From Flavobacteriaceae bacterium (GTDB taxonomy: Bacteria; Bacteroidota; Bacteroidia; Flavobacteriales; Flavobacteriaceae), in NCBI GenBank assembly GCA_026988395.1, contig JALSLI010000091.1, positions 1 through 53,504 on the forward strand: a stretch of DNA of 53,504 nt, in the 5' to 3' direction. The notes under the pieces were generated by a model. That model was given only the letters and a program-made list of their open reading frames with translations, ran no database searches and was not told the DNA's origin. The translations under genes were made by a program, and so were the position numbers. Shown here piece after piece: positions 1 through 53,504 of the stretch; positions within the stretch are counted from its first letter, which is position 1; the number at the start of each line of letters is the position of its first letter.

Positions 1-78
1 TGGAAACTCGATTATAAATTAGACAATGAACAACCGAAACTCAACAAAAAGGAAATTTTAAAAAAGTTATTACCTTAG
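1..78 (+). CDS. C-terminal fragment of an unidentified protein
   Basis: The first frame is open from the left edge to a TAG at 76-78, giving the last 25 residues of a protein that begins outside the window. The tail is lysine-rich and ends in LKKLLP. It is too short to assign to a family. It converges on the barrel gene that follows on the opposite strand, and I see no convincing terminator hairpin in the 62 bases between them. Confidence 0.55.
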   Translation, partial: WKLDYKLDNEQPKLNKKEILKKLLP

Positions 79-140
79 GTTTTTAATTGACAATACTTGG
101 CTTGTAGTTTTATAAACAATTTTTTACTCGCTAAAATCTT

Positions 141-2843
141 CTATAAATCATATTTTACACTAAACATTACCATTCTAGGTTGTACCAAATAGTTGCCGGA
201 GCTTTGCAAGTATTCGCTAAAAAAATCTTCATTAATACTCTTTGTGTTTAACAAATTAATCGCCGAGAGTTTAAACTCCCATTTTGAACCTTCTTTTTGG
301 TAATACAAATCGGTATTTAAAAAATCATACGTGTTTTTTATTGCATTTGATTTATTGTGGTAACTGTTATATTTGTAATCGGCTATTAAAACAAAATCTT
401 TTAAAAATACGATTTCAATATTGGCAAAAGGCTTATCTGTTACCGATTTACTTTTATCAAATTGCGATAAACTTTTAGAAAAACCGATTTCAAAATTAGG
501 AAAATCCATAAAATTAGATTGTGCACTAATGGTGTAATTTTGTGTTGTAAATTTTGTTTTAGTTTGAACACTCTCACCACTCAATAAAGTAGAAAGACGA
601 TACGCATTAGCGATAGAAGTATTTCCTGAAAAACGATATTTTATCTTTTTTATCCTTTTTGAAATACTTGCATTTACAGAAAAATTATCCTCAGGATTGG
701 CTAAATTTACATAACTGCTAATTCTGTCGATACCTATTAATTGATTGGTGTTTTTAATCACGTTTTTCTTTTTATTATAAGTTACACTTGCATGAATATT
801 AGTGCGACTAAACATATTAAAATTAAAATATCGCAAACTTAAATTTTGATATAAAGCATTTTCTAAATTTCTATTTCCAATAGAAAGTGCATTATATGAA
901 TTTAACAAAACGCCTTCCGCCAACTTATTTACATCACTAAAATCAGTAGTCGTTTCGTATTTAAAACGTAAACTTTCGGAATTTTTTATTGAAAATTTTA
1001 CATTCAAATCCGGTAATAAAATGGCTTTATTAAAGATCGTTTCTTCAGATAACTGTTTGTTTTTTGAGGTGTATTGATGCCAAGAAATTCCGGGTGTAAT
1101 TAAAAATTTTCCGGTTTTTAATTTATAATGCAATCCTAAAAACACATCTAAAAAATGAAAAGAAACAGTATTGTTTAAGGTGTCTTCGGTAAAATAAACA
1201 ATACTTCCGTTATCTAATTTTTGAGAAATTCCGGAATCTAAATTTTGATTGTTTAACACCGTTCCAACAGAAAAATTAAGATTGCTTTTGTTGTTTAAAA
1301 TATAGTAGTAATCTACTAAAAAATCGGCTTTTTTAGTGGTGATTTTTTTATTTTGACTTAAATCGTAAGCACTTCCTTCGTCTATGGTTGGTAATATGGC
1401 AAAACGTTGATCGGAATTAACGGAATGATACAAAGGTGTGTTTTTTTCAAATAAAAATTGTCCGCCAAAAGAAAAAATATTTTTGTTATTTAACGTATAA
1501 TAAATATTGGTATTTTGATTTACTGAAAACGGTTCTTCATCTTTACTACTTTTAATTTCGTTTGTTCCTGCCACATCCGAAACCGAAATTATTTGGTTGG
1601 TTTCAGATAAAATCGATTTTTTTAGCAACACATCATAATCCATTTGAAAACGCACATTTGGTTTATAAGAAGCGGATAATTTTAATAAACCTAAATCATT
1701 ATTTTGTAGGGTTTTATCATTTGTATTTTCGGTTGTAGTAATTAAATTTTGATTGACATCGGTTATGGTATTGGTTTTTAATGTTTTGGTTTGCATTTCG
1801 GTTTTTGCACCTGAATAGATTGCAAATCCGCTTATATTAAACTTCTTTGAAATGGTTTGCGAGAAATTTACAGCTCCAAATTTATTGGAAAGTTCTTTTG
1901 CCTTATTATCCTTAATTAAGGACAAGCCCAAACTGTTGGATGAAATATTTAATCCGCCACCACGCATCATTCGTTTAAAACCACCGGTAAATTTAAAATA
2001 ATCTCTAAACGTAAACGGTATTTCGCCAATATTATTAAAATCGGTTATAATATTGATACTCTTTTTAGGACTGTAATAAAATAATTTAGGATGTGCCAGA
2101 TATCGCATTTTATTTCCTCCATCACCTGCTCCTGCTGTTACCTCACCAAACCAAAAATTCTTTTTTCCTTCTTTTAATTTGATATTCATCGCCACACTAT
2201 CTGAGTCATCACCTAAACCACGCATTTGCGAAACTTCGTTATAATTTTTTAAAACTTGCACTTTTTTAATCGCATCTGCGGGAATATTTTTAGTTGCCAA
2301 TTTAGAATCGCCATCAAAAAAATCTTTACCGTCAACCATCACTTTGGTTACTTTTTTACCTTCTACCTCAATTTCGCCGTTGCTATTTACCTCAACGCCT
2401 GGCAATTTTTTAAGCACATCACCTAATTTTTTTTCTTTTCCGGTAGTGAACGAATCGGCATTGTAAACAATTGTATCTCCTTTTACGGTAACCGGCATTT
2501 CGTAAGTAATTTCAACAGCATCTAAATCGCTTTTGCTTTCATTTAAAACAAAATTTTTAACCGTTTCTTTATCGGAAAGCACCAAAATTTTAGACTGCGA
2601 ATCAAAACCAAGATAACTTACTTTTAATTGCACCTTTTCGGGATTTTTAAGTTCTATTTTGTATTTTCCTTTTTCATTTGTAATGGAATAACCTGCCATA
2701 GAGCCATAGGATAAATCAATTGCAATCACGTTTGCCATTTCTAATGGTTTGCCTTGTTTATCGGTTACGGTTCCTTTTAAGATGTTTTGCGAAAAAACAG
2801 AAACAGCAAAAAGAAAATTTATAAGTAAAAAGAGTTTTTTCAT
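141..2843 (-). CDS. TonB-receptor-like outer-membrane beta-barrel protein with carboxypeptidase-regulatory-like domain
   Basis: The 900-residue product opens with a signal peptide (MKKLFLLINFLFAVSVFSQ). A CarboxypepD_reg-like domain follows at about residues 22-110 (LKGTVTDKQGKPLEMANV). Next is a plug-like region at about 115-235 (KLGDVLKKLPGVEVNSNGEIEVEGKK), and the rest is a long beta-barrel of the OMP_b-brl_3 kind. Proteins of this type sit in the outer membrane and probably move or sense an unknown ligand; no classic TonB box is obvious. The GLPGLI gene lies 37 bases upstream on the same strand, a pairing common in Flavobacteriaceae, so the two are probably co-transcribed. The substrate cannot be told from sequence. 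Confidence 0.85.
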   Translation of the reverse strand: MKKLFLLINFLFAVSVFSQNILKGTVTDKQGKPLEMANVIAIDLSYGSMAGYSITNEKGKYKIELKNPEKVQLKVSYLGFDSQSKILVLSDKETVKNFVLNESKSDLDAVEITYEMPVTVKGDTIVYNADSFTTGKEKKLGDVLKKLPGVEVNSNGEIEVEGKKVTKVMVDGKDFFDGDSKLATKNIPADAIKKVQVLKNYNEVSQMRGLGDDSDSVAMNIKLKEGKKNFWFGEVTAGAGDGGNKMRYLAHPKLFYYSPKKSINIITDFNNIGEIPFTFRDYFKFTGGFKRMMRGGGLNISSNSLGLSLIKDNKAKELSNKFGAVNFSQTISKKFNISGFAIYSGAKTEMQTKTLKTNTITDVNQNLITTTENTNDKTLQNNDLGLLKLSASYKPNVRFQMDYDVLLKKSILSETNQIISVSDVAGTNEIKSSKDEEPFSVNQNTNIYYTLNNKNIFSFGGQFLFEKNTPLYHSVNSDQRFAILPTIDEGSAYDLSQNKKITTKKADFLVDYYYILNNKSNLNFSVGTVLNNQNLDSGISQKLDNGSIVYFTEDTLNNTVSFHFLDVFLGLHYKLKTGKFLITPGISWHQYTSKNKQLSEETIFNKAILLPDLNVKFSIKNSESLRFKYETTTDFSDVNKLAEGVLLNSYNALSIGNRNLENALYQNLSLRYFNFNMFSRTNIHASVTYNKKKNVIKNTNQLIGIDRISSYVNLANPEDNFSVNASISKRIKKIKYRFSGNTSIANAYRLSTLLSGESVQTKTKFTTQNYTISAQSNFMDFPNFEIGFSKSLSQFDKSKSVTDKPFANIEIVFLKDFVLIADYKYNSYHNKSNAIKNTYDFLNTDLYYQKEGSKWEFKLSAINLLNTKSINEDFFSEYLQSSGNYLVQPRMVMFSVKYDL

Positions 2844-2880
2844 ACAAATGAAATTAAAATTTAGATGTAAATATTGTCTT

Positions 2881-3723
2881 TTAATTACTGAAAATCACAT
2901 GTCTCCCTCCAGCGGATTTTTTACGTCTTCCTCTTCGCATTTCACGCATTTCATCTATCTTTTTTTTCATTATTTTATCGTATTCTGCTTGACTGATTAC
3001 TTTCCCTTTTTTAGGCTCTTCAATTGTTATTTTCTCTTTTGGATTTAACACTATTTTGGTTGCTACTAATTGTCTTCTGCCTACATTTACCTCTAAAATT
3101 AATCCCGGAAGTCCTTGGTATAATTCCGGACCGTTACTTACCGGAATCTCCGGCGTGTACCACACGGTTAATTTTTGCATTTCCGGTTTTTTTATTTTAG
3201 TGGAATCGCTTTTTATTTCCTTTTTTCGCATTCGTCTAAAAGATTTTTCTTTTTTAACCATTGCTGTTGCTTTAAATGCAAGGTAATTACCTATTTGTTT
3301 AGATTCTTTTTCTAATTTCCAATCTATTTTTTTAAGACTGTCTTTAATTAGAAAAACTTTTCCGAAACTTTCTTTTTTCTTTGTGTATTTTTTTTGTGAA
3401 ATATTTTTATATAAAATTCCGGAAGGTATTTTAAACGAAAAACCGCTAGCACTTGGTTGCTCTAATTTTTCTTCTTCTTTAAAAATGGAAGCCGTTTTAT
3501 CAAAAGTTAGAATATACGATTTATTCAACATTTTTTTTAGCATTTCTTGCATCATTTTTTTTCGATCATCAGGGATTTTTAATGAATCCATCCTTTTTTT
3601 TGCTCCTTCACGCATTTTGGTTTTGGATTGATAATACACCTTTCCTTGAAAATCTTGTGCAAATAATAATGAGGAAGTAAATAAAACCATTAAAACGGTC
3701 ACATTTTGCATAAAACGTATCAT
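2881..3723 (-). CDS. GLPGLI family protein
   Basis: A secreted protein of about 280 residues carrying the family signature, here GLPGLILEVNV, near residue 205. The reading frame extends to a TTG at 3747, but that codon lies inside a TATATTTG promoter box, so I start at the ATG at 3723, which gives a signal peptide MIRFMQNVTVLMVLFTSSL followed by LFAQ. A second ATG at 3711 is possible. The body is rich in basic residues and ends in a Lys/Arg-rich tail. The family is Bacteroidota-specific and of unknown function; it is usually found beside barrel proteins such as the gene downstream, suggesting that the two act together at the envelope. Confidence 0.85.
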   Translation of the reverse strand: MIRFMQNVTVLMVLFTSSLLFAQDFQGKVYYQSKTKMREGAKKRMDSLKIPDDRKKMMQEMLKKMLNKSYILTFDKTASIFKEEEKLEQPSASGFSFKIPSGILYKNISQKKYTKKKESFGKVFLIKDSLKKIDWKLEKESKQIGNYLAFKATAMVKKEKSFRRMRKKEIKSDSTKIKKPEMQKLTVWYTPEIPVSNGPELYQGLPGLILEVNVGRRQLVATKIVLNPKEKITIEEPKKGKVISQAEYDKIMKKKIDEMREMRRGRRKKSAGGRHVIFSN

Positions 3724-3744
3724 ATCTTTTATTTTTAAATTTTT

Positions 3745-3752
3745 CAAATATA
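3745..3752 (-). promoter_or_regulatory. Bacteroidota -7 promoter box for the GLPGLI-barrel operon
   Basis: TATATTTG on the minus strand matches the TAnnTTTG consensus and lies 21 bases before the ATG at 3723. No clear -33 TTG is visible at the usual spacing. The box overlaps the alternative TTG start at 3747 and so argues against it. Confidence 0.5.
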
Positions 3753-3785
3753 AAAAATGATACGTAATGTATGTGTTAATATTTG

Positions 3786-4832
3786 TTAATTTATTTCTTT
3801 TAACAACTCTTCTTCTCGTCTTTTAAACGGAAAATTATTTACAATTTGATTTCTAACCTCTAAACTACTAATGGTATTATTTTTTAAATTAGCAATTATA
3901 TTCTGCAATTTTTCTTCTTGCTTCTTTTTTAAAATATAACCTACATTACCTATAATATCCGGAATTCCGGCAACATTACTACCAATAGGAATACAACCGC
4001 AAAGCATTGCCTCACATAATGCATTCGGGAATCCTTCAAACATAGAAAGTTGCAAATAATATTGATGTTGGTTGTAAATTTGCAACAATTTTTCTTGTGG
4101 CACATTATCTATAAAAATGATGTTTTTAGGTGCTTTTTCCGGTAAAAAAACTTTCCCAACAATTGTAAATCGGTACTCCGGATTTTTTTTTGCCATTGCA
4201 ACTACCAAATCAATTCCTTTACGGTAATAACCAACTTCATCTAAGGCAAAACTTACCGTTAAAAACGAATTTTCTATACGATTTTCATTGGTAATCAGCC
4301 ACTTTTTGGTATCGTATCCATTTACCACTTCGTTAATCGGCGTTTTGCAATTTGGCACTAAATGTAAAATTCCTTGTTTTGGGTATTTTACATCAATATA
4401 GGTATAAATACTCTTTGCCAAACTTTTGTGAACCGGTAAAATAAGCGAACAATGTCTAAACGAAAAAGCAGTAAACCAAGCTAAAATAGGCTTGGTAAAT
4501 GCTCCGTAATTAATTTCCGGTAATTTTGCACAATCGGTTCCTATGGCAATAATAACAACTTTTTTATTAATAACTTTTCCGAAAATTATAGGTAAAAACG
4601 ATACATATCCTGCCGATTGTATCACAATTCGGTTAAACCGAAAACTAAAAAATAACAAATAAAAAAATTGCTTTACAAAGGCAAACGGCAAATAACTTTT
4701 TTTTACCGTATTAAAATGATAATTGGTTACATCATACGATTTAGACAAGATTTTTTCATCGCGTTTTACAAAAGTAGCACGTTTTACATAAACCAATAAC
4801 AGCTTTTCTTTGCGTTTTGTAGTAGAATTCAA
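3786..4832 (-). CDS. Glycosyltransferase family 4 protein
   Basis: A 348-residue GT4-type enzyme. The N-terminus (KLLLVYVKRATFVKRDEKIL) fits the first Rossmann strand of a family that adds a sugar from a nucleotide donor to a lipid-linked or polysaccharide acceptor at the cytoplasmic membrane face. The C-terminal donor-binding half contains FEGFPNALCEAMLCGCIPIG, the usual E-x7-E donor motif, at about residues 263-282. There is no in-frame ATG near the N-terminus, so the TTG at 4832 is the likely start. It is transcribed divergently from the HprK-like gene 44 bases away. Acceptor and sugar are unknown. Confidence 0.85.
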   Translation of the reverse strand: MNSTTKRKEKLLLVYVKRATFVKRDEKILSKSYDVTNYHFNTVKKSYLPFAFVKQFFYLLFFSFRFNRIVIQSAGYVSFLPIIFGKVINKKVVIIAIGTDCAKLPEINYGAFTKPILAWFTAFSFRHCSLILPVHKSLAKSIYTYIDVKYPKQGILHLVPNCKTPINEVVNGYDTKKWLITNENRIENSFLTVSFALDEVGYYRKGIDLVVAMAKKNPEYRFTIVGKVFLPEKAPKNIIFIDNVPQEKLLQIYNQHQYYLQLSMFEGFPNALCEAMLCGCIPIGSNVAGIPDIIGNVGYILKKKQEEKLQNIIANLKNNTISSLEVRNQIVNNFPFKRREEELLKEIN

Positions 4833-4843
4833 TTTTAGCTTTG

Positions 4844-4851
4844 TATTTTTG
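4844..4851 (+). promoter_or_regulatory. -7 promoter box for the glycan cluster
   Basis: TATTTTTG matches TAnnTTTG and lies 25 bases before the ATG at 4877, in the short gap between divergent genes. The nearest upstream TTG is too far away for a standard -33 element. Confidence 0.4.
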
Positions 4852-4876
4852 TTCCTTGCAAAACTACTACAAATAA

Positions 4877-5983
4877 ATGATGTATTCTTTTTTTGGTCAA
4901 AACATAGACATAAATCTTAAAAATTCGGCTTATAAAAACCGACTTTTAGAGGAATTAATTCCTTATAAAACCGAAGAAAAAACACCTCAAATTACCATAA
5001 CCGATGATTGGAAAGATTTTAATTACAAACCAATTTCTAACAATCCTAAACAACATTTTTACTATAAAAATGTAATCCATATTAAAGAAAAATTAACCGA
5101 AATAGCTTTTGTTTTTAACGGTCGAGCCGAAATAACTCACATATATTTTAAACTGATTACTGCTCCAAATGCTTTTAGAAAAAGCATAAGAAAATGGCTG
5201 AATATGCAATTTACCAACCGCACGGAAAATATCGGACAAATATTTCATGAAAATGTGCTAATTCCCTTATCTTTTTTTATAAAAGATGTGGCTCCGATTC
5301 ACGCATCGGGATTTCAACACCAAAATAAAACTTATCTACTTGGCGGAACCGGTGGTGTTGGGAAAACAACCTTAGAACTCCTTTTTTGTATAAAGAAAAA
5401 AGCATCCTTTATTACCGATGATATTGCGATTATTAATAATGAAAATACGGTTTTTCCTAATTATAACTATCCTAAAATTTACGGTTACAACCTTATAGGA
5501 AATACAGAATTAAAAGAAAAAATCTTTAAAAAAGCCGGTTTTTTAAACAAAATACATTGGTTTTTACACCAAAAAATATTTGGTATTCAAAAGGTAAGAC
5601 GAAAAATCTCACCTTTTAAATTATATGCTTCGGTTATTAAAAATCCGATTGCTATAACAGATTATCTTATTCTTTTTAAATCGGAAACTCCTGTTATAAA
5701 ACAAGAAAAATTACCGATTAAAAACACCGTAAAAGCAAGTATTGATGTCATTTTAACTGAATATGCTTACTTTTTTAACCAATTAAAATGGCACGAATTT
5801 AATGCAAATGTTTTGGGTGAAAATCCGATTTACACCATTTCAATTTTACAAAAAAAATGGGAGAATACATTAGAATCTGCATTAAAGCAAACCAATAATT
5901 CTGTGGTTAAAATTCCGTTTTCAATTACGCATCAAGATTATCAAAGAGAAATGGAAAAACTATTAACCGATACTTCACTTTAA
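4877..5983 (+). CDS. HprK-like P-loop ATPase/kinase in a glycan cluster
   Basis: A 368-residue protein with a Walker A motif GGTGGVGKT at residues 156-164. The preceding PIHASGF strand and the following FITDDIAIIN resemble the layout of HPr kinase/phosphorylase-like proteins (His before the P-loop, DD after it). Some HprK-like proteins occur in polysaccharide or peptide-modification clusters rather than sugar uptake, and the neighbours here are glycosyltransferases. The next gene begins two bases after the stop, so translation is probably coupled. The 140 residues before the P-loop are unassigned. Kinase activity and target are not known; it could also be a plain nucleotide-binding switch. 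Confidence 0.75.
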   Translation: MMYSFFGQNIDINLKNSAYKNRLLEELIPYKTEEKTPQITITDDWKDFNYKPISNNPKQHFYYKNVIHIKEKLTEIAFVFNGRAEITHIYFKLITAPNAFRKSIRKWLNMQFTNRTENIGQIFHENVLIPLSFFIKDVAPIHASGFQHQNKTYLLGGTGGVGKTTLELLFCIKKKASFITDDIAIINNENTVFPNYNYPKIYGYNLIGNTELKEKIFKKAGFLNKIHWFLHQKIFGIQKVRRKISPFKLYASVIKNPIAITDYLILFKSETPVIKQEKLPIKNTVKASIDVILTEYAYFFNQLKWHEFNANVLGENPIYTISILQKKWENTLESALKQTNNSVVKIPFSITHQDYQREMEKLLTDTSL

Positions 5984-5985
5984 AA

Positions 5986-7272
5986 ATGCCAAACGAAAAT
6001 AAACATATAAAAGCATTAATTATTACTTATTATTTTCCGCCTGCCGGAGGTTCGGGCGTACAGCGTTGGCTTAAATTTATTAAATATTTACGTGATTTTA
6101 ATATAGAACCAATCGTTTACACAGCAGAAAATGCCAATTATCCTATTACAGACAACACGCTTGTAAAAGAACTTCCTAAAAATATTACTATTTTAAGACA
6201 ACCTATTTTTGAAGCAAACAATTTTATAAAAAGCAATCGTAAAAAAAGTAGCGGATTTCTCTCACAAAAACCTTCGTTTACCGGAAAAATAATGCAGTAC
6301 ATTCGTGCCAATTATTTTATTCCGGATGCTCGTAAATTCTGGATAAAACCATCGGTTTCTTATTTATCGAAGTATTTAGAAAAAAATCCGATTGATATTA
6401 TCATTACCACAGGACCGCCACACTCTGTACACCTAATAGGTTTGGCTTTAAAAAAGAAATTTAAAATTCCTTGGATAGCCGATTTTAGAGATCCGTGGAC
6501 AAACATCGATTATTTTCATAAACTACCTCTCACCAAAAAAGCAAAACAAACACATTTTAAGCTCGAAAAAGAAGTAGTGCAAACAGCAGATCAGGTGGTT
6601 GTTGTTGGTAAAACAATGCAACGCGAGTACCTTCCGTTAAACGGAAATACAACAATTATTGAAAACGGATTTGATAATTTTAAGGAAGATTTTAAAACAG
6701 AAAAAGATAAAAAATTTAGTCTGCTACATATCGGATTACTAAATCAAGACAGAAACCATAAAGCTTTATGGGAAGCCTTAAAAGAGTTAAAAAATGATGT
6801 AAAAGATTTTGACAAGGATTTAGAAATTAAATTAATCGGTAAAATCTGTGTAGAAGCAATTCATGAAATTAAAAAAAATAATCTTACCGATAATTTAACT
6901 TTAAACGATTACATACCACATCAAGAGGTTATAAAATACCAGAAATCGGCACAAGTTCTATTGCTTTTAGTAAACAACACTCCAAATGCAAAAGGCATAA
7001 TTACCGGTAAAATATTTGAATACCTACAAGCCAAAAGACCCATTTTAGCTCTTGCTCCAACAAACGGTGATTTAGCCGAAATCATACAAGAAACACAAAG
7101 TGGACTTACCGTAGATTTTAACGATAAAGATAAAATTAAAAAGCAAATACTTTCGTATTACTTAAAATACAAAAATAATACCTTACAGATTTGTCCTAAA
7201 AATATTGAAAAATACCACCGAAAAGAACGCACAAAAAAATTAGCATCGGTAATTACAAAAATTACCGGTTAA
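5986..7272 (+). CDS. Glycosyltransferase family 4 protein
   Basis: A 428-residue GT4-type enzyme. The N-terminal acceptor domain has LIITYYFPPAGGSGVQRWLK, typical of this subfamily, and the C-terminal donor domain runs from about residue 240 with KIFEYLQAKRPILALAPTNG near residue 345 as the donor-binding stretch. It would transfer a sugar during surface polysaccharide or glycolipid assembly at the inner membrane. It follows the HprK-like gene by two bases and precedes the UDP-GlcNAc epimerase by 31 bases, so all three appear to form one operon. The exact sugar cannot be assigned; the neighbouring epimerase makes a ManNAc-derived residue a reasonable guess. Confidence 0.87.
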   Translation: MPNENKHIKALIITYYFPPAGGSGVQRWLKFIKYLRDFNIEPIVYTAENANYPITDNTLVKELPKNITILRQPIFEANNFIKSNRKKSSGFLSQKPSFTGKIMQYIRANYFIPDARKFWIKPSVSYLSKYLEKNPIDIIITTGPPHSVHLIGLALKKKFKIPWIADFRDPWTNIDYFHKLPLTKKAKQTHFKLEKEVVQTADQVVVVGKTMQREYLPLNGNTTIIENGFDNFKEDFKTEKDKKFSLLHIGLLNQDRNHKALWEALKELKNDVKDFDKDLEIKLIGKICVEAIHEIKKNNLTDNLTLNDYIPHQEVIKYQKSAQVLLLLVNNTPNAKGIITGKIFEYLQAKRPILALAPTNGDLAEIIQETQSGLTVDFNDKDKIKKQILSYYLKYKNNTLQICPKNIEKYHRKERTKKLASVITKITG

Positions 7273-7303
7273 ATCAATAAATTTGCTAAAAATCCAAGCA
7301 TCA

Positions 7304-8383
7304 ATGAAAAAAATTATTACCATTTTAGGAGCAAGACCACAATTTGTAAAAGGTGCTGTACTCAGTAGAATAATTAAAGAACACAATGAAATTGAAGAAA
7401 TCATCATTCATACAGGTCAGCATTACGACACTAATATGAGTGCTGTTTTTTTTGAAGAAATGGAAATCCCTAAACCAAAGTACAATTTAGATATAAACGG
7501 ATTAAGCCACGGTGCAATGACAGGGCAAATGCTCGAAAAAATTGAAGCTGTTTTAAAAGATGAAAAACCGGATGCTGTGGTTATCTATGGCGACACTAAT
7601 TCTACTATCGCCGGAGCCTTAGCTGCAAAAAAAATGCACATTAAAGTAATTCATATCGAAGCAGGATTGCGTTCTTTTAATATGAAAATGCCTGAAGAAA
7701 TTAATCGAATTTTAACCGATAGAATTTCCGATTTATTACTTTGTCCAACCGATACTGCAATAAAAAATTTACAACAAGAAGGATATTCAAATTTACCAAT
7801 CAATATCGTAAAAGCAGGTGATATTATGAAAGATGCTGTTCTTTATTACAGTAAAACATCTTCCGCGAAAGCGAAAATATATTTTAAATTAAACTTAAAA
7901 AAAGAAGATTTTATCTTAGCAACCATTCACAGGCAAGAAAATACAGACGATCTAGACAAATTAAAATCTATTTTTGAAGCGTTGGAAGAAATCCATAAAG
8001 AAACTCCGGTTGTGTTGCCATTACACCCAAGAACCAAAGCAATTTTAGAAAAAAACAACCTAAAATACAACATAACAACTATTCAGCCTGTTGGTTATTT
8101 TGATATGTTAGAACTTCTTAAAAATTGTAAAATGGTAATTTCCGATAGTGGAGGCTTACAAAAAGAAGCTTTTTTTAACCGTAAAAATGTGATTATAGCA
8201 CGTGATGAAACCGAATGGGTAGAACTTGTAGATAATGGTTTTGCTATAATTACCGGAGCAAATAAAGAAAAAATAAAACAAGCTTACCGCTATTTTAAAG
8301 ACAAAAAGAATGATTTTTCCGTAAATTTGTACGGTGATAACGTTGGAGAAACAATGTATCAAGAAATTAAAAAAATACTTTAA
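7304..8383 (+). CDS. wecB: UDP-N-acetylglucosamine 2-epimerase (non-hydrolysing)
   Basis: This enzyme interconverts UDP-GlcNAc and UDP-ManNAc in the cytoplasm and supplies ManNAc-type sugars for surface glycans. The 359 residues carry family landmarks in order: ILGARPQFVKGA at the N-terminus, HTGQHYDTNMS, VIYGDTNSTIAGALAA, HIEAGLRSF, ATIHRQENTD and ISDSGGLQKEA. The frame extends to a TTG at 7283, but the ATG at 7304 gives the usual MKKIITILGARPQ start, so I use it. It follows a glycosyltransferase by 31 bases and is followed after three bases by a small acidic gene. The assignment is firm; the glycan that uses the sugar is unknown. Confidence 0.95.
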   Translation: MKKIITILGARPQFVKGAVLSRIIKEHNEIEEIIIHTGQHYDTNMSAVFFEEMEIPKPKYNLDINGLSHGAMTGQMLEKIEAVLKDEKPDAVVIYGDTNSTIAGALAAKKMHIKVIHIEAGLRSFNMKMPEEINRILTDRISDLLLCPTDTAIKNLQQEGYSNLPINIVKAGDIMKDAVLYYSKTSSAKAKIYFKLNLKKEDFILATIHRQENTDDLDKLKSIFEALEEIHKETPVVLPLHPRTKAILEKNNLKYNITTIQPVGYFDMLELLKNCKMVISDSGGLQKEAFFNRKNVIIARDETEWVELVDNGFAIITGANKEKIKQAYRYFKDKKNDFSVNLYGDNVGETMYQEIKKIL

Positions 8384-8386
8384 ATT

Positions 8387-8611
8387 ATGACTTTACCAAA
8401 ATATTTACTTGCAGATAACAGTAATTATCCTGATGACCACTATGTGATTCATCTGGAGTTTCCGCGTTTTATCTTAAATCTAAAAGATGATTCAATTGAG
8501 TGGTTAGAAGTTTTTTCGGTTGAAGACCAAGAAGAAGTTACCAAACAAATAGCCGAATTAATCGATGAGGCAACACGCTTTTTTGATGAAGAAATGGCAA
8601 AATACGATTGA
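8387..8611 (+). CDS. Small acidic conserved protein of unknown function
   Basis: A 74-residue protein beginning three bases after the epimerase stop, therefore probably translated with it. It has no signal peptide or membrane segment. The first half is mixed (YVIHLEFPRFILNL) and the second half is a strongly acidic, probably helical stretch with VEDQEEVTKQIAELIDEATR. I recognise it as the kind of small hypothetical protein common in Flavobacteriaceae genomes but know no function. It ends the plus-strand glycan cluster; the next 162 bases contain no gene, only the promoter of the TIR/PIN module. Confidence 0.75.
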   Translation: MTLPKYLLADNSNYPDDHYVIHLEFPRFILNLKDDSIEWLEVFSVEDQEEVTKQIAELIDEATRFFDEEMAKYD

Positions 8612-8720
8612 TGAATTAAGATTTAAAATTAATTAAGTTCAATACTCAATAAAATATAAAACGGAAAAGCAAAAGAACAACTAAAGCTATTTTTTTGCAA
8701 ATATTTTTTTACGTCATTTC

Positions 8721-8748
8721 TTGTATCGTATTATTTATGCTATATTTG
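8721..8748 (+). promoter_or_regulatory. Promoter of the TIR/PIN module (TTG-N17-TATATTTG)
   Basis: TTG at 8721-8723 and TATATTTG at 8741-8748 are separated by 17 bases, a full match to the Bacteroidota TTG-N17-20-TAnnTTTG promoter. Transcription would start near 8753-8756 and leave about a 20-base leader before the ATG at 8774. It is the best promoter match I found in the window and lies directly before this accessory pair. Confidence 0.7.
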
Positions 8749-8773
8749 CAGTAATGCCGAAAATATAAAGGAT

Positions 8774-9268
8774 ATGAAAAATGTATTCATTACATACAAT
8801 AATAACTCAGAGATTGGAGAAAATACAGCTCTAAGAATGCAAACACTTTCCAATTTATATGGATTTTCAGTTTTTTTACCTTTTAGAATTGGTAAATCTA
8901 CTATTTCCCAAGAGACAAAAGAAAGAATAAATAATTCTCGTTTTATTTTAGCTTTCTCAATTGGTAAGTATTCTAAAATATTAAGAGATGAATTAGAATA
9001 TGCATTGTCAAAGAATAAGCCAATCATAATTATATACGATAGGAAAGAAAAAAATAAAATCCATTTTCCAAACAAAAATAACGTAAAAGAAGTGTTAATT
9101 GATTACTATAATACTGATGAAGCTTTACATCAAATATCAAATTTTTTAGATGAACAATTTAATGATATTAAATTAAAACAGCAAAAAAACGAAAATGCAA
9201 TTGGAACTGCACTTGTTGGCATAGGCCTTGGACTATTGGCGTATTGGACTTTATCTGACAGCAAATAA
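8774..9268 (+). CDS. TIR-like domain protein with C-terminal membrane helix
   Basis: A 164-residue protein. Residues 1-125 follow the order of a TIR fold: strand one KNVFITY, a helix followed by GFSVFLP, then ERINNSRFILAFSIGKYSK, and a helix DELEYAL whose Glu73 falls where the NADase glutamate of TIR domains sits, followed by KPIIIIYD. Residues about 140-160 (NAIGTALVGIGLGLLAYW) form one hydrophobic helix near the C-terminus, which could anchor the domain facing the cytoplasm or drive oligomerisation. The PIN gene begins six bases after the stop, so the two are one operon. Similar Rossmann-like folds (nucleoside deoxyribosyltransferase, SLOG) are alternatives. Activity is inferred, not shown. 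Confidence 0.6.
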   Translation: MKNVFITYNNNSEIGENTALRMQTLSNLYGFSVFLPFRIGKSTISQETKERINNSRFILAFSIGKYSKILRDELEYALSKNKPIIIIYDRKEKNKIHFPNKNNVKEVLIDYYNTDEALHQISNFLDEQFNDIKLKQQKNENAIGTALVGIGLGLLAYWTLSDSK

Positions 9269-9274
9269 ATCAAA

Positions 9275-9814
9275 ATGAAGCTATTTTATAAAGCTGCTAT
9301 ACTTGACACTTCTGTATTAATAGTTTTATATCATTTAAATTTGTTAGAATATTTGAATTTTTTCTATAACACTATAAGAATACCTAGAAAAGTTGAAGAA
9401 GAGTTCTTAACAAAACATAAAAGCCATAAAGAGCGAAGCGAGAGATATCGGTTTCTCTCTCATTTTTATAATAATAACAAATCTTGGTTTATTCCGTGTA
9501 ATGAATATAGTTCTGATGACATAAAAATATATTTATCTCAAAAAGGAATTGATGCCGGCGAAGCAGAAATTTTTGCTCAAAATCAAGCATTAGGCAATAA
9601 TCACGAAATATTACTTGATGAAAGACAAGCGAGAAAACTTGCCAAATCAAACAAAATTCATCACCACGGGGTTTTGTTTATTCTAGCAAATTTAGATGTG
9701 AAATTTAAAGTGTGTGATTATTTTGAAGCAGTAAAAAAAGTAAAAATAGAAATGAAAACCTATTTTTCTGAAGAAATAGTAATTGAAGTTTATAATAGTG
9801 TAAAAGATAATTAA
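9275..9814 (+). CDS. PIN-domain (DUF3368-like) nuclease
   Basis: A 179-residue PIN-domain protein, longer than a usual VapC toxin and closer to DUF3368-type members. All four expected acidic metal ligands are visible: Asp11 in AILDTSVLI, Glu42 or Glu43 in VEEEF, Glu96 in DAGEAEIFA, and Asp115 in LLDERQARKLA. PIN domains are magnesium-dependent ribonucleases and many are toxins. No antitoxin gene lies next to it; its partner is the TIR-like gene six bases upstream. The pair sits between a glycan cluster and pdxH with no visible mobility gene. The fold is well supported; substrate and biological role are not. Confidence 0.8.
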   Translation: MKLFYKAAILDTSVLIVLYHLNLLEYLNFFYNTIRIPRKVEEEFLTKHKSHKERSERYRFLSHFYNNNKSWFIPCNEYSSDDIKIYLSQKGIDAGEAEIFAQNQALGNNHEILLDERQARKLAKSNKIHHHGVLFILANLDVKFKVCDYFEAVKKVKIEMKTYFSEEIVIEVYNSVKDN

Positions 9815-9871
9815 AAAATAGACTAACGTTACAATTCTCTTCTCTTATGGAAAAACTAGGATAAGAAAAAC

Positions 9872-10513
9872 ATGAAAGACCTAAGTAATTACAGAAAAAC
9901 ATACCAAAAAGCCGCTTTGTTAGAAAAAGAAGTGCCTGAAAATCCGATGGAATTGTTTCAAAAATGGTTTTTTGAAGCTGAACAATACGAATCCGGAGAA
10001 GCCAATGCAATGAATTTAGCTACCATTGGTCTGGATGGTTATCCAAAAAGTCGCATCGTTTTACTAAAAAAATTTACTTGGGAAGGCTTTATCTTTTACA
10101 CCAATTACAACAGTGAAAAAGGACAAGCAATTACACAAAATAACAAAGTTTGTCTTTCCTTTTTTTGGCAAGGTTTGGAACGGCAAATCATCATTAAAGG
10201 AAATGCCGAAAAACTGCCAGAAAATTTATCAAATGGCTATTTTGAATCCAGACCAGAAGGTTCTAAAATTGGAGCTTGGGCTTCTAACCAAAGTAAACCA
10301 ATAGAATCTCGAGAAAAATTAGATGAAAAATTAAAAAGTTTCGAAAAGAAATTTAAAAACACCGAAATACCAAGACCAAAAAACTGGGGCGGATTTTTAA
10401 TAAAACCCATTTCAATAGAATTCTGGCAAGGAAGACCAAACCGAATGCACGATAGAATTTTATTTACACTTCAAAAAGATTACAACTGGAAAATAGAACG
10501 TTTGCAACCGTGA
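9872..10513 (+). CDS. pdxH: Pyridoxamine 5'-phosphate oxidase
   Basis: This cytoplasmic FMN enzyme oxidises pyridoxine or pyridoxamine 5'-phosphate to pyridoxal phosphate. The 213 residues are of normal length and show the family pattern: YRKTYQKAALLEKEVPENPM at the start, AMNLATIGLDGYPKSRIVLLK for flavin binding, NYNSEKGQ, EGSKIGAWASNQS, and the C-terminal WQGRPNRMHDRILF. It begins 57 bases after the PIN gene and may be read through from it, but its role is unrelated. It is probably the native neighbour of the glycan cluster before the accessory pair arrived. Confidence 0.95.
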   Translation: MKDLSNYRKTYQKAALLEKEVPENPMELFQKWFFEAEQYESGEANAMNLATIGLDGYPKSRIVLLKKFTWEGFIFYTNYNSEKGQAITQNNKVCLSFFWQGLERQIIIKGNAEKLPENLSNGYFESRPEGSKIGAWASNQSKPIESREKLDEKLKSFEKKFKNTEIPRPKNWGGFLIKPISIEFWQGRPNRMHDRILFTLQKDYNWKIERLQP

Positions 10514-10524
10514 TTATTTAGTTT

Positions 10525-10600
10525 ACAGTGTGTGCAGTGTGCAGTTGGCAGTGTTATGTTATTGTAGAATACTACTGAACGAATACTGATGACTAAGAAG
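10525..10600. repeat. Short degenerate intergenic repeats (GCAGT-type and ACTGA-type)
   Basis: Between the convergent pdxH and LOG genes, GTGTGCAGT-like units recur at 10525-10553, followed by ACTGAA/ACTGAT units to about 10590. Such low-complexity remnants are common between Flavobacteriaceae genes. I see no terminator stem here. Confidence 0.4.
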
Positions 10601-11174
10601 CCGTCATATCCACAGCTTTACTAATTTTAGGTGGATTGTAATTATCCATTTTTTCTATTAAATCTTCAATGGAATTTGCTACCAAAAGCATATCTCGGTT
10701 TTCTTGTCTTAAAAACCCTTCTTTCACCATCACATCTAATTGTTTTAATATATTATTATAAAATCCATTTGTGTTTAAAATTCCAACAGGTTTAGTTTCA
10801 ATATTTAATTGCCCTAAGGTTAATGCTTCAAAAAGCTCGTCTAATGTTCCAAAACCTCCCGCAAGAGCGATGTATCCATCAACCAACTTGCTGATTTTTA
10901 CTTTACGTTTACTCATTTTTTTGGTAATATGCATTTTGGTAATGGTTTTATGAGCAACTTCCTCGCTTCGTAATAGATTAGGTATCACACCTATAACCTC
11001 ACCACTTAAGTCTAAAACCGTATCGGCAACAACACCCATCAATCCGATTTTACCGCCACCATAAACCAGACCTATCTCATTAGAAGCAAAGCACTTACCA
11101 ACAGATATCGCCGCTTCTTCATATATTTTGTTAAATCCTTTACCGGAACCACAAAAAACTGCTATTCTTTTCAT
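10593..11174 (-). CDS. LOG family protein (nucleoside 5'-monophosphate phosphoribohydrolase-like)
   Basis: A 193-residue Rossmann-fold protein of the TIGR00730/LOG family. It starts MKRIAVFCGSGKGFN and contains YGGGKIGLMG and the active-site motif GGFGTLDE at about residues 97-104, preceded by Ala rather than the usual Pro. LOG enzymes cleave nucleotide 5'-monophosphates to free base and ribose 5-phosphate; in plants and some bacteria they activate cytokinins, and many bacterial members are nucleotide-pool enzymes. The open frame continues to 11231, but the ATG at 11174 gives the family start. It is divergent from the DUF1599 gene, 49 bases away. Confidence 0.85.
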   Translation of the reverse strand: MKRIAVFCGSGKGFNKIYEEAAISVGKCFASNEIGLVYGGGKIGLMGVVADTVLDLSGEVIGVIPNLLRSEEVAHKTITKMHITKKMSKRKVKISKLVDGYIALAGGFGTLDELFEALTLGQLNIETKPVGILNTNGFYNNILKQLDVMVKEGFLRQENRDMLLVANSIEDLIEKMDNYNPPKISKAVDMTAS

Positions 11175-11223
11175 ATTTTTGTTATCTGAATAAATTTTCC
11201 GAAATTTACACAAATTATTATTG

Positions 11224-11769
11224 ATGCACAATACAGATAAAGAATATGATGACGTAGTGAAGACTTGTAAAACACTTTTTAAAAAAAAGATGCGTGATTA
11301 TGGGAGTGCTTGGCGAATATTAAGATTACCATCATTAACCGATCAAATTTACATCAAAGCAAAACGTATTCGTGAAATTCAAGACTTAAAAAAAACAAAA
11401 ATAGATGAAGGACAAGAGGCAGAATTCATTGGTATTATCAATTACGCAATAATGGCTTTAATCCAAATGGAATTAGGCATTGCTTCCGAACCGGATTTAA
11501 ACACGAATCAAACAATGGAACTTTACAACAAACACATTGCTAAAACCAAAGAATTAATGCAAAATAAAAATCACGATTATGGCGAAGCTTGGCGTGATAT
11601 GCGTGTTTCTTCATTAACAGATTTGATTTTACAGAAATTGCTTCGCGTAAAGCAAATTGAAGATAACAAAGGAAAAACATTAGTTTCGGAAGGAATTGAT
11701 GCAAACTACCAAGATATGATAAATTATGCTATTTTTGCACTAATACTACTAAACGAAAAACAGAACTAA
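11224..11769 (+). CDS. DUF1599 protein with two tandem domain copies
   Basis: A 181-residue cytoplasmic protein made of two copies of the same roughly 75-residue unit. The first copy has KMRDYGSAWRILRLPSLTDQ followed by KAKRIREIQ and IINYAIMALIQ; the second repeats this as NHDYGEAWRDMRVSSLTDLI, KLLRVKQIE and MINYAIFALIL. The domain is described as a nucleotide-modification-associated type, but no activity is established. The start is the ATG at 11224, directly after an unlikely TTG. It is followed four bases later by the DoxX fusion gene, so the two share a transcript, probably with crcB. No signal peptide is present. Confidence 0.85.
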   Translation: MHNTDKEYDDVVKTCKTLFKKKMRDYGSAWRILRLPSLTDQIYIKAKRIREIQDLKKTKIDEGQEAEFIGIINYAIMALIQMELGIASEPDLNTNQTMELYNKHIAKTKELMQNKNHDYGEAWRDMRVSSLTDLILQKLLRVKQIEDNKGKTLVSEGIDANYQDMINYAIFALILLNEKQN

Positions 11770-11773
11770 CAAG

Positions 11774-13690
11774 ATGAAGAATTTTATCACACAGTTATTT
11801 AGAATAATTATTGGCGGTTTATTTGTATTCTCAGGGTTTGTAAAATTAGTAGATCCTGTTGGGACTGCGTACAAATTAGAAGAATATTTTGGTGCCGATG
11901 TATTAAATTTAGAATTTTTAATTCCGTATGCATTATACTTATCCATATTTTTAATTATGGCAGAAATTATGTTAGGAATTATGATATTGGTAGGCTTTAA
12001 ACCAAAATTCACTACCATAAGCCTATTACTTTTAATACTTTTATTTCTCTTTTTAACTTGGTACTCGGCATACTATAATAAAGTAACTGACTGTGGTTGT
12101 TTTGGTGATTTTATAAAATTAACTTCTTGGCAAACATTTTATAAAAATGTTATTTTTACACCAATGATTTTGTGGTTGGTCTTTAACCATAAAGACATCA
12201 GGCCTATTTACAGTAGAAAATTTTCCGGATTTATAACTACATTATTTTTAATTGCCTTTTCAGGAATTGTCTATTATGTGTTACACCATTTACCAATTAT
12301 CGATTTTAGACCTTATGCTGTAGGAAAAAATATTCCGGAACAAATGATTTATCCAAAAGATGCCAAACGTGATGTTTTTCAAGATACTTGGATTTACAAA
12401 GTAAACGGCGAGGAGAAAGAATTTACCACAGAAGAAAAACCTTGGGATATCGAAGGAGCTGAATTTGTAGATAGAAAAACAAAACTTATTCAAGAAGGTT
12501 ATGTGCCACCAATCCATGATTTTACTATGGAAAAAAACGGACAAGATCTTACAAAACAATTAATGGGTGAAGAAAAGTTAATGCTAATTATCTCGCCAAA
12601 TTTAGATAAAGCTGATATCGAAGGTTTTACAAATATTAAAAAAGTAACCGATAAAGCCTTAGATAATGGTTATACAGTATATATGTTAACTGCTTCACCT
12701 GATGAACAATTTAATGACATTAAAAAAGAATTTAATTTAGAATTTGATAACCTGTCATGTGATGAAACGACACTAAAAACAATAATTAGAGCAAATCCCG
12801 GAATTGTAACTATTAACAAAGGTACCATAGACGGAAAATGGAGCTATAATGATTGGGAGAAAGTAAAAATCCGTGAAGGAATGGGCAGAAAAACTACAAC
12901 TATAGACTTTGACCTTAAAAAACAAATTGAAGATATTGGCATTGCCGATAAAAAATTCCGCTCTATTATCGATGCCGAAAACCCGGCTGTGAGAGATTCT
13001 TTAATGTATTTATACGACATCCCAAAAGATTCTATAGGAACAGATTTTTTTAGTAAACAACAAAAATTGGATTCCATTAACGGCATAAAAATTGAAAAAA
13101 TTATTGCTCAAAGAGGTTATCCCGGAAAAAATTTGGTTGGCGAACTCAATAAGGACGTTGCTTGGTCGGTAATTATGCACACCAACAAGGTAAATAAATA
13201 TATTGATTTGGTAATGGAAGCCGCCGAAAACAACCAATTATCTTATCCGAAAGCTGCCGAAATGCAAGATTTATATTTAATGCGAAAAGGATATCCACAA
13301 ATTTACGGTACTCAAATTGCCGAAATTAACGGTTATGATAAAATTTGGCCTATTGCAGAAGTGGAAGGTGTTAACATTCGTAGAAAATATGCCAATTTTA
13401 CACAAACAGTACAACAATACGCTAAAAAAGTTTTTGGAAAAAATTATTTCTTTGTACCAACAACAATGGACGAAGTACGTAAAGACCCAAATTATCATAT
13501 TCCGGATAGCATCCCTAATGTTTTAGGTGAAGAGGAAGAAGAAAAATTCTTAGAAACAAGACGAGCCAAAGATGATACTTTATTTAATAAAGCCAAAGAA
13601 ATTGAGGACATTAAAAAAGATAGTTTACCTCAAAAAGCAGATAGTATTGCAATAAAAGAAGTACAAAAAATAATAAAAGATTCTATCTAA
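11774..13690 (+). CDS. BT_3928-type DoxX membrane protein fused to thioredoxin-like and DUF6624-like domains
   Basis: A 638-residue protein. Residues 1-170 contain four or five membrane helices of the DoxX/MauE kind with a conserved GLFVFSGFVKLVDPVG start and a cysteine pair in DCGCFGD. Residues about 230-390 look like a thioredoxin-fold domain without an obvious CxxC. Residues about 390-580 resemble the DUF6624 domain, with IIAQRGYPGKNLVG, AWSVIMHTN and GYPQIYGTQI. The last 60 residues are charged and probably disordered. Usual BT_3928-type proteins end before the third domain. It is likely an inner-membrane redox-related protein. It sits in an operon with DUF1599 and crcB. Confidence 0.75.
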   Translation: MKNFITQLFRIIIGGLFVFSGFVKLVDPVGTAYKLEEYFGADVLNLEFLIPYALYLSIFLIMAEIMLGIMILVGFKPKFTTISLLLLILLFLFLTWYSAYYNKVTDCGCFGDFIKLTSWQTFYKNVIFTPMILWLVFNHKDIRPIYSRKFSGFITTLFLIAFSGIVYYVLHHLPIIDFRPYAVGKNIPEQMIYPKDAKRDVFQDTWIYKVNGEEKEFTTEEKPWDIEGAEFVDRKTKLIQEGYVPPIHDFTMEKNGQDLTKQLMGEEKLMLIISPNLDKADIEGFTNIKKVTDKALDNGYTVYMLTASPDEQFNDIKKEFNLEFDNLSCDETTLKTIIRANPGIVTINKGTIDGKWSYNDWEKVKIREGMGRKTTTIDFDLKKQIEDIGIADKKFRSIIDAENPAVRDSLMYLYDIPKDSIGTDFFSKQQKLDSINGIKIEKIIAQRGYPGKNLVGELNKDVAWSVIMHTNKVNKYIDLVMEAAENNQLSYPKAAEMQDLYLMRKGYPQIYGTQIAEINGYDKIWPIAEVEGVNIRRKYANFTQTVQQYAKKVFGKNYFFVPTTMDEVRKDPNYHIPDSIPNVLGEEEEEKFLETRRAKDDTLFNKAKEIEDIKKDSLPQKADSIAIKEVQKIIKDSI

Positions 13691-14065
13691 ATGTACAAAT
13701 TACTCTTGGTTTTTATCGGTGGAGGAAGCGGAAGTGTTTTACGTTATTTAATAGGGAAATACTTTAACCAAGTAGAACACAATGTGTTTTTAGGTACTTT
13801 TATGGTAAATATTTTAGGTAGTTTATTTATTGGTCTTTTATTTGGTTTAGCCGAAAAAAGCCATGTATTAACACCTAATCAAACACTACTTTTAGCAACC
13901 GGTTTTTGCGGTGGATTTACTACTTTTTCAACCTTTGCCTTAGAAAATTCATCACTTATAAAAACAGGTAATTATTTTATGCTTTTTTTATATATTTCTT
14001 CTTCGATTGTATTAGGGATTTTAGCGGTTTTTTTAGGGATGTATTTAAGCAAACAAATAGGTTAA
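13691..14065 (+). CDS. crcB: Fluoride channel CrcB/Fluc
   Basis: A 124-residue inner-membrane protein with four hydrophobic helices that lets fluoride leave the cell as an antiparallel dimer. The family motifs are clear: GGGSGSVLRYLIG at the start, GTFMVNILGSLFIGLLFG in the second helix, and GFCGGFTTFSTFALE, which carries the phenylalanines and the helix break of the pore. It starts on the base directly after the DoxX fusion stop, so it is translationally coupled. No fluoride riboswitch is visible upstream, as expected for an internal operon position. Confidence 0.93.
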   Translation: MYKLLLVFIGGGSGSVLRYLIGKYFNQVEHNVFLGTFMVNILGSLFIGLLFGLAEKSHVLTPNQTLLLATGFCGGFTTFSTFALENSSLIKTGNYFMLFLYISSSIVLGILAVFLGMYLSKQIG

Positions 14066-14100
14066 CCGCAGATATTTGATTCTATCTAAAATATAATAAA

Positions 14101-14140
14101 AAATCGTCGGTATTGCTAAAAGCAACACCGACGATTTTTG
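14101..14140. terminator. Bidirectional terminator between crcB and the multicopper oxidase
   Basis: A 17-base-pair stem (arms 14101-14117 and 14121-14137, one A-C mismatch) with an AAA loop, flanked by A-runs on one side and T-runs on the other. It separates two convergent genes and can stop transcription from both. Confidence 0.85.
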
Positions 14141-14169
14141 TTTAGAATAATAATACAATATTACACAAC

Positions 14170-15891
14170 CTACTCCTTAATAAACCGTTTGGTTAAAATC
14201 TTTTTATCGGTATAAACTTTAAGATGATATTTTCCGGAAGCCAATTCAAAAACAGGAAAGGAATACATATTATTTACTTCATTAATATGAATTTTATGGT
14301 ACTGAATGATTTGTCCTAATTCATTAATAATTGCATATGCATTAATTTTATCTGATGTATCTAACAACTTTGCAGTCATATACACTTTATTAGTTGGATT
14401 TGGATAAAGCTCTAAACCATTTTCAATATTTTCACCGGAAAGGCTCGCATTGGTATCAACTACTACAAATTGCCCCATCATACCGCCATCTTCGTGATTT
14501 AACATATGACAATGATACATATAAGGCACTGTGGTATCTGCAAAATCTTCAAACTTTGTAATCACACGAACCGAACCTCCGCCTGACGGAATTAAAAACG
14601 TATCTTTCCAACCTTGTGCCGTTGCCGGAGGTGGATTTCCATCAACATCCAAAATTAAAAACTGAATATCGTGAATATGAAACGGGTGCGAAATAGCTGA
14701 ATTATTGCTAATCGTCCAAATTTCTGTATTATTTAATGGCACTGTAACATTTATCGTATTCATATCCAAACTCACACCGTTGATAACAAAATCACCATTT
14801 AATTGTTGAAATCCGCCTTGAGCAGATTGCAAAGTAAAATTTCTTGTTGCATCTGCATTTGCTTCCAAATACGGCGTAATAGTGGTTAAAGTTGACGGAA
14901 TTGATGTAACCGGATTAGCTGTTTGAGCACCAACATTTATGGTTAAAACCGTAAAATCACTTCCGTTTAACGGATTAGGATTATAATTATCTAATGGCAT
15001 ACTCGCATTCATTCCCGGAGATGTTCCACCGTAAATTCCGTTAGGAAACTCAGATGCATAACTTTTTAAATAAATTGTTTGACCTTCCAATCCGGACAAA
15101 TCCACCAAAATCTCCGAACGCTCTCCGGATGCTAACTGTAAACGGTTTATTAATAAAGGTGTTTCACGTAAACCTCCATCGGTTGCTATTTGATAAAAAT
15201 TACGATTATTATCAAACCCAAATCTAAAAACACGCTGTGTAGAACCGTTTAACAAGCGTAAACGCACTACTTGTGCCGGTAAATCTACCACAGGATCTAT
15301 CGTGGCATTTACCATAAGTGTATCGTCATTATTAGAATGAAAAACAATCTGATTATTAGCATCAAAATCTTTTGTTTGTACCACTAACGGAATATCATCT
15401 ACGCCATAAGTCCTCGGTAAATCCAAAGCAGCCTCTTGATCATCTTTAATAATAATCATTCCTGCAATTCCTTTGCTTACGTGCTCATCGGTATAGGTAT
15501 CTAAATGCGGATGATACCACATTGTAGATGCATTATTCATCACGGTAAATTGTGGATTCCAAGTAGTTCCCGGATCTATTACCGTGTGTGGGCCTCCATC
15601 ATTTTGTGCTGAAATATGCATTCCGTGCCAATGCAAAGTTGTTGGTTGCCCGAGATTATTTGTTACCTGAATATTTACATTTGTGTTTTTATGCAAAACT
15701 AATGTTGGCCCAAGAATAGAACCATTTGCTCCCATAGTAGCTGTTGCTTGTCCGGAAAAAAATTGATGTGTGCTATTTTGTAAATTCAAGTTAATATTTA
15801 CATCATCGATAATAGGCGGAATTTCCAATTGATTTTGAGCTTTTACAAATAAAACAGCAAAAAACAAGGATAGGATTAGTAATTTTCTCAT
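14170..15891 (-). CDS. CueO-like multicopper oxidase with T9SS C-terminal sorting domain
   Basis: A 573-residue exported oxidase that would turn Cu(I) or other substrates into oxidised products with oxygen. It has a signal peptide (MRKLLILSLFFAVLFVKAQ) and all four copper motifs: HWHGMH near residue 87, WYHPH near 125, HPFHIHD near 401 and HCHMLNHEDGGMM near 460, the last resembling the CueO type-1 site. Residues about 495-573 (LYPNPTNKVYMTAKLL ... KILTKRFIKE) form a type A sorting domain, so it is probably moved by the type IX system to the cell surface or medium. It is the last gene of the left metal block, 88 bases after the CzcB-like gene. Confidence 0.92.
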   Translation of the reverse strand: MRKLLILSLFFAVLFVKAQNQLEIPPIIDDVNINLNLQNSTHQFFSGQATATMGANGSILGPTLVLHKNTNVNIQVTNNLGQPTTLHWHGMHISAQNDGGPHTVIDPGTTWNPQFTVMNNASTMWYHPHLDTYTDEHVSKGIAGMIIIKDDQEAALDLPRTYGVDDIPLVVQTKDFDANNQIVFHSNNDDTLMVNATIDPVVDLPAQVVRLRLLNGSTQRVFRFGFDNNRNFYQIATDGGLRETPLLINRLQLASGERSEILVDLSGLEGQTIYLKSYASEFPNGIYGGTSPGMNASMPLDNYNPNPLNGSDFTVLTINVGAQTANPVTSIPSTLTTITPYLEANADATRNFTLQSAQGGFQQLNGDFVINGVSLDMNTINVTVPLNNTEIWTISNNSAISHPFHIHDIQFLILDVDGNPPPATAQGWKDTFLIPSGGGSVRVITKFEDFADTTVPYMYHCHMLNHEDGGMMGQFVVVDTNASLSGENIENGLELYPNPTNKVYMTAKLLDTSDKINAYAIINELGQIIQYHKIHINEVNNMYSFPVFELASGKYHLKVYTDKKILTKRFIKE

Positions 15892-15939
15892 AATATCGCG
15901 TTTAAGAATGTGAATTTATTATATTTTATTTTTTATATT

Positions 15940-15953
15940 GTAACATTTGTTAC
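15940..15953. promoter_or_regulatory. Inverted repeat GTAACA-N2-TGTTAC upstream of the multicopper oxidase
   Basis: A perfect 6-base inverted repeat with a two-base centre lies 49 bases upstream of the oxidase ATG, in the 88-base gap after czcB. Its size and symmetry would suit a dimeric regulator such as a Crp/Fnr-type protein. No -7 box was seen beside it. Confidence 0.35.
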
Positions 15954-15979
15954 CATTAATACGAATATCTTCCTCCTTC

Positions 15980-17125
15980 TTAACCTCTAACCAAATCAAA
16001 TGCACCTTTAATTAATATGGTGTCTTCCGATTTTAATTCTTTTGAAATTACCTCAACAAAACCTTGATATTTTTTAGCTGTTTTAACATTAACCGGTTCA
16101 AAAATAAACTTATTTCCTTCTTGTTTTTCTAATTTTAAGACAACTAAATTATTTTCATTTTCCACCACGGCTTCTTCCGGTAAAGCAAAAGCTTCGGTAC
16201 TTAAAGTTTCAATTTCGGCTTCTACAAACATTCCTATTGCAAAATTATTTTTAGATTCATCATGTAAATGACCATGTACTTTAACCGTTCTGGTTTGCTC
16301 GTCTATTTGTGTTCCAACTAGATGAACTTCGGCTTCATAAACAATATCTCCAGCTTCCGGAATGGTAAAATTAATACGTTGTCCCTTTTTAATTTTCATT
16401 ACATCTTTTTCAAAAACAGATAATTCTACATGAACGTGATTGGTGTTTACAATTTCTAAAATCACATCGTTCGGTGAGATATGTGTTCCGGTACTCACAT
16501 TTACTTTGGTAACATAGCCGTTAATTTTAGCAAATAACGTAATTACAGATGTGAAATTACCTGCCTCCACATTGGATAGTTTTATGTTTAATAACTGTAA
16601 TTTACCTTTTAAACCATTATACATTGCCAATTGCGAATTGTATTTACTCTTAGCTTGTAAATATTTTTTTTGGGAAGTAATTTTTTCATCAAATAGTGTT
16701 TTCTGACGCTCGTATTCATTTTTTAGATACTCTAAATTTTGTTTCGCTTCTAAATATTCTTGTTGCATCGTAACAAATTCAGGATTTTCAATAGTAACCA
16801 GTGCTTGTCCTCTACGGACTTTGTCTCCGATAAGTAAATTGGATCTTTTAATATTTCCACCATAAAAAGAAGAAACAATTTGCTTACTTTGAGGTGGCAC
16901 ATCAATCACTCCTGTTGCCATAACCACAATAGGAAAATGCTTTTTAATCATTTTACCTAATTGCATTTTATTTTCATTAAATTGAGCTTTGGTTATAATA
17001 ATTTCGTGATGTTCTTCTAGGGTATTTTCTTCGGTTTTAACCGGAATTTTTGAGTTTTCCTTTTCTTTACAGGAGAATAGGTTTAGACTAAAAATTAAAA
17101 TGGATATATAGATTAAATTTTTCAT
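15980..17125 (-). CDS. CzcB-like periplasmic adaptor of an RND metal efflux pump
   Basis: A 381-residue membrane-fusion protein. It starts with a lipoprotein signal (ISILIFSLNLFSCKEKEN, lipobox Cys19) and contains the lipoyl-like halves VVMATGVIDVPPQSKQIVSS and KINGYVTKVNVSTGTHI, a coiled-coil hairpin at about residues 110-190, and barrel and membrane-proximal domains. It would join the inner-membrane pump to the outer-membrane factor. It starts four bases after the stop of the CzcA-type pump gene. No heavy-metal-binding N-terminal domain is present, unlike the CusB of the right block, in keeping with a Zn/Co/Cd rather than Cu pump. Confidence 0.9.
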   Translation of the reverse strand: MKNLIYISILIFSLNLFSCKEKENSKIPVKTEENTLEEHHEIIITKAQFNENKMQLGKMIKKHFPIVVMATGVIDVPPQSKQIVSSFYGGNIKRSNLLIGDKVRRGQALVTIENPEFVTMQQEYLEAKQNLEYLKNEYERQKTLFDEKITSQKKYLQAKSKYNSQLAMYNGLKGKLQLLNIKLSNVEAGNFTSVITLFAKINGYVTKVNVSTGTHISPNDVILEIVNTNHVHVELSVFEKDVMKIKKGQRINFTIPEAGDIVYEAEVHLVGTQIDEQTRTVKVHGHLHDESKNNFAIGMFVEAEIETLSTEAFALPEEAVVENENNLVVLKLEKQEGNKFIFEPVNVKTAKKYQGFVEVISKELKSEDTILIKGAFDLVRG

Positions 17126-17129
17126 TTTT

Positions 17130-20100
17130 TTATAAATTTATGTTGTTATACTGAATGACAGATTGATTAAATTGATTTAAATTTTTAAGGTATTGCAGGC
17201 GAATTTGAAAAGCGTTATCCAAACTTAAAATGTATTGAAAAAAATCAATTTCACCATGTTTAAAACTCTTATTTGCTGTATTTATAATAGTATTGGATAG
17301 CGTTAAACCTTCGGTATTGTAATAATTTAGATTTTTACGATATTTTTCCAATTCGTACAATAATCGTTTTTGTTTATTTTTTATTTGTAATTGAAAATTT
17401 TCTTTTTCTTGTGAAACAATTTCTTGTGAAATTTTAAATGCCTCAATTTTTTTCTTACTACTCTTAAAGAAAACCGGTACTTTTAATCCGATTTGAAAAG
17501 TATTAACTGCTCCGCTAAAAAAAGTGTTTGTTCCGTAATTATATCCTAAGTTAAAATCGGGCAACAAACTTCTTTTTGCTAATTTGGTTTGCTTACTAAT
17601 GGTTTCCTTTTTTGCATCGTACCAAAGCGATGTTGGCAAAGATGTTAGCTCTGTTTCTTTGATTTTTAACGGCTTTAAAGGAATTATTTTTAAATCAAAA
17701 TCTAAATCCACCTGAATTAAACCATTGATTTGCACCTTAATTTGTTCCAATTTGTTTTTTACGGTAAAAAACTGCATTTTAATTTCGCGTTGCTTAGCTT
17801 TTGCCGTAATTTTTTCGAGATAATTACTTTCTCCAAGTTCAAATTTACGTGAAGCATTTTTAGCAAATTGCCTGTATAAACTATCTAGTTTTTTATATAC
17901 CAAGAATTTTTCATTAACATATAAATAGTTATAATAAGCCGATGTTACCTCTTTTTCCAGTTTCCGTTTTTTTATTTCATAAATAGAATTTACCGTTTTT
18001 ACTTTACTCTTTTGCACTTCTTTACGTGCAGAATAAACTGTTGGAAAGGCGAATTCTTGTGAAACACCAAAAGTATTTAATATGCCCTTTTGTTCAAAAA
18101 CGCGATCTTTTTCATTATTATAAGTAATATTTGTTTTAGCAATATTATTCTGTGCTTCCACCAACACTTCTTCACGATCACGTTGTAGTAAAATTGCTTG
18201 CAAACCTTTATTGTTTTTCACTGCAATTTCTTTTAATTCTTGTAGTGAAAGTGGTGCATTTTGTGCTTGCATTCCTAAAGAAATTAACAATAATAAAATA
18301 GTTATCACTTTGCCCTTTTTAGTAATGTGAAAACGTTTCCGCTCCTTACGGTTATCAAAAATAGCATATAAAACCGGCAAAACCATTAAAGTTAATAAAG
18401 TGGATGTTACCAAACCACCAATTACTACTGTCGCTAACGGACGTTGTACTTCGGCTCCTGCTCCATTTGAAATTGCCATTGGTAAAAAACCTAATGCAGC
18501 AGCTAATGCGGTTAACAGTACTGCTCTTAAACGGCTTTTAGCACCAAAAATAATTAACTCGTCATCTGTTTTCATTCCTTTGTGTTTTAATTCTTTAAAT
18601 TCTTCAATTAATACAATTCCGTTTAAAACGGCAATACCAAAAAGAGCAATAAATCCAACACCTGCCGAAATACTAAAAGGCAAATCGCGTAGCCACAACA
18701 AAATAATACCACCAACTGCCGCAAACGGAATTGCGGTGTATATTATTAAAGCTTCTTTAACCGATTTAAAAGCAAAATAAAGAAGTATAAAAATTAAAAT
18801 TAAAGCAATCGGAACTGCAATAAATAAACGTTGTTTTGCGGATTCTAAATTCTCAAATTGACCGCCGTAAGTAACCGTATAGCCAACCGGTAATTTTATT
18901 TTGGAATCGATTAAAGCTTTTATATCATCTACAACCGATTGCAAGTCTCGATTACGCACATTTACACCTACAACAACTCTTCTTCTGGTATTATCTCTAG
19001 ATATTTTTGCAGCACCTTTGGTAAAGGATATACTTGCAATTTGGCTAAGCGGAATTTTTTCACCATTAGGTGTATCCACAAATAAATTTTTAAGATTGTC
19101 TAAATTCTTTCTATTTTCTTTATCCAATCGCAATACCAAATCGAATTTTTTTTCTCCTTCAAAAATACTTCCGACAATGTGACCGGCAAAACCCATAGAT
19201 ATAATTTCGGTTAAATCTGCTATATTTAATCCGTATCTAGCTAATTTCTTTCGATCAAACTTTACACTCATTTGTGGCAAACCTGCAGTTTTTTCTACGG
19301 TGATATCTGCCGCTCCTTGTACTTTTGCTATAACACGTTTAATTTCATTTGCTTTTTTATTTAACACATCTAAATTCTCACCATAAACTTTAATAGCAAT
19401 ATCCGATCTTACACCTGAGATTAATTCGTTAAAACGCATTTCGATGGGTTGTGTAAATTCTACCTCCATATTTGGTATTACTGCTAAGGCTTCTTTAAAC
19501 TTATCTGCTAATTCATCCTTTGTTTTTGCGGTTGTCCATTCACTTTTTGGTTTTAGGGTAATAATTACATCCGATTCTTCCATTGCCATTGGATCTGTTG
19601 GTACTTCGGCAGCACCGATACGACTAACAACTTGCTTAACCTCAGGAAACTGTTTAATAATTTTCTCAATTTTAGTAGTAGTTTCCACCGTTTTTTTAAG
19701 TGATGTTCCTGTTTTTAAAACCGGTTGAATTACAAAATCTCCTTCGTCTAATGTTGGTACAAATTCGGCTCCCATTGTAGAAAAAATATAGAACGAAAGA
19801 GCAAGAATAACCAAAGCTCCGGAAACAATTATCTTTTTAGAACGCAAAGCCCAACGAATAGACGGCTCGTAAATTTTGGTTAAAAATCGCATTAATCTTA
19901 CGGAAATATTTTTATCGGAAACATTACTAGGCTTAATGACTAAGGATGCCATTGCCGGAACGTAGGTTAAACCAAACACCATTGCTCCGATTAAAGCAAA
20001 ACTAAAAGTCATTGCCATTGGTCTAAACATTTTTCCTTCAACGCCTCCAAGAGTTAAAATAGGAATAAACACAATAAGAATAATTAATTGTCCGAATATT

Positions 20101-21458
20101 GCCGATGACATCATTTTGGAAGCTGCTCCAAAAGTTACATCATCACGTACATCTTGAGATTGTATTTTATTTAATGTAGAAAACTCTTTTCTTTTAGATG
20201 TAATCTGAAAAGCTACAAACTCTACAATAATAACTGCTCCGTCGATTATAATTCCAAAATCAATCGCACCTAAGCTCATTAGATTGGCATCTACACCAAA
20301 AATATACATCATAGATAATGTAAACATTAAGGCAAGTGGTATCACTGAGGCGACAACTAAACCGGAACGCCAATTCCCTAATAACAATACTACTACAAAA
20401 ATTACAATTAAACTTCCTAAAATTAAATTTTCATAAACGGTAAATGTGGTTTTCTCAATTAGTTCACTTCTTTCTAAAAATCCGTTAATGTAAACACCTT
20501 CCGGTAAGGTCTTTTCTATGGAAGCAACTCTTTCGTGTACGGCTTCAATTACTTTTTTAGAGTTCCCTCCTTTTAACATCATTACTTGTCCGAGTACTTT
20601 TTCTCCCTCACCATTAGCGGTAATTGCACCAAAACGCGTAGCAGAACCGTAACCTACTTTTGCAATATCTTTAATTAAAATCGGTTTTCCGTTACGTTTT
20701 ATTACGACAGTGTTTTCTATATCTTCTAAACTTTTCATTAAACCCTCTCCTCTTATAAAATAGGCTTGATTTACTTTTTCTATATAGCCACCTCCGGCAA
20801 CGCTATTATTTTTTTCTAAAGCTGTATAAACATCACTAATTGCAATTTTCATTGCATTAAGTTGCTTAGTATCTATTGCAACCTCATATTGTTTTAAAAA
20901 ACCTCCCCAAGTATTTACCTCAACCACACCTTCGATACCTGAAAGCTGTCTTTTTACAATCCAATCTTGTATAGTACGTAAATCCATCGCATCGTATTTG
21001 TTTTTATATTCCGGTTTTACATCTAAAATGTATTGGTAAATTTCACCTAAACCGGTTGTTATTGGTCCCATTTCGGGCGAACCAAAACCTTGCGGAATAC
21101 TTTCGCGAACAGCAATTAATTTTTCGGCAATAAGTTGTCTTGGCAGGTAAGTTCCCATACGCTCTTTAAACACGATGGTTACAACCGATAAACCAAATTT
21201 AGAGGTAGATCGGATTTCTTCTACGCCGGGTAAATTAGACATTTCGAGTTCTACAGGATAGGTAATAAATTGTTCCATATCTTGTGTAGATAAATTTTGT
21301 GAAGTCGTGATTACTTGCACTTGATTATTGGTAACATCAGGAACGGCACCAATGGGTATTTGAGTTAAAGAATAAATTCCAAATCCGATTACAAAAGCAG
21401 TAAACAGGAAAATGATAAATTTGTTCTTTATGCTAAATTTTATGATAGATGATAACAT
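17130..21458 (-). CDS. CzcA-type heavy-metal RND pump fused to a TolC-like outer-membrane factor
   Basis: A 1442-residue fusion. Residues 1 to about 1035 are an HME-RND permease, starting MLSSIIKFSIKNKFIIFLF, with the proton-relay helix GAIDFGIIIDGAVIIVEFV typical of Zn/Co/Cd (CzcA) pumps. After the last helix (VLPVLYAIFDNRKERKRF) comes a hydrophobic segment, ITILLLLISLGMQAQ, near residues 1050-1065 that looks like a signal peptide with a cleavage site. Residues about 1066-1442 are a TolC/CzcC-type factor with its helical hairpins. Cleavage at the internal signal would release two proteins from one frame. The ATG at 21458 is chosen because upstream codons only translate a tandem repeat. It heads czcB and the oxidase. 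Confidence 0.9.
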   Translation of the reverse strand: MLSSIIKFSIKNKFIIFLFTAFVIGFGIYSLTQIPIGAVPDVTNNQVQVITTSQNLSTQDMEQFITYPVELEMSNLPGVEEIRSTSKFGLSVVTIVFKERMGTYLPRQLIAEKLIAVRESIPQGFGSPEMGPITTGLGEIYQYILDVKPEYKNKYDAMDLRTIQDWIVKRQLSGIEGVVEVNTWGGFLKQYEVAIDTKQLNAMKIAISDVYTALEKNNSVAGGGYIEKVNQAYFIRGEGLMKSLEDIENTVVIKRNGKPILIKDIAKVGYGSATRFGAITANGEGEKVLGQVMMLKGGNSKKVIEAVHERVASIEKTLPEGVYINGFLERSELIEKTTFTVYENLILGSLIVIFVVVLLLGNWRSGLVVASVIPLALMFTLSMMYIFGVDANLMSLGAIDFGIIIDGAVIIVEFVAFQITSKRKEFSTLNKIQSQDVRDDVTFGAASKMMSSAIFGQLIILIVFIPILTLGGVEGKMFRPMAMTFSFALIGAMVFGLTYVPAMASLVIKPSNVSDKNISVRLMRFLTKIYEPSIRWALRSKKIIVSGALVILALSFYIFSTMGAEFVPTLDEGDFVIQPVLKTGTSLKKTVETTTKIEKIIKQFPEVKQVVSRIGAAEVPTDPMAMEESDVIITLKPKSEWTTAKTKDELADKFKEALAVIPNMEVEFTQPIEMRFNELISGVRSDIAIKVYGENLDVLNKKANEIKRVIAKVQGAADITVEKTAGLPQMSVKFDRKKLARYGLNIADLTEIISMGFAGHIVGSIFEGEKKFDLVLRLDKENRKNLDNLKNLFVDTPNGEKIPLSQIASISFTKGAAKISRDNTRRRVVVGVNVRNRDLQSVVDDIKALIDSKIKLPVGYTVTYGGQFENLESAKQRLFIAVPIALILIFILLYFAFKSVKEALIIYTAIPFAAVGGIILLWLRDLPFSISAGVGFIALFGIAVLNGIVLIEEFKELKHKGMKTDDELIIFGAKSRLRAVLLTALAAALGFLPMAISNGAGAEVQRPLATVVIGGLVTSTLLTLMVLPVLYAIFDNRKERKRFHITKKGKVITILLLLISLGMQAQNAPLSLQELKEIAVKNNKGLQAILLQRDREEVLVEAQNNIAKTNITYNNEKDRVFEQKGILNTFGVSQEFAFPTVYSARKEVQKSKVKTVNSIYEIKKRKLEKEVTSAYYNYLYVNEKFLVYKKLDSLYRQFAKNASRKFELGESNYLEKITAKAKQREIKMQFFTVKNKLEQIKVQINGLIQVDLDFDLKIIPLKPLKIKETELTSLPTSLWYDAKKETISKQTKLAKRSLLPDFNLGYNYGTNTFFSGAVNTFQIGLKVPVFFKSSKKKIEAFKISQEIVSQEKENFQLQIKNKQKRLLYELEKYRKNLNYYNTEGLTLSNTIINTANKSFKHGEIDFFQYILSLDNAFQIRLQYLKNLNQFNQSVIQYNNINL

Positions 21459-21543
21459 GATTTTGAATGTTGAATTTTGAATGTTAAATGTTGAATTTTG
21501 AATGTTGAATGAAAAGTAGTAAATACAAAGTGGTGAATACAAA
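21459..21543. repeat. Tandem TTGAATGTTGAATTT-type repeat upstream of the CzcA fusion
   Basis: About 2.5 copies of a 21-base AT-rich unit built from TTGAATGTTGAATTTTG fill 21461-21510, followed by two copies of a TGAATACAAAGT-like unit to 21543. It lies immediately before the pump start codon, so its copy number could affect the leader. Its minus-strand translation gives repeated NIQNSTF. Confidence 0.65.
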
Positions 21544-21604
21544 GTATATCACATTCTATTAAATAGGTAAATTCCTAAAAAATAGTAACATATAGAAATA
21601 TCAG

Positions 21605-21640
21605 AATAAAAAACCAAAAACCAGGTTGTTGTTTTTTATT
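21605..21640. terminator. Possible hairpin after the His-rich gene
   Basis: AATAAAAAAC and GTTTTTTATT close an imperfect stem with further AACC/GGTT pairing. It lies 22 bases beyond the stop of the His-rich gene and may reduce read-through into the CzcA fusion. It has no strong T-run on the minus strand, so the call is weak. Confidence 0.35.
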
Positions 21641-21662
21641 CTTAACTTTTCATTTATAATTT

Positions 21663-22052
21663 TTAACTTAATCGTGGAGGCTGAAAGATTTTTTCTTTTT
21701 CAAAAGAAGAAAATAAATTTTTAAAAGAGAAATTATTTTCTTTTGATAAAATTTCACTTTTAAGCGGAATTTCATCAAAATCTTTAAAACAAATATAATG
21801 AAAATGCATATTTATTTCTGTACTATTGTGATGTTTATGATTTTGATGTTCTTTTTGATGTTGTTTTTGATGTTCTAAACGCAAATCACCAAAATGCTTG
21901 CTGATAAAAGTAGTAAAATCATCACCATATTTTACTTGATGTATTTGATAATCTTCAAATAACTCATCAATTTGAAAAATTATATCAACATAAGAAAACA
22001 TCCCTTGAAAAAGGATAAATACTGCTAATATTATGTTTATAATACTTTTCAT
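21663..22052 (-). CDS. Small His-rich exported or membrane-tethered protein, first gene of the czc block
   Basis: A 129-residue protein of unknown family. An N-terminal hydrophobic stretch (IINIILAVFILFQGMFSYV) would act as a signal peptide or anchor. Residues about 60-80 are a His/Gln/Lys-rich segment (HQKQHQKEHQNHKHHN), followed by INMHFHYICF. This suggests periplasmic metal binding, in keeping with its place at the head of the Zn/Co-type efflux block. The C-terminus ends FQPPRLS; Pro-Pro near the end also occurs in the HYC_CC_PP-type protein heading the right block. The ATG at 22052 is preferred over a TTG at 22061. Function is inferred only from composition and context. Confidence 0.65.
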   Translation of the reverse strand: MKSIINIILAVFILFQGMFSYVDIIFQIDELFEDYQIHQVKYGDDFTTFISKHFGDLRLEHQKQHQKEHQNHKHHNSTEINMHFHYICFKDFDEIPLKSEILSKENNFSFKNLFSSFEKEKIFQPPRLS

Positions 22053-22058
22053 TTGAGG

Positions 22059-22066
22059 CAAATATA
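22059..22066 (-). promoter_or_regulatory. -7 promoter box for the czc block
   Basis: TATATTTG on the minus strand matches TAnnTTTG, with a TTG 15 bases further upstream, slightly short of the usual spacing. It lies only a few bases before the ATG at 22052, implying a very short leader. Confidence 0.4.
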
Positions 22067-22164
22067 GGGCTATTTCAAATACAAAAGGAATAATTTATCA
22101 TCTAAAAAAATTATAGCACAATAAGAATAATTTATAAAGTCGATATTTTACTTTTAAAATATCT

Positions 22165-22172
22165 TATTTTTG
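22165..22172 (+). promoter_or_regulatory. -7 promoter box for the arsenate-reductase-like gene
   Basis: TATTTTTG matches TAnnTTTG and ends 11 bases before the ATG at 22184. No -33 TTG is seen at the standard distance. Confidence 0.35.
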
Positions 22173-22183
22173 TATATTGTAAT

Positions 22184-22801
22184 ATGAATTTTATGTACAA
22201 AAAATTAGAAGAATATATCGTTTCAATCGCAAAAATTGAAGTTAAAGAAAATCGAAAAAAACAGTTACAACAACTTATAGCCTATTTACAGCAAAAAATT
22301 AACACTAAGCAAAAAATACGCTTGCAATTTATTTGTACACATAATTCACGAAGGAGTATTTTAGCACAAGTTTGGGCACAAACTCTGGCTTTTTATTTTA
22401 ATATTGATATGCTTTTCTGTTATTCGGGCGGAACGGAAGAAACAGCAGTTTATCCGTTTATCATTAAAACGCTAAGTGAAACCGGTTTTTTAATACAACA
22501 ATTATCCTTAGATGAAAACCCTGTTTACGCTATTAAATTTTCAAAAAATGAACAACCTATAATTGCTTTTTCTAAAAAAACAGATGGCGTTTTTAATCCG
22601 GAAAATAAATTTGCCGCTATAATGACCTGCTCAGAGGCCGATACTGCTTGTCCGATTGTAAAAGGAGCGGAAAAGAGAATTTCATTACCTTATAATGACC
22701 CTAAAAAATACGACGATACACTCTTACAAAAAGAAAAATACCAAGAACGTAACAGTCAAATTGCCGGAGAATTATTTTATGTTTTTTCTAGGTTAAAATA
22801 A
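22184..22801 (+). CDS. Thioredoxin-coupled arsenate reductase-like protein (LMW-phosphatase fold)
   Basis: A 205-residue cytoplasmic protein. The phosphatase loop FICTHNSRRS places the catalytic Cys51 and Arg57 in the C-x5-R motif. A second pair, Cys149 and Cys156 in MTCSEADTACP, has the spacing and context of the redox cysteines of thioredoxin-type ArsC (pI258 family). Together they point to reduction of arsenate to arsenite. Compared with ArsC it has about 45 extra N-terminal helical residues. A start three codons later (22193) is possible. No arsB or acr3 exporter lies nearby, so arsenite must leave by another route. It overlaps the next gene, on the other strand, by 14 bases. Confidence 0.8.
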   Translation: MNFMYKKLEEYIVSIAKIEVKENRKKQLQQLIAYLQQKINTKQKIRLQFICTHNSRRSILAQVWAQTLAFYFNIDMLFCYSGGTEETAVYPFIIKTLSETGFLIQQLSLDENPVYAIKFSKNEQPIIAFSKKTDGVFNPENKFAAIMTCSEADTACPIVKGAEKRISLPYNDPKKYDDTLLQKEKYQERNSQIAGELFYVFSRLK

Positions 22802-23189
22802 CACCAAGTTCTCCGTTAAACAATTCTAATGGTTTGGCATTTTCTGTATTGACAGAATCTCTTTTTATTATGAATTCTTTTTCGAACATTTCATTGCCAA
22901 CAAAAAAACTGATTTTAAAATAATTATCTAATTTTTTTAAGACACTATCTTCAATAAATTCGATTTTAGCAACTGTATGAGCCGGTAATTTATCCATTTT
23001 ATGACGCATTGGTGCGGTTTTTTGTGTTTCGTTAAAACCATAAACCAATATTAAAACCATTTCTAAATCTTGGTCTTTTTCATTGATTAAATACACGTTC
23101 CAATCATCTGTTTTAAAAGTGTCGTTTTTTTGTAAAACAACTGCTAATTTTATGTCTTTTACTTCTTTGGGTTTTATATGCTCTTTCAT
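22788..23189 (-). CDS. Conserved hypothetical protein, 133 residues
   Basis: I do not recognise a named family. The product is soluble, with alternating beta-like stretches (NVYLINEKDQDLEMVLILVYG, KISFFVGNEMFEKEFIIK) and no signal peptide, cysteines or membrane segments; it may be a small beta-sandwich. Its 3' end overlaps the arsenate-reductase-like gene tail-to-tail. Its 100-base leader and first two codons are duplicated some 340 bases upstream, next to a long palindrome, which suggests a local rearrangement at this junction of the two metal blocks. Nothing links it firmly to metals. Confidence 0.7.
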   Translation of the reverse strand: MKEHIKPKEVKDIKLAVVLQKNDTFKTDDWNVYLINEKDQDLEMVLILVYGFNETQKTAPMRHKMDKLPAHTVAKIEFIEDSVLKKLDNYFKISFFVGNEMFEKEFIIKRDSVNTENAKPLELFNGELGVILT

Positions 23190-23288
23190 CTGTTTATAAT
23201 TTTGTATTGTACTTATTTTATAATGAGTGCTCTAAGAAATTTACACCTGTTTTTGGTCTGTATATTTTAAAATTAATCGTGAATGTTT
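23184..23288. repeat. Direct repeat, copy 1: leader of the 133-residue protein gene
   Basis: This 105-base stretch matches 23522-23628 with only three substitutions and one two-base indel. It covers the first two codons (ATG AAA, minus strand) and the entire leader of the 133-residue gene. Confidence 0.9.
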
Positions 23289-23390
23289 CGTTTTATTATT
23301 TTAATGCATTTGTTTTAAAAGCTCTGATTTAAATATTATGCATCAAAACACAAGATTAATAAAGTAAAATTACCTCAATCTGTACATTAT

Positions 23391-23474
23391 TCCCCTCTTG
23401 AGAAGGGTTAGGGGTGTGTTCATATTTTATCTTTTTTACGAATAGACACACCCCCAGCCCCTCTCAAGAGGGGA
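23391..23474. repeat. Long palindromic intergenic element
   Basis: Arms of 29 bases (23391-23419 and 23446-23474) are inverted copies with three differences, enclosing a 26-base loop. They start TCCCCTCTTGAGA and are much richer in GC than the surroundings. Elements of this look are scattered between genes in Bacteroidota and resemble small non-autonomous repeats. In RNA it would form a very stable hairpin. Confidence 0.85.
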
Positions 23475-23521
23475 GTTCCGTTTGTCTTTGAAGGGATATC
23501 TATCTTTTTTTGATGTATAGT

Positions 23522-23628
23522 TTTCATCTGTTTATAATTTTGTTTTGTATACTTATTTTATAATGAGTGCTCTAAAAAATTTACACCTGTTTTTGGTCTG
23601 TGTATTTTAAAATTAATCGTGAATGTTT
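23522..23628. repeat. Direct repeat, copy 2: orphan leader
   Basis: A 107-base copy of 23184-23288, again ending in ATG AAA on the minus strand (ATG at 23527), but followed by the palindrome rather than a gene. It lies 53 bases beyond the stop of the CusB-like gene. Confidence 0.9.
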
Positions 23629-23680
23629 ATTGTTTCAGTTTTGAGAGTAAAAATACATTATTTTACGGTAAAAAGAAAAA

Positions 23681-25444
23681 CTATTCTTTAATCGTCTCCT
23701 CAACACTACCACAAGTGAGCATCTTATCACCGAAATACGGATTTTTAATTTCTTTTTCTAAACTTAACCAATCTGCTCCTTGATTGCTGTTTGCCATCGG
23801 GCAATGGGCTATGTAAATGGTTTTATCCGTTCCAAAAGTTTTAGCTAAAACAATCATTTCATTTGACAAACTGATAAATAATTTTCTTTGTGCTTCGATA
23901 TCTGTTTCATTTTGCATAGTTTCTAAAATTGATTTTATTTTTTTATTTGCAGGCATCCAAATTTCATGTGCTTTTGGCTTTTTAAGCAAACTCATTTGTA
24001 CTTTTTCTAAATCTTGTAACATTTTTTCTGCAACAGAAGATGCTTTTTTAACATCGCTGGCCACAAAAGCATCTTTTAAGGTTAAATAATCATTAAAAAT
24101 ATATGTTAATTGCTTCTTAAATTTTTTATTAACATCAATTCTTTCTATATTTTTTATTTTTTCACTTTTATCTTCATTATTCACTATTAATTTTTCACTT
24201 TCATTATTCATCATTGAGCGTTTTCCTAAAAGTTGAGCTGTTGCATCTACGGTAAATGTACCATTTACTACAATTTCATCACCTGGATTTAAACCGAAAA
24301 TCACTTGGTAGGCTTCATCAGATTCTTGTCCTAATTGCACCTCTCGTAATTCAAAAATGGAAGCATTTTTTTTCGTTTTCACATAAACAACCGAGCGTTT
24401 ACCTGTCCATAAAACAGCTGTTTTAGGAATAAATGTTGCTTTTTTAGCTTTATTTTTACCTTGCGAAATTTTTGCTTCGGCAATTAAAATCATTCCCGGT
24501 TTTAGCTGTTTTTTTGTATTCCTTAAAGTTGCTCTTGCTGTAGTGGTTCTGGTTTTTGGATTTAATAACGGATCTATAAAATCTATTTTTGCTTTTATGA
24601 TTTTATCCGGAAAAGCGTTTAATTTTATCGTTACATTAGTTCCTTTTTTAATATTAGGGAGATCTTTTTCGTACACATCTAAATCAGCCCAAACAGTAGA
24701 TAAATCGGAAACTTTAAAAAGAGCTGTTCCCTCTTTAACATGATTACCTTCTTCTACCATAATTTTTGTAATGTACCCTGATACATTTGCGTACAAATTA
24801 AAATTGGTAATCACTTTTTTATTATTTTCAATTTGTTGAATTTGTTTTTCGGAAATTTTCCAATTTTTTAATTTATTTCTAACTGCCTTATATAGTTCGG
24901 GTTGCTCATTTTTTATATCTAAAGCCTGAATAAATTCATTTTGAGCAGTAACAAGTTCCGGTGAATATAGACTTGCAATTAAACTACCTTTTTTTACAAA
25001 CTCTCCTTCACTTTTATAGTATAATTTTTCTATTCTACCTCCAAAATGAGCCGTTTGTATAGCAGATTTTTTATCGTTCTCACGAATAGTACCTGATAAT
25101 TTTAAATTATTTTCATGTGAATTATCAAACTTATTTTTAGAACCTATTATTTGTGTCTGAATATTTGCCAAAGCCATAGCATTTTTAGTCATTTTAAAAC
25201 TATTTGCCGACAGGCTTTCATCGTTTTTAGTTTTAGGAATTAAGTCCATTCCGCAAATCGGACATTTTCCGGGTTGAGGCATATCAATTTGTGGGTGCAT
25301 AGAGCAAGTCCAGTGTTCTATTGCTGTTTCTCCTTGATGTGCATTTTGCTCCTTAACGGAATTACTTCCCGAAAAGGCGAATTTACCAATTAAAATTCCG
25401 GTAATTAAAATAACAATTAGGAATAAAATTTGTTTTGTTTTCAT
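23681..25444 (-). CDS. CusB-like periplasmic adaptor with heavy-metal-binding and DUF3347 domains
   Basis: A 587-residue membrane-fusion protein for a copper/silver RND pump. After an N-terminal anchor (ILFLIVILITGILIGKFAF) comes a heavy-metal-binding domain at about residues 44-70 with TCSMHPQIDMPQPGKCPICGMD. The adaptor core spans about 95-400 (SGRIEKLYY-type lipoyl region, KPGMILIAEAKI). The C-terminal 140 residues are a DUF3347 domain ending in CPMANSNQGADWL, EIKNPYFGDKM and TCGS. The same domain occurs alone in the lipoprotein three genes upstream. The tethered domains probably collect periplasmic copper for CusA, much as CusF does elsewhere. It ends the right block, far from the cusA and cusC genes it should work with. 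Confidence 0.9.
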   Translation of the reverse strand: MKTKQILFLIVILITGILIGKFAFSGSNSVKEQNAHQGETAIEHWTCSMHPQIDMPQPGKCPICGMDLIPKTKNDESLSANSFKMTKNAMALANIQTQIIGSKNKFDNSHENNLKLSGTIRENDKKSAIQTAHFGGRIEKLYYKSEGEFVKKGSLIASLYSPELVTAQNEFIQALDIKNEQPELYKAVRNKLKNWKISEKQIQQIENNKKVITNFNLYANVSGYITKIMVEEGNHVKEGTALFKVSDLSTVWADLDVYEKDLPNIKKGTNVTIKLNAFPDKIIKAKIDFIDPLLNPKTRTTTARATLRNTKKQLKPGMILIAEAKISQGKNKAKKATFIPKTAVLWTGKRSVVYVKTKKNASIFELREVQLGQESDEAYQVIFGLNPGDEIVVNGTFTVDATAQLLGKRSMMNNESEKLIVNNEDKSEKIKNIERIDVNKKFKKQLTYIFNDYLTLKDAFVASDVKKASSVAEKMLQDLEKVQMSLLKKPKAHEIWMPANKKIKSILETMQNETDIEAQRKLFISLSNEMIVLAKTFGTDKTIYIAHCPMANSNQGADWLSLEKEIKNPYFGDKMLTCGSVEETIKE

Positions 25445-25464
25445 CTTTTTTAAATTTATGTTTT

Positions 25465-26169
25465 TTATTTATTTTTTAATATTTTTCGTACTGTAGGTGA
25501 AGTTACAAACCAAAGCAAAAATCCGCTCATTACAGTTATTAAACCTAATAATGAAAAAATGCGTAAGGTTGTTGTATTGATATTATCTCTATTTTGGTAA
25601 TCCATTGTATGTGTCATCCACAAAAAATCAAACCATCGCCACTGTTGGTGTCTTACAGTTTGAAACTGTCCATCTTTTTGTGAAATATAGGCTTTTAAAT
25701 TATCCTTTCCCTTATAAGAAATAACGTATGCAGGCAATAACCGCTCACGATATTCATGTTTAGGAGGCACTTTGTTTATCAAAGATACAGTTGCAACTTT
25801 CATCGAATCTTTAATGTATTTTTTTGCAACAAGAAGTGCTTCTTTTTTGGTAATTCCGGTTTTTAATATTCCGGTTTTAGCGTTGTATAAATTTTTATTA
25901 TTGATAAAATAATACGGTTTTCCGCCAATATCTTTTAAAGAAATTGTATAAATACCTTCTGTTAAATGTAATTTTGAAGGACTTATAAGCGAATCAAAAC
26001 GTACTTTAGTAACCGGTGTTTTTCTAAAATGGTCACCGTGAATTTTATCTATATTTGTCCAACTAAAATACAAACCGCTAACAATCCATAATAAAAATTG
26101 AATACCCAAAAACAGACCCAAATAACGGTGTGTTTTTCTTATTTTTAAAGATGTTTGTCTATTTACCAT
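25465..26169 (-). CDS. PepSY-domain inner-membrane protein
   Basis: A 234-residue protein with an N-terminal helix after a basic start (KIRKTHRYLGLFLGIQFLLWIVSGLYFSW) and a C-terminal helix (LRIFSLLGLITVMSGFLLWFV), with PepSY-like sequence between them (TKKEALLVAKKYI, VISYKGKDNLKAYISQKDGQ). The HRYLGLF and WLFDFLW-like pattern (RWFDFLWMTHTMDY) is typical of PepSY-TM proteins, some of which are reductases passing electrons across the inner membrane with haem. It lies nine bases after the haem-binding protein gene and 20 bases before cusB. A redox role in copper handling is inferred from position. Confidence 0.8.
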   Translation of the reverse strand: MVNRQTSLKIRKTHRYLGLFLGIQFLLWIVSGLYFSWTNIDKIHGDHFRKTPVTKVRFDSLISPSKLHLTEGIYTISLKDIGGKPYYFINNKNLYNAKTGILKTGITKKEALLVAKKYIKDSMKVATVSLINKVPPKHEYRERLLPAYVISYKGKDNLKAYISQKDGQFQTVRHQQWRWFDFLWMTHTMDYQNRDNINTTTLRIFSLLGLITVMSGFLLWFVTSPTVRKILKNK

Positions 26170-26178
26170 ATCTCTTTT

Positions 26179-26640
26179 TTATAAATCTTTTAAAATTCTA
26201 TCCATCCATTGTAAAATTTCGGTTTTATCATTTTTAGATAGAATAGCTTCTTTATGAATAAAAGTATACGTTTTAAGAGGCATTTCATTTTTTTCTATTT
26301 GACTACGAATAGATTTTAACTTACTCTTTTTCTTTCGTTTAGAATAATTCCCAAATTCCGAAAAATTTAATTCTTCTTTCCCTTCATTAATATGATTTTC
26401 TAAAAATAGTGCTATTGGTTGTATTTTATTATACCATGGATATTTTGTATGATTACTATGACAATCATAACAAGATGTTTTTATTTTATTCTGTACTGTT
26501 TGAGGAGCTTTATATATTTTAAAAATATCTGTTTTTTCTATTTGCCCACTTTCATTATATTTTTTTGGAATAAATTGCATCAACAGAAATGCTGCAAATA
26601 AGATAAGAACTCCTTTTTTAAGTTTGTTTTTTGTAATCAT
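26179..26640 (-). CDS. Haem-binding domain protein (single CxxCH)
   Basis: A 153-residue protein with one N-terminal hydrophobic anchor (GVLILFAAFLLMQFIP) and a c-type haem site CYDCH near residue 44, followed by SNHTKYPWYNKIQPI, the signature of the Haem_bd family. It should be a periplasmic membrane-tethered monohaem cytochrome. The frame extends to 26700, but the ATG at 26640 gives a normal anchor, and the longer form would run through a hairpin. It overlaps nothing and is followed nine bases later by the PepSY gene, so the two may form an electron-transfer pair. Confidence 0.85.
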   Translation of the reverse strand: MITKNKLKKGVLILFAAFLLMQFIPKKYNESGQIEKTDIFKIYKAPQTVQNKIKTSCYDCHSNHTKYPWYNKIQPIALFLENHINEGKEELNFSEFGNYSKRKKKSKLKSIRSQIEKNEMPLKTYTFIHKEAILSKNDKTEILQWMDRILKDL

Positions 26641-26658
26641 ATACTTTATTTTAATTAA

Positions 26659-26693
26659 GGTTGAGATGCAAAAAAGAACTTCACATCTCAACC
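26659..26693 (-). terminator. Intercistronic hairpin inside the copper operon
   Basis: Perfect 10-base arms (26659-26668 and 26684-26693, GGTTGAGATG) enclose a 15-base loop between the DUF3347 lipoprotein gene and the haem-protein gene. There is only a modest U-run after it, so it may be a partial terminator or an RNA-processing stem rather than a full stop. Confidence 0.4.
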
Positions 26694-26708
26694 AATGCAA
26701 CTAACTAA

Positions 26709-27323
26709 TTAATTTATTTGTTTTTTTATACTTCCACATGTAGGCATTTTTTCACCAAAATACGGATTTTTAATTTCTTTTATTTCACTAAGCCAATAAG
26801 CTCCTTTATTATTATTTGCCATCGGACAAAAATCAAGATATATTGTTTTTTCGGTTCCTAATAAAGTTATTAAATCCGTTATATCTTCACTTAAAACTTC
26901 AAAATGTTCCCTTTGGTGTTCTATGGGACTTTTAATGATATGCTCTGCTTGTTCCATTGCATTTTCAACAATTTCTTTATATTCTTTTCGCTTACTTTCA
27001 TTTAATTTTGCTGTATCTAATTTATTGAATGCTGTTAATAATAGCTTTGCTTCTTTTGCTGCTTCGGTTTTATTTGATTCTACTAATGCATTTTTTATTT
27101 GAAAATAGGTATTTAAAATAGGTGTAGTTGCTATATTTCTAGTTTTATTTTGCTTTATATCTGTCATTTTAACTTCGGATTTACTCCCATGTTCATGATC
27201 TCCATGATTATGTTCTTTGACTTCATTTTGAACTTGGTTTAATTTTTTATTAGTTGTTTTCTTTTCTTTACAAGAAGAAACAACTAATAAAACTACTGCT
27301 AATACATATATTATTTTTTTCAT
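26709..27323 (-). CDS. DUF3347 lipoprotein (putative periplasmic copper-binding protein)
   Basis: A 204-residue lipoprotein (IIYVLAVVLLVVSSCKEKK, lipobox Cys18). A His-rich linker (HNHGDHEHGSK) at about residues 39-49 is followed by a helical DUF3347 domain ending in DFCPMANNNKGAYWL, EIKNPYFGEKM and TCGS. This C-terminus is a close copy of the last part of the CusB-like protein in the same operon. Conserved Cys, Met and His residues suggest copper capture in the periplasm. It lies 30 bases after the copA-type ATPase gene and is probably a free partner of the tethered domain. No direct evidence of metal binding is available. Confidence 0.85.
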   Translation of the reverse strand: MKKIIYVLAVVLLVVSSCKEKKTTNKKLNQVQNEVKEHNHGDHEHGSKSEVKMTDIKQNKTRNIATTPILNTYFQIKNALVESNKTEAAKEAKLLLTAFNKLDTAKLNESKRKEYKEIVENAMEQAEHIIKSPIEHQREHFEVLSEDITDLITLLGTEKTIYLDFCPMANNNKGAYWLSEIKEIKNPYFGEKMPTCGSIKKQIN

Positions 27324-27353
27324 TTTTAAATTATTTAAAGGATTTATATTGTT

Positions 27354-29834
27354 TTATTTTAAATTAATATTTCGCAAACGCAAAGAATTAGCAATAACGG
27401 AAACCGAGCTAAAACTCATTGCTGCGGCTGCAATCATAGGTGATAAAAGTAATCCGAATACAGGATATAACACACCTGCCGCTATGGGAACACCCAAAAT
27501 ATTATACACAAAAGCAAAAAATAGGTTTTGCTTAATATTTTTCATAACGGCTTTACCAAGGTTTACTGCCTTTACAATACCCATTAAATCTCCTTTAACC
27601 AAGGTTACTTCACTACTTTCTATGGCAACATCGGTTCCGGTTCCCATAGCAATGCCAATATTAGCTTGTGCCAATGCCGGAGCATCATTTATACCATCAC
27701 CTGCCATAGCAACTATTTTTCCTTGAGCTTGCAAATCTTTAATTACTTTCAATTTATCTTGTGGCAAACACTCGGCTTTAAAATCGGTTAAGTGTAATTG
27801 ATCTGCTACAAATTTTGCGGTTAAATTATTATCACCAGTAAGCATGATCACATCGATACCTAAATCTTGTAAACGTTTTATCGCTTCAACACTTGTCTTT
27901 TTAATGGCATCGGTAATCGTTACATAACCACTTACCACGTTATTTACCGAAATGTAAGAAACGGTTTTACCTAAATTCTGTTCCTTTTCTATGATTTTTT
28001 CCAATTCATCAGAAATCTTGGCATCTAATTCCTCCATTAATTTTTTATTCCCAAGTGCTATTTGTTTTTCACTTATTTTTCCGGTAACACCTTTTCCGGA
28101 TATCGCTTTAAAGTCTATGGGTTTTTGCAATTTTACTTGTTTTTGCTTTGCATATTTTACAATAGCTTCTGCCAAAGGATGTTCACTAAATTGGTTTAAA
28201 GAAGCAATGAAAAAGAGTAAATCTTCACTTTCTTCGCCCAAACGATTTACAACTTTTTCGACTGAAGGCTTTCCCTCGGTAATTGTTCCTGTTTTATCTG
28301 TGATCAGTACATCTACTTTATTTAGATTTTCCAAGGCTTCTGCATTTTTAATTAATACACCGTTTTGAGCACCTTTACCAACTCCAACCATCACAGACAT
28401 TGGTGTTGCCAGACCGAGAGCACAAGGGCAAGCGATAATCAACACAGCAATTGCATTTACAAAAGCATATACTAGTGCAGGCTCTGGACCAAAAATTCGC
28501 CAAACTATAAACGTAATTATCGAAACTCCTACCACGATAGGTACAAAATATTTGGATATTTTATCTGCCAATTTTTGAATAGGTGCACGAGAACGACTCG
28601 CATTATTTACCATTTGGATAATTTGTGAAAGTAACGTTTCAGAACCTACTTTTTCGGCTTCCATCACAAAAGATTGATTGCCATTGATAGTACCGCTACT
28701 AACTTTATCTCCTATTTTTTTACTTACCGGAATTGGTTCTCCGGTTATCATACTTTCATCTACATTACTACTGCCTTCTACTATTTTTCCATCTACAGGA
28801 ATTTTATCTCCGGGTTTTACACGTAGTAAATCGCCTTTTTTTATGCTGTGAATAGAAACTACTTTATCGCCTTCCGGAGTTACTAATGTAGCCTCGCTTG
28901 GTGCTAATTTTAATAATTCTTTTATTGCTCCACTGGTTTGGCTATGTGCTTTGGCCTCTAGCAATTGTCCTAATAATACTAGTGTTAAAATTACGGTTAC
29001 CGCTTCAAAATAAACAAATACAGTTCCGCTTTCAGTTTTAAATTGATCCGGAAAAATACTAGGAAATAACAAAGCAAATACACTAAACAAAAAAGCTGCT
29101 CCTGCACCTAAACCAATTAATGTAAACATATTTAAGTTCCATGTTTTAACCGAGTTGTAAGCACGTTCAAAAAACATCCAAGTAGCATAAAAAACCACCG
29201 GTAAAGACAAGAAAAACTGAATCCAATTCCAGGTTATTTGAGGAAGTAATTTGGCTAATGGTTTTCCGGGAATTAATTCGCCCATAGCAATAACAAAAAT
29301 TGGAAGTGTAAAAGCAACTGCTATTTTAAATTTTTTTAACAATTCCTTATATGTTTTATCTTCTGCACTATCTGTGGGCTCCAACGGGACCAAATCCATT
29401 CCGCAAATAGGGCAATTTCCCGGTGCATCGCGTATAATTTCGGGATGCATCGGACAAGTATATTGTACCTCTACTTGTAATTTAGGCTGTTCAACCAAAG
29501 GCATTCCGCAAACCGGACAATCGCCTGCTTTATTGTACGTTTTCTCGCCTTCGCAGTGCATAGGACAATAAAAGACAACGTTTCCTTCTTCCTTCAATTT
29601 AGTTTCTTTATGTTTTTCATGTCCGGGCATTTCTATGGTATAATGCAATCCTGCTCTTAATAGAGTTTCTTGTAATTTCTCTAAGGGAACATGTTTGGTC
29701 ATTTCAAGTGTAACTTCTCCTTGTTTAAGGTTTGTATCTATCTTTGTAATTTCTTTTAAATTAGACAAAGCGGACTCCACACTAGTTTTGCAACCAATGC
29801 AAGTCATTCCGTTTATTTTATATGTGTGTTTCAT
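27354..29834 (-). CDS. copA: Copper-exporting P1B-type ATPase with HMA and two metal-binding zinc-ribbon-like domains
   Basis: An 826-residue inner-membrane pump that exports Cu(I) from the cytoplasm. The N-terminus has one HMA domain (GMTCIGC, Cys12/Cys15), then two heavy-metal-binding domains at about residues 87-115 ([13 protein letters not shown] ... CPVCGMP) and 124-152 ([20 protein letters not shown]). The ATPase core has [10 protein letters not shown], the CPC metal site in [13 protein letters not shown] near residue 471, the phosphorylation motif DKTGT near 511 and [10 protein letters not shown] near 712. All catalytic residues are present. The double C-P-M-H domain is common in Bacteroidota. 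It sits in the centre of the right block, 41 bases after the TMEM175 gene. Confidence 0.95.
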
Positions 29835-29875
29835 AATGTTTTTTTTTAAACTGTTTTTTTTCTAAATCTATATTT

Positions 29876-30442
29876 TTAATTTCTTTTAATTTGTTTATCC
29901 GGAACAATCCACATCAATGCTACAGTTATATAACAAAGCATTGCTATAACATGATTATAAAATGATAATAAAATACCGATGATATATAATGTTATAGAAA
30001 TTATTTCTTTTAAAGTTGTTCCTTTTCTAAGTTTTAATTGACATTCCTTTTTATGTACTCTAACAATTACATTTTGCAAAAAGGCAAAGGAAAAGGCACT
30101 CATTAATAGTACAAAACCATAAACAGCCATTGGAGCAGCCCCAAAATGATACTCACCCATCCAAGAGGTTGCAAATGGTATTAAAGATAGCCAAAATAAC
30201 AAAATCAAATTTGCCCACAGAATACCACCGGTTACTCTTTCTGTCTGTCTAAATAAATGATGGTGATTACTCCAATATATACCTAAATACACAAAACTTA
30301 CAACATAACTTATTGCAACCGAAGCTAAGGGTCTTAATGCTTTAAAACTCGGATCATCAGGAGATTTAAGCTCTAAAACCATAATTGTTATAATAATTGC
30401 TAAAACAGCATCACTGAATGCCTCTAATCTTGTTGTCTCCAT
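29876..30442 (-). CDS. TMEM175-family (DUF1211) membrane channel
   Basis: A 188-residue protein with about six membrane helices and the family signature in the first helix (RLEAFSDAVLAIIITIMVLE, with the FSD motif). Bacterial members form tetrameric potassium-permeable channels. It lies two bases downstream of the CDF gene and directly before copA, so it is translated from the metal transcript. A role in keeping the membrane potential or ion balance during metal efflux is possible but unproven. Confidence 0.85.
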   Translation of the reverse strand: METTRLEAFSDAVLAIIITIMVLELKSPDDPSFKALRPLASVAISYVVSFVYLGIYWSNHHHLFRQTERVTGGILWANLILLFWLSLIPFATSWMGEYHFGAAPMAVYGFVLLMSAFSFAFLQNVIVRVHKKECQLKLRKGTTLKEIISITLYIIGILLSFYNHVIAMLCYITVALMWIVPDKQIKRN

Positions 30443-30444
30443 AG

Positions 30445-31356
30445 CTAATACATTTCATTATCTACTTTAGTTTTTTGATGTTTATTTTCTATTTGAATTG
30501 TTGAAAAATAAAATTTAAACTTATCTCTTAAAATTTTAGTCGCTTGTTTTAAAATCTTTTCCGATTTTAAAATATCACTTATTTGTAGGTGTACCGAGAA
30601 AATATTTTTACCGGAAGTTAATACCCAAGCATGAGGATGTTTTATCGATTTTACTCCTTCAATATTCAATAATGATGATGTAACCTCATCGAGATTTACT
30701 TCTTTTGGTACGGTTTGTAATAAAATATTTAAAACTTCTTTAATCATTTTGTAGGAAGCCCAAAGTAAAACTACACCAAATGCCATACCTAAAATTGGAT
30801 CAATATTAGTATAACCGGTAAGTTTAATAACTAAGGCTGCAATTATAATTAATATACTCCCAACAAAAGTTTGCATAATATGCCAAAAGGCACCTTGCAT
30901 ATTTAGGTTTCCTTTTTGTTTTTTATAAATCAATTTAAAAGAAATAACTTCTGTTATTAAACCTCCAAATGCTGCGATTAACATAATCCCAGTAGGTAAT
31001 TCAAAATCTTTCCCTAAACGATTATATCCCATATAAAGCACATAAAAAGCCATTAGCAATAAAAACACTCCATTTAATAAAGCTCCAATTATTTCTGCTC
31101 TTTTAAACCCAAAGGTTGCCTCTTTTGTAGCTTTTTTTTGAGATATTTTATTGGCAATAAAAGCAATCAATATTCCACCAACAGCTGAAAAAGTGTGAAA
31201 AGCATCTGATATTACTGCAACCGAGCCCGAATAGAAACCTAAATAAAGTTCAATCACAAAATATATACCAGTAAGCCAGCCGGTTATTTTGAGTATTTTT
31301 GCATCAGTTTCCATTCGATGGAAACTACTTTTGGTATGATTTTTATTTGCATCCAT
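30445..31356 (-). CDS. Cation diffusion facilitator (CzcD/ZitB-like)
   Basis: A 303-residue inner-membrane antiporter that exports Zn, Co or Fe ions against protons. It has six predicted helices with the metal-site pattern AVISDAFHTFSAV in helix two and a matching Asp in helix five, and a cytoplasmic C-terminal domain with IEGVKSIKHPHAWVLTSG. The N-terminal tail is His-poor. The gene lies 11 bases after the large oxidase-barrel gene and two bases before the TMEM175 gene. It widens the metal range of an otherwise copper-directed block; the ion cannot be told from sequence. Confidence 0.9.
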   Translation of the reverse strand: MDANKNHTKSSFHRMETDAKILKITGWLTGIYFVIELYLGFYSGSVAVISDAFHTFSAVGGILIAFIANKISQKKATKEATFGFKRAEIIGALLNGVFLLLMAFYVLYMGYNRLGKDFELPTGIMLIAAFGGLITEVISFKLIYKKQKGNLNMQGAFWHIMQTFVGSILIIIAALVIKLTGYTNIDPILGMAFGVVLLWASYKMIKEVLNILLQTVPKEVNLDEVTSSLLNIEGVKSIKHPHAWVLTSGKNIFSVHLQISDILKSEKILKQATKILRDKFKFYFSTIQIENKHQKTKVDNEMY

Positions 31357-31367
31357 ATTAATATTTT

Positions 31368-33671
31368 TTAAAATCGAAGAGATAAGCCTGCTCCTGCTCC
31401 AAAACGATTATCGTAACTTGCCATTAATGAAAAACTTCTTGATAACATATATTCAGCTCCGGCATTCCAAACTGTTTCGGATTGATAGTTAATATTATTA
31501 GGTAAATAATTTAGAATACCTAAATCTATTTGATATTCATAATATCCAAAAACAGAAAACTTTTTAAACAGTAAAATACTTCTTCCCAATGAAATTCTCG
31601 GTCTTAATTTACTATCTACACGCAAGTCTAAATTAAACATATAAGGTGTCAAATATTTTATACCCACAACTGCTGTTGTATTAAAATCATTTAAACTATC
31701 AGATATTTTATTTTCTATATTTACACCTCCAAATACACGTAAATAATCGTGTAAATAATAATCGTAAGTTGCTTCTGCTTCCATATTTTTATTATAGCCA
31801 TATTCCAAGGAAACATTAAATTGATTTCTAATATTTGAAGATGTTAAGTTTAATACAACCATACTTGAAGTGGCATCTAACATTCCCCAATTATAATATC
31901 TATCTGTTTCGGCAATTAATGTTTTTATGGGATATAATTTCATTCTAGGATCACGAGGCGTATCATAACTAATTACACGTGCCATTCCTCCCATCATATG
32001 ATATAAAATGTGGCAATGAAAAAACCAATCTCCGTACTCATTACCATAAAATTCAATGGTTACTGATTGCATCGGAGGAACATTAACGGTGTGTTTTAAA
32101 GGTGAATAATCGCCATTTTTATTAATCACTCTAAAAAAATGACCGTGTAAATGCATTGGATGATGCATCATTGTTAAGTTATTCAAAGTAATACGAGTTA
32201 CTTGATTTCCTTTAATTTTTATTTTATCGGCTTCTGACAAAGGCACTCCATTCATACTCCAAATATAGCGTTGCATATTTCCGGTTAAGTTTAATAATAT
32301 TTCTTTTACAGGAATTTTTTTATCAAAATTGGTCTTTTTAGGTGATTTTAAATAATCATAATTGTATTCCATTTCTTCTTTTTTCATTGTTGAACTCTTT
32401 GAGTTGTCTACTTTTTCCATTGTAATTTTTGATGATTTTTTCATTTCATTTTTAGTAATGTCTTTTGACATTTTCATTTTTGATGAAGTCTGCGTTTTAG
32501 AGCCTGCCATTTCTTTCATATCACCCTTCATTTGCATACCGTATTCTTTTTTCATTTTATAGCGTTCATCTTTTTTAGGACGAAATTTTAAAGCGTGTGC
32601 ACCCATTTTCATATCCATTTTAGCCATTTTTTTCATCATAGCGATTTTGTCCGGCTTTGGAATGCTCGGTGCTTTTAGTACTTTTCCGTTTCCTATAAAA
32701 GCTGATGCTGTTCCATAACCATCTTGTGCCGTTATTTTAAATTCTATTTTTCCATTTTCCGGAATGGTTACAATAAAATCGTATGCTTCAGCAATGGCAA
32801 TAAAAATTTTATCTTTTTTTACTGGTACAACATCTAAACCATCAGCAGATATTAAAACAGGATTTCCGCCTCCAAAAGTGATCCAAAATTGGGTAGATGC
32901 TCCACCATCAATAATACGTAAACGCACTTTTTCCCCAGGCTTAAAGTCTGGATAATCCACCGTTTGTTTGCCATTTATTAAAAATGCAGGATAATAAATA
33001 TCAGCAATATCGGCACCTTCCATTCTTTGTTTCCAAAAGTTAAGTTGTGCTTTAAATGCCTTTCTTTTTATAACTTGATATAAAGGAGTTGATGTTCCTT
33101 TACGATTACTGTACCACTCGTTTCCTCTTTTTAAATTTCTTAAAACGGACATTGGTTTTTCATTAGTCCAATCAGATAACATTAATACTAATTCTTTATC
33201 GTATTGTAAGGTTTCCTTTTTAGGATGAATGACAATCGCTCCAAAAACACCAACTTGCTCTTGTAACATTGTATGACCGTGATACCAATATGTTCCTGAT
33301 TGTTTGATAGGAAATTCATACTTAAGCATCTGACCAGGTTTAATTGGTGGTGTGGTTAAATATGGTACTCCATCGTAAAAATTAGGTACTAAAAGTCCGT
33401 GCCAATGGATAGAAGTTTCTACATTCATTTCATTTTTTACGTAAATAACAGCATATTCACCTTCGGTAAATTCTAATGTTGGTCCGGGAATTGTGCCATT
33501 TATGGTCATTCCCATAACTTCTTTACCTGCTTTATTTACTTTTTCTTGTCTTAACGTTAAAGTATATTCTTTAACTGGAAGCTTGTCTGTATTACCCTCA
33601 ATGCTTTTTTTAGTTTGAGCATATATATGAAAACTGACAACTACTAGTAGTATATTTATGATTTGTTTCAT
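31368..33671 (-). CDS. CopA/PcoA-like multicopper oxidase fused to a CopB-like outer-membrane domain
   Basis: A 767-residue fusion. After a signal peptide (MKQIINILLVVVSFHIYAQ) the cupredoxin part shows HWHGLLVPNFYDGVPYLT near residue 89, WYHGHTMLQ near 129, HHPMHLHGHFFRV near 505 and HCHILYHMMGGMA near 552. Between the second and third domains lies a Met- and Lys-rich insert, about residues 344-437 (MKKMAKMDMKMG, MQMKGDMKEMAG), expected to bind Cu(I). Residues about 585-767 resemble PcoB/CopB, an outer-membrane barrel, with a C-terminal Phe. Copper oxidation and outer-membrane anchoring are thus in one chain. It follows the NDH-2 gene by 19 bases. Confidence 0.88.
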   Translation of the reverse strand: MKQIINILLVVVSFHIYAQTKKSIEGNTDKLPVKEYTLTLRQEKVNKAGKEVMGMTINGTIPGPTLEFTEGEYAVIYVKNEMNVETSIHWHGLLVPNFYDGVPYLTTPPIKPGQMLKYEFPIKQSGTYWYHGHTMLQEQVGVFGAIVIHPKKETLQYDKELVLMLSDWTNEKPMSVLRNLKRGNEWYSNRKGTSTPLYQVIKRKAFKAQLNFWKQRMEGADIADIYYPAFLINGKQTVDYPDFKPGEKVRLRIIDGGASTQFWITFGGGNPVLISADGLDVVPVKKDKIFIAIAEAYDFIVTIPENGKIEFKITAQDGYGTASAFIGNGKVLKAPSIPKPDKIAMMKKMAKMDMKMGAHALKFRPKKDERYKMKKEYGMQMKGDMKEMAGSKTQTSSKMKMSKDITKNEMKKSSKITMEKVDNSKSSTMKKEEMEYNYDYLKSPKKTNFDKKIPVKEILLNLTGNMQRYIWSMNGVPLSEADKIKIKGNQVTRITLNNLTMMHHPMHLHGHFFRVINKNGDYSPLKHTVNVPPMQSVTIEFYGNEYGDWFFHCHILYHMMGGMARVISYDTPRDPRMKLYPIKTLIAETDRYYNWGMLDATSSMVVLNLTSSNIRNQFNVSLEYGYNKNMEAEATYDYYLHDYLRVFGGVNIENKISDSLNDFNTTAVVGIKYLTPYMFNLDLRVDSKLRPRISLGRSILLFKKFSVFGYYEYQIDLGILNYLPNNINYQSETVWNAGAEYMLSRSFSLMASYDNRFGAGAGLSLRF

Positions 33672-33690
33672 TTTTATTTTTTTTAAATTA

Positions 33691-35007
33691 TTATTCGTTT
33701 TTTATTATTAATCTGTTACTTTTTTCATAACTGAAATAACTTATCATCCAATTAATACCCACTAATAATTTATTTTTAAATCCACTTATGGACATTAAAT
33801 GCACAAATGACCAAAGTAACCAGGCGAAATAACCGGCAAATTTTAATTTTCCTAAATCTGCAACTGCTCTTCGTTTACCAACAGTTGCCAATGATCCTTT
33901 ATCTTTATAAACAAAAGGCAGGAGATCTTTTTTATTAATGATATTTAAAATATTTTTAGCCAAAATTTTTCCTTCCTGTATTGCTGCTTGAGCAACTTGC
34001 GGATGTCCATATGGTGTTTTATTTGTAATAACGGCAGCAAGATCTCCTAATGCAAAAACATTATTTAAGCCTTCTACTTGTAAAAATGGATTTGTTTTTA
34101 GTCTATTTCCTCTAATAAAATATTTTGAATCGATACCTTTTGGAGCCTGTCCTTTAACTCCTGCAGTCCAAATAAGATTTTTGGCTATTATTTGTTTTCC
34201 ATTATTTGTGCTGGCTATTTTACCATCATACTCTATTACAATTTCGTTTAGCAATACTTTTACTTCTAATTTTTTTAAATATTTTAATGTTTTATCGGAT
34301 GCGTTTTTAGACATCGAAGATATTAATCTACTAGAACCTTCAATCAAATAAATATTCATTATAGATGCTGGATATTCAGGATAATCTTTAGGTAAGATAT
34401 ATTTTTTAAATTCAGCTAAAGCTCCAGCCATTTCTACTCCTGCAGGACCACCACCAACAATAATAAAATTGGTTAATGCTTTACATTCTTCCTCATTACA
34501 AGTAATAGTTGCCTGTTCCAAATTTTGCAATATTTGATTCCGGATGTTTAGTGAGTCCCTAATATTTTTCATACCTAAACTATGTGCTGCAATTTTTTTA
34601 TTACCGAAAAAATTGGTTTTCGTTCCTGTTGCTAAAACCAGAAAATCATAATAAACAATCCCTTTATCAGTATGAATAATGTTTTTATTTATATATATTT
34701 CACTAACTGTTGCCAACCTAAAAAAAACATTTTTATAATTCGATATTTGCTTTCTAAAAGGAAAAGCAATACTATCAGGTTCTAAACCACTTGTAGCTAC
34801 TTGGTATAATAAAGGTTGAAATTGATGATAGTTATTTTTATCAATCAAAATTACTTGAACCGGTTTGTTTTTTAAACCATCAATTAAAGATAAACCTGCA
34901 AAACCACCACCAATAATCACAACTCTTGGAAATGCAGAATCAGGCAAACAAATAGTTTGTTTTTTATAATCAATGGTTGTTTTTGTTGATGTTGTAGTAT
35001 TTTCCAT
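33691..35007 (-). CDS. ndh: Type II NADH dehydrogenase (NDH-2)
   Basis: A 438-residue FAD enzyme at the inner-membrane face that passes electrons from NADH to quinone without pumping protons. It has the FAD-binding motif VVIIGGGFAGLSL near residue 29, NNYHQFQPLLYQVATSGLEP, the NADH-binding motif IIVGGGPAGVEMAGALAEF near residue 182, and a C-terminal amphipathic region (FAWLLWSFVHLMSISGFKN). Within a copper operon it is unexpected: E. coli NDH-2 is reported to reduce Cu(II), so this copy may serve copper redox balance. It lies 40 bases after the PII-like gene. Confidence 0.9.
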   Translation of the reverse strand: MENTTTSTKTTIDYKKQTICLPDSAFPRVVIIGGGFAGLSLIDGLKNKPVQVILIDKNNYHQFQPLLYQVATSGLEPDSIAFPFRKQISNYKNVFFRLATVSEIYINKNIIHTDKGIVYYDFLVLATGTKTNFFGNKKIAAHSLGMKNIRDSLNIRNQILQNLEQATITCNEEECKALTNFIIVGGGPAGVEMAGALAEFKKYILPKDYPEYPASIMNIYLIEGSSRLISSMSKNASDKTLKYLKKLEVKVLLNEIVIEYDGKIASTNNGKQIIAKNLIWTAGVKGQAPKGIDSKYFIRGNRLKTNPFLQVEGLNNVFALGDLAAVITNKTPYGHPQVAQAAIQEGKILAKNILNIINKKDLLPFVYKDKGSLATVGKRRAVADLGKLKFAGYFAWLLWSFVHLMSISGFKNKLLVGINWMISYFSYEKSNRLIIKNE

Positions 35008-35047
35008 TTTTTATTTATCTTTATTAATATCTGAAAGTAACTTTACT

Positions 35048-35389
35048 TTAAATTGCATTTATAGAGTTTTCATCGGTTTTAATTTTATATACACTCTCTA
35101 CTTTTGAAATGATAATCATTCCATCACCTCGATAACCGGTTCTTGCTGTCTTTCTTATTATTTTAACAACTTGTCCTAGTTCCGATTTTCGGACAAGTAT
35201 TTCTAATTTAATTACTCGATAAGCATCAGCAAAAGGAAATTTTGTACTAATATGTTGTTTTTCATGATCAGAATAATTACCGGTTCCTTCACAATCAACC
35301 ATCGTCATACAACAAAAACCTTTTGATTTAAGTGCTTTATAGACTTGTTCCATTTTTTTATATCTTATATATGCTTTTACAAGTTTCAT
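35048..35389 (-). CDS. PII-like signalling protein in a copper operon
   Basis: A 113-residue PII-family protein: MKLVKAYIRYKKMEQVYKAL forms the first strand and helix, the T-loop region is short and altered (CEGTGNYSDHEKQH), and the end carries ARTGYRGDGMIIISKVESVY, which corresponds to the nucleotide-binding B-loop and last strand. There is no conserved T-loop Tyr51 as in GlnB, and no amtB or glutamine synthetase gene is near. PII-like proteins linked to metal transport are known in other phyla. Here it may report nucleotide or metal state to the efflux system; the partner is unknown. It lies 18 bases before a 36-codon membrane gene's end. Confidence 0.85.
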   Translation of the reverse strand: MKLVKAYIRYKKMEQVYKALKSKGFCCMTMVDCEGTGNYSDHEKQHISTKFPFADAYRVIKLEILVRKSELGQVVKIIRKTARTGYRGDGMIIISKVESVYKIKTDENSINAI

Positions 35390-35407
35390 AATTATATGTT
35401 TAAAAAA

Positions 35408-35518
35408 TTATTTATTGCTGTTTCTACTATTAGTAGCATAGAAAATCACTATAATAAGCAAAACAATAATGAGCCACCATAAAAAGTGCATTCCGAAATA
35501 ATTACTATAATTGTGCAT
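35408..35518 (-). CDS. 36-residue single-helix membrane protein
   Basis: A short open frame with ATG at 35518 and TAA at 35408. The product has an N-terminal aromatic and His segment (MHNYSNYFGMHFLWW) followed by one strongly hydrophobic helix (LIIVLLIIVIFYA) and a polar tail. Small proteins of this pattern (MH...MHFxWW + helix) are common in Bacteroidota metal loci. It could attach to a neighbouring membrane complex or bind copper through its Met and His residues. It is in the same orientation and between genes of the copper operon. Confidence 0.6.
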   Translation of the reverse strand: MHNYSNYFGMHFLWWLIIVLLIIVIFYATNSRNSNK

Positions 35519-35540
35519 TTTATTAATTTCTTAGGTTAAT

Positions 35541-35576
35541 AACACTCCAACAAAATCAATTTTTTATTGGAGTGTT
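35541..35576 (-). terminator. Intercistronic hairpin after the Met-rich lipoprotein gene
   Basis: Perfect 10-base arms (AACACTCCAA at 35541-35550 and its complement at 35567-35576) enclose a 16-base AT-rich loop. It sits between the Met-rich lipoprotein stop and the 36-residue gene. There is no strong U-run on the minus strand, so it is likely an attenuator or processing stem. Confidence 0.4.
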
Positions 35577-35584
35577 TATTCATA

Positions 35585-36034
35585 TTAATGATTATGAGAA
35601 TGAGTATCTTGGTTATTCATTGTTCCCATCACATTTATCCCTTTGCTTTTCATCATTTGCATACTAGACTTCATGCATTGTTCAGTCATCATGCCTTTAT
35701 TTTTCATCATTTGCATCATTTGCCCCATCATTTTACCATCTTTCATCATGTTTTGCATCATGCCTTTCATCATTTCAGGATTATTCATCATTTTTCCTTG
35801 CATCATCATTTGCATCATTTCCTTGTTTTCTTGCATCATTTGCATTGCTTGTTTATTACTTTTCATCTTCCCCATAAACTCGGTCATCATTGTATGATTC
35901 CCTAAAATAGATTTCATCATTTTACCTCTCATTTGAGGGTTTTTCATCATAGTATCTACATCTGCGTTTTGTTTGCAACTTGTAAATGCAAAAAAACTTA
36001 ATACTAATACTGTTAAAATTTTAACTGCTCTCAT
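35585..36034 (-). CDS. Met-rich lipoprotein, putative periplasmic copper buffer
   Basis: A 149-residue lipoprotein (VKILTVLVLSFFAFTSCKQN, lipobox Cys20). The mature part is extremely rich in methionine, with pairs and triplets at nearly every turn (QAMQMMQENKEMMQMMMQGK and similar), spaced to line one face of helices, and it ends in a His cluster (HSHNH). Such Met clusters bind Cu(I) or Ag(I). The repeated MM-x(3-8)-MM pattern from about residue 28 to 130 has no recognisable domain. It lies 89 bases after the HMA-AraC gene in the copper operon. Function is inferred from composition and context. Confidence 0.8.
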   Translation of the reverse strand: MRAVKILTVLVLSFFAFTSCKQNADVDTMMKNPQMRGKMMKSILGNHTMMTEFMGKMKSNKQAMQMMQENKEMMQMMMQGKMMNNPEMMKGMMQNMMKDGKMMGQMMQMMKNKGMMTEQCMKSSMQMMKSKGINVMGTMNNQDTHSHNH

Positions 36035-36123
36035 AATTTTTAATTTTTAAAGGTTATTATTTTTGTTTGTTATAATAATGTAAAGGTCTGAAATCATCCT
36101 TTTTGTTATGTGCATAATTTTGG

Positions 36124-36681
36124 TTAAATTGTATCTAATTTTTTACGTTTTCCTATTTTTTTAAATTGAGTTGGTGTTAAACCGGTAATTTGTTTAAATT
36201 GTCTGGATAAATGTTGCGGACTACTATAATCTAATTCATAAGAAATTTGACTTAATGTTAATTCATCATAAATTAATAATTCTTTTACACGTTCTATCTT
36301 TTGCTCTATAATGAAATGCTCTATTGTTTTACCATTAATTTCAGAAAACAATTTACTCAAATAGGAATAATTTAAATTTATATTTTCTACCAAATAATCA
36401 GAGAAATTTTGATTTTTTGGCTTATTTATCTCTTGATGAATAATCTCAATTATACTTGTTTTAACTTTATTAATAATAGATAGATCAAAATCCTCAATAA
36501 TTTCAAACCCTTCCTTTTGTAATATCTTTTTTATTTGCTCTTTTATTGTTGGTGATATTTCTTCTTCTAATTCAATCTCTCCAAGATTTACTTTTTTGAT
36601 AGCAATATTATTTTTTAGTAGTTCTTCTCTAACTACTTTTATACAACGATTACAAACCATATTTTTAATATTTAGTTTCAT
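36124..36681 (-). CDS. AraC-type regulator with N-terminal HMA metal-binding domain
   Basis: A 185-residue fusion. Residues 1-70 follow an HMA (CopZ-like) pattern, MKLNIKNMVCNRCIKVVREE, with a Cys10-x2-Cys13 metal site, then GFEIIED at its end. Residues about 85-180 are an AraC-type helix-turn-helix pair (NYSYLSKLFSEINGKTIEHF and LTLSQISYELDYSSPQHLSR). It would bind Cu(I) directly and control the operon in which it lies, as a one-component sensor. The usual AraC ligand domain is absent. It starts four bases after the CusC gene stop. Such short HMA-AraC fusions appear in Bacteroidota but I know no characterised member. Confidence 0.85.
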   Translation of the reverse strand: MKLNIKNMVCNRCIKVVREELLKNNIAIKKVNLGEIELEEEISPTIKEQIKKILQKEGFEIIEDFDLSIINKVKTSIIEIIHQEINKPKNQNFSDYLVENINLNYSYLSKLFSEINGKTIEHFIIEQKIERVKELLIYDELTLSQISYELDYSSPQHLSRQFKQITGLTPTQFKKIGKRKKLDTI

Positions 36682-36685
36682 TTTT

Positions 36686-37900
36686 TTACTCCGTTAAATA
36701 ATCTATTTTAGACTTGGCAATAAATGCTTTTTCAGTAGCTTCAATTTCTTTTAACTGAAAGCGTATTTTTTGCAATTGTAAACGTAAAATTTTATCGTAA
36801 TCTAAAATTCCGGTTTCATACGCTTTTAAATCAACATTTATCGCTCTCTGAATTTCATTTTTGTTTTTCTGAGCAGCCACAACAGTTAAAATGGCGTTAT
36901 CCAAATCTAATTTCGCCTGATTTAAAGCAATTTGTAAGTTGGTTTCATTAGCTTGAATATCATTAGACAATAAAGCTTCCTTTATTTTTATCTGTTGGTG
37001 TTTTGATTGGTATTTCTTTTTATTGAATACCGGAATAGAAAGAGACACCTTTGGCATTATAATATCTTTTCCGTTCTGTAACGGATTACTATCGGTTCGT
37101 TTATTAACTAAAATATAATCTAATCCAACAGAAATTTTAGGTTTTTCACTTTTTTGAATTACTTTATCTTCGGCTTGATATACTGCTTTGGTATTTTTTA
37201 ATTTTAATAATATAGGATGCTGCTTTACACTCGTATTTCCAACTAAAATATCCAATACATTTAAGCTGTCTTTTACATTTAGAGGCAAATTTATATCCCT
37301 TTCCAACAAGTTATTAAAATTTTGTTTTAAAATATCTAGACTATTTAAGTTTTGAAATATCTTACTGTGTAATTCATTTTTTTGAACACGAATTCTAAGT
37401 ACATCACTCATTGTAGCACGATTATTCTCTAATGCTGCCAAAGCCATATTTTCGTAAGTTTTAAGAATGAGTTTATTTTCTTTTAATATCCCTGTTATTG
37501 CTTCTTGACGATAGATTTGGTAATAGGCTTTTTTTACTTTAAAAACAATATCTTTTTGCGATAAAGCAATATCGTACTGTCTTAACTCGGATTTCTCTAA
37601 TTGCAAATTTCGTTTTGATTCTAGCTCGCCAAACCAAGGTAGTTTTTGAGTTACACCAATTTTAAATAATTGTGAACCTACTCTGGTTTCCGGTGTTAAT
37701 GCAAAAATTCCGGTATTAAAAATCGTATTTTCATAGGTTGCAACTTCATCAATTTTTGTTTTTTCTAAACGATATTTTGCTTTGTTTACTTTTATATTAG
37801 AATTATTCTTTAACGCAATAGCTACATAATCATCTAAACTTTGTGCATGTGCTATTACTCCAATAAAAAAAGCAGCTATTATTTGTAGTATTTTCATCAT
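36686..37900 (-). CDS. CusC-like TolC-family outer-membrane efflux protein
   Basis: A 404-residue outer-membrane factor with a signal peptide (MMKILQIIAAFFIGVIAHAQ) and the two long helical hairpins of the TolC fold (around residues 90-200 and 290-400, e.g. LRIRVQKNELHSKIFQNLNS and LQLQKIRFQLKEIEATEKAF). It provides the outer-membrane exit for the CusA pump encoded 26 bases upstream, with CusB acting as the bridge. No lipobox Cys is seen. It is shorter than E. coli CusC but normal for the phylum. Confidence 0.85.
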   Translation of the reverse strand: MMKILQIIAAFFIGVIAHAQSLDDYVAIALKNNSNIKVNKAKYRLEKTKIDEVATYENTIFNTGIFALTPETRVGSQLFKIGVTQKLPWFGELESKRNLQLEKSELRQYDIALSQKDIVFKVKKAYYQIYRQEAITGILKENKLILKTYENMALAALENNRATMSDVLRIRVQKNELHSKIFQNLNSLDILKQNFNNLLERDINLPLNVKDSLNVLDILVGNTSVKQHPILLKLKNTKAVYQAEDKVIQKSEKPKISVGLDYILVNKRTDSNPLQNGKDIIMPKVSLSIPVFNKKKYQSKHQQIKIKEALLSNDIQANETNLQIALNQAKLDLDNAILTVVAAQKNKNEIQRAINVDLKAYETGILDYDKILRLQLQKIRFQLKEIEATEKAFIAKSKIDYLTE

Positions 37901-37926
37901 TTTCTATTTATGAATTATTTCTTTAT

Positions 37927-40900
37927 TTATTTGATTTTCAATTCTTTATTCCAACTAAAAAGTACCGGTACTACAAAAAGAGTAATCAATGCCACGAGCA
38001 TTCCTCCAAAACTAGGAATCGCCATCGGAATCATAATATCGCTACCACGACCTGTACTGGTTAAAACCGGCAATAAAGCTAGAATTGTTGTTGCTGTTGT
38101 CATTAAACAAGGGCGAATACGTTTGCTTCCTGCTTCAATAATTGATTGATGAATTTCTTTTTTGGTTTTTGGTTTGTTTCGTTCAAAAGTTTGGGTTAAG
38201 TAAGTTGCCATCACAACACCATCATCGGTTGCGATACCAAATAAGGCAATAAATCCAACCCAAACTGCTACACTTAAATTAATGGTTTTAATTTGAAATA
38301 ATTCCCGTAAGTTTAATCCGAAAATATCGATATTTAAAAACCACGGTTCGTCATATAATCCTATCATAATAAAACCACCTGCAAAAGCAACTAAAATTCC
38401 GGAAAACACCATTAAGGTTGTGGCAACGGATTTAAACTGAAAATACAGAATTAAAAAGATAATTAGCAACGCTAACGGCACAACGATTGACAAGGTCTTT
38501 TCAGCACGTATTTGGTTTTCATAAGTACCGGTAAATTTATAATTAATCCCTTTTGGAATTGTTAATTCACCTCTTTCAATTGCACCGTTTATAGCTTTTT
38601 GTGCTCTTTCTACCACGGTAACTTCAGCTTCATTTTGTTCTTTATCAAATAAGACATAACCTATTAAAAAGGTATCTTCACTTTTAATCATTTGTGGTCC
38701 TTGTTCATATTTTATTTCTACTAATTCACTTAACGGAATTGGTACTCCTTGCGGAATAGGTACTAAAATATTTTTAATGTCTTGTGGCGAAGTACGTAAC
38801 TCTCTTGGATAACGAACACGAACGGCATACCGCTCACGACCTTCTACTGTCTGTGTTAACGTTTTTCCTCCTATGGTAACCTCTAAAACGTCTTGTACAT
38901 CTTTAATTGTCAATCCGTATCTGGCTATTTTATCACGATTAATATTCAGTAATAAATAAGGTTTCCCAACTATTCGATCTGCAAATACAGCTTCTTTTTT
39001 TACTCCTTTAACTTGTTTTAGAATCTGTTCTAATTTTTTACCAAAAGCTTCAATTTTACGTAGATCTTGACCTTTTACCTTTATACCCATAGGAGCTCGC
39101 ATACCGGTTTGTAACATTACCAAACGCGTTTCTATAGGTTGTAATTTTGGAGCTGAAGTAACTCCGGGGATTTTGGTTACTTTTACAATTTCGTTCCATA
39201 TATCATCAGGTGAATGGATAAAATCACGCCAATTTCTATAATATTTTCCGTTAGGATCGATAATCAATTCCGATGCATCGATTTTAATGCCACTAGAAAT
39301 TTCCTTACCTGATTTTGTAAGGAAAAATCCGTTTTTACTTACCTTAAATTTTAAACGTTTACCGTTTTCATCCATCTTATATTCCGGAAAGTAATTGATA
39401 ATATTTTCGTACATAGAAAGCGGAGCAGGATCAAGTGCGGATTCCACTCTTCCGGATTTACCTACAACGGTTTTCACTTCCGGAATGGTGGAAACAGCGA
39501 TGTCTAATTGTTGTAAAACACGTTTATTTTCTTCGACTCCGGCGTGTGGTAAAGAGGTTGGCATTAAGAGAAAGGAACCTTCATTTAAAGATGGCATAAA
39601 TTCTTTTCCGATTGTGCTCCACACTTTAAATCCGATAATAACAATAATTGTAGGAAACAATAAAAACAATAGTTTATGATCTAATGCCCAAGCTAGAATT
39701 TTAGTATAAAACTTTTGAAAAAGATAAAAGAAACCTAGCAATCCAAAAGATACGAAACCAACAAAAATAAAGTTTGAAAACAACGAATAATCCACTCCCA
39801 GAGGACGCCAATATTCGGTTAATAAAAAAGTAATTGTAAGAGCTGTTAACAATACATTTATTCTGTTAGCTTGTATTTCATTAATTACCTGAGTTGTTTT
39901 TAAATAGTTAGAAGCTCCAAAGCCAACCAAAACTAAAGCTAAATAATAGCCTGAAAAAACGGCATATATTCCAAAAATTATTAGTGCAATGTTTATCCAT
40001 TTTCCTATTTGTTTTTTTGGTGATTTTAAGCCAAATATCCATGCTGCAAAAGGTGGAATTAAAAATAAAGCAACAATAACCGAAGCGGTTAATGCCATTG
40101 TTTTGGTAGCAGCCAATGGTCTAAATAGCTTTCCTTCGGAGCCTATCATGGTAAAAACCGGAATAAAACTAACAATTGTTGTTGCTACTGCTGTTATAAT
40201 TGCTCCGGAAACTTCTTTTGTTGCATTATAAACTACGGTATTAATACTTGTTTTTTTTCCTTCCTTTTTTAATTCATCTAGATGTCTTATAATATTCTCG
40301 GTAAGTATTACGCCAACATCGACCATAGTACCGATAGCGATTGCTATTCCCGAAAGGGCAACAATATTAGCATCTACTCCAAAAAATTTCATCCCAATAA
40401 AAATCATTAATACCGCAACCGGCAGTAAACCTGAAATTAATGCCGAAACACGTAAATTAAAAACCATTAAAACAATAACTAAAACGGTAATTAAAATTTC
40501 TAAAGTTAGTGCTTCATCTAATGTGTGTAGCGTTTCCTTTATCAAAATAGAACGATCATAAAACGGCACAATAGTTAATTGAGAAACTCGCCCGTCTTTT
40601 AATATTTTAGTTGGCAAGCCTTTACTAATTTCGGCGATTTGTTTTTTAACATTATTGATGACTTGCATCGGATTTGCACCATATCTGGCAACCACAACCC
40701 CACCAACAACCTCGGCACCTTCTTTGTCTAAAATCCCTCTACGTTGTGCAGGACCAAGCATTACTTTTGCCACATCTCTTACTAAAATTGGTGTTAAATT
40801 TCTGGAAACTACAACAGCATCTTCAATATCTTTAATAGATTTCACATATCCTAAACCACGTACCAGATATTCTACCTGATTTATTTCAATGGTTTTGGCA

Positions 40901-41607
40901 CCAATATCTTTATTGGATTTTCTAACAGCATTTACCACCTGTTGTAACGAAATATTGTATTGTTTTAGTAAATCAGGATTTATATCTACTTGATATTCTT
41001 GCACAAATCCTCCGATACTAGCAACTTCCGAAACACCACTTGCCGATGATAAGGCGTATTTAACATAGTAATCTTGAATGCTACGAAGTTCGTGTAAATC
41101 CCAACCACCTGTAACATTACCGTCTTCATCGCGACCTTCTAGGGTGTACCAAAAAACTTGACCTAAACCTGTGGCATCCGGGCCTAAGCTCGGTTGAATG
41201 CCTTCAGGAAGCAATCCTTTTGGGAGGGAATTTAGTTTCTCCAAAATACGACTTCTACTCCAGTAGAATTCAATATTTTCTTCAAAAATAATATATATGG
41301 AAGAAAATCCAAATGCCGAAGAGCTTCTAATGGTTTTAACACCTGGAATTCCAAGTAAAGAAGTGGTTAAAGGATACGTAATTTGGTCTTCGATATCTTG
41401 TGGAGATCTACCTGCCCATTTGGTAAACACGATCTGCTGATTTTCACCAATATCAGGTATGGCATCAACGGCAACAGGTGTTCTTGGAAAATTTCCCAAA
41501 TTCCAATCAAAAGGAGCTGTGGCAACGCCTAAACCAATGAATAAAGAGATTAATAAAACGGCTACTAATTTGTTTTCAATTAGAAATTTAATGCTTTTAT
41601 CGAGCAT
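37927..41607 (-). CDS. cusA: CusA-type heavy-metal RND pump
   Basis: A 1226-residue inner-membrane permease that drives copper or silver out with the proton gradient. Landmarks are EENIEFYWSRSRILEKLNSL, the helix-four segment GIAIAIGTMVDVGVILTENI with its Asp and Glu, and METRLVML-type periplasmic cleft sequence (IETRLVMLQTGMRAPMGIKV) with methionines for Cu(I). It is about 180 residues longer than E. coli CusA: residues about 530-635 add extra hydrophobic helices (IALIIFGIYAVFSGYYLALV), and a periplasmic stretch near 735-800 is also enlarged. It is separated by 141 gene-free bases from the HYC_CC_PP-type gene and followed by cusC. Confidence 0.93.
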   Translation of the reverse strand: MLDKSIKFLIENKLVAVLLISLFIGLGVATAPFDWNLGNFPRTPVAVDAIPDIGENQQIVFTKWAGRSPQDIEDQITYPLTTSLLGIPGVKTIRSSSAFGFSSIYIIFEENIEFYWSRSRILEKLNSLPKGLLPEGIQPSLGPDATGLGQVFWYTLEGRDEDGNVTGGWDLHELRSIQDYYVKYALSSASGVSEVASIGGFVQEYQVDINPDLLKQYNISLQQVVNAVRKSNKDIGAKTIEINQVEYLVRGLGYVKSIKDIEDAVVVSRNLTPILVRDVAKVMLGPAQRRGILDKEGAEVVGGVVVARYGANPMQVINNVKKQIAEISKGLPTKILKDGRVSQLTIVPFYDRSILIKETLHTLDEALTLEILITVLVIVLMVFNLRVSALISGLLPVAVLMIFIGMKFFGVDANIVALSGIAIAIGTMVDVGVILTENIIRHLDELKKEGKKTSINTVVYNATKEVSGAIITAVATTIVSFIPVFTMIGSEGKLFRPLAATKTMALTASVIVALFLIPPFAAWIFGLKSPKKQIGKWINIALIIFGIYAVFSGYYLALVLVGFGASNYLKTTQVINEIQANRINVLLTALTITFLLTEYWRPLGVDYSLFSNFIFVGFVSFGLLGFFYLFQKFYTKILAWALDHKLLFLLFPTIIVIIGFKVWSTIGKEFMPSLNEGSFLLMPTSLPHAGVEENKRVLQQLDIAVSTIPEVKTVVGKSGRVESALDPAPLSMYENIINYFPEYKMDENGKRLKFKVSKNGFFLTKSGKEISSGIKIDASELIIDPNGKYYRNWRDFIHSPDDIWNEIVKVTKIPGVTSAPKLQPIETRLVMLQTGMRAPMGIKVKGQDLRKIEAFGKKLEQILKQVKGVKKEAVFADRIVGKPYLLLNINRDKIARYGLTIKDVQDVLEVTIGGKTLTQTVEGRERYAVRVRYPRELRTSPQDIKNILVPIPQGVPIPLSELVEIKYEQGPQMIKSEDTFLIGYVLFDKEQNEAEVTVVERAQKAINGAIERGELTIPKGINYKFTGTYENQIRAEKTLSIVVPLALLIIFLILYFQFKSVATTLMVFSGILVAFAGGFIMIGLYDEPWFLNIDIFGLNLRELFQIKTINLSVAVWVGFIALFGIATDDGVVMATYLTQTFERNKPKTKKEIHQSIIEAGSKRIRPCLMTTATTILALLPVLTSTGRGSDIMIPMAIPSFGGMLVALITLFVVPVLFSWNKELKIK

Positions 41608-41748
41608 AGTAAGATGAATTTTGATTATTGAATTATTTAATAAAAGAAAAAGCTTCTGCTTAATTGTTTAAAATTATGCATAGCATATTACACACAAAAA
41701 ATAATACATATTATAATGTAATTTTTTAGTGGAATAAATTCAATAGAA

Positions 41749-42177
41749 TCAAATTCTAAATACTTGAAAAAAAGTTAAAATATCGACATTTAAACTTGGA
41801 GGAGAATAATATCTAACATTAGATACTGTTTTTGTTTCTTGAAATTTTAAAACAAATGTAGAAACAAAAGCTTGTAAAAAGATTACTTGTGGAAAATCTA
41901 TTGTAACTTGTTGTGCTTGCTGGTTATTTTCATTACCTTGAATAACTTTAACAACATCTTGACAACAAGGTTCTTTTTGAATGGTGGTTTCTATATCCTT
42001 ATCTGATTTATTTTCACAAACTTTCATATCCATACCACAAGTATCTGCACTTACAAATAATGTAGTATTAACAATTTCTCCACCACAAATATGTTTATTT
42101 ACCGTAAAAGAAAACGATGTAAATAAAACGATTAACGCTAGAAAAAAGGATACTATTTTATGAAAAATTGCCACCAT
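41749..42177 (-). CDS. HYC_CC_PP-type small exported protein heading the copper operon
   Basis: A 142-residue protein with a signal peptide or anchor (IVSFFLALIVLFTSFSFTV). The pattern KHICGG, CGMDMKVC, EPCCQDV and YYSPPSLN places His/Cys, a Cys pair and a Pro-Pro in the order of the Bacteroidota HYC_CC_PP family, whose genes typically precede metal-efflux genes. The many cysteines suggest metal binding outside the cytoplasm or disulphides. It is the first gene of the right metal block, with a -7 box directly upstream. Function is unknown. Confidence 0.75.
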   Translation of the reverse strand: MVAIFHKIVSFFLALIVLFTSFSFTVNKHICGGEIVNTTLFVSADTCGMDMKVCENKSDKDIETTIQKEPCCQDVVKVIQGNENNQQAQQVTIDFPQVIFLQAFVSTFVLKFQETKTVSNVRYYSPPSLNVDILTFFQVFRI

Positions 42178-42185
42178 ATCTGTTA

Positions 42186-42193
42186 CAAATGTA
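42186..42193 (-). promoter_or_regulatory. -7 promoter box for the copper operon
   Basis: TACATTTG on the minus strand matches TAnnTTTG and lies eight bases before the ATG at 42177, so the leader would be extremely short. No -33 TTG is seen; an activator such as the operon's own AraC protein may be needed. Confidence 0.4.
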
Positions 42194-42245
42194 CAAAATA
42201 TTTTTAAAAATTGTATGATTTTGTGTTTCTTATGATTTTTTTAAC

Positions 42246-42279
42246 AAAAAAAACTCTATCAAACAGATGTTTGATAGAG
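42246..42279 (-). terminator. Terminator of the two-component regulator transcript
   Basis: A perfect 12-base-pair stem (CTCTATCAAACA at 42254-42265 and its complement at 42268-42279) is followed on the minus strand by eight Ts. It lies 127 bases after the LytTR gene and isolates it from the copper operon. Confidence 0.85.
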
Positions 42280-42405
42280 CATATTGTAAGATAAATTCCC
42301 CTCAAAATTTATCTAAAGAAAAATTACTGGTACAAAGATACGGCAAATCAAAGCTACAACAATCTTTGTTTTTATATTCGGCATTTATAACTTTAAAAGC
42401 GTTAT

Positions 42406-43149
42406 TTAATTTTTGATTGCCTTACTTATTTCAGATTTCTTTCTAGCCGAAACCGGTATCATCTCTCCGTTTAACAGCTCTAAAAACCCATTAGAATCCA
42501 ATGATTTAACATATTTTTTATTCACTAAATGCGATTGATGTGTCCGTAAAAATTGGTATTTTTCTAATATTCCATTATAAAATTTTAAATTTTTAGATGT
42601 TAAAATTTCTGTATCTTTTAAATGAAATTTTGTGTATGCTCCTTCAGATTCACATCTTATAATTTCCGAAACCGGAATAACATATTGTTTTTTAAGGGTT
42701 TTAATTACAATTTTAGGGTTAGATACAACCTCTAAATCAGAATTAGATAATTTTAAAAGCATTTGTCTATAGGCAAATTCTTTGTTTAATTCGGTTTTTG
42801 CTTTTTCTACAACATGCTTTAGTTGTAATGGGCTTATCGGTTTTAGAATATAATCCAATGCACTATATTGAAAAGCTTTTATGGCATAATCTGCGTGAGC
42901 TGTTGTAAAGATTACTTTGCCTCTAAAATCTTCTAAATTATTTAATACATCAAAGCCATTTCCGTTTTTAATGTGAATGTCTAAAAACAGTATTTCCGGA
43001 TTTAAATCATTAATTTGCCAAACAGCATCAGCAACATTATCAGCAAAGCCTATTAATTCTAAATTTTTATCGATTAAATTTAGCATTTCTATTAAGACTT
43101 CTCTTGCATTTATTTCGTCTTCTACGACAAATACTTTTATTTTCCTCAT
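42406..43149 (-). CDS. LytTR-family response regulator
   Basis: A 247-residue two-domain regulator. The receiver domain starts MRKIKVFVVEDEINAREVL, with the phospho-acceptor Asp57 in PEILFLDIHI, the conserved Thr in VIFTTAHAD and Lys in LDYILKPISP. The C-terminal LytTR DNA-binding domain covers about residues 150-245 (YVIPVSEIIRCESEGAYTKF, FLRTHQSHLVNKKYV). The frame extends to a start at 43212 overlapping the kinase gene, but the ATG at 43149 gives the usual receiver N-terminus. It is the natural partner of the LytS-like kinase upstream. Target genes are unknown. Confidence 0.92.
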   Translation of the reverse strand: MRKIKVFVVEDEINAREVLIEMLNLIDKNLELIGFADNVADAVWQINDLNPEILFLDIHIKNGNGFDVLNNLEDFRGKVIFTTAHADYAIKAFQYSALDYILKPISPLQLKHVVEKAKTELNKEFAYRQMLLKLSNSDLEVVSNPKIVIKTLKKQYVIPVSEIIRCESEGAYTKFHLKDTEILTSKNLKFYNGILEKYQFLRTHQSHLVNKKYVKSLDSNGFLELLNGEMIPVSARKKSEISKAIKN

Positions 43150-43196
43150 GAGTTTTAGTTCTTTTTCTTTTTCTGTTAGTAAAGGGGGAATTATTT

Positions 43197-45080
43197 TTAT
43201 TTTTTTAAACAAAAGGAAACTTTCGTTCCGATTATTTTTTTATTTTTATCATACAATTTTGTGATTTCAAATCCTTTATGCTCGCCTTTTTGACGCATTT
43301 TTAAACGCTTAGTAAAAATATTTAATGCATGGACTTCTTCTTTACTTTTACCTTCTTGATTTTCAAAATCAAAACCAACACCATTATCGATTATTTCAAA
43401 GCAAACTGATTCATCTTTTTCGAAAATATTAATATCTATTTTTCCGCCTTTTACCTTGTTTTTTATACCGTGTTCAATAGCATTTTCTACAAAAGGCTGA
43501 ATTAACATCGGCGGAATTTCAATCGCATCAGGATCTATATTTTTACCAATATTTATATGGTAATCAAAATTATTATCAAACCGAAATTGCTGTGTGGTTA
43601 AATAATTTTTTAACATTTCAAGTTCATCGGATAATTTTATTTGTTCTTTGGCACTAAAGTCTAAATTCTGACGTATTAGTCGTGAAAAAACTGCAATCAA
43701 TTCAGCCGATTTTAAAATATCATTTTTCATAATTGAATTCTGAATTGCCGTTAACGAATTAAAAATAAAATGCGGATTCATTTGCAGACCTAAAACTTTA
43801 TTTTTTAAACGAATATTTACTTTTTCATTTTTTAATCTTCGATATCTAAAATACAACATACTCAGAATTAAAAGCAGACCTAATAAAGCTAATAAAACAA
43901 TGTACAAAATTCTATTTTTATTATAAATTTGCTTTTGTAAAACTAATTCGTCTTGTTTTTTCTGAAGTTCATGTTTGTTTTTTAAAAATTCAATTTCTTT
44001 CTTTTGAATATCAAATTTTTCATTAATAAACGTATTGTACTTCTGTCTTTCGTTTTGTTTGATTTCTTCATTTAAATGATCAAATTTTGTTAGATATCGT
44101 TGTGCTGTTCTGATATCATTATCTTTTAAAGAATTTTCGATGATGTCGTGATAAAGACCCAAAATTTCGGGTTTATTATTTGTAACCGCTACCCTTCTTA
44201 AAGCACTCGAAAATGCACTTTTAGCATATTTATACAAATGCATACGTTTGTAAAAGTTGCCTAGTTTAATATATGCTTGATAAGAATTAAGACCAATAGA
44301 ATCTTGTATTTTTATTACTCTTTTGTATTTTTTTTCGGCTTTAATAAAATTTTCTTGTCGCTCGTAAACGGAACCTTTAACAAGTAATGTTTCAGTACAT
44401 AATTGAAAATTTTTAGTGTTTAAACTATATTTTTCGACCAAATTAGAATAATAAAAAGCACTATCTAACTGCTTGTTTGCTAAAAACAACTTTGCTAAAT
44501 CATTATAAAAACGGTATAATTTTTTTTGATTATCTTGCTTTTTAACATTTTTAATTGCTTCTTTTAAATACAAAAAAGCCTTATCCATATCACCTACCTT
44601 AAAATATAATTTTGAAAAGTTTTTAAGGTATTCCGCAGAAAGATTTTTATTTGATTCTAATTTATTTAAAATTGTAGCCAATTCATTTTGAATATCAATT
44701 ACTTTGGTAAAATTCTCTTTAGAAACTTGCAAATCACTTATTGCAGACAACAATTCAATCTGTTTAGAAGCATTTTTTAATTTTTTAAATAAGCGGTAAC
44801 TTTCGGTGTAATTATCTAAAGCTTTATCGATATTGTTGTTATAATTAAAAACATCTCCTTTAAACTTTAATAAATATGCTTTATTAAAGTCAGAAATAGT
44901 ATCATTTTTAAACAAAATTTGATCTATCTCTAAAAGTGCCTTATTTGGTTTTACCAAAACTTTTTTTTCTAACGAGCGTATTTTCTCATCGATTTGCGAA
45001 AACAAAAGGAGAGGGAAAATGGTAAAAAAGAAAATTAATTTTAAGGGCTTCACAAATAATTTTTTGGCAAAAGTACACAT
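43197..45080 (-). CDS. LytS/YehU-type sensor histidine kinase with TPR sensor domain
   Basis: A 627-residue kinase. A short hydrophobic start (LIFFFTIFPLLLFSQ) leads into tetratricopeptide-like repeats over about residues 40-350, then a coiled coil, one membrane helix (ILYIVLLALLGLLLILSMLY) and the His_kinase domain with MNPHFIFNSLTAIQNS (phospho-His near residue 433) and an ATP-binding part (MLIQPFVENAIEHGIKNK, IIDNGVGFDFEN). The periplasmic TPR region probably senses an envelope partner. It is followed by its LytTR regulator. Such pairs are common in Bacteroidota; the signal is unknown, although it adjoins the metal island. Confidence 0.92.
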   Translation of the reverse strand: MCTFAKKLFVKPLKLIFFFTIFPLLLFSQIDEKIRSLEKKVLVKPNKALLEIDQILFKNDTISDFNKAYLLKFKGDVFNYNNNIDKALDNYTESYRLFKKLKNASKQIELLSAISDLQVSKENFTKVIDIQNELATILNKLESNKNLSAEYLKNFSKLYFKVGDMDKAFLYLKEAIKNVKKQDNQKKLYRFYNDLAKLFLANKQLDSAFYYSNLVEKYSLNTKNFQLCTETLLVKGSVYERQENFIKAEKKYKRVIKIQDSIGLNSYQAYIKLGNFYKRMHLYKYAKSAFSSALRRVAVTNNKPEILGLYHDIIENSLKDNDIRTAQRYLTKFDHLNEEIKQNERQKYNTFINEKFDIQKKEIEFLKNKHELQKKQDELVLQKQIYNKNRILYIVLLALLGLLLILSMLYFRYRRLKNEKVNIRLKNKVLGLQMNPHFIFNSLTAIQNSIMKNDILKSAELIAVFSRLIRQNLDFSAKEQIKLSDELEMLKNYLTTQQFRFDNNFDYHINIGKNIDPDAIEIPPMLIQPFVENAIEHGIKNKVKGGKIDINIFEKDESVCFEIIDNGVGFDFENQEGKSKEEVHALNIFTKRLKMRQKGEHKGFEITKLYDKNKKIIGTKVSFCLKK

Positions 45081-45179
45081 TTATATTTAATCTTGTGCAA
45101 CTAAAAAACATAGCCAACTCCAAAACCTAATAAATTAACCGTTACAGATGTCATTTTTAATCTTTTTAAAACCGAAAAA

Positions 45180-45210
45180 TTGTATTCATTTTATAAAATA
45201 ATTATCTTTA
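45180..45210 (+). promoter_or_regulatory. Promoter of the sirtuin gene (TTG-N20-TATCTTTA)
   Basis: TTG at 45180-45182 and TATCTTTA at 45203-45210 approach the Bacteroidota consensus, with A in place of the final G. The ATG follows after four bases, implying a leaderless or nearly leaderless transcript. Confidence 0.45.
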
Positions 45211-45214
45211 CCAA

Positions 45215-45901
45215 ATGAAAAAAATCAATATTCTTACAGGAGCAGGTATTTCCGCCGAGAGCGGCATACAAACTTTTAGAGGCTCTAATGGTTTGTGGGA
45301 AGGTTATGACATCATGGAAGTTGCTTCGCTGGAAGGCTTTAAAAGAAATCCGGAACTGGTTTTAGATTTCTACAACAAACGAAGACAACAATTACTAACT
45401 GCAAAACCAAATAAAGCACATTTTAATTTAGCTGATTTAGAAAAACAATTTAACGTTCAAATCATTACACAAAACGTAGACGATTTACACGAGCGTGCAG
45501 GAAGTAAGAACGTTTTACATCTGCATGGCGAATTATTAAAAGCAAGAAGTAGCGTTAATGAAAACCTAATTTATACTTGGCATAAGGATTTAAAAATTGG
45601 CGATTTATGTGAAAAAAAATCGCAATTAAGACCACATATCGTTTGGTTTGGCGAGCAAGTACCAATGATTGAAAAAGCAATAGATTATGTTGCTGCATCA
45701 GATGTTTTTGTTATTATCGGTACGTCTTTACAAGTATATCCTGCTTCGGGATTGATGCAATATGTACATCCAAAAACACCAATATTTTTAATTGATCCAA
45801 ATCCAACTATTACTGAAAAACAATTCGATAATTTAACCATTATTAAAGAAAATGCAACAACAGGCACACAAATTCTAAAAAAACTGCTAAAAAATCTGTA
45901 A
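45215..45901 (+). CDS. cobB: SIRT5/CobB-type NAD-dependent protein deacylase
   Basis: A 228-residue sirtuin that removes acyl groups from lysines using NAD. It has ILTGAGISAESGIQTFRG for NAD binding, TQNVDDLHERAGS, the catalytic His104 in LHLHGELL, and RPHIVWFGE. Tyr53 and Arg56 in FYNKRRQQL match the Y-x2-R pair that fits succinyl or malonyl groups in CobB and SIRT5. The four cysteines that usually hold a zinc ion are missing: between HGELL and RPHIVWF there is only one Cys (132). Similar zinc-less forms seem to occur in related bacteria. It stands alone, divergent from the kinase gene. Confidence 0.92.
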   Translation: MKKINILTGAGISAESGIQTFRGSNGLWEGYDIMEVASLEGFKRNPELVLDFYNKRRQQLLTAKPNKAHFNLADLEKQFNVQIITQNVDDLHERAGSKNVLHLHGELLKARSSVNENLIYTWHKDLKIGDLCEKKSQLRPHIVWFGEQVPMIEKAIDYVAASDVFVIIGTSLQVYPASGLMQYVHPKTPIFLIDPNPTITEKQFDNLTIIKENATTGTQILKKLLKNL

Positions 45902-45917
45902 CAAAATAAGATTATTA

Positions 45918-45946
45918 TTGTCTAATATAACAAGGCATACTTTTTG
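45918..45946 (+). promoter_or_regulatory. Promoter of the DUF6702-peptidase pair
   Basis: TTG at 45918-45920 is followed after 17 bases by TACTTTTTG, a TAnnTTTG box with one extra T. The ATG lies 14 bases further on. Confidence 0.5.
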
Positions 45947-45960
45947 CAAAATGTTATTTT

Positions 45961-46455
45961 ATGAAAAAAACCATTTTTATTTTATTTTTATTGCCTTTAT
46001 TTTCCTTTAACTTGCATAAAATACATGTTAGCTTAACCAATATTGTCTATAAAAAAGAAAGCAAAACCCTACAAATTACTACTAGAGTTTTTATTGATGA
46101 TATCGAAAATATCATCAACAAAAAATACGGATTAAAATTGGAATTCGATACCGAAAAGGAAACATCTGAAACCGATAAGTACTTAAAAAAATATTTTGAA
46201 AAAAATTTAAAAATAACCTTAGACAATCAAGAAATAACACTTTCTTATTTAGGAAAAGAATACGATGAAGATATCGTTTACGTCTATTTTGAAATGGAAA
46301 ATATTCCGGATTTTAAACAAATCGAAGTAAAAAACACCGTATTATTTGATTTGTTTGATGACCAACAAAATATCATAAAAATTAAAGATGAGACAACACA
46401 AAAAACTTTCTTTTTAAAACCAAATCATTTTAAAGAAATCTTAACAATAGAATAA
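45961..46455 (+). CDS. DUF6702 family exported protein
   Basis: A 164-residue protein with a signal peptide (MKKTIFILFLLPLFSFNLHK) and a beta-rich body starting HVSLTNIVYKKESKTLQITTR and ending FFLKPNHFKEIL. This matches the DUF6702 family of Bacteroidota, often found beside M1 peptidases, as here. The body resembles one strand-rich domain of periplasmic or surface proteins. Function unknown; the downstream peptidase gene begins 61 bases later and has its own -7 box. Confidence 0.75.
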   Translation: MKKTIFILFLLPLFSFNLHKIHVSLTNIVYKKESKTLQITTRVFIDDIENIINKKYGLKLEFDTEKETSETDKYLKKYFEKNLKITLDNQEITLSYLGKEYDEDIVYVYFEMENIPDFKQIEVKNTVLFDLFDDQQNIIKIKDETTQKTFFLKPNHFKEILTIE

Positions 46456-46478
46456 TCTACTTATAAATTATAAAATCG

Positions 46479-46486
46479 TATTTTTG
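46479..46486 (+). promoter_or_regulatory. -7 promoter box for the M1 peptidase gene
   Basis: TATTTTTG matches TAnnTTTG and lies 30 bases before the ATG at 46517. It overlaps an alternative in-frame TTG at 46484, which argues for the ATG. No -33 TTG at the standard distance. Confidence 0.45.
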
Positions 46487-46516
46487 AAAATTCACATTAA
46501 CTATAAATTCAATCAA

Positions 46517-48790
46517 ATGAAGACTTATTTTTCATTACTTTTAGTATTTGCTTTCTCACTTTTTTCATTTTCGCAACAAACAGAAAATAAAAAAAACGAC
46601 GAAGCACACTACAACGTAAACCGTTTTAAACAACTCCGTGAAGAAGTTGCTACACCAAACACTTACCACACAGCTTCCGGAAAACCGGGGAAAGATTATT
46701 ACCAACAAAAGGTAGATTATAAAATGAATATCCTGTTAGATGACGACAAACAACGTATTTACGGTGATGAAATCATTACTTACCATAACAATTCTACTGA
46801 TGATTTAGAATATCTTTGGGTACAATTAGACCAAAATATGCAAGCTCCGGATTCTAAAACTCCAGACATCAAAGCAGACGGTCCAAGTGTGCTTTATCGA
46901 CCAAAACAATTTACACAACAGTTTTTAGGGAAACCTTTTGACGGCGGTTTTAAAATTGAATATGTAAAAGATATCAACGGCAACGATTTGCCATATGTAA
47001 TCAATCGTACCATGATGCGTATTGACTTGCCGAAACCGATAAAAGCAGGTGAAACTTATCAATTTAAAATAAAATGGTGGTACAATATTGTAGATCACAC
47101 CTTGGCGAGAAAACGCTCCGGTTACGAACATTTTAAAAAAGATGGTAACAACGCCTACATCATCGCTCAATTTTATCCAAGATTAGCTGTTTACAATAAT
47201 GACGAAGGCTGGCAAAACATGCAATTCTGGGGAAGAGGTGAATTCGCCTTAGAATTTGGCGATTTTGATGTGAACATTACAACACCCGCAGATCACATTT
47301 TAGATGGAACCGGTCACTTACTTAACCGAAAAGAAATGCTTACCAAAAAACAATGGAAACGTTGGCAAAAAGCAATTACATCTTATGATAAACCTATAGT
47401 TGTAGTAACACAAGAAGAAGCAGAAAAAGCAGAAAAATCAAAAGCTACCAAAACAAAAACTTGGAAACTTCATGCAGACAACGTACGCGATTTTGCCTTT
47501 ACATCTTCCAGAAAATACATTTTAGATGCAATGGGTGTTAAGATAAGTGATAAAACCGTCATAGCGGAATCGATTTACCCTAAGGAAGGAAATCCGCTTT
47601 GGGGAGAATTATCTACCAAAGTAGTTAAAAATACCTTAGAAACCTATTCTAAAGAATTATTTGATTATCCGTATCACAAAGCAATTTCGGTACACGCAAA
47701 ACAACAAGGAATGGAATATCCAATGATATGTTGGAACTACGGAAGACCAAGACCTGACGGCACCTATTCCAAAAGAACCAGAAACGGAATGATTGGCGTT
47801 ATCACCCACGAAGTTGGTCACAACTGGTTTCCGATGATTGTAAATTCTGATGAAAGACAATGGACTTGGATGGATGAAGGACTTAATTCTTTTACCGAAA
47901 TTCTTGCCGAACAAAAATTTGAAAAAGGGTTTCCTTCAAGAGGTTTTCCACATAAAGTAGTAGATTATATGAAAGGTGACCAAAGTAGAATTACACCAAT
48001 TATGGCACAATCTAATAACATTTATAATTTTGGAATGAATGGTTATTCTAAACCTGCTGCCGGACTTTACATGTTACGTGAAGTAATTATGGGTCACGAT
48101 TTATTTGACAAAGCATTTAGCACTTACGCCAAAAGATGGAAATTTAAACACCCAACTCCAGAAGACTTTTTTAGAACAATGGAAGATGCCTCAGCTGTAG
48201 ATTTAGACTGGTTTTGGCGAGGTTGGTTTTTTACCACTTGGCGTGTAGATATTGGTGTTAAAGATGTTAAAAAATTTGTGGTAACTACCAAACCAACTAC
48301 TCGTGCTAAAAAAATGGCAGCTGCTTATGGTATGAAAGCATCTGATTTTGGACCGGTTTTATTTCTTGTAGATACCGATAGCAAAGATTACACTCCGGAT
48401 ATGGAAAAAGTAAAAAATCCTGCAAAAGATATTAAAATATTAAAAGACTTTATCGAAAAAAATTATTCTCCCGAAGAACAAAAACAACTTAAAAACACCA
48501 AATATTTTTATGAAATCGTTTTTGAAAAACCGGGCGAAATGCCAATGCCTATTATTGCTGAATATACTTTTAAGGATGGCTCAAAACTAAGAAAACAATA
48601 TCCTGCACAAATTTGGCGGAAAAATGATAGAGAAGTAAAAAAATTATTTGCGTCAGATAAAGAAATTGAATCAATTAAGATTGATCCAGATTTGTTAACC
48701 GCAGATATTAACTTAAACAACAATTCTTGGCCTAAAAAAGTTGTTGATTCTAAAATCGACCAATTCAAAAAGAAGAAAATGAAAGAGTAA
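46517..48790 (+). CDS. Exported M1 family zinc metallopeptidase
   Basis: A 757-residue aminopeptidase-like enzyme with a signal peptide (MKTYFSLLLVFAFSLFSFSQ). The zinc site is complete: H431-E432-x2-H435 in ITHEVGHNWF and Glu454 18 residues later in WMDEGLNSF. The N-terminal half has the beta-saddle of M1 enzymes (YKMNILLDDDKQRIYGDEII). A GxMEN-type exopeptidase motif is replaced by GMEYPM near residue 396. The protein would trim peptides in the periplasm or outside the cell. It forms a likely unit with the DUF6702 gene and is closed by a strong terminator. Confidence 0.93.
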   Translation: MKTYFSLLLVFAFSLFSFSQQTENKKNDEAHYNVNRFKQLREEVATPNTYHTASGKPGKDYYQQKVDYKMNILLDDDKQRIYGDEIITYHNNSTDDLEYLWVQLDQNMQAPDSKTPDIKADGPSVLYRPKQFTQQFLGKPFDGGFKIEYVKDINGNDLPYVINRTMMRIDLPKPIKAGETYQFKIKWWYNIVDHTLARKRSGYEHFKKDGNNAYIIAQFYPRLAVYNNDEGWQNMQFWGRGEFALEFGDFDVNITTPADHILDGTGHLLNRKEMLTKKQWKRWQKAITSYDKPIVVVTQEEAEKAEKSKATKTKTWKLHADNVRDFAFTSSRKYILDAMGVKISDKTVIAESIYPKEGNPLWGELSTKVVKNTLETYSKELFDYPYHKAISVHAKQQGMEYPMICWNYGRPRPDGTYSKRTRNGMIGVITHEVGHNWFPMIVNSDERQWTWMDEGLNSFTEILAEQKFEKGFPSRGFPHKVVDYMKGDQSRITPIMAQSNNIYNFGMNGYSKPAAGLYMLREVIMGHDLFDKAFSTYAKRWKFKHPTPEDFFRTMEDASAVDLDWFWRGWFFTTWRVDIGVKDVKKFVVTTKPTTRAKKMAAAYGMKASDFGPVLFLVDTDSKDYTPDMEKVKNPAKDIKILKDFIEKNYSPEEQKQLKNTKYFYEIVFEKPGEMPMPIIAEYTFKDGSKLRKQYPAQIWRKNDREVKKLFASDKEIESIKIDPDLLTADINLNNNSWPKKVVDSKIDQFKKKKMKE

Positions 48791-48815
48791 ATTATTTCTT
48801 TCACTAAATTATTTT

Positions 48816-48855
48816 AAAAGCTCAAAATACAAATTGTATTTTGAGCTTTTATTTT
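48816..48855. terminator. Terminator between the M1 peptidase and the Lrp regulator
   Basis: A perfect 15-base-pair stem (arms 48816-48830 and 48836-48850) with an AAATT loop and flanking A/T runs; it serves both converging genes. Confidence 0.88.
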
Positions 48856-48875
48856 TATGAATTTATCTATAAAAA

Positions 48876-49334
48876 TTACAATTTCACAACCGTACTTCGT
48901 TTTACCTCACTAATAATAAAAGTACTGTATGTGCTGCCAATATAATCAAGAGTTGTGAGCTTTAAATTTAAAAAAGAACGATAGGCTTGCATATCTGAAA
49001 CAACTACTTTTAACTGATAATCGTAATCACCACTAATATTATAACATTCTAAAACTTCATCAAATTTAGATACTTCTTTTTCAAATTTTTCAATTAATTT
49101 ATGATTATGTTGAATAAGTTTTACCTGACATAAAACCACAAAATTTCGATTTATCTTTTTAGGATTTAACAAAGTAACATAATTTAAAATGATACCGGAT
49201 TTCTCTAATTTCTTAATCCGCTCGTAAATTGCAGTTGTTGATAAATGCAATTTTTCCGACAAGCTTTTGGTTGTCATTTTAGCGTCTTTTTGAAGTAAAT
49301 TTAATAAATTAATGTCTGTTGCATCTAATGCCAT
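48876..49334 (-). CDS. Lrp/AsnC family transcriptional regulator
   Basis: A 152-residue regulator: an N-terminal helix-turn-helix (LLNLLQKDAKMTTKSLSEKL, STTAIYERIKKLEKSGII) and a C-terminal amino-acid-binding RAM domain (FVVLCQVKLIQHNH, ECYNISGDYDYQLKVVVSDM). Lrp proteins form dimers to octamers that respond to amino acids. It is divergent from a Cys/Met PLP-enzyme gene, with an inverted repeat between them, so it probably controls that enzyme and itself in response to methionine or a related amino acid. Confidence 0.92.
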   Translation of the reverse strand: MALDATDINLLNLLQKDAKMTTKSLSEKLHLSTTAIYERIKKLEKSGIILNYVTLLNPKKINRNFVVLCQVKLIQHNHKLIEKFEKEVSKFDEVLECYNISGDYDYQLKVVVSDMQAYRSFLNLKLTTLDYIGSTYSTFIISEVKRSTVVKL

Positions 49335-49369
49335 CTTTAAAATTTTAATTAGGAATAAGAAATAAGAAT

Positions 49370-49377
49370 CAAATATA
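49370..49377 (-). promoter_or_regulatory. -7 promoter box for the Lrp regulator gene
   Basis: TATATTTG on the minus strand matches TAnnTTTG, 35 bases before the ATG at 49334. The inverted repeat at 49381-49416 starts just upstream of it, covering the -33 position. Confidence 0.5.
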
Positions 49378-49380
49378 GAA

Positions 49381-49416
49381 AAATAATCTAATAAATGATT
49401 TTAAAATAGATTATTT
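49381..49416. promoter_or_regulatory. Inverted repeat, candidate Lrp operator
   Basis: AAATAATCTA at 49381-49390 and its exact complement at 49407-49416 with a 16-base AT-rich spacer. It lies in the divergent promoter region, next to the -7 box of the regulator, a typical place for autoregulation. Confidence 0.45.
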
Positions 49417-49470
49417 TACTAAATAAATATGTTTTAATAGAGTAATATCCTAAATTAAAAGCATAAATTG

Positions 49471-49478
49471 TAAATTTG
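49471..49478 (+). promoter_or_regulatory. -7 promoter box for the Cys/Met PLP-enzyme gene
   Basis: TAAATTTG matches TAnnTTTG, 21 bases before the ATG at 49500. It overlaps the in-frame TTG at 49476 and so excludes that codon as the start. No standard -33 TTG is seen. Confidence 0.5.
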
Positions 49479-49499
49479 AGGATATTAAAGCAATTTAAA

Positions 49500-50699
49500 A
49501 TGAAAAATAAACATACAAATAAGATGGATGAATATCACGTTTTTGGTGAATTTGGAGGCGTGAATCCATCCATATCCGATTCAGCTACCTATACCTTTTT
49601 AGCAGCAAAAACAATGAGTGACACTTTTGAAGGAAACACAGAAGGATGTTATTTATACTCCAGACATACCAGTCCGAGTAACCTAAACCTCGCACAAATG
49701 TTGGCATCAATGGAAGGAACAGAATCTGCTTTGGTTTCAGCTTCCGGTATGGGAGCAATCACTTCTACTATTCTTCAAATTTGTGGTGCAGGTGATCATA
49801 TTGTTTCCAGTAGAACAATCTACGGAGGCTCACATGCTTTCTTAAAAAACTACATTCCAAAATTTAATATTTCAACTTCTTTTGTAGATATAACAGATCT
49901 CAAAAAAGTAGAAGACGCCATCCAAGAAAATACAAAAATGATTTATTGCGAATCGTTAAGTAATCCGTTATTGGAAATTGCCAATATTCCTGAACTCGCT
50001 AAAATTGCAAAAAAACACAATATTCCGCTGGTAGTAGATAATACTTTTACGCCGTTAATAATTTCCGCTAAGGATTTAGGAGCCGATATTGTTTGCCACA
50101 GTCTTACAAAATTTATAAACGGCACAAATGATACTGTTGGCGGAGCCGTTTGTGCTGATGCAAATTTTATCACAAATATGAAATCCGTTATGGATGGTGC
50201 TGCAATGTTATTAGGACCTGTGATGGACAGCCTTCGTTCTGCAAGTATTCTAAAAAACACACGTACACTGCCTTTACGGATGAAAAAACACTCCGAAAAC
50301 GCACAATACATCGCCGAACAATTAGAAAAAGACGGTATAAAAGTGATGTATCCCGGACTTAAAAGCCATAAAGACCACGAGTTATTTAAAAAATTATACA
50401 ATAAAGAATTTGGCTTTGGCGGAATGTTAACCATAGACGCAAATAACTTAAAAACAGCCAATGATTTAATGGAAAAAATGCAAGATAAAGGTGTTGGATT
50501 TTTAGCAGTAAGTCTCGGATTTTATAAAACCCTATTTAACGCTCCCGGAACCGGAACTTCCAGTGAAATCTCAGAAGAAGAGCAAAAAGAAATGGGTTTA
50601 AACGATGGATTAATTCGGTTTTCTATGGGATTAGATAACGATATTGAACACACCTATAAACTAATTAGAGAAAGTCTCTACGAAGTTGGTTTACTTTAA
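49500..50699 (+). CDS. Cys/Met metabolism PLP-dependent enzyme (methionine gamma-lyase-like)
   Basis: A 399-residue fold-type I PLP enzyme. Motifs include SGMGAITSTILQICGAGDHI (cofactor phosphate region), YCESLSNPLLEIANI, VVDNTFTPLII with the PLP-binding Asp, and the Schiff-base Lys204 in CHSLTKFING. The C-terminal part has LAVSLGFYKTLFNAPGTGTS. The family includes methionine gamma-lyase, cystathionine gamma-lyase and O-acylhomoserine sulfhydrylases. Control by a divergent Lrp regulator favours an amino-acid degradation role such as methionine gamma-lyase, but the reaction is not certain. The ATG at 49500 is used because the upstream TTG lies in a promoter box. Confidence 0.87.
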   Translation: MKNKHTNKMDEYHVFGEFGGVNPSISDSATYTFLAAKTMSDTFEGNTEGCYLYSRHTSPSNLNLAQMLASMEGTESALVSASGMGAITSTILQICGAGDHIVSSRTIYGGSHAFLKNYIPKFNISTSFVDITDLKKVEDAIQENTKMIYCESLSNPLLEIANIPELAKIAKKHNIPLVVDNTFTPLIISAKDLGADIVCHSLTKFINGTNDTVGGAVCADANFITNMKSVMDGAAMLLGPVMDSLRSASILKNTRTLPLRMKKHSENAQYIAEQLEKDGIKVMYPGLKSHKDHELFKKLYNKEFGFGGMLTIDANNLKTANDLMEKMQDKGVGFLAVSLGFYKTLFNAPGTGTSSEISEEEQKEMGLNDGLIRFSMGLDNDIEHTYKLIRESLYEVGLL

Positions 50700-50710
50700 T
50701 AACTATATAT

Positions 50711-50738
50711 AAAAAGCCTCGTTTAAACGAGGCTTTTT
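50711..50738. terminator. Terminator after the PLP-enzyme gene
   Basis: A perfect palindrome (AAAAAGCCTCGTTT and its complement) 11 bases after the stop, with A and T tails on either side, so it can work in both directions. Confidence 0.88.
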
Positions 50739-50820
50739 ATTTCAAAAATTCTAAAAAACAAATTATAATAAATTGTTTTTCCGTATTTTATATAAAAAAA
50801 TTATAGTGAGTTTTACAGGT

Positions 50821-51432
50821 TTAAACATTTCGCTGTTTATTAATTTCATCTTGTAATTGTCTTCGTAACACTTGCTCACGTTCTAAGGCTTTTTTACGAT
50901 GTGTTTCAAATTCTTCTTCTATTTCAGCTAATGACTTTTTAGCTTCTCTCGTGATAGCATTGCTACTTTTAAAGCGAAATAAAAAGAACAAGGTAGTTGC
51001 TAAAAAAGATAAAATCAAAGACCAAAGGATTGTATTATAGGAAGCTTTAGTTAAACGCATTCCCAAAAAATCAATAGTGTCTTTATCCACAGAAATAGCA
51101 TCTATTTTTTTATTTAAATCCGTAATTTGATTTTGTAATGAAGATATTGTCTCTTTTTGAGTTGCTATTTTAGAATGTGCTTTTTCAAATTTTAATTTTG
51201 TCGCTTTTAAAGAATCTTTAAAATTCTTTCTAAAACGATTTAAATTATAATGCTTTAAGTTTTTATACTCTTGAAAATCATTAGATTTGTCTATTAGAGT
51301 ATTAAACTGTTCTTCAATTGTACCGGTTTTTAAAACTTCGTTTATTGTTTCTTGATTTTTTTTACTTTGCGAATATACAAACGTAGATAACAACGAAAAT
51401 AAAATAATAAATATGGTGATTTTAGCTTTCAT
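50821..51432 (-). CDS. Coiled-coil single-pass membrane protein of unknown function
   Basis: A 203-residue protein with a signal peptide (IFIILFSLLSTFVYSQ), a helical extracytoplasmic part with a coiled coil at about residues 75-110 (KATKLKFEKAHSKIATQKET, SSLQNQITDLNKKIDAI), one membrane helix at about 132-150 (TILWSLILSFLATTLFFLF) and a charged helical tail (SLAEIEEEFETHRKKALERE). Proteins like this are conserved in Flavobacteriaceae and, to my recollection, often carry a tRNA methyltransferase label that nothing in this sequence supports. The architecture suggests a scaffold or tether across the inner membrane. It has its own -7 box. Confidence 0.75.
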   Translation of the reverse strand: MKAKITIFIILFSLLSTFVYSQSKKNQETINEVLKTGTIEEQFNTLIDKSNDFQEYKNLKHYNLNRFRKNFKDSLKATKLKFEKAHSKIATQKETISSLQNQITDLNKKIDAISVDKDTIDFLGMRLTKASYNTILWSLILSFLATTLFFLFRFKSSNAITREAKKSLAEIEEEFETHRKKALEREQVLRRQLQDEINKQRNV

Positions 51433-51453
51433 TTTTTAGTGTTTAAAGGGTTA

Positions 51454-51461
51454 CAAAACTA
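51454..51461 (-). promoter_or_regulatory. -7 promoter box for the coiled-coil protein gene
   Basis: TAGTTTTG on the minus strand matches TAnnTTTG and lies 21 bases before the ATG at 51432. No -33 TTG at the usual distance. Confidence 0.4.
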
Positions 51462-51527
51462 CATTAATATTTGTAATTTTATCTACAAAATTTCTTTTTT
51501 TATTTAGACTCCTTATAAATAAAATTT

Positions 51528-51535
51528 TACATTTG
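51528..51535 (+). promoter_or_regulatory. -7 promoter box for the BtuB-like receptor gene
   Basis: TACATTTG matches TAnnTTTG, 20 bases before the ATG at 51556. The short leader leaves no room for a cobalamin riboswitch. Confidence 0.45.
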
Positions 51536-51555
51536 CCGAAATTTATAACGACATC

Positions 51556-53373
51556 ATGAAAAGATTATTTTCTATAACAACAATATTATTTCTTCTTTCG
51601 TTTGTTGTTTTCGCCCAAAACAATACCGAACAATTAGATTCAATCGTTATTTCGGGAAATAGAATTGATTTGCCTTTTTCAAAAAATTCACGTACAATTT
51701 CAATAATTACAAAAGTTGATATCAAAAATTCGCCTGCAACAACTTTAAACGAGTTATTACAAGAAATTACCGGAATTGACATTAGACAACGAGGCGTTAA
51801 CGGAACACAAGCAGACCTTTATATAAGAGGCGGAAATTTTGAACAAACGCTCCTTTTAATTGACGGTATAAAAGTAGAAGATCCTCAAACCGGACATCAC
51901 ACCTTAAACACCACAATTCCATTAGAAAGCATCGAACGAATTGAAATTATCAAAGGTCCGGCATCCAGAATTTACGGTCAAAATGCATTCACGGGAGCTA
52001 TCAATATCATCACCAAAAAAAGCAGTAAAAATCAAATAAAAATCCGCAGTGAATATGGTTCGTTTAATCACCTTAACGGAAGTATTTTCGCAAGTAGAAT
52101 ATTTAAAAAATCCAATCATATCTTTCAATACAACCAAAACAAAGCAGATGGTTATCGTGAGAATACCGATTTTAAAAATAATTCTTATTTCTTAAAAAGC
52201 TCTTTTAAAACAAAAATCCCTTTTTCCGTTTTAGCAACTTTTACCGAAAGAAAGTTTGGTGCAAATAACTTTTACACCAATAACCCTAATTTTAATGAAT
52301 ATGAAGAAACACAAACAAGCTTAGTTGCTGTTTCGACAAAAACAAAAAAAGAAAATTGGTCTATTAAATCCAATTTATTTTGGAAAAGAAATCAAGATAT
52401 GTTTCTATTAAAAAGAGAAAATCCTGATTTTTCAAGGAATTTTAATATCTCTAATAAAATTGGAGGAGCAATAAATACCGCATATTTTTCCAAATACGGA
52501 ATTACAGGTATAGGAGTTGAAATTGCCAAAACAACATTATCAAGTAACAATTTAGGAAACCAAAATCGCAATAGTATCCAAACTTTTTTAGAACATCGCT
52601 TTCAGTTTGCAAATGAAAAACTAGACATCACACCCGGAATTTCATATACCTATTTTTCTGATTTCGGCAACTCATTCTTTCCGGGAATTGATCTAGGTTA
52701 TCAAATAAATTCTACTTTTAAATACTATTGGAATTTTGGCAAATCCTACCGAGTTCCTTCTTATACAGAGCTATATATTAATATCCCTAATTTCTTACAA
52801 GGCAACCCTAACTTAAAACCGGAAGAGGCATTTGCACAAGAAATGGGAATAAAATACCGTAAAAATAATTTTCAAATAGATTTTGCTGTATTTAATCGTG
52901 TTTCTAAAAATTTAATCGATTATGTTAAAGAGACAAATACCAGTTCGTTTTATATTGCCAAAAATTTAAGACAAATCACTACAAACGGACTGGAAATAAA
53001 TGTTAATTACTGTTTTAAATGCAATGAGTTTCCACAAAAATTTAGTTTTGGCTATACCTTTCTACAAGACGATTATAAAGACATTAATGTATTTCAATCC
53101 AGATATTTAATAGACACTTCTATCAAGCATCATTTTACAGCAAATTGGCAATCTCAATTTTTTAAATACATATCGCAAACCATCAGTTATAAATATATTG
53201 AAAGACCTTTTAACAATTACCAACTATTAGATGCTAAAATAACTGCTAATTATAAAAATATTGGAATTTATGGTGTTTTCAATAATTTATTAAATACAAA
53301 ATATTATGAAAAGATAAATATACCAATGCCCGAAAGAAATTGGCTTATTGGTATTAATTATATTTTTAAGTAA
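51556..53373 (+). CDS. BtuB-like TonB-dependent receptor
   Basis: A 605-residue outer-membrane receptor with a signal peptide (FSITTILFLLSFVVFAQ), a TonB-box-like stretch (LDSIVISGNRI), a plug domain at about residues 40-145 (LNELLQEITGIDIRQRG, DLYIRGGNFEQTLLLIDGI, RIEIIKGPASRIYGQNAFTG) and a barrel ending in a C-terminal Phe-Lys. The plug resembles that of BtuB (vitamin B12) receptors, but no cobalamin riboswitch precedes it and no transport genes adjoin, so the ligand is open. The barrel keeps the YRVPSYTELY and NPNLKPEEA motifs. It is isolated, between the coiled-coil gene and an OmpA-type gene. Confidence 0.88.
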   Translation: MKRLFSITTILFLLSFVVFAQNNTEQLDSIVISGNRIDLPFSKNSRTISIITKVDIKNSPATTLNELLQEITGIDIRQRGVNGTQADLYIRGGNFEQTLLLIDGIKVEDPQTGHHTLNTTIPLESIERIEIIKGPASRIYGQNAFTGAINIITKKSSKNQIKIRSEYGSFNHLNGSIFASRIFKKSNHIFQYNQNKADGYRENTDFKNNSYFLKSSFKTKIPFSVLATFTERKFGANNFYTNNPNFNEYEETQTSLVAVSTKTKKENWSIKSNLFWKRNQDMFLLKRENPDFSRNFNISNKIGGAINTAYFSKYGITGIGVEIAKTTLSSNNLGNQNRNSIQTFLEHRFQFANEKLDITPGISYTYFSDFGNSFFPGIDLGYQINSTFKYYWNFGKSYRVPSYTELYINIPNFLQGNPNLKPEEAFAQEMGIKYRKNNFQIDFAVFNRVSKNLIDYVKETNTSSFYIAKNLRQITTNGLEINVNYCFKCNEFPQKFSFGYTFLQDDYKDINVFQSRYLIDTSIKHHFTANWQSQFFKYISQTISYKYIERPFNNYQLLDAKITANYKNIGIYGVFNNLLNTKYYEKINIPMPERNWLIGINYIFK

Positions 53374-53378
53374 CATAA

Positions 53379-53404
53379 AAAATCCCGCCAAACAGCGGGA
53401 TTTT
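53379..53404. terminator. Terminator between the receptor and the OmpA-type gene
   Basis: A 10-base-pair perfect stem (AAAATCCCGC and complement) with a CAAACA loop and A/T tails, shared by two converging genes. Confidence 0.85.
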
Positions 53405-53421
53405 CATAGTATAAAATTAAA

Positions 53422-53504
53422 TTAATAATTTGAAATATCAAATTGTGTTCTACGGTTTACTTGGTGTTCGGTTTCCGAACATTTAACACCGTCTGAACAA
53501 CGGT
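53422..53504 (-). CDS. C-terminal end of an OmpA-family protein
   Basis: The last 26 residues of a minus-strand frame running off the right edge: RCSDGVKCSETEHQVNRRTQ followed by FDISNY. This matches the end of OmpA-type peptidoglycan-binding domains of Bacteroidota (CxxGxxC then ExEHQxNRRTxF), in which the Asn-Arg-Arg part belongs to the OmpA core. The TAA is at 53422-53424. The full protein, probably an outer-membrane lipoprotein or porin-type OmpA, lies outside the window. Confidence 0.75.
   Translation of the reverse strand, partial: RCSDGVKCSETEHQVNRRTQFDISNY

Follow-up and report, generated by a model that had tools for sequence, protein, structure and literature searches.

Our analysis of a 53,504-nucleotide stretch of Flavobacteriaceae DNA (the window, taken at its full length) identifies a conserved gene pair in which a short TIR protein with a hydrophobic C-terminal tail is encoded immediately upstream of a putative PIN nuclease. 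We favour, albeit with somewhat less than even confidence, a reading that sees the pair as a toxin-antitoxin-like unit of two genes, one that probably serves abortive infection, with PIN as the toxin and TIR as its controller. TIR proteins are known to act as NADases, to make signals or to serve as scaffolds, and PIN toxins to partner small DNA-binding antitoxins. The parts of the pair are of known kinds; their combination and placement are new as far as our literature searches reach. No two-gene TIR+PIN unit was found in the open-access literature searched (weak evidence, subscription papers and most preprints being outside its scope), and the word TIR is absent from the accessible part of a 2009 survey of toxin-antitoxin partners.

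Conservation and distribution of the TIR-PIN pair

Nine clear loci encode a tailed TIR of this type (the window's own, G208, G212, G253, G447, G636, G784, G791:C37 and a Leptospira interrogans plasmid), and at eight of the nine a PIN gene lies directly downstream (7/8 without G212, a twin contig of G208 whose proteins are the same in our alignments). The two-gene TIR/PIN unit that an initial annotation of the window had proposed is therefore conserved, and the possibility considered there, that the pair is absent from all other genomes, did not hold: PIN-bearing genomes come from four Bacteroidota families (labels f1, f27, f53 and f67), joined by the one Leptospira plasmid. In all seven non-redundant pairs the two genes are spaced by -14 to +9 nt, with overlaps of 4 and 14 nt in two of them. 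Strong PIN matches (E below 1e-15, own included) number four among 395 Bacteroidota genomes, and all of them sit beside a TIR. When distances among seven TIRs were compared with those among their seven PINs, the two agreed (r=0.85; 4 of 5040 permutations as high, the identity included), an agreement which shows co-inheritance rather than binding. Flanking genes differ among the pair loci, the twin contigs G208/G212 excepted, and no third gene common to them was seen (both judged by eye).

The pair is rare and patchy in its distribution. Strong TIR matches were obtained in 5/395 genomes of the phylum Bacteroidota, in 2/329 of the own family (own and G636), in 3/98 of the order of G447 and in 1/111 of the genus of G253; five further genomes from the own genus (70-94% complete) yielded none. 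Weak TIR matches outside the nine clear loci (L006, L049-L051, L053-L063 and L076, with E above 1e-7) include proteins that are longer or resemble nucleoside deoxyribosyltransferases and that have no adjoining PIN (L049, L055, L059-L061; judged by eye). Two weaker TIRs, each with a tail, also lack a PIN beside them (G790 and G791:C19; L066:1489-1956, - strand, E 1e-4, and L067:1492-1947, + strand, E 9e-7); both were included in alignment A4 and kept outside the nine-locus count.

Searches of other collections added little to this picture. A plasmid search found TIR and PIN each in a single record, that of the Leptospira plasmid, which was also the only one recovered with the G447 and G791 TIRs; the G253 TIR matched none. 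A genome contig collection gave no match to PIN and only two Bacteroidetes MAG contigs with alignment A3, equal in length to those of G208 and G212. Neither TIR nor PIN nor the Leptospira plasmid stretch matched any phage record, and viral contig scans with single proteins and with alignments A1, A3, A8, A9 and A10 returned no relative, each scan consisting of one to six short peptide patterns that may miss distant relatives. NCBIfam and PHROGs gave no informative match.

Layout of the window locus

Both open reading frames of the initial annotation, a TIR-like one of 164 residues six bases 5' of a PIN one, are in place on the same strand with a gap of 6 nt (Table 1), and so are the flanks, for which it had named a glycan cluster and pdxH: 5' of the pair lie a UDP-GlcNAc 2-epimerase gene and then a 74-aa ORF, 3' of it lies pdxH. 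The 74-aa ORF (8387-8611), which sits between epimerase and pair, has no Pfam match over cut-off, and it is not found beside pdxH in 12 relatives. pdxH itself was recovered in 12/12 relatives searched, but with none of the other window neighbours within <=1.5 kb of it, so that no empty site is demonstrable at the window locus. Further along, from 14170 to 43000, runs a long series of apparent metal-handling genes (ORF starts, judged by eye) for efflux pumps, a P-type ATPase, multicopper oxidases and a cation diffusion facilitator.

Table 1. Coordinates of the TIR-PIN pair in the window and of the TIR-DUF2971 variant
Feature	Position	Strand	Comment
Possible Bacteroidota-type promoter, TTG-N17-TATATTTG	8721..8748	+	Ends 25 bases 5' of the start codon of TIR
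TIR gene	8774..9268	+	164 aa, probably tail-anchored; hydrophobic tail about residues 142-160
Glu73 codon	8990..8992	+	Position computed from start 8774; catalytic-glutamate position of TIR NADases
PIN gene	9275..9814	+	179 aa, PDC-S70 / DUF3368-type
TIR + DUF2971 genes	L004:1495-3021 (G253)		3 nt apart, no PIN

A small antitoxin concealed in the interval 8612-8773 was considered and rejected: apart from the TIR gene, which begins just 3' of this interval, there is no + strand ORF of at least 20 aa that starts here. As for the full Bacteroidota promoter claimed at first, the pattern TTG-N17-TATATTTG, which reflects the Bacteroidota-type consensus, is indeed present, but on the + strand of the AT-rich window it occurs 8 times against 8.2 expected under a Markov model. 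With a frequency that equals chance, the match is a fitting site and not evidence. The distance from the first base of the TAnnTTTG half to the TIR start is 33 bases in the window, 25 in G208 and 26 at the G253 locus; upstream of the TIRs of G636, G447, G784 and G791 this half was not found.

Domain assignment of the two proteins

On its own the window TIR stays below the Pfam cut-offs (ThsB_TIR 18.0 bits, cut-off 21.2; TIR_2 17.5, cut-off 28), but 2/4 relatives scanned singly pass theirs (L010 with TIR_2, 31.9 vs 28; L004 with TIR, 24.6 vs 21.3; L002 and L037 remain below) and TIR_2 is matched by 7/11 of the family (E<=0.01, best 1.2e-15), Nuc_deoxyrib_tr by two of the eleven (best 0.0085). 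Among PADLOC models the window TIR matches ThsB best (2.7e-6), whose model the four scanned relatives match weakly (0.0028 to 0.03) or not at all. Searched against the PDB, the TIR family profile finds ThsB first (1.9e-4), together with another putative signalling protein, the TIRs of tir-1/SARM1 and some designed proteins. Glu73, the glutamate to which a conserved position had been ascribed, is identical in 11/11 alignment rows and aligned to the Glu of tir-1 ('..WVHKEL..') and of ThsB ('..LREEIDYG').

The predicted TIR model (pLDDT 76.7, pTM 0.75; five models span 55 to 77) was built on an input alignment of three sequences, two of them from twin contigs. Structure comparison assigns it a TIR/deoxyribohydrolase fold, with Z scores of 10.8 for MilB (a CMP N-glycosidase), 9.9 for the IL-1RAcPb TIR, 9.8 for a C. 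elegans TIR chimera and 9.2 for SARM1, so a fold of a wrong type, which might have undone the TIR-like label, did not emerge. As Z is about 9-11 for MilB, DNPH1 and TIR domains alike, the fold alone cannot pick between TIR and nucleotide hydrolase. A nucleoside deoxyribohydrolase instead of TIR was rejected, as the structures tie and the profiles of the relatives mostly name TIR; the TIR family named at first is thereby supported. The C-terminal membrane helix of the initial annotation is present as well (predicted at residues 139-162), albeit as the least hydrophobic of ten, the 17-residue hydropathy maximum being 1.72 in the window TIR and 2.02-2.60 in nine relatives. Because all ten non-redundant members carry such a hydrophobic C-terminal stretch, the TIR protein is probably tail-anchored in the membrane.

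For PIN, a DUF3368 assignment fails with the window protein itself (no Pfam match at E<=0.01) but holds for 3/8 PIN members (E<=0.01, best 1.2e-4). In PADLOC the window PIN matches five models of PDC-S70 (best 4.3e-17, with no curated cut-off given), which is a PIN nuclease by its description in PMC12988326. Four acidic metal ligands had been noted as present; in the alignment Asp11, Glu43, Glu96, Glu98 and Asp115 are identical in 8/8 rows. The PIN model is weak (pLDDT 61, residues 78-129 below 50), too much so for comparing active sites, and its top structures are PINs (SMG6, VapC) with Z only up to 5.7; by sequence, the PIN family profile found no PIN chain in the PDB. At seven loci PIN measures 168-204 aa and no other domain was matched, the window PIN (179 aa) being free of SIR2, SLOG, Macro, TPR and GreA/B-C matches. 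One PIN relative, L010, matches PF20698 at 4.9e-5, under its cut-off.

TIR in the place of an antitoxin gene

Of 30 weak PIN places found, ten were inspected, and two (L011, L012) were excluded by eye as not PIN proteins. Directly upstream of the weaker PINs lies UPF0175 in 7/8 inspected loci (Pfam 1.5e-13 to 1e-23) and an HTH-M78 protein in the other one; four of the eight PINs are DUF3368 by Pfam (L013, L022, L025, L029), the rest being judged by eye. COG2886 (UPF0175)-PIN is a described toxin-antitoxin pair (PMC2701414, PMC6929052). Upstream of the window PIN, UPF0175 is absent and the TIR gene is found instead. With UPF0175 5' of the next PIN relatives, the TIR gene thus occupies the antitoxin gene's place.

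The ninth clear locus differs in what follows the TIR. In G253, a genome of the same family as that of the window, the gene behind a tailed TIR encodes a DUF2971 protein of 338 aa (E 8.4e-12; Table 1), and the genome holds no PIN match at E<=0.01. The best PADLOC match of this DUF2971 protein is the defence candidate PDC-S31 (2.3e-7). A swap of this kind, seen at one locus only, would fit a controller able to change its toxin, as Panacea antitoxins do (PMC10440598).

Genomic surroundings

A type I restriction-modification operon points away from the pair, divergently, in G208 (and its twin G212), the G784 pair has the gene of a type IIG enzyme at a distance of about 3 kb, and the neighbourhood of the G253 variant contains LmuB-like and PDC-S73 genes as well as a phage integrase. 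An N6-methylase gene occurs within about 8 kb at 2/7 chromosomal loci, where the numbers of such genes in these genomes lead one to expect 0.15 (P=0.008; the distance was picked after the loci were seen, with G212 and the plasmid excluded and the G253 variant included). By eye, no recognised defence neighbour is found at the window, G447, G636 and G791 loci.

On the Leptospira plasmid the pair follows peptidase genes, and five related plasmids (fetched of six matching at that site) carry other small genes there, which makes it a variable cargo site, one that may be phage-like. More generally, Leptospira plasmids of one replicon type (L037:7890-9102, L089-L093) share this site behind an M15 peptidase gene, with differing small genes. 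Restriction-modification genes at 2/7 chromosomal loci and the variable plasmid site are no more than suggestive of a defence role for the pair.

Discussion

How might such a unit work? According to the toxin-antitoxin-like reading, PIN would be the toxin, a metal-dependent RNase (as judged from its family) that stops growth by RNA cleavage, and TIR would fill the antitoxin slot, tethered to the membrane through its C-terminal helix, where it may bind PIN and hold it silent. Infection or membrane/NAD+ stress would then alter the state of the nucleotide-binding TIR pocket, conceivably via NAD+ binding, cleavage or TIR self-assembly, and this change would release or activate PIN. What leads us to TIR as controller is the toxin-antitoxin-like position and overlap of the genes, a PIN without sensor, the nucleotide pocket of TIR and one swapped partner; a short PIN without any other matched domain favours direct control by the TIR partner. 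The conserved adjacency amid differing flanks, the agreement of TIR and PIN distances, the UPF0175 genes upstream of weaker PINs and the N6-methylase genes near two loci also speak for this reading.

Several observations run against TIR as controller. The invariance of Glu73 exceeds what a pure inhibitor needs; it implies that the TIR pocket matters, so that, going by conservation, TIR may be an enzyme in addition to a holder. The window locus is without recognised defence neighbour, and the weaker tailed TIRs of G790 and G791:C19 come without PIN. Since the pair has no DNA-binding component, it lacks the autoregulation that type II pairs normally show, and we know of no TIR protein that acts as an antitoxin. 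A bolder version, which we regard as doubtful, is that a membrane TIR controls interchangeable toxins, having taken over from the DNA-binding antitoxin of a PIN RNase (with DUF2971 as its partner at one locus). An immune domain that handles NAD+ would then directly hold and release an RNase at the membrane. If true, this would be a previously undescribed type of toxin-antitoxin system.

Mechanistically, the main alternative is a Thoeris-like path: TIR cleaves NAD+ on infection into an ADP-ribose-type signal and this product activates the PIN RNase, with the cell killed or arrested. In its favour are the invariant Glu73, aligned to the glutamates of tir-1 and ThsB, and the leading place of ThsB in the PADLOC and PDB searches. 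However, the ThsA effector has a SLOG sensor domain (PMC9503650) and PIN is short with no other domain matched, ThsB matches fade in the four scanned relatives, and a membrane tail is needless for a maker of a diffusible signal. We consider this path unlikely.

A stress-response or addiction unit without any phage role, be it a module for maintenance or one that regulates RNA of the cell itself, strikes us as rather improbable, too. The four loci without recognised defence neighbour (own, G447, G636, G791) would suit it, as would the Leptospira plasmid, where addiction would pay. Against it stand the restriction-modification genes at two loci, the LmuB-like and PDC-S73 genes around the variant in G253, the variable plasmid site and the patchy distribution.

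Quite unlikely to our minds are two effectors in one operon, with TIR depleting NAD+ at the membrane, PIN cutting RNA and the switch encoded elsewhere. Active-site residues are invariant in both proteins, and TPR-GreA/B-PIN conflict proteins have TIR as one of their variable effectors (PMC8195603). Such an operon would, however, combine two harmful enzymes without a neutraliser and, as no third gene common to the loci was seen, its trigger would need a host factor. Finally, that two unrelated genes adjoin by mere chance, for which the lack of TIR in other genomes of the own genus might speak, is so improbable that we reject it, refuted as it is by the co-occurrence of PIN directly 3' of TIR at 8/9 clear loci.

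Returning to TIR as the controller of PIN, a TIR in the antitoxin slot is a simple, testable claim on TIR domains controlling a toxin, and the pair is easy to test because it consists of no more than two genes, each about 500 bases long. A compact, mobile-looking TIR+PIN pair alone would directly link TIR immunity to RNA cleavage.

Among known systems, some TPR-GreA/B-C-PIN conflict proteins likewise bring together PIN and TIR (PMC8195603), but there one protein carries them along with TPR and GreA/B-C, whereas here two short, separate proteins do without these domains. PDC-S70, whose models the window PIN matches, is a phage defence candidate of PADLOC and is described as a single gene, validation being pending for most such candidates (PMC12988326); in contrast, the PIN type of the window has a fixed TIR partner. 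The Panacea (PanA) network resembles the pair in that a constant controller goes with unrelated toxins (here PIN, and DUF2971 at one locus), yet the Panacea domain is absent here and the swap is known from G253 alone. Thoeris (ThsB + ThsA) shares the two-gene design, a short TIR with a conserved Glu plus a putative effector, and the weak ThsB matches; it differs in that the effector in the window is a PIN rather than a protein with SIR2, SLOG or Macro matches and in that the window TIR has a hydrophobic tail. In the COG2886 (UPF0175)-PIN (COG2405/DUF3368) modules, the next PIN relatives by search, the PIN gene likewise comes second, right behind a small partner gene, but the small HTH-type antitoxin of those modules is replaced here by a TIR with a hydrophobic tail.
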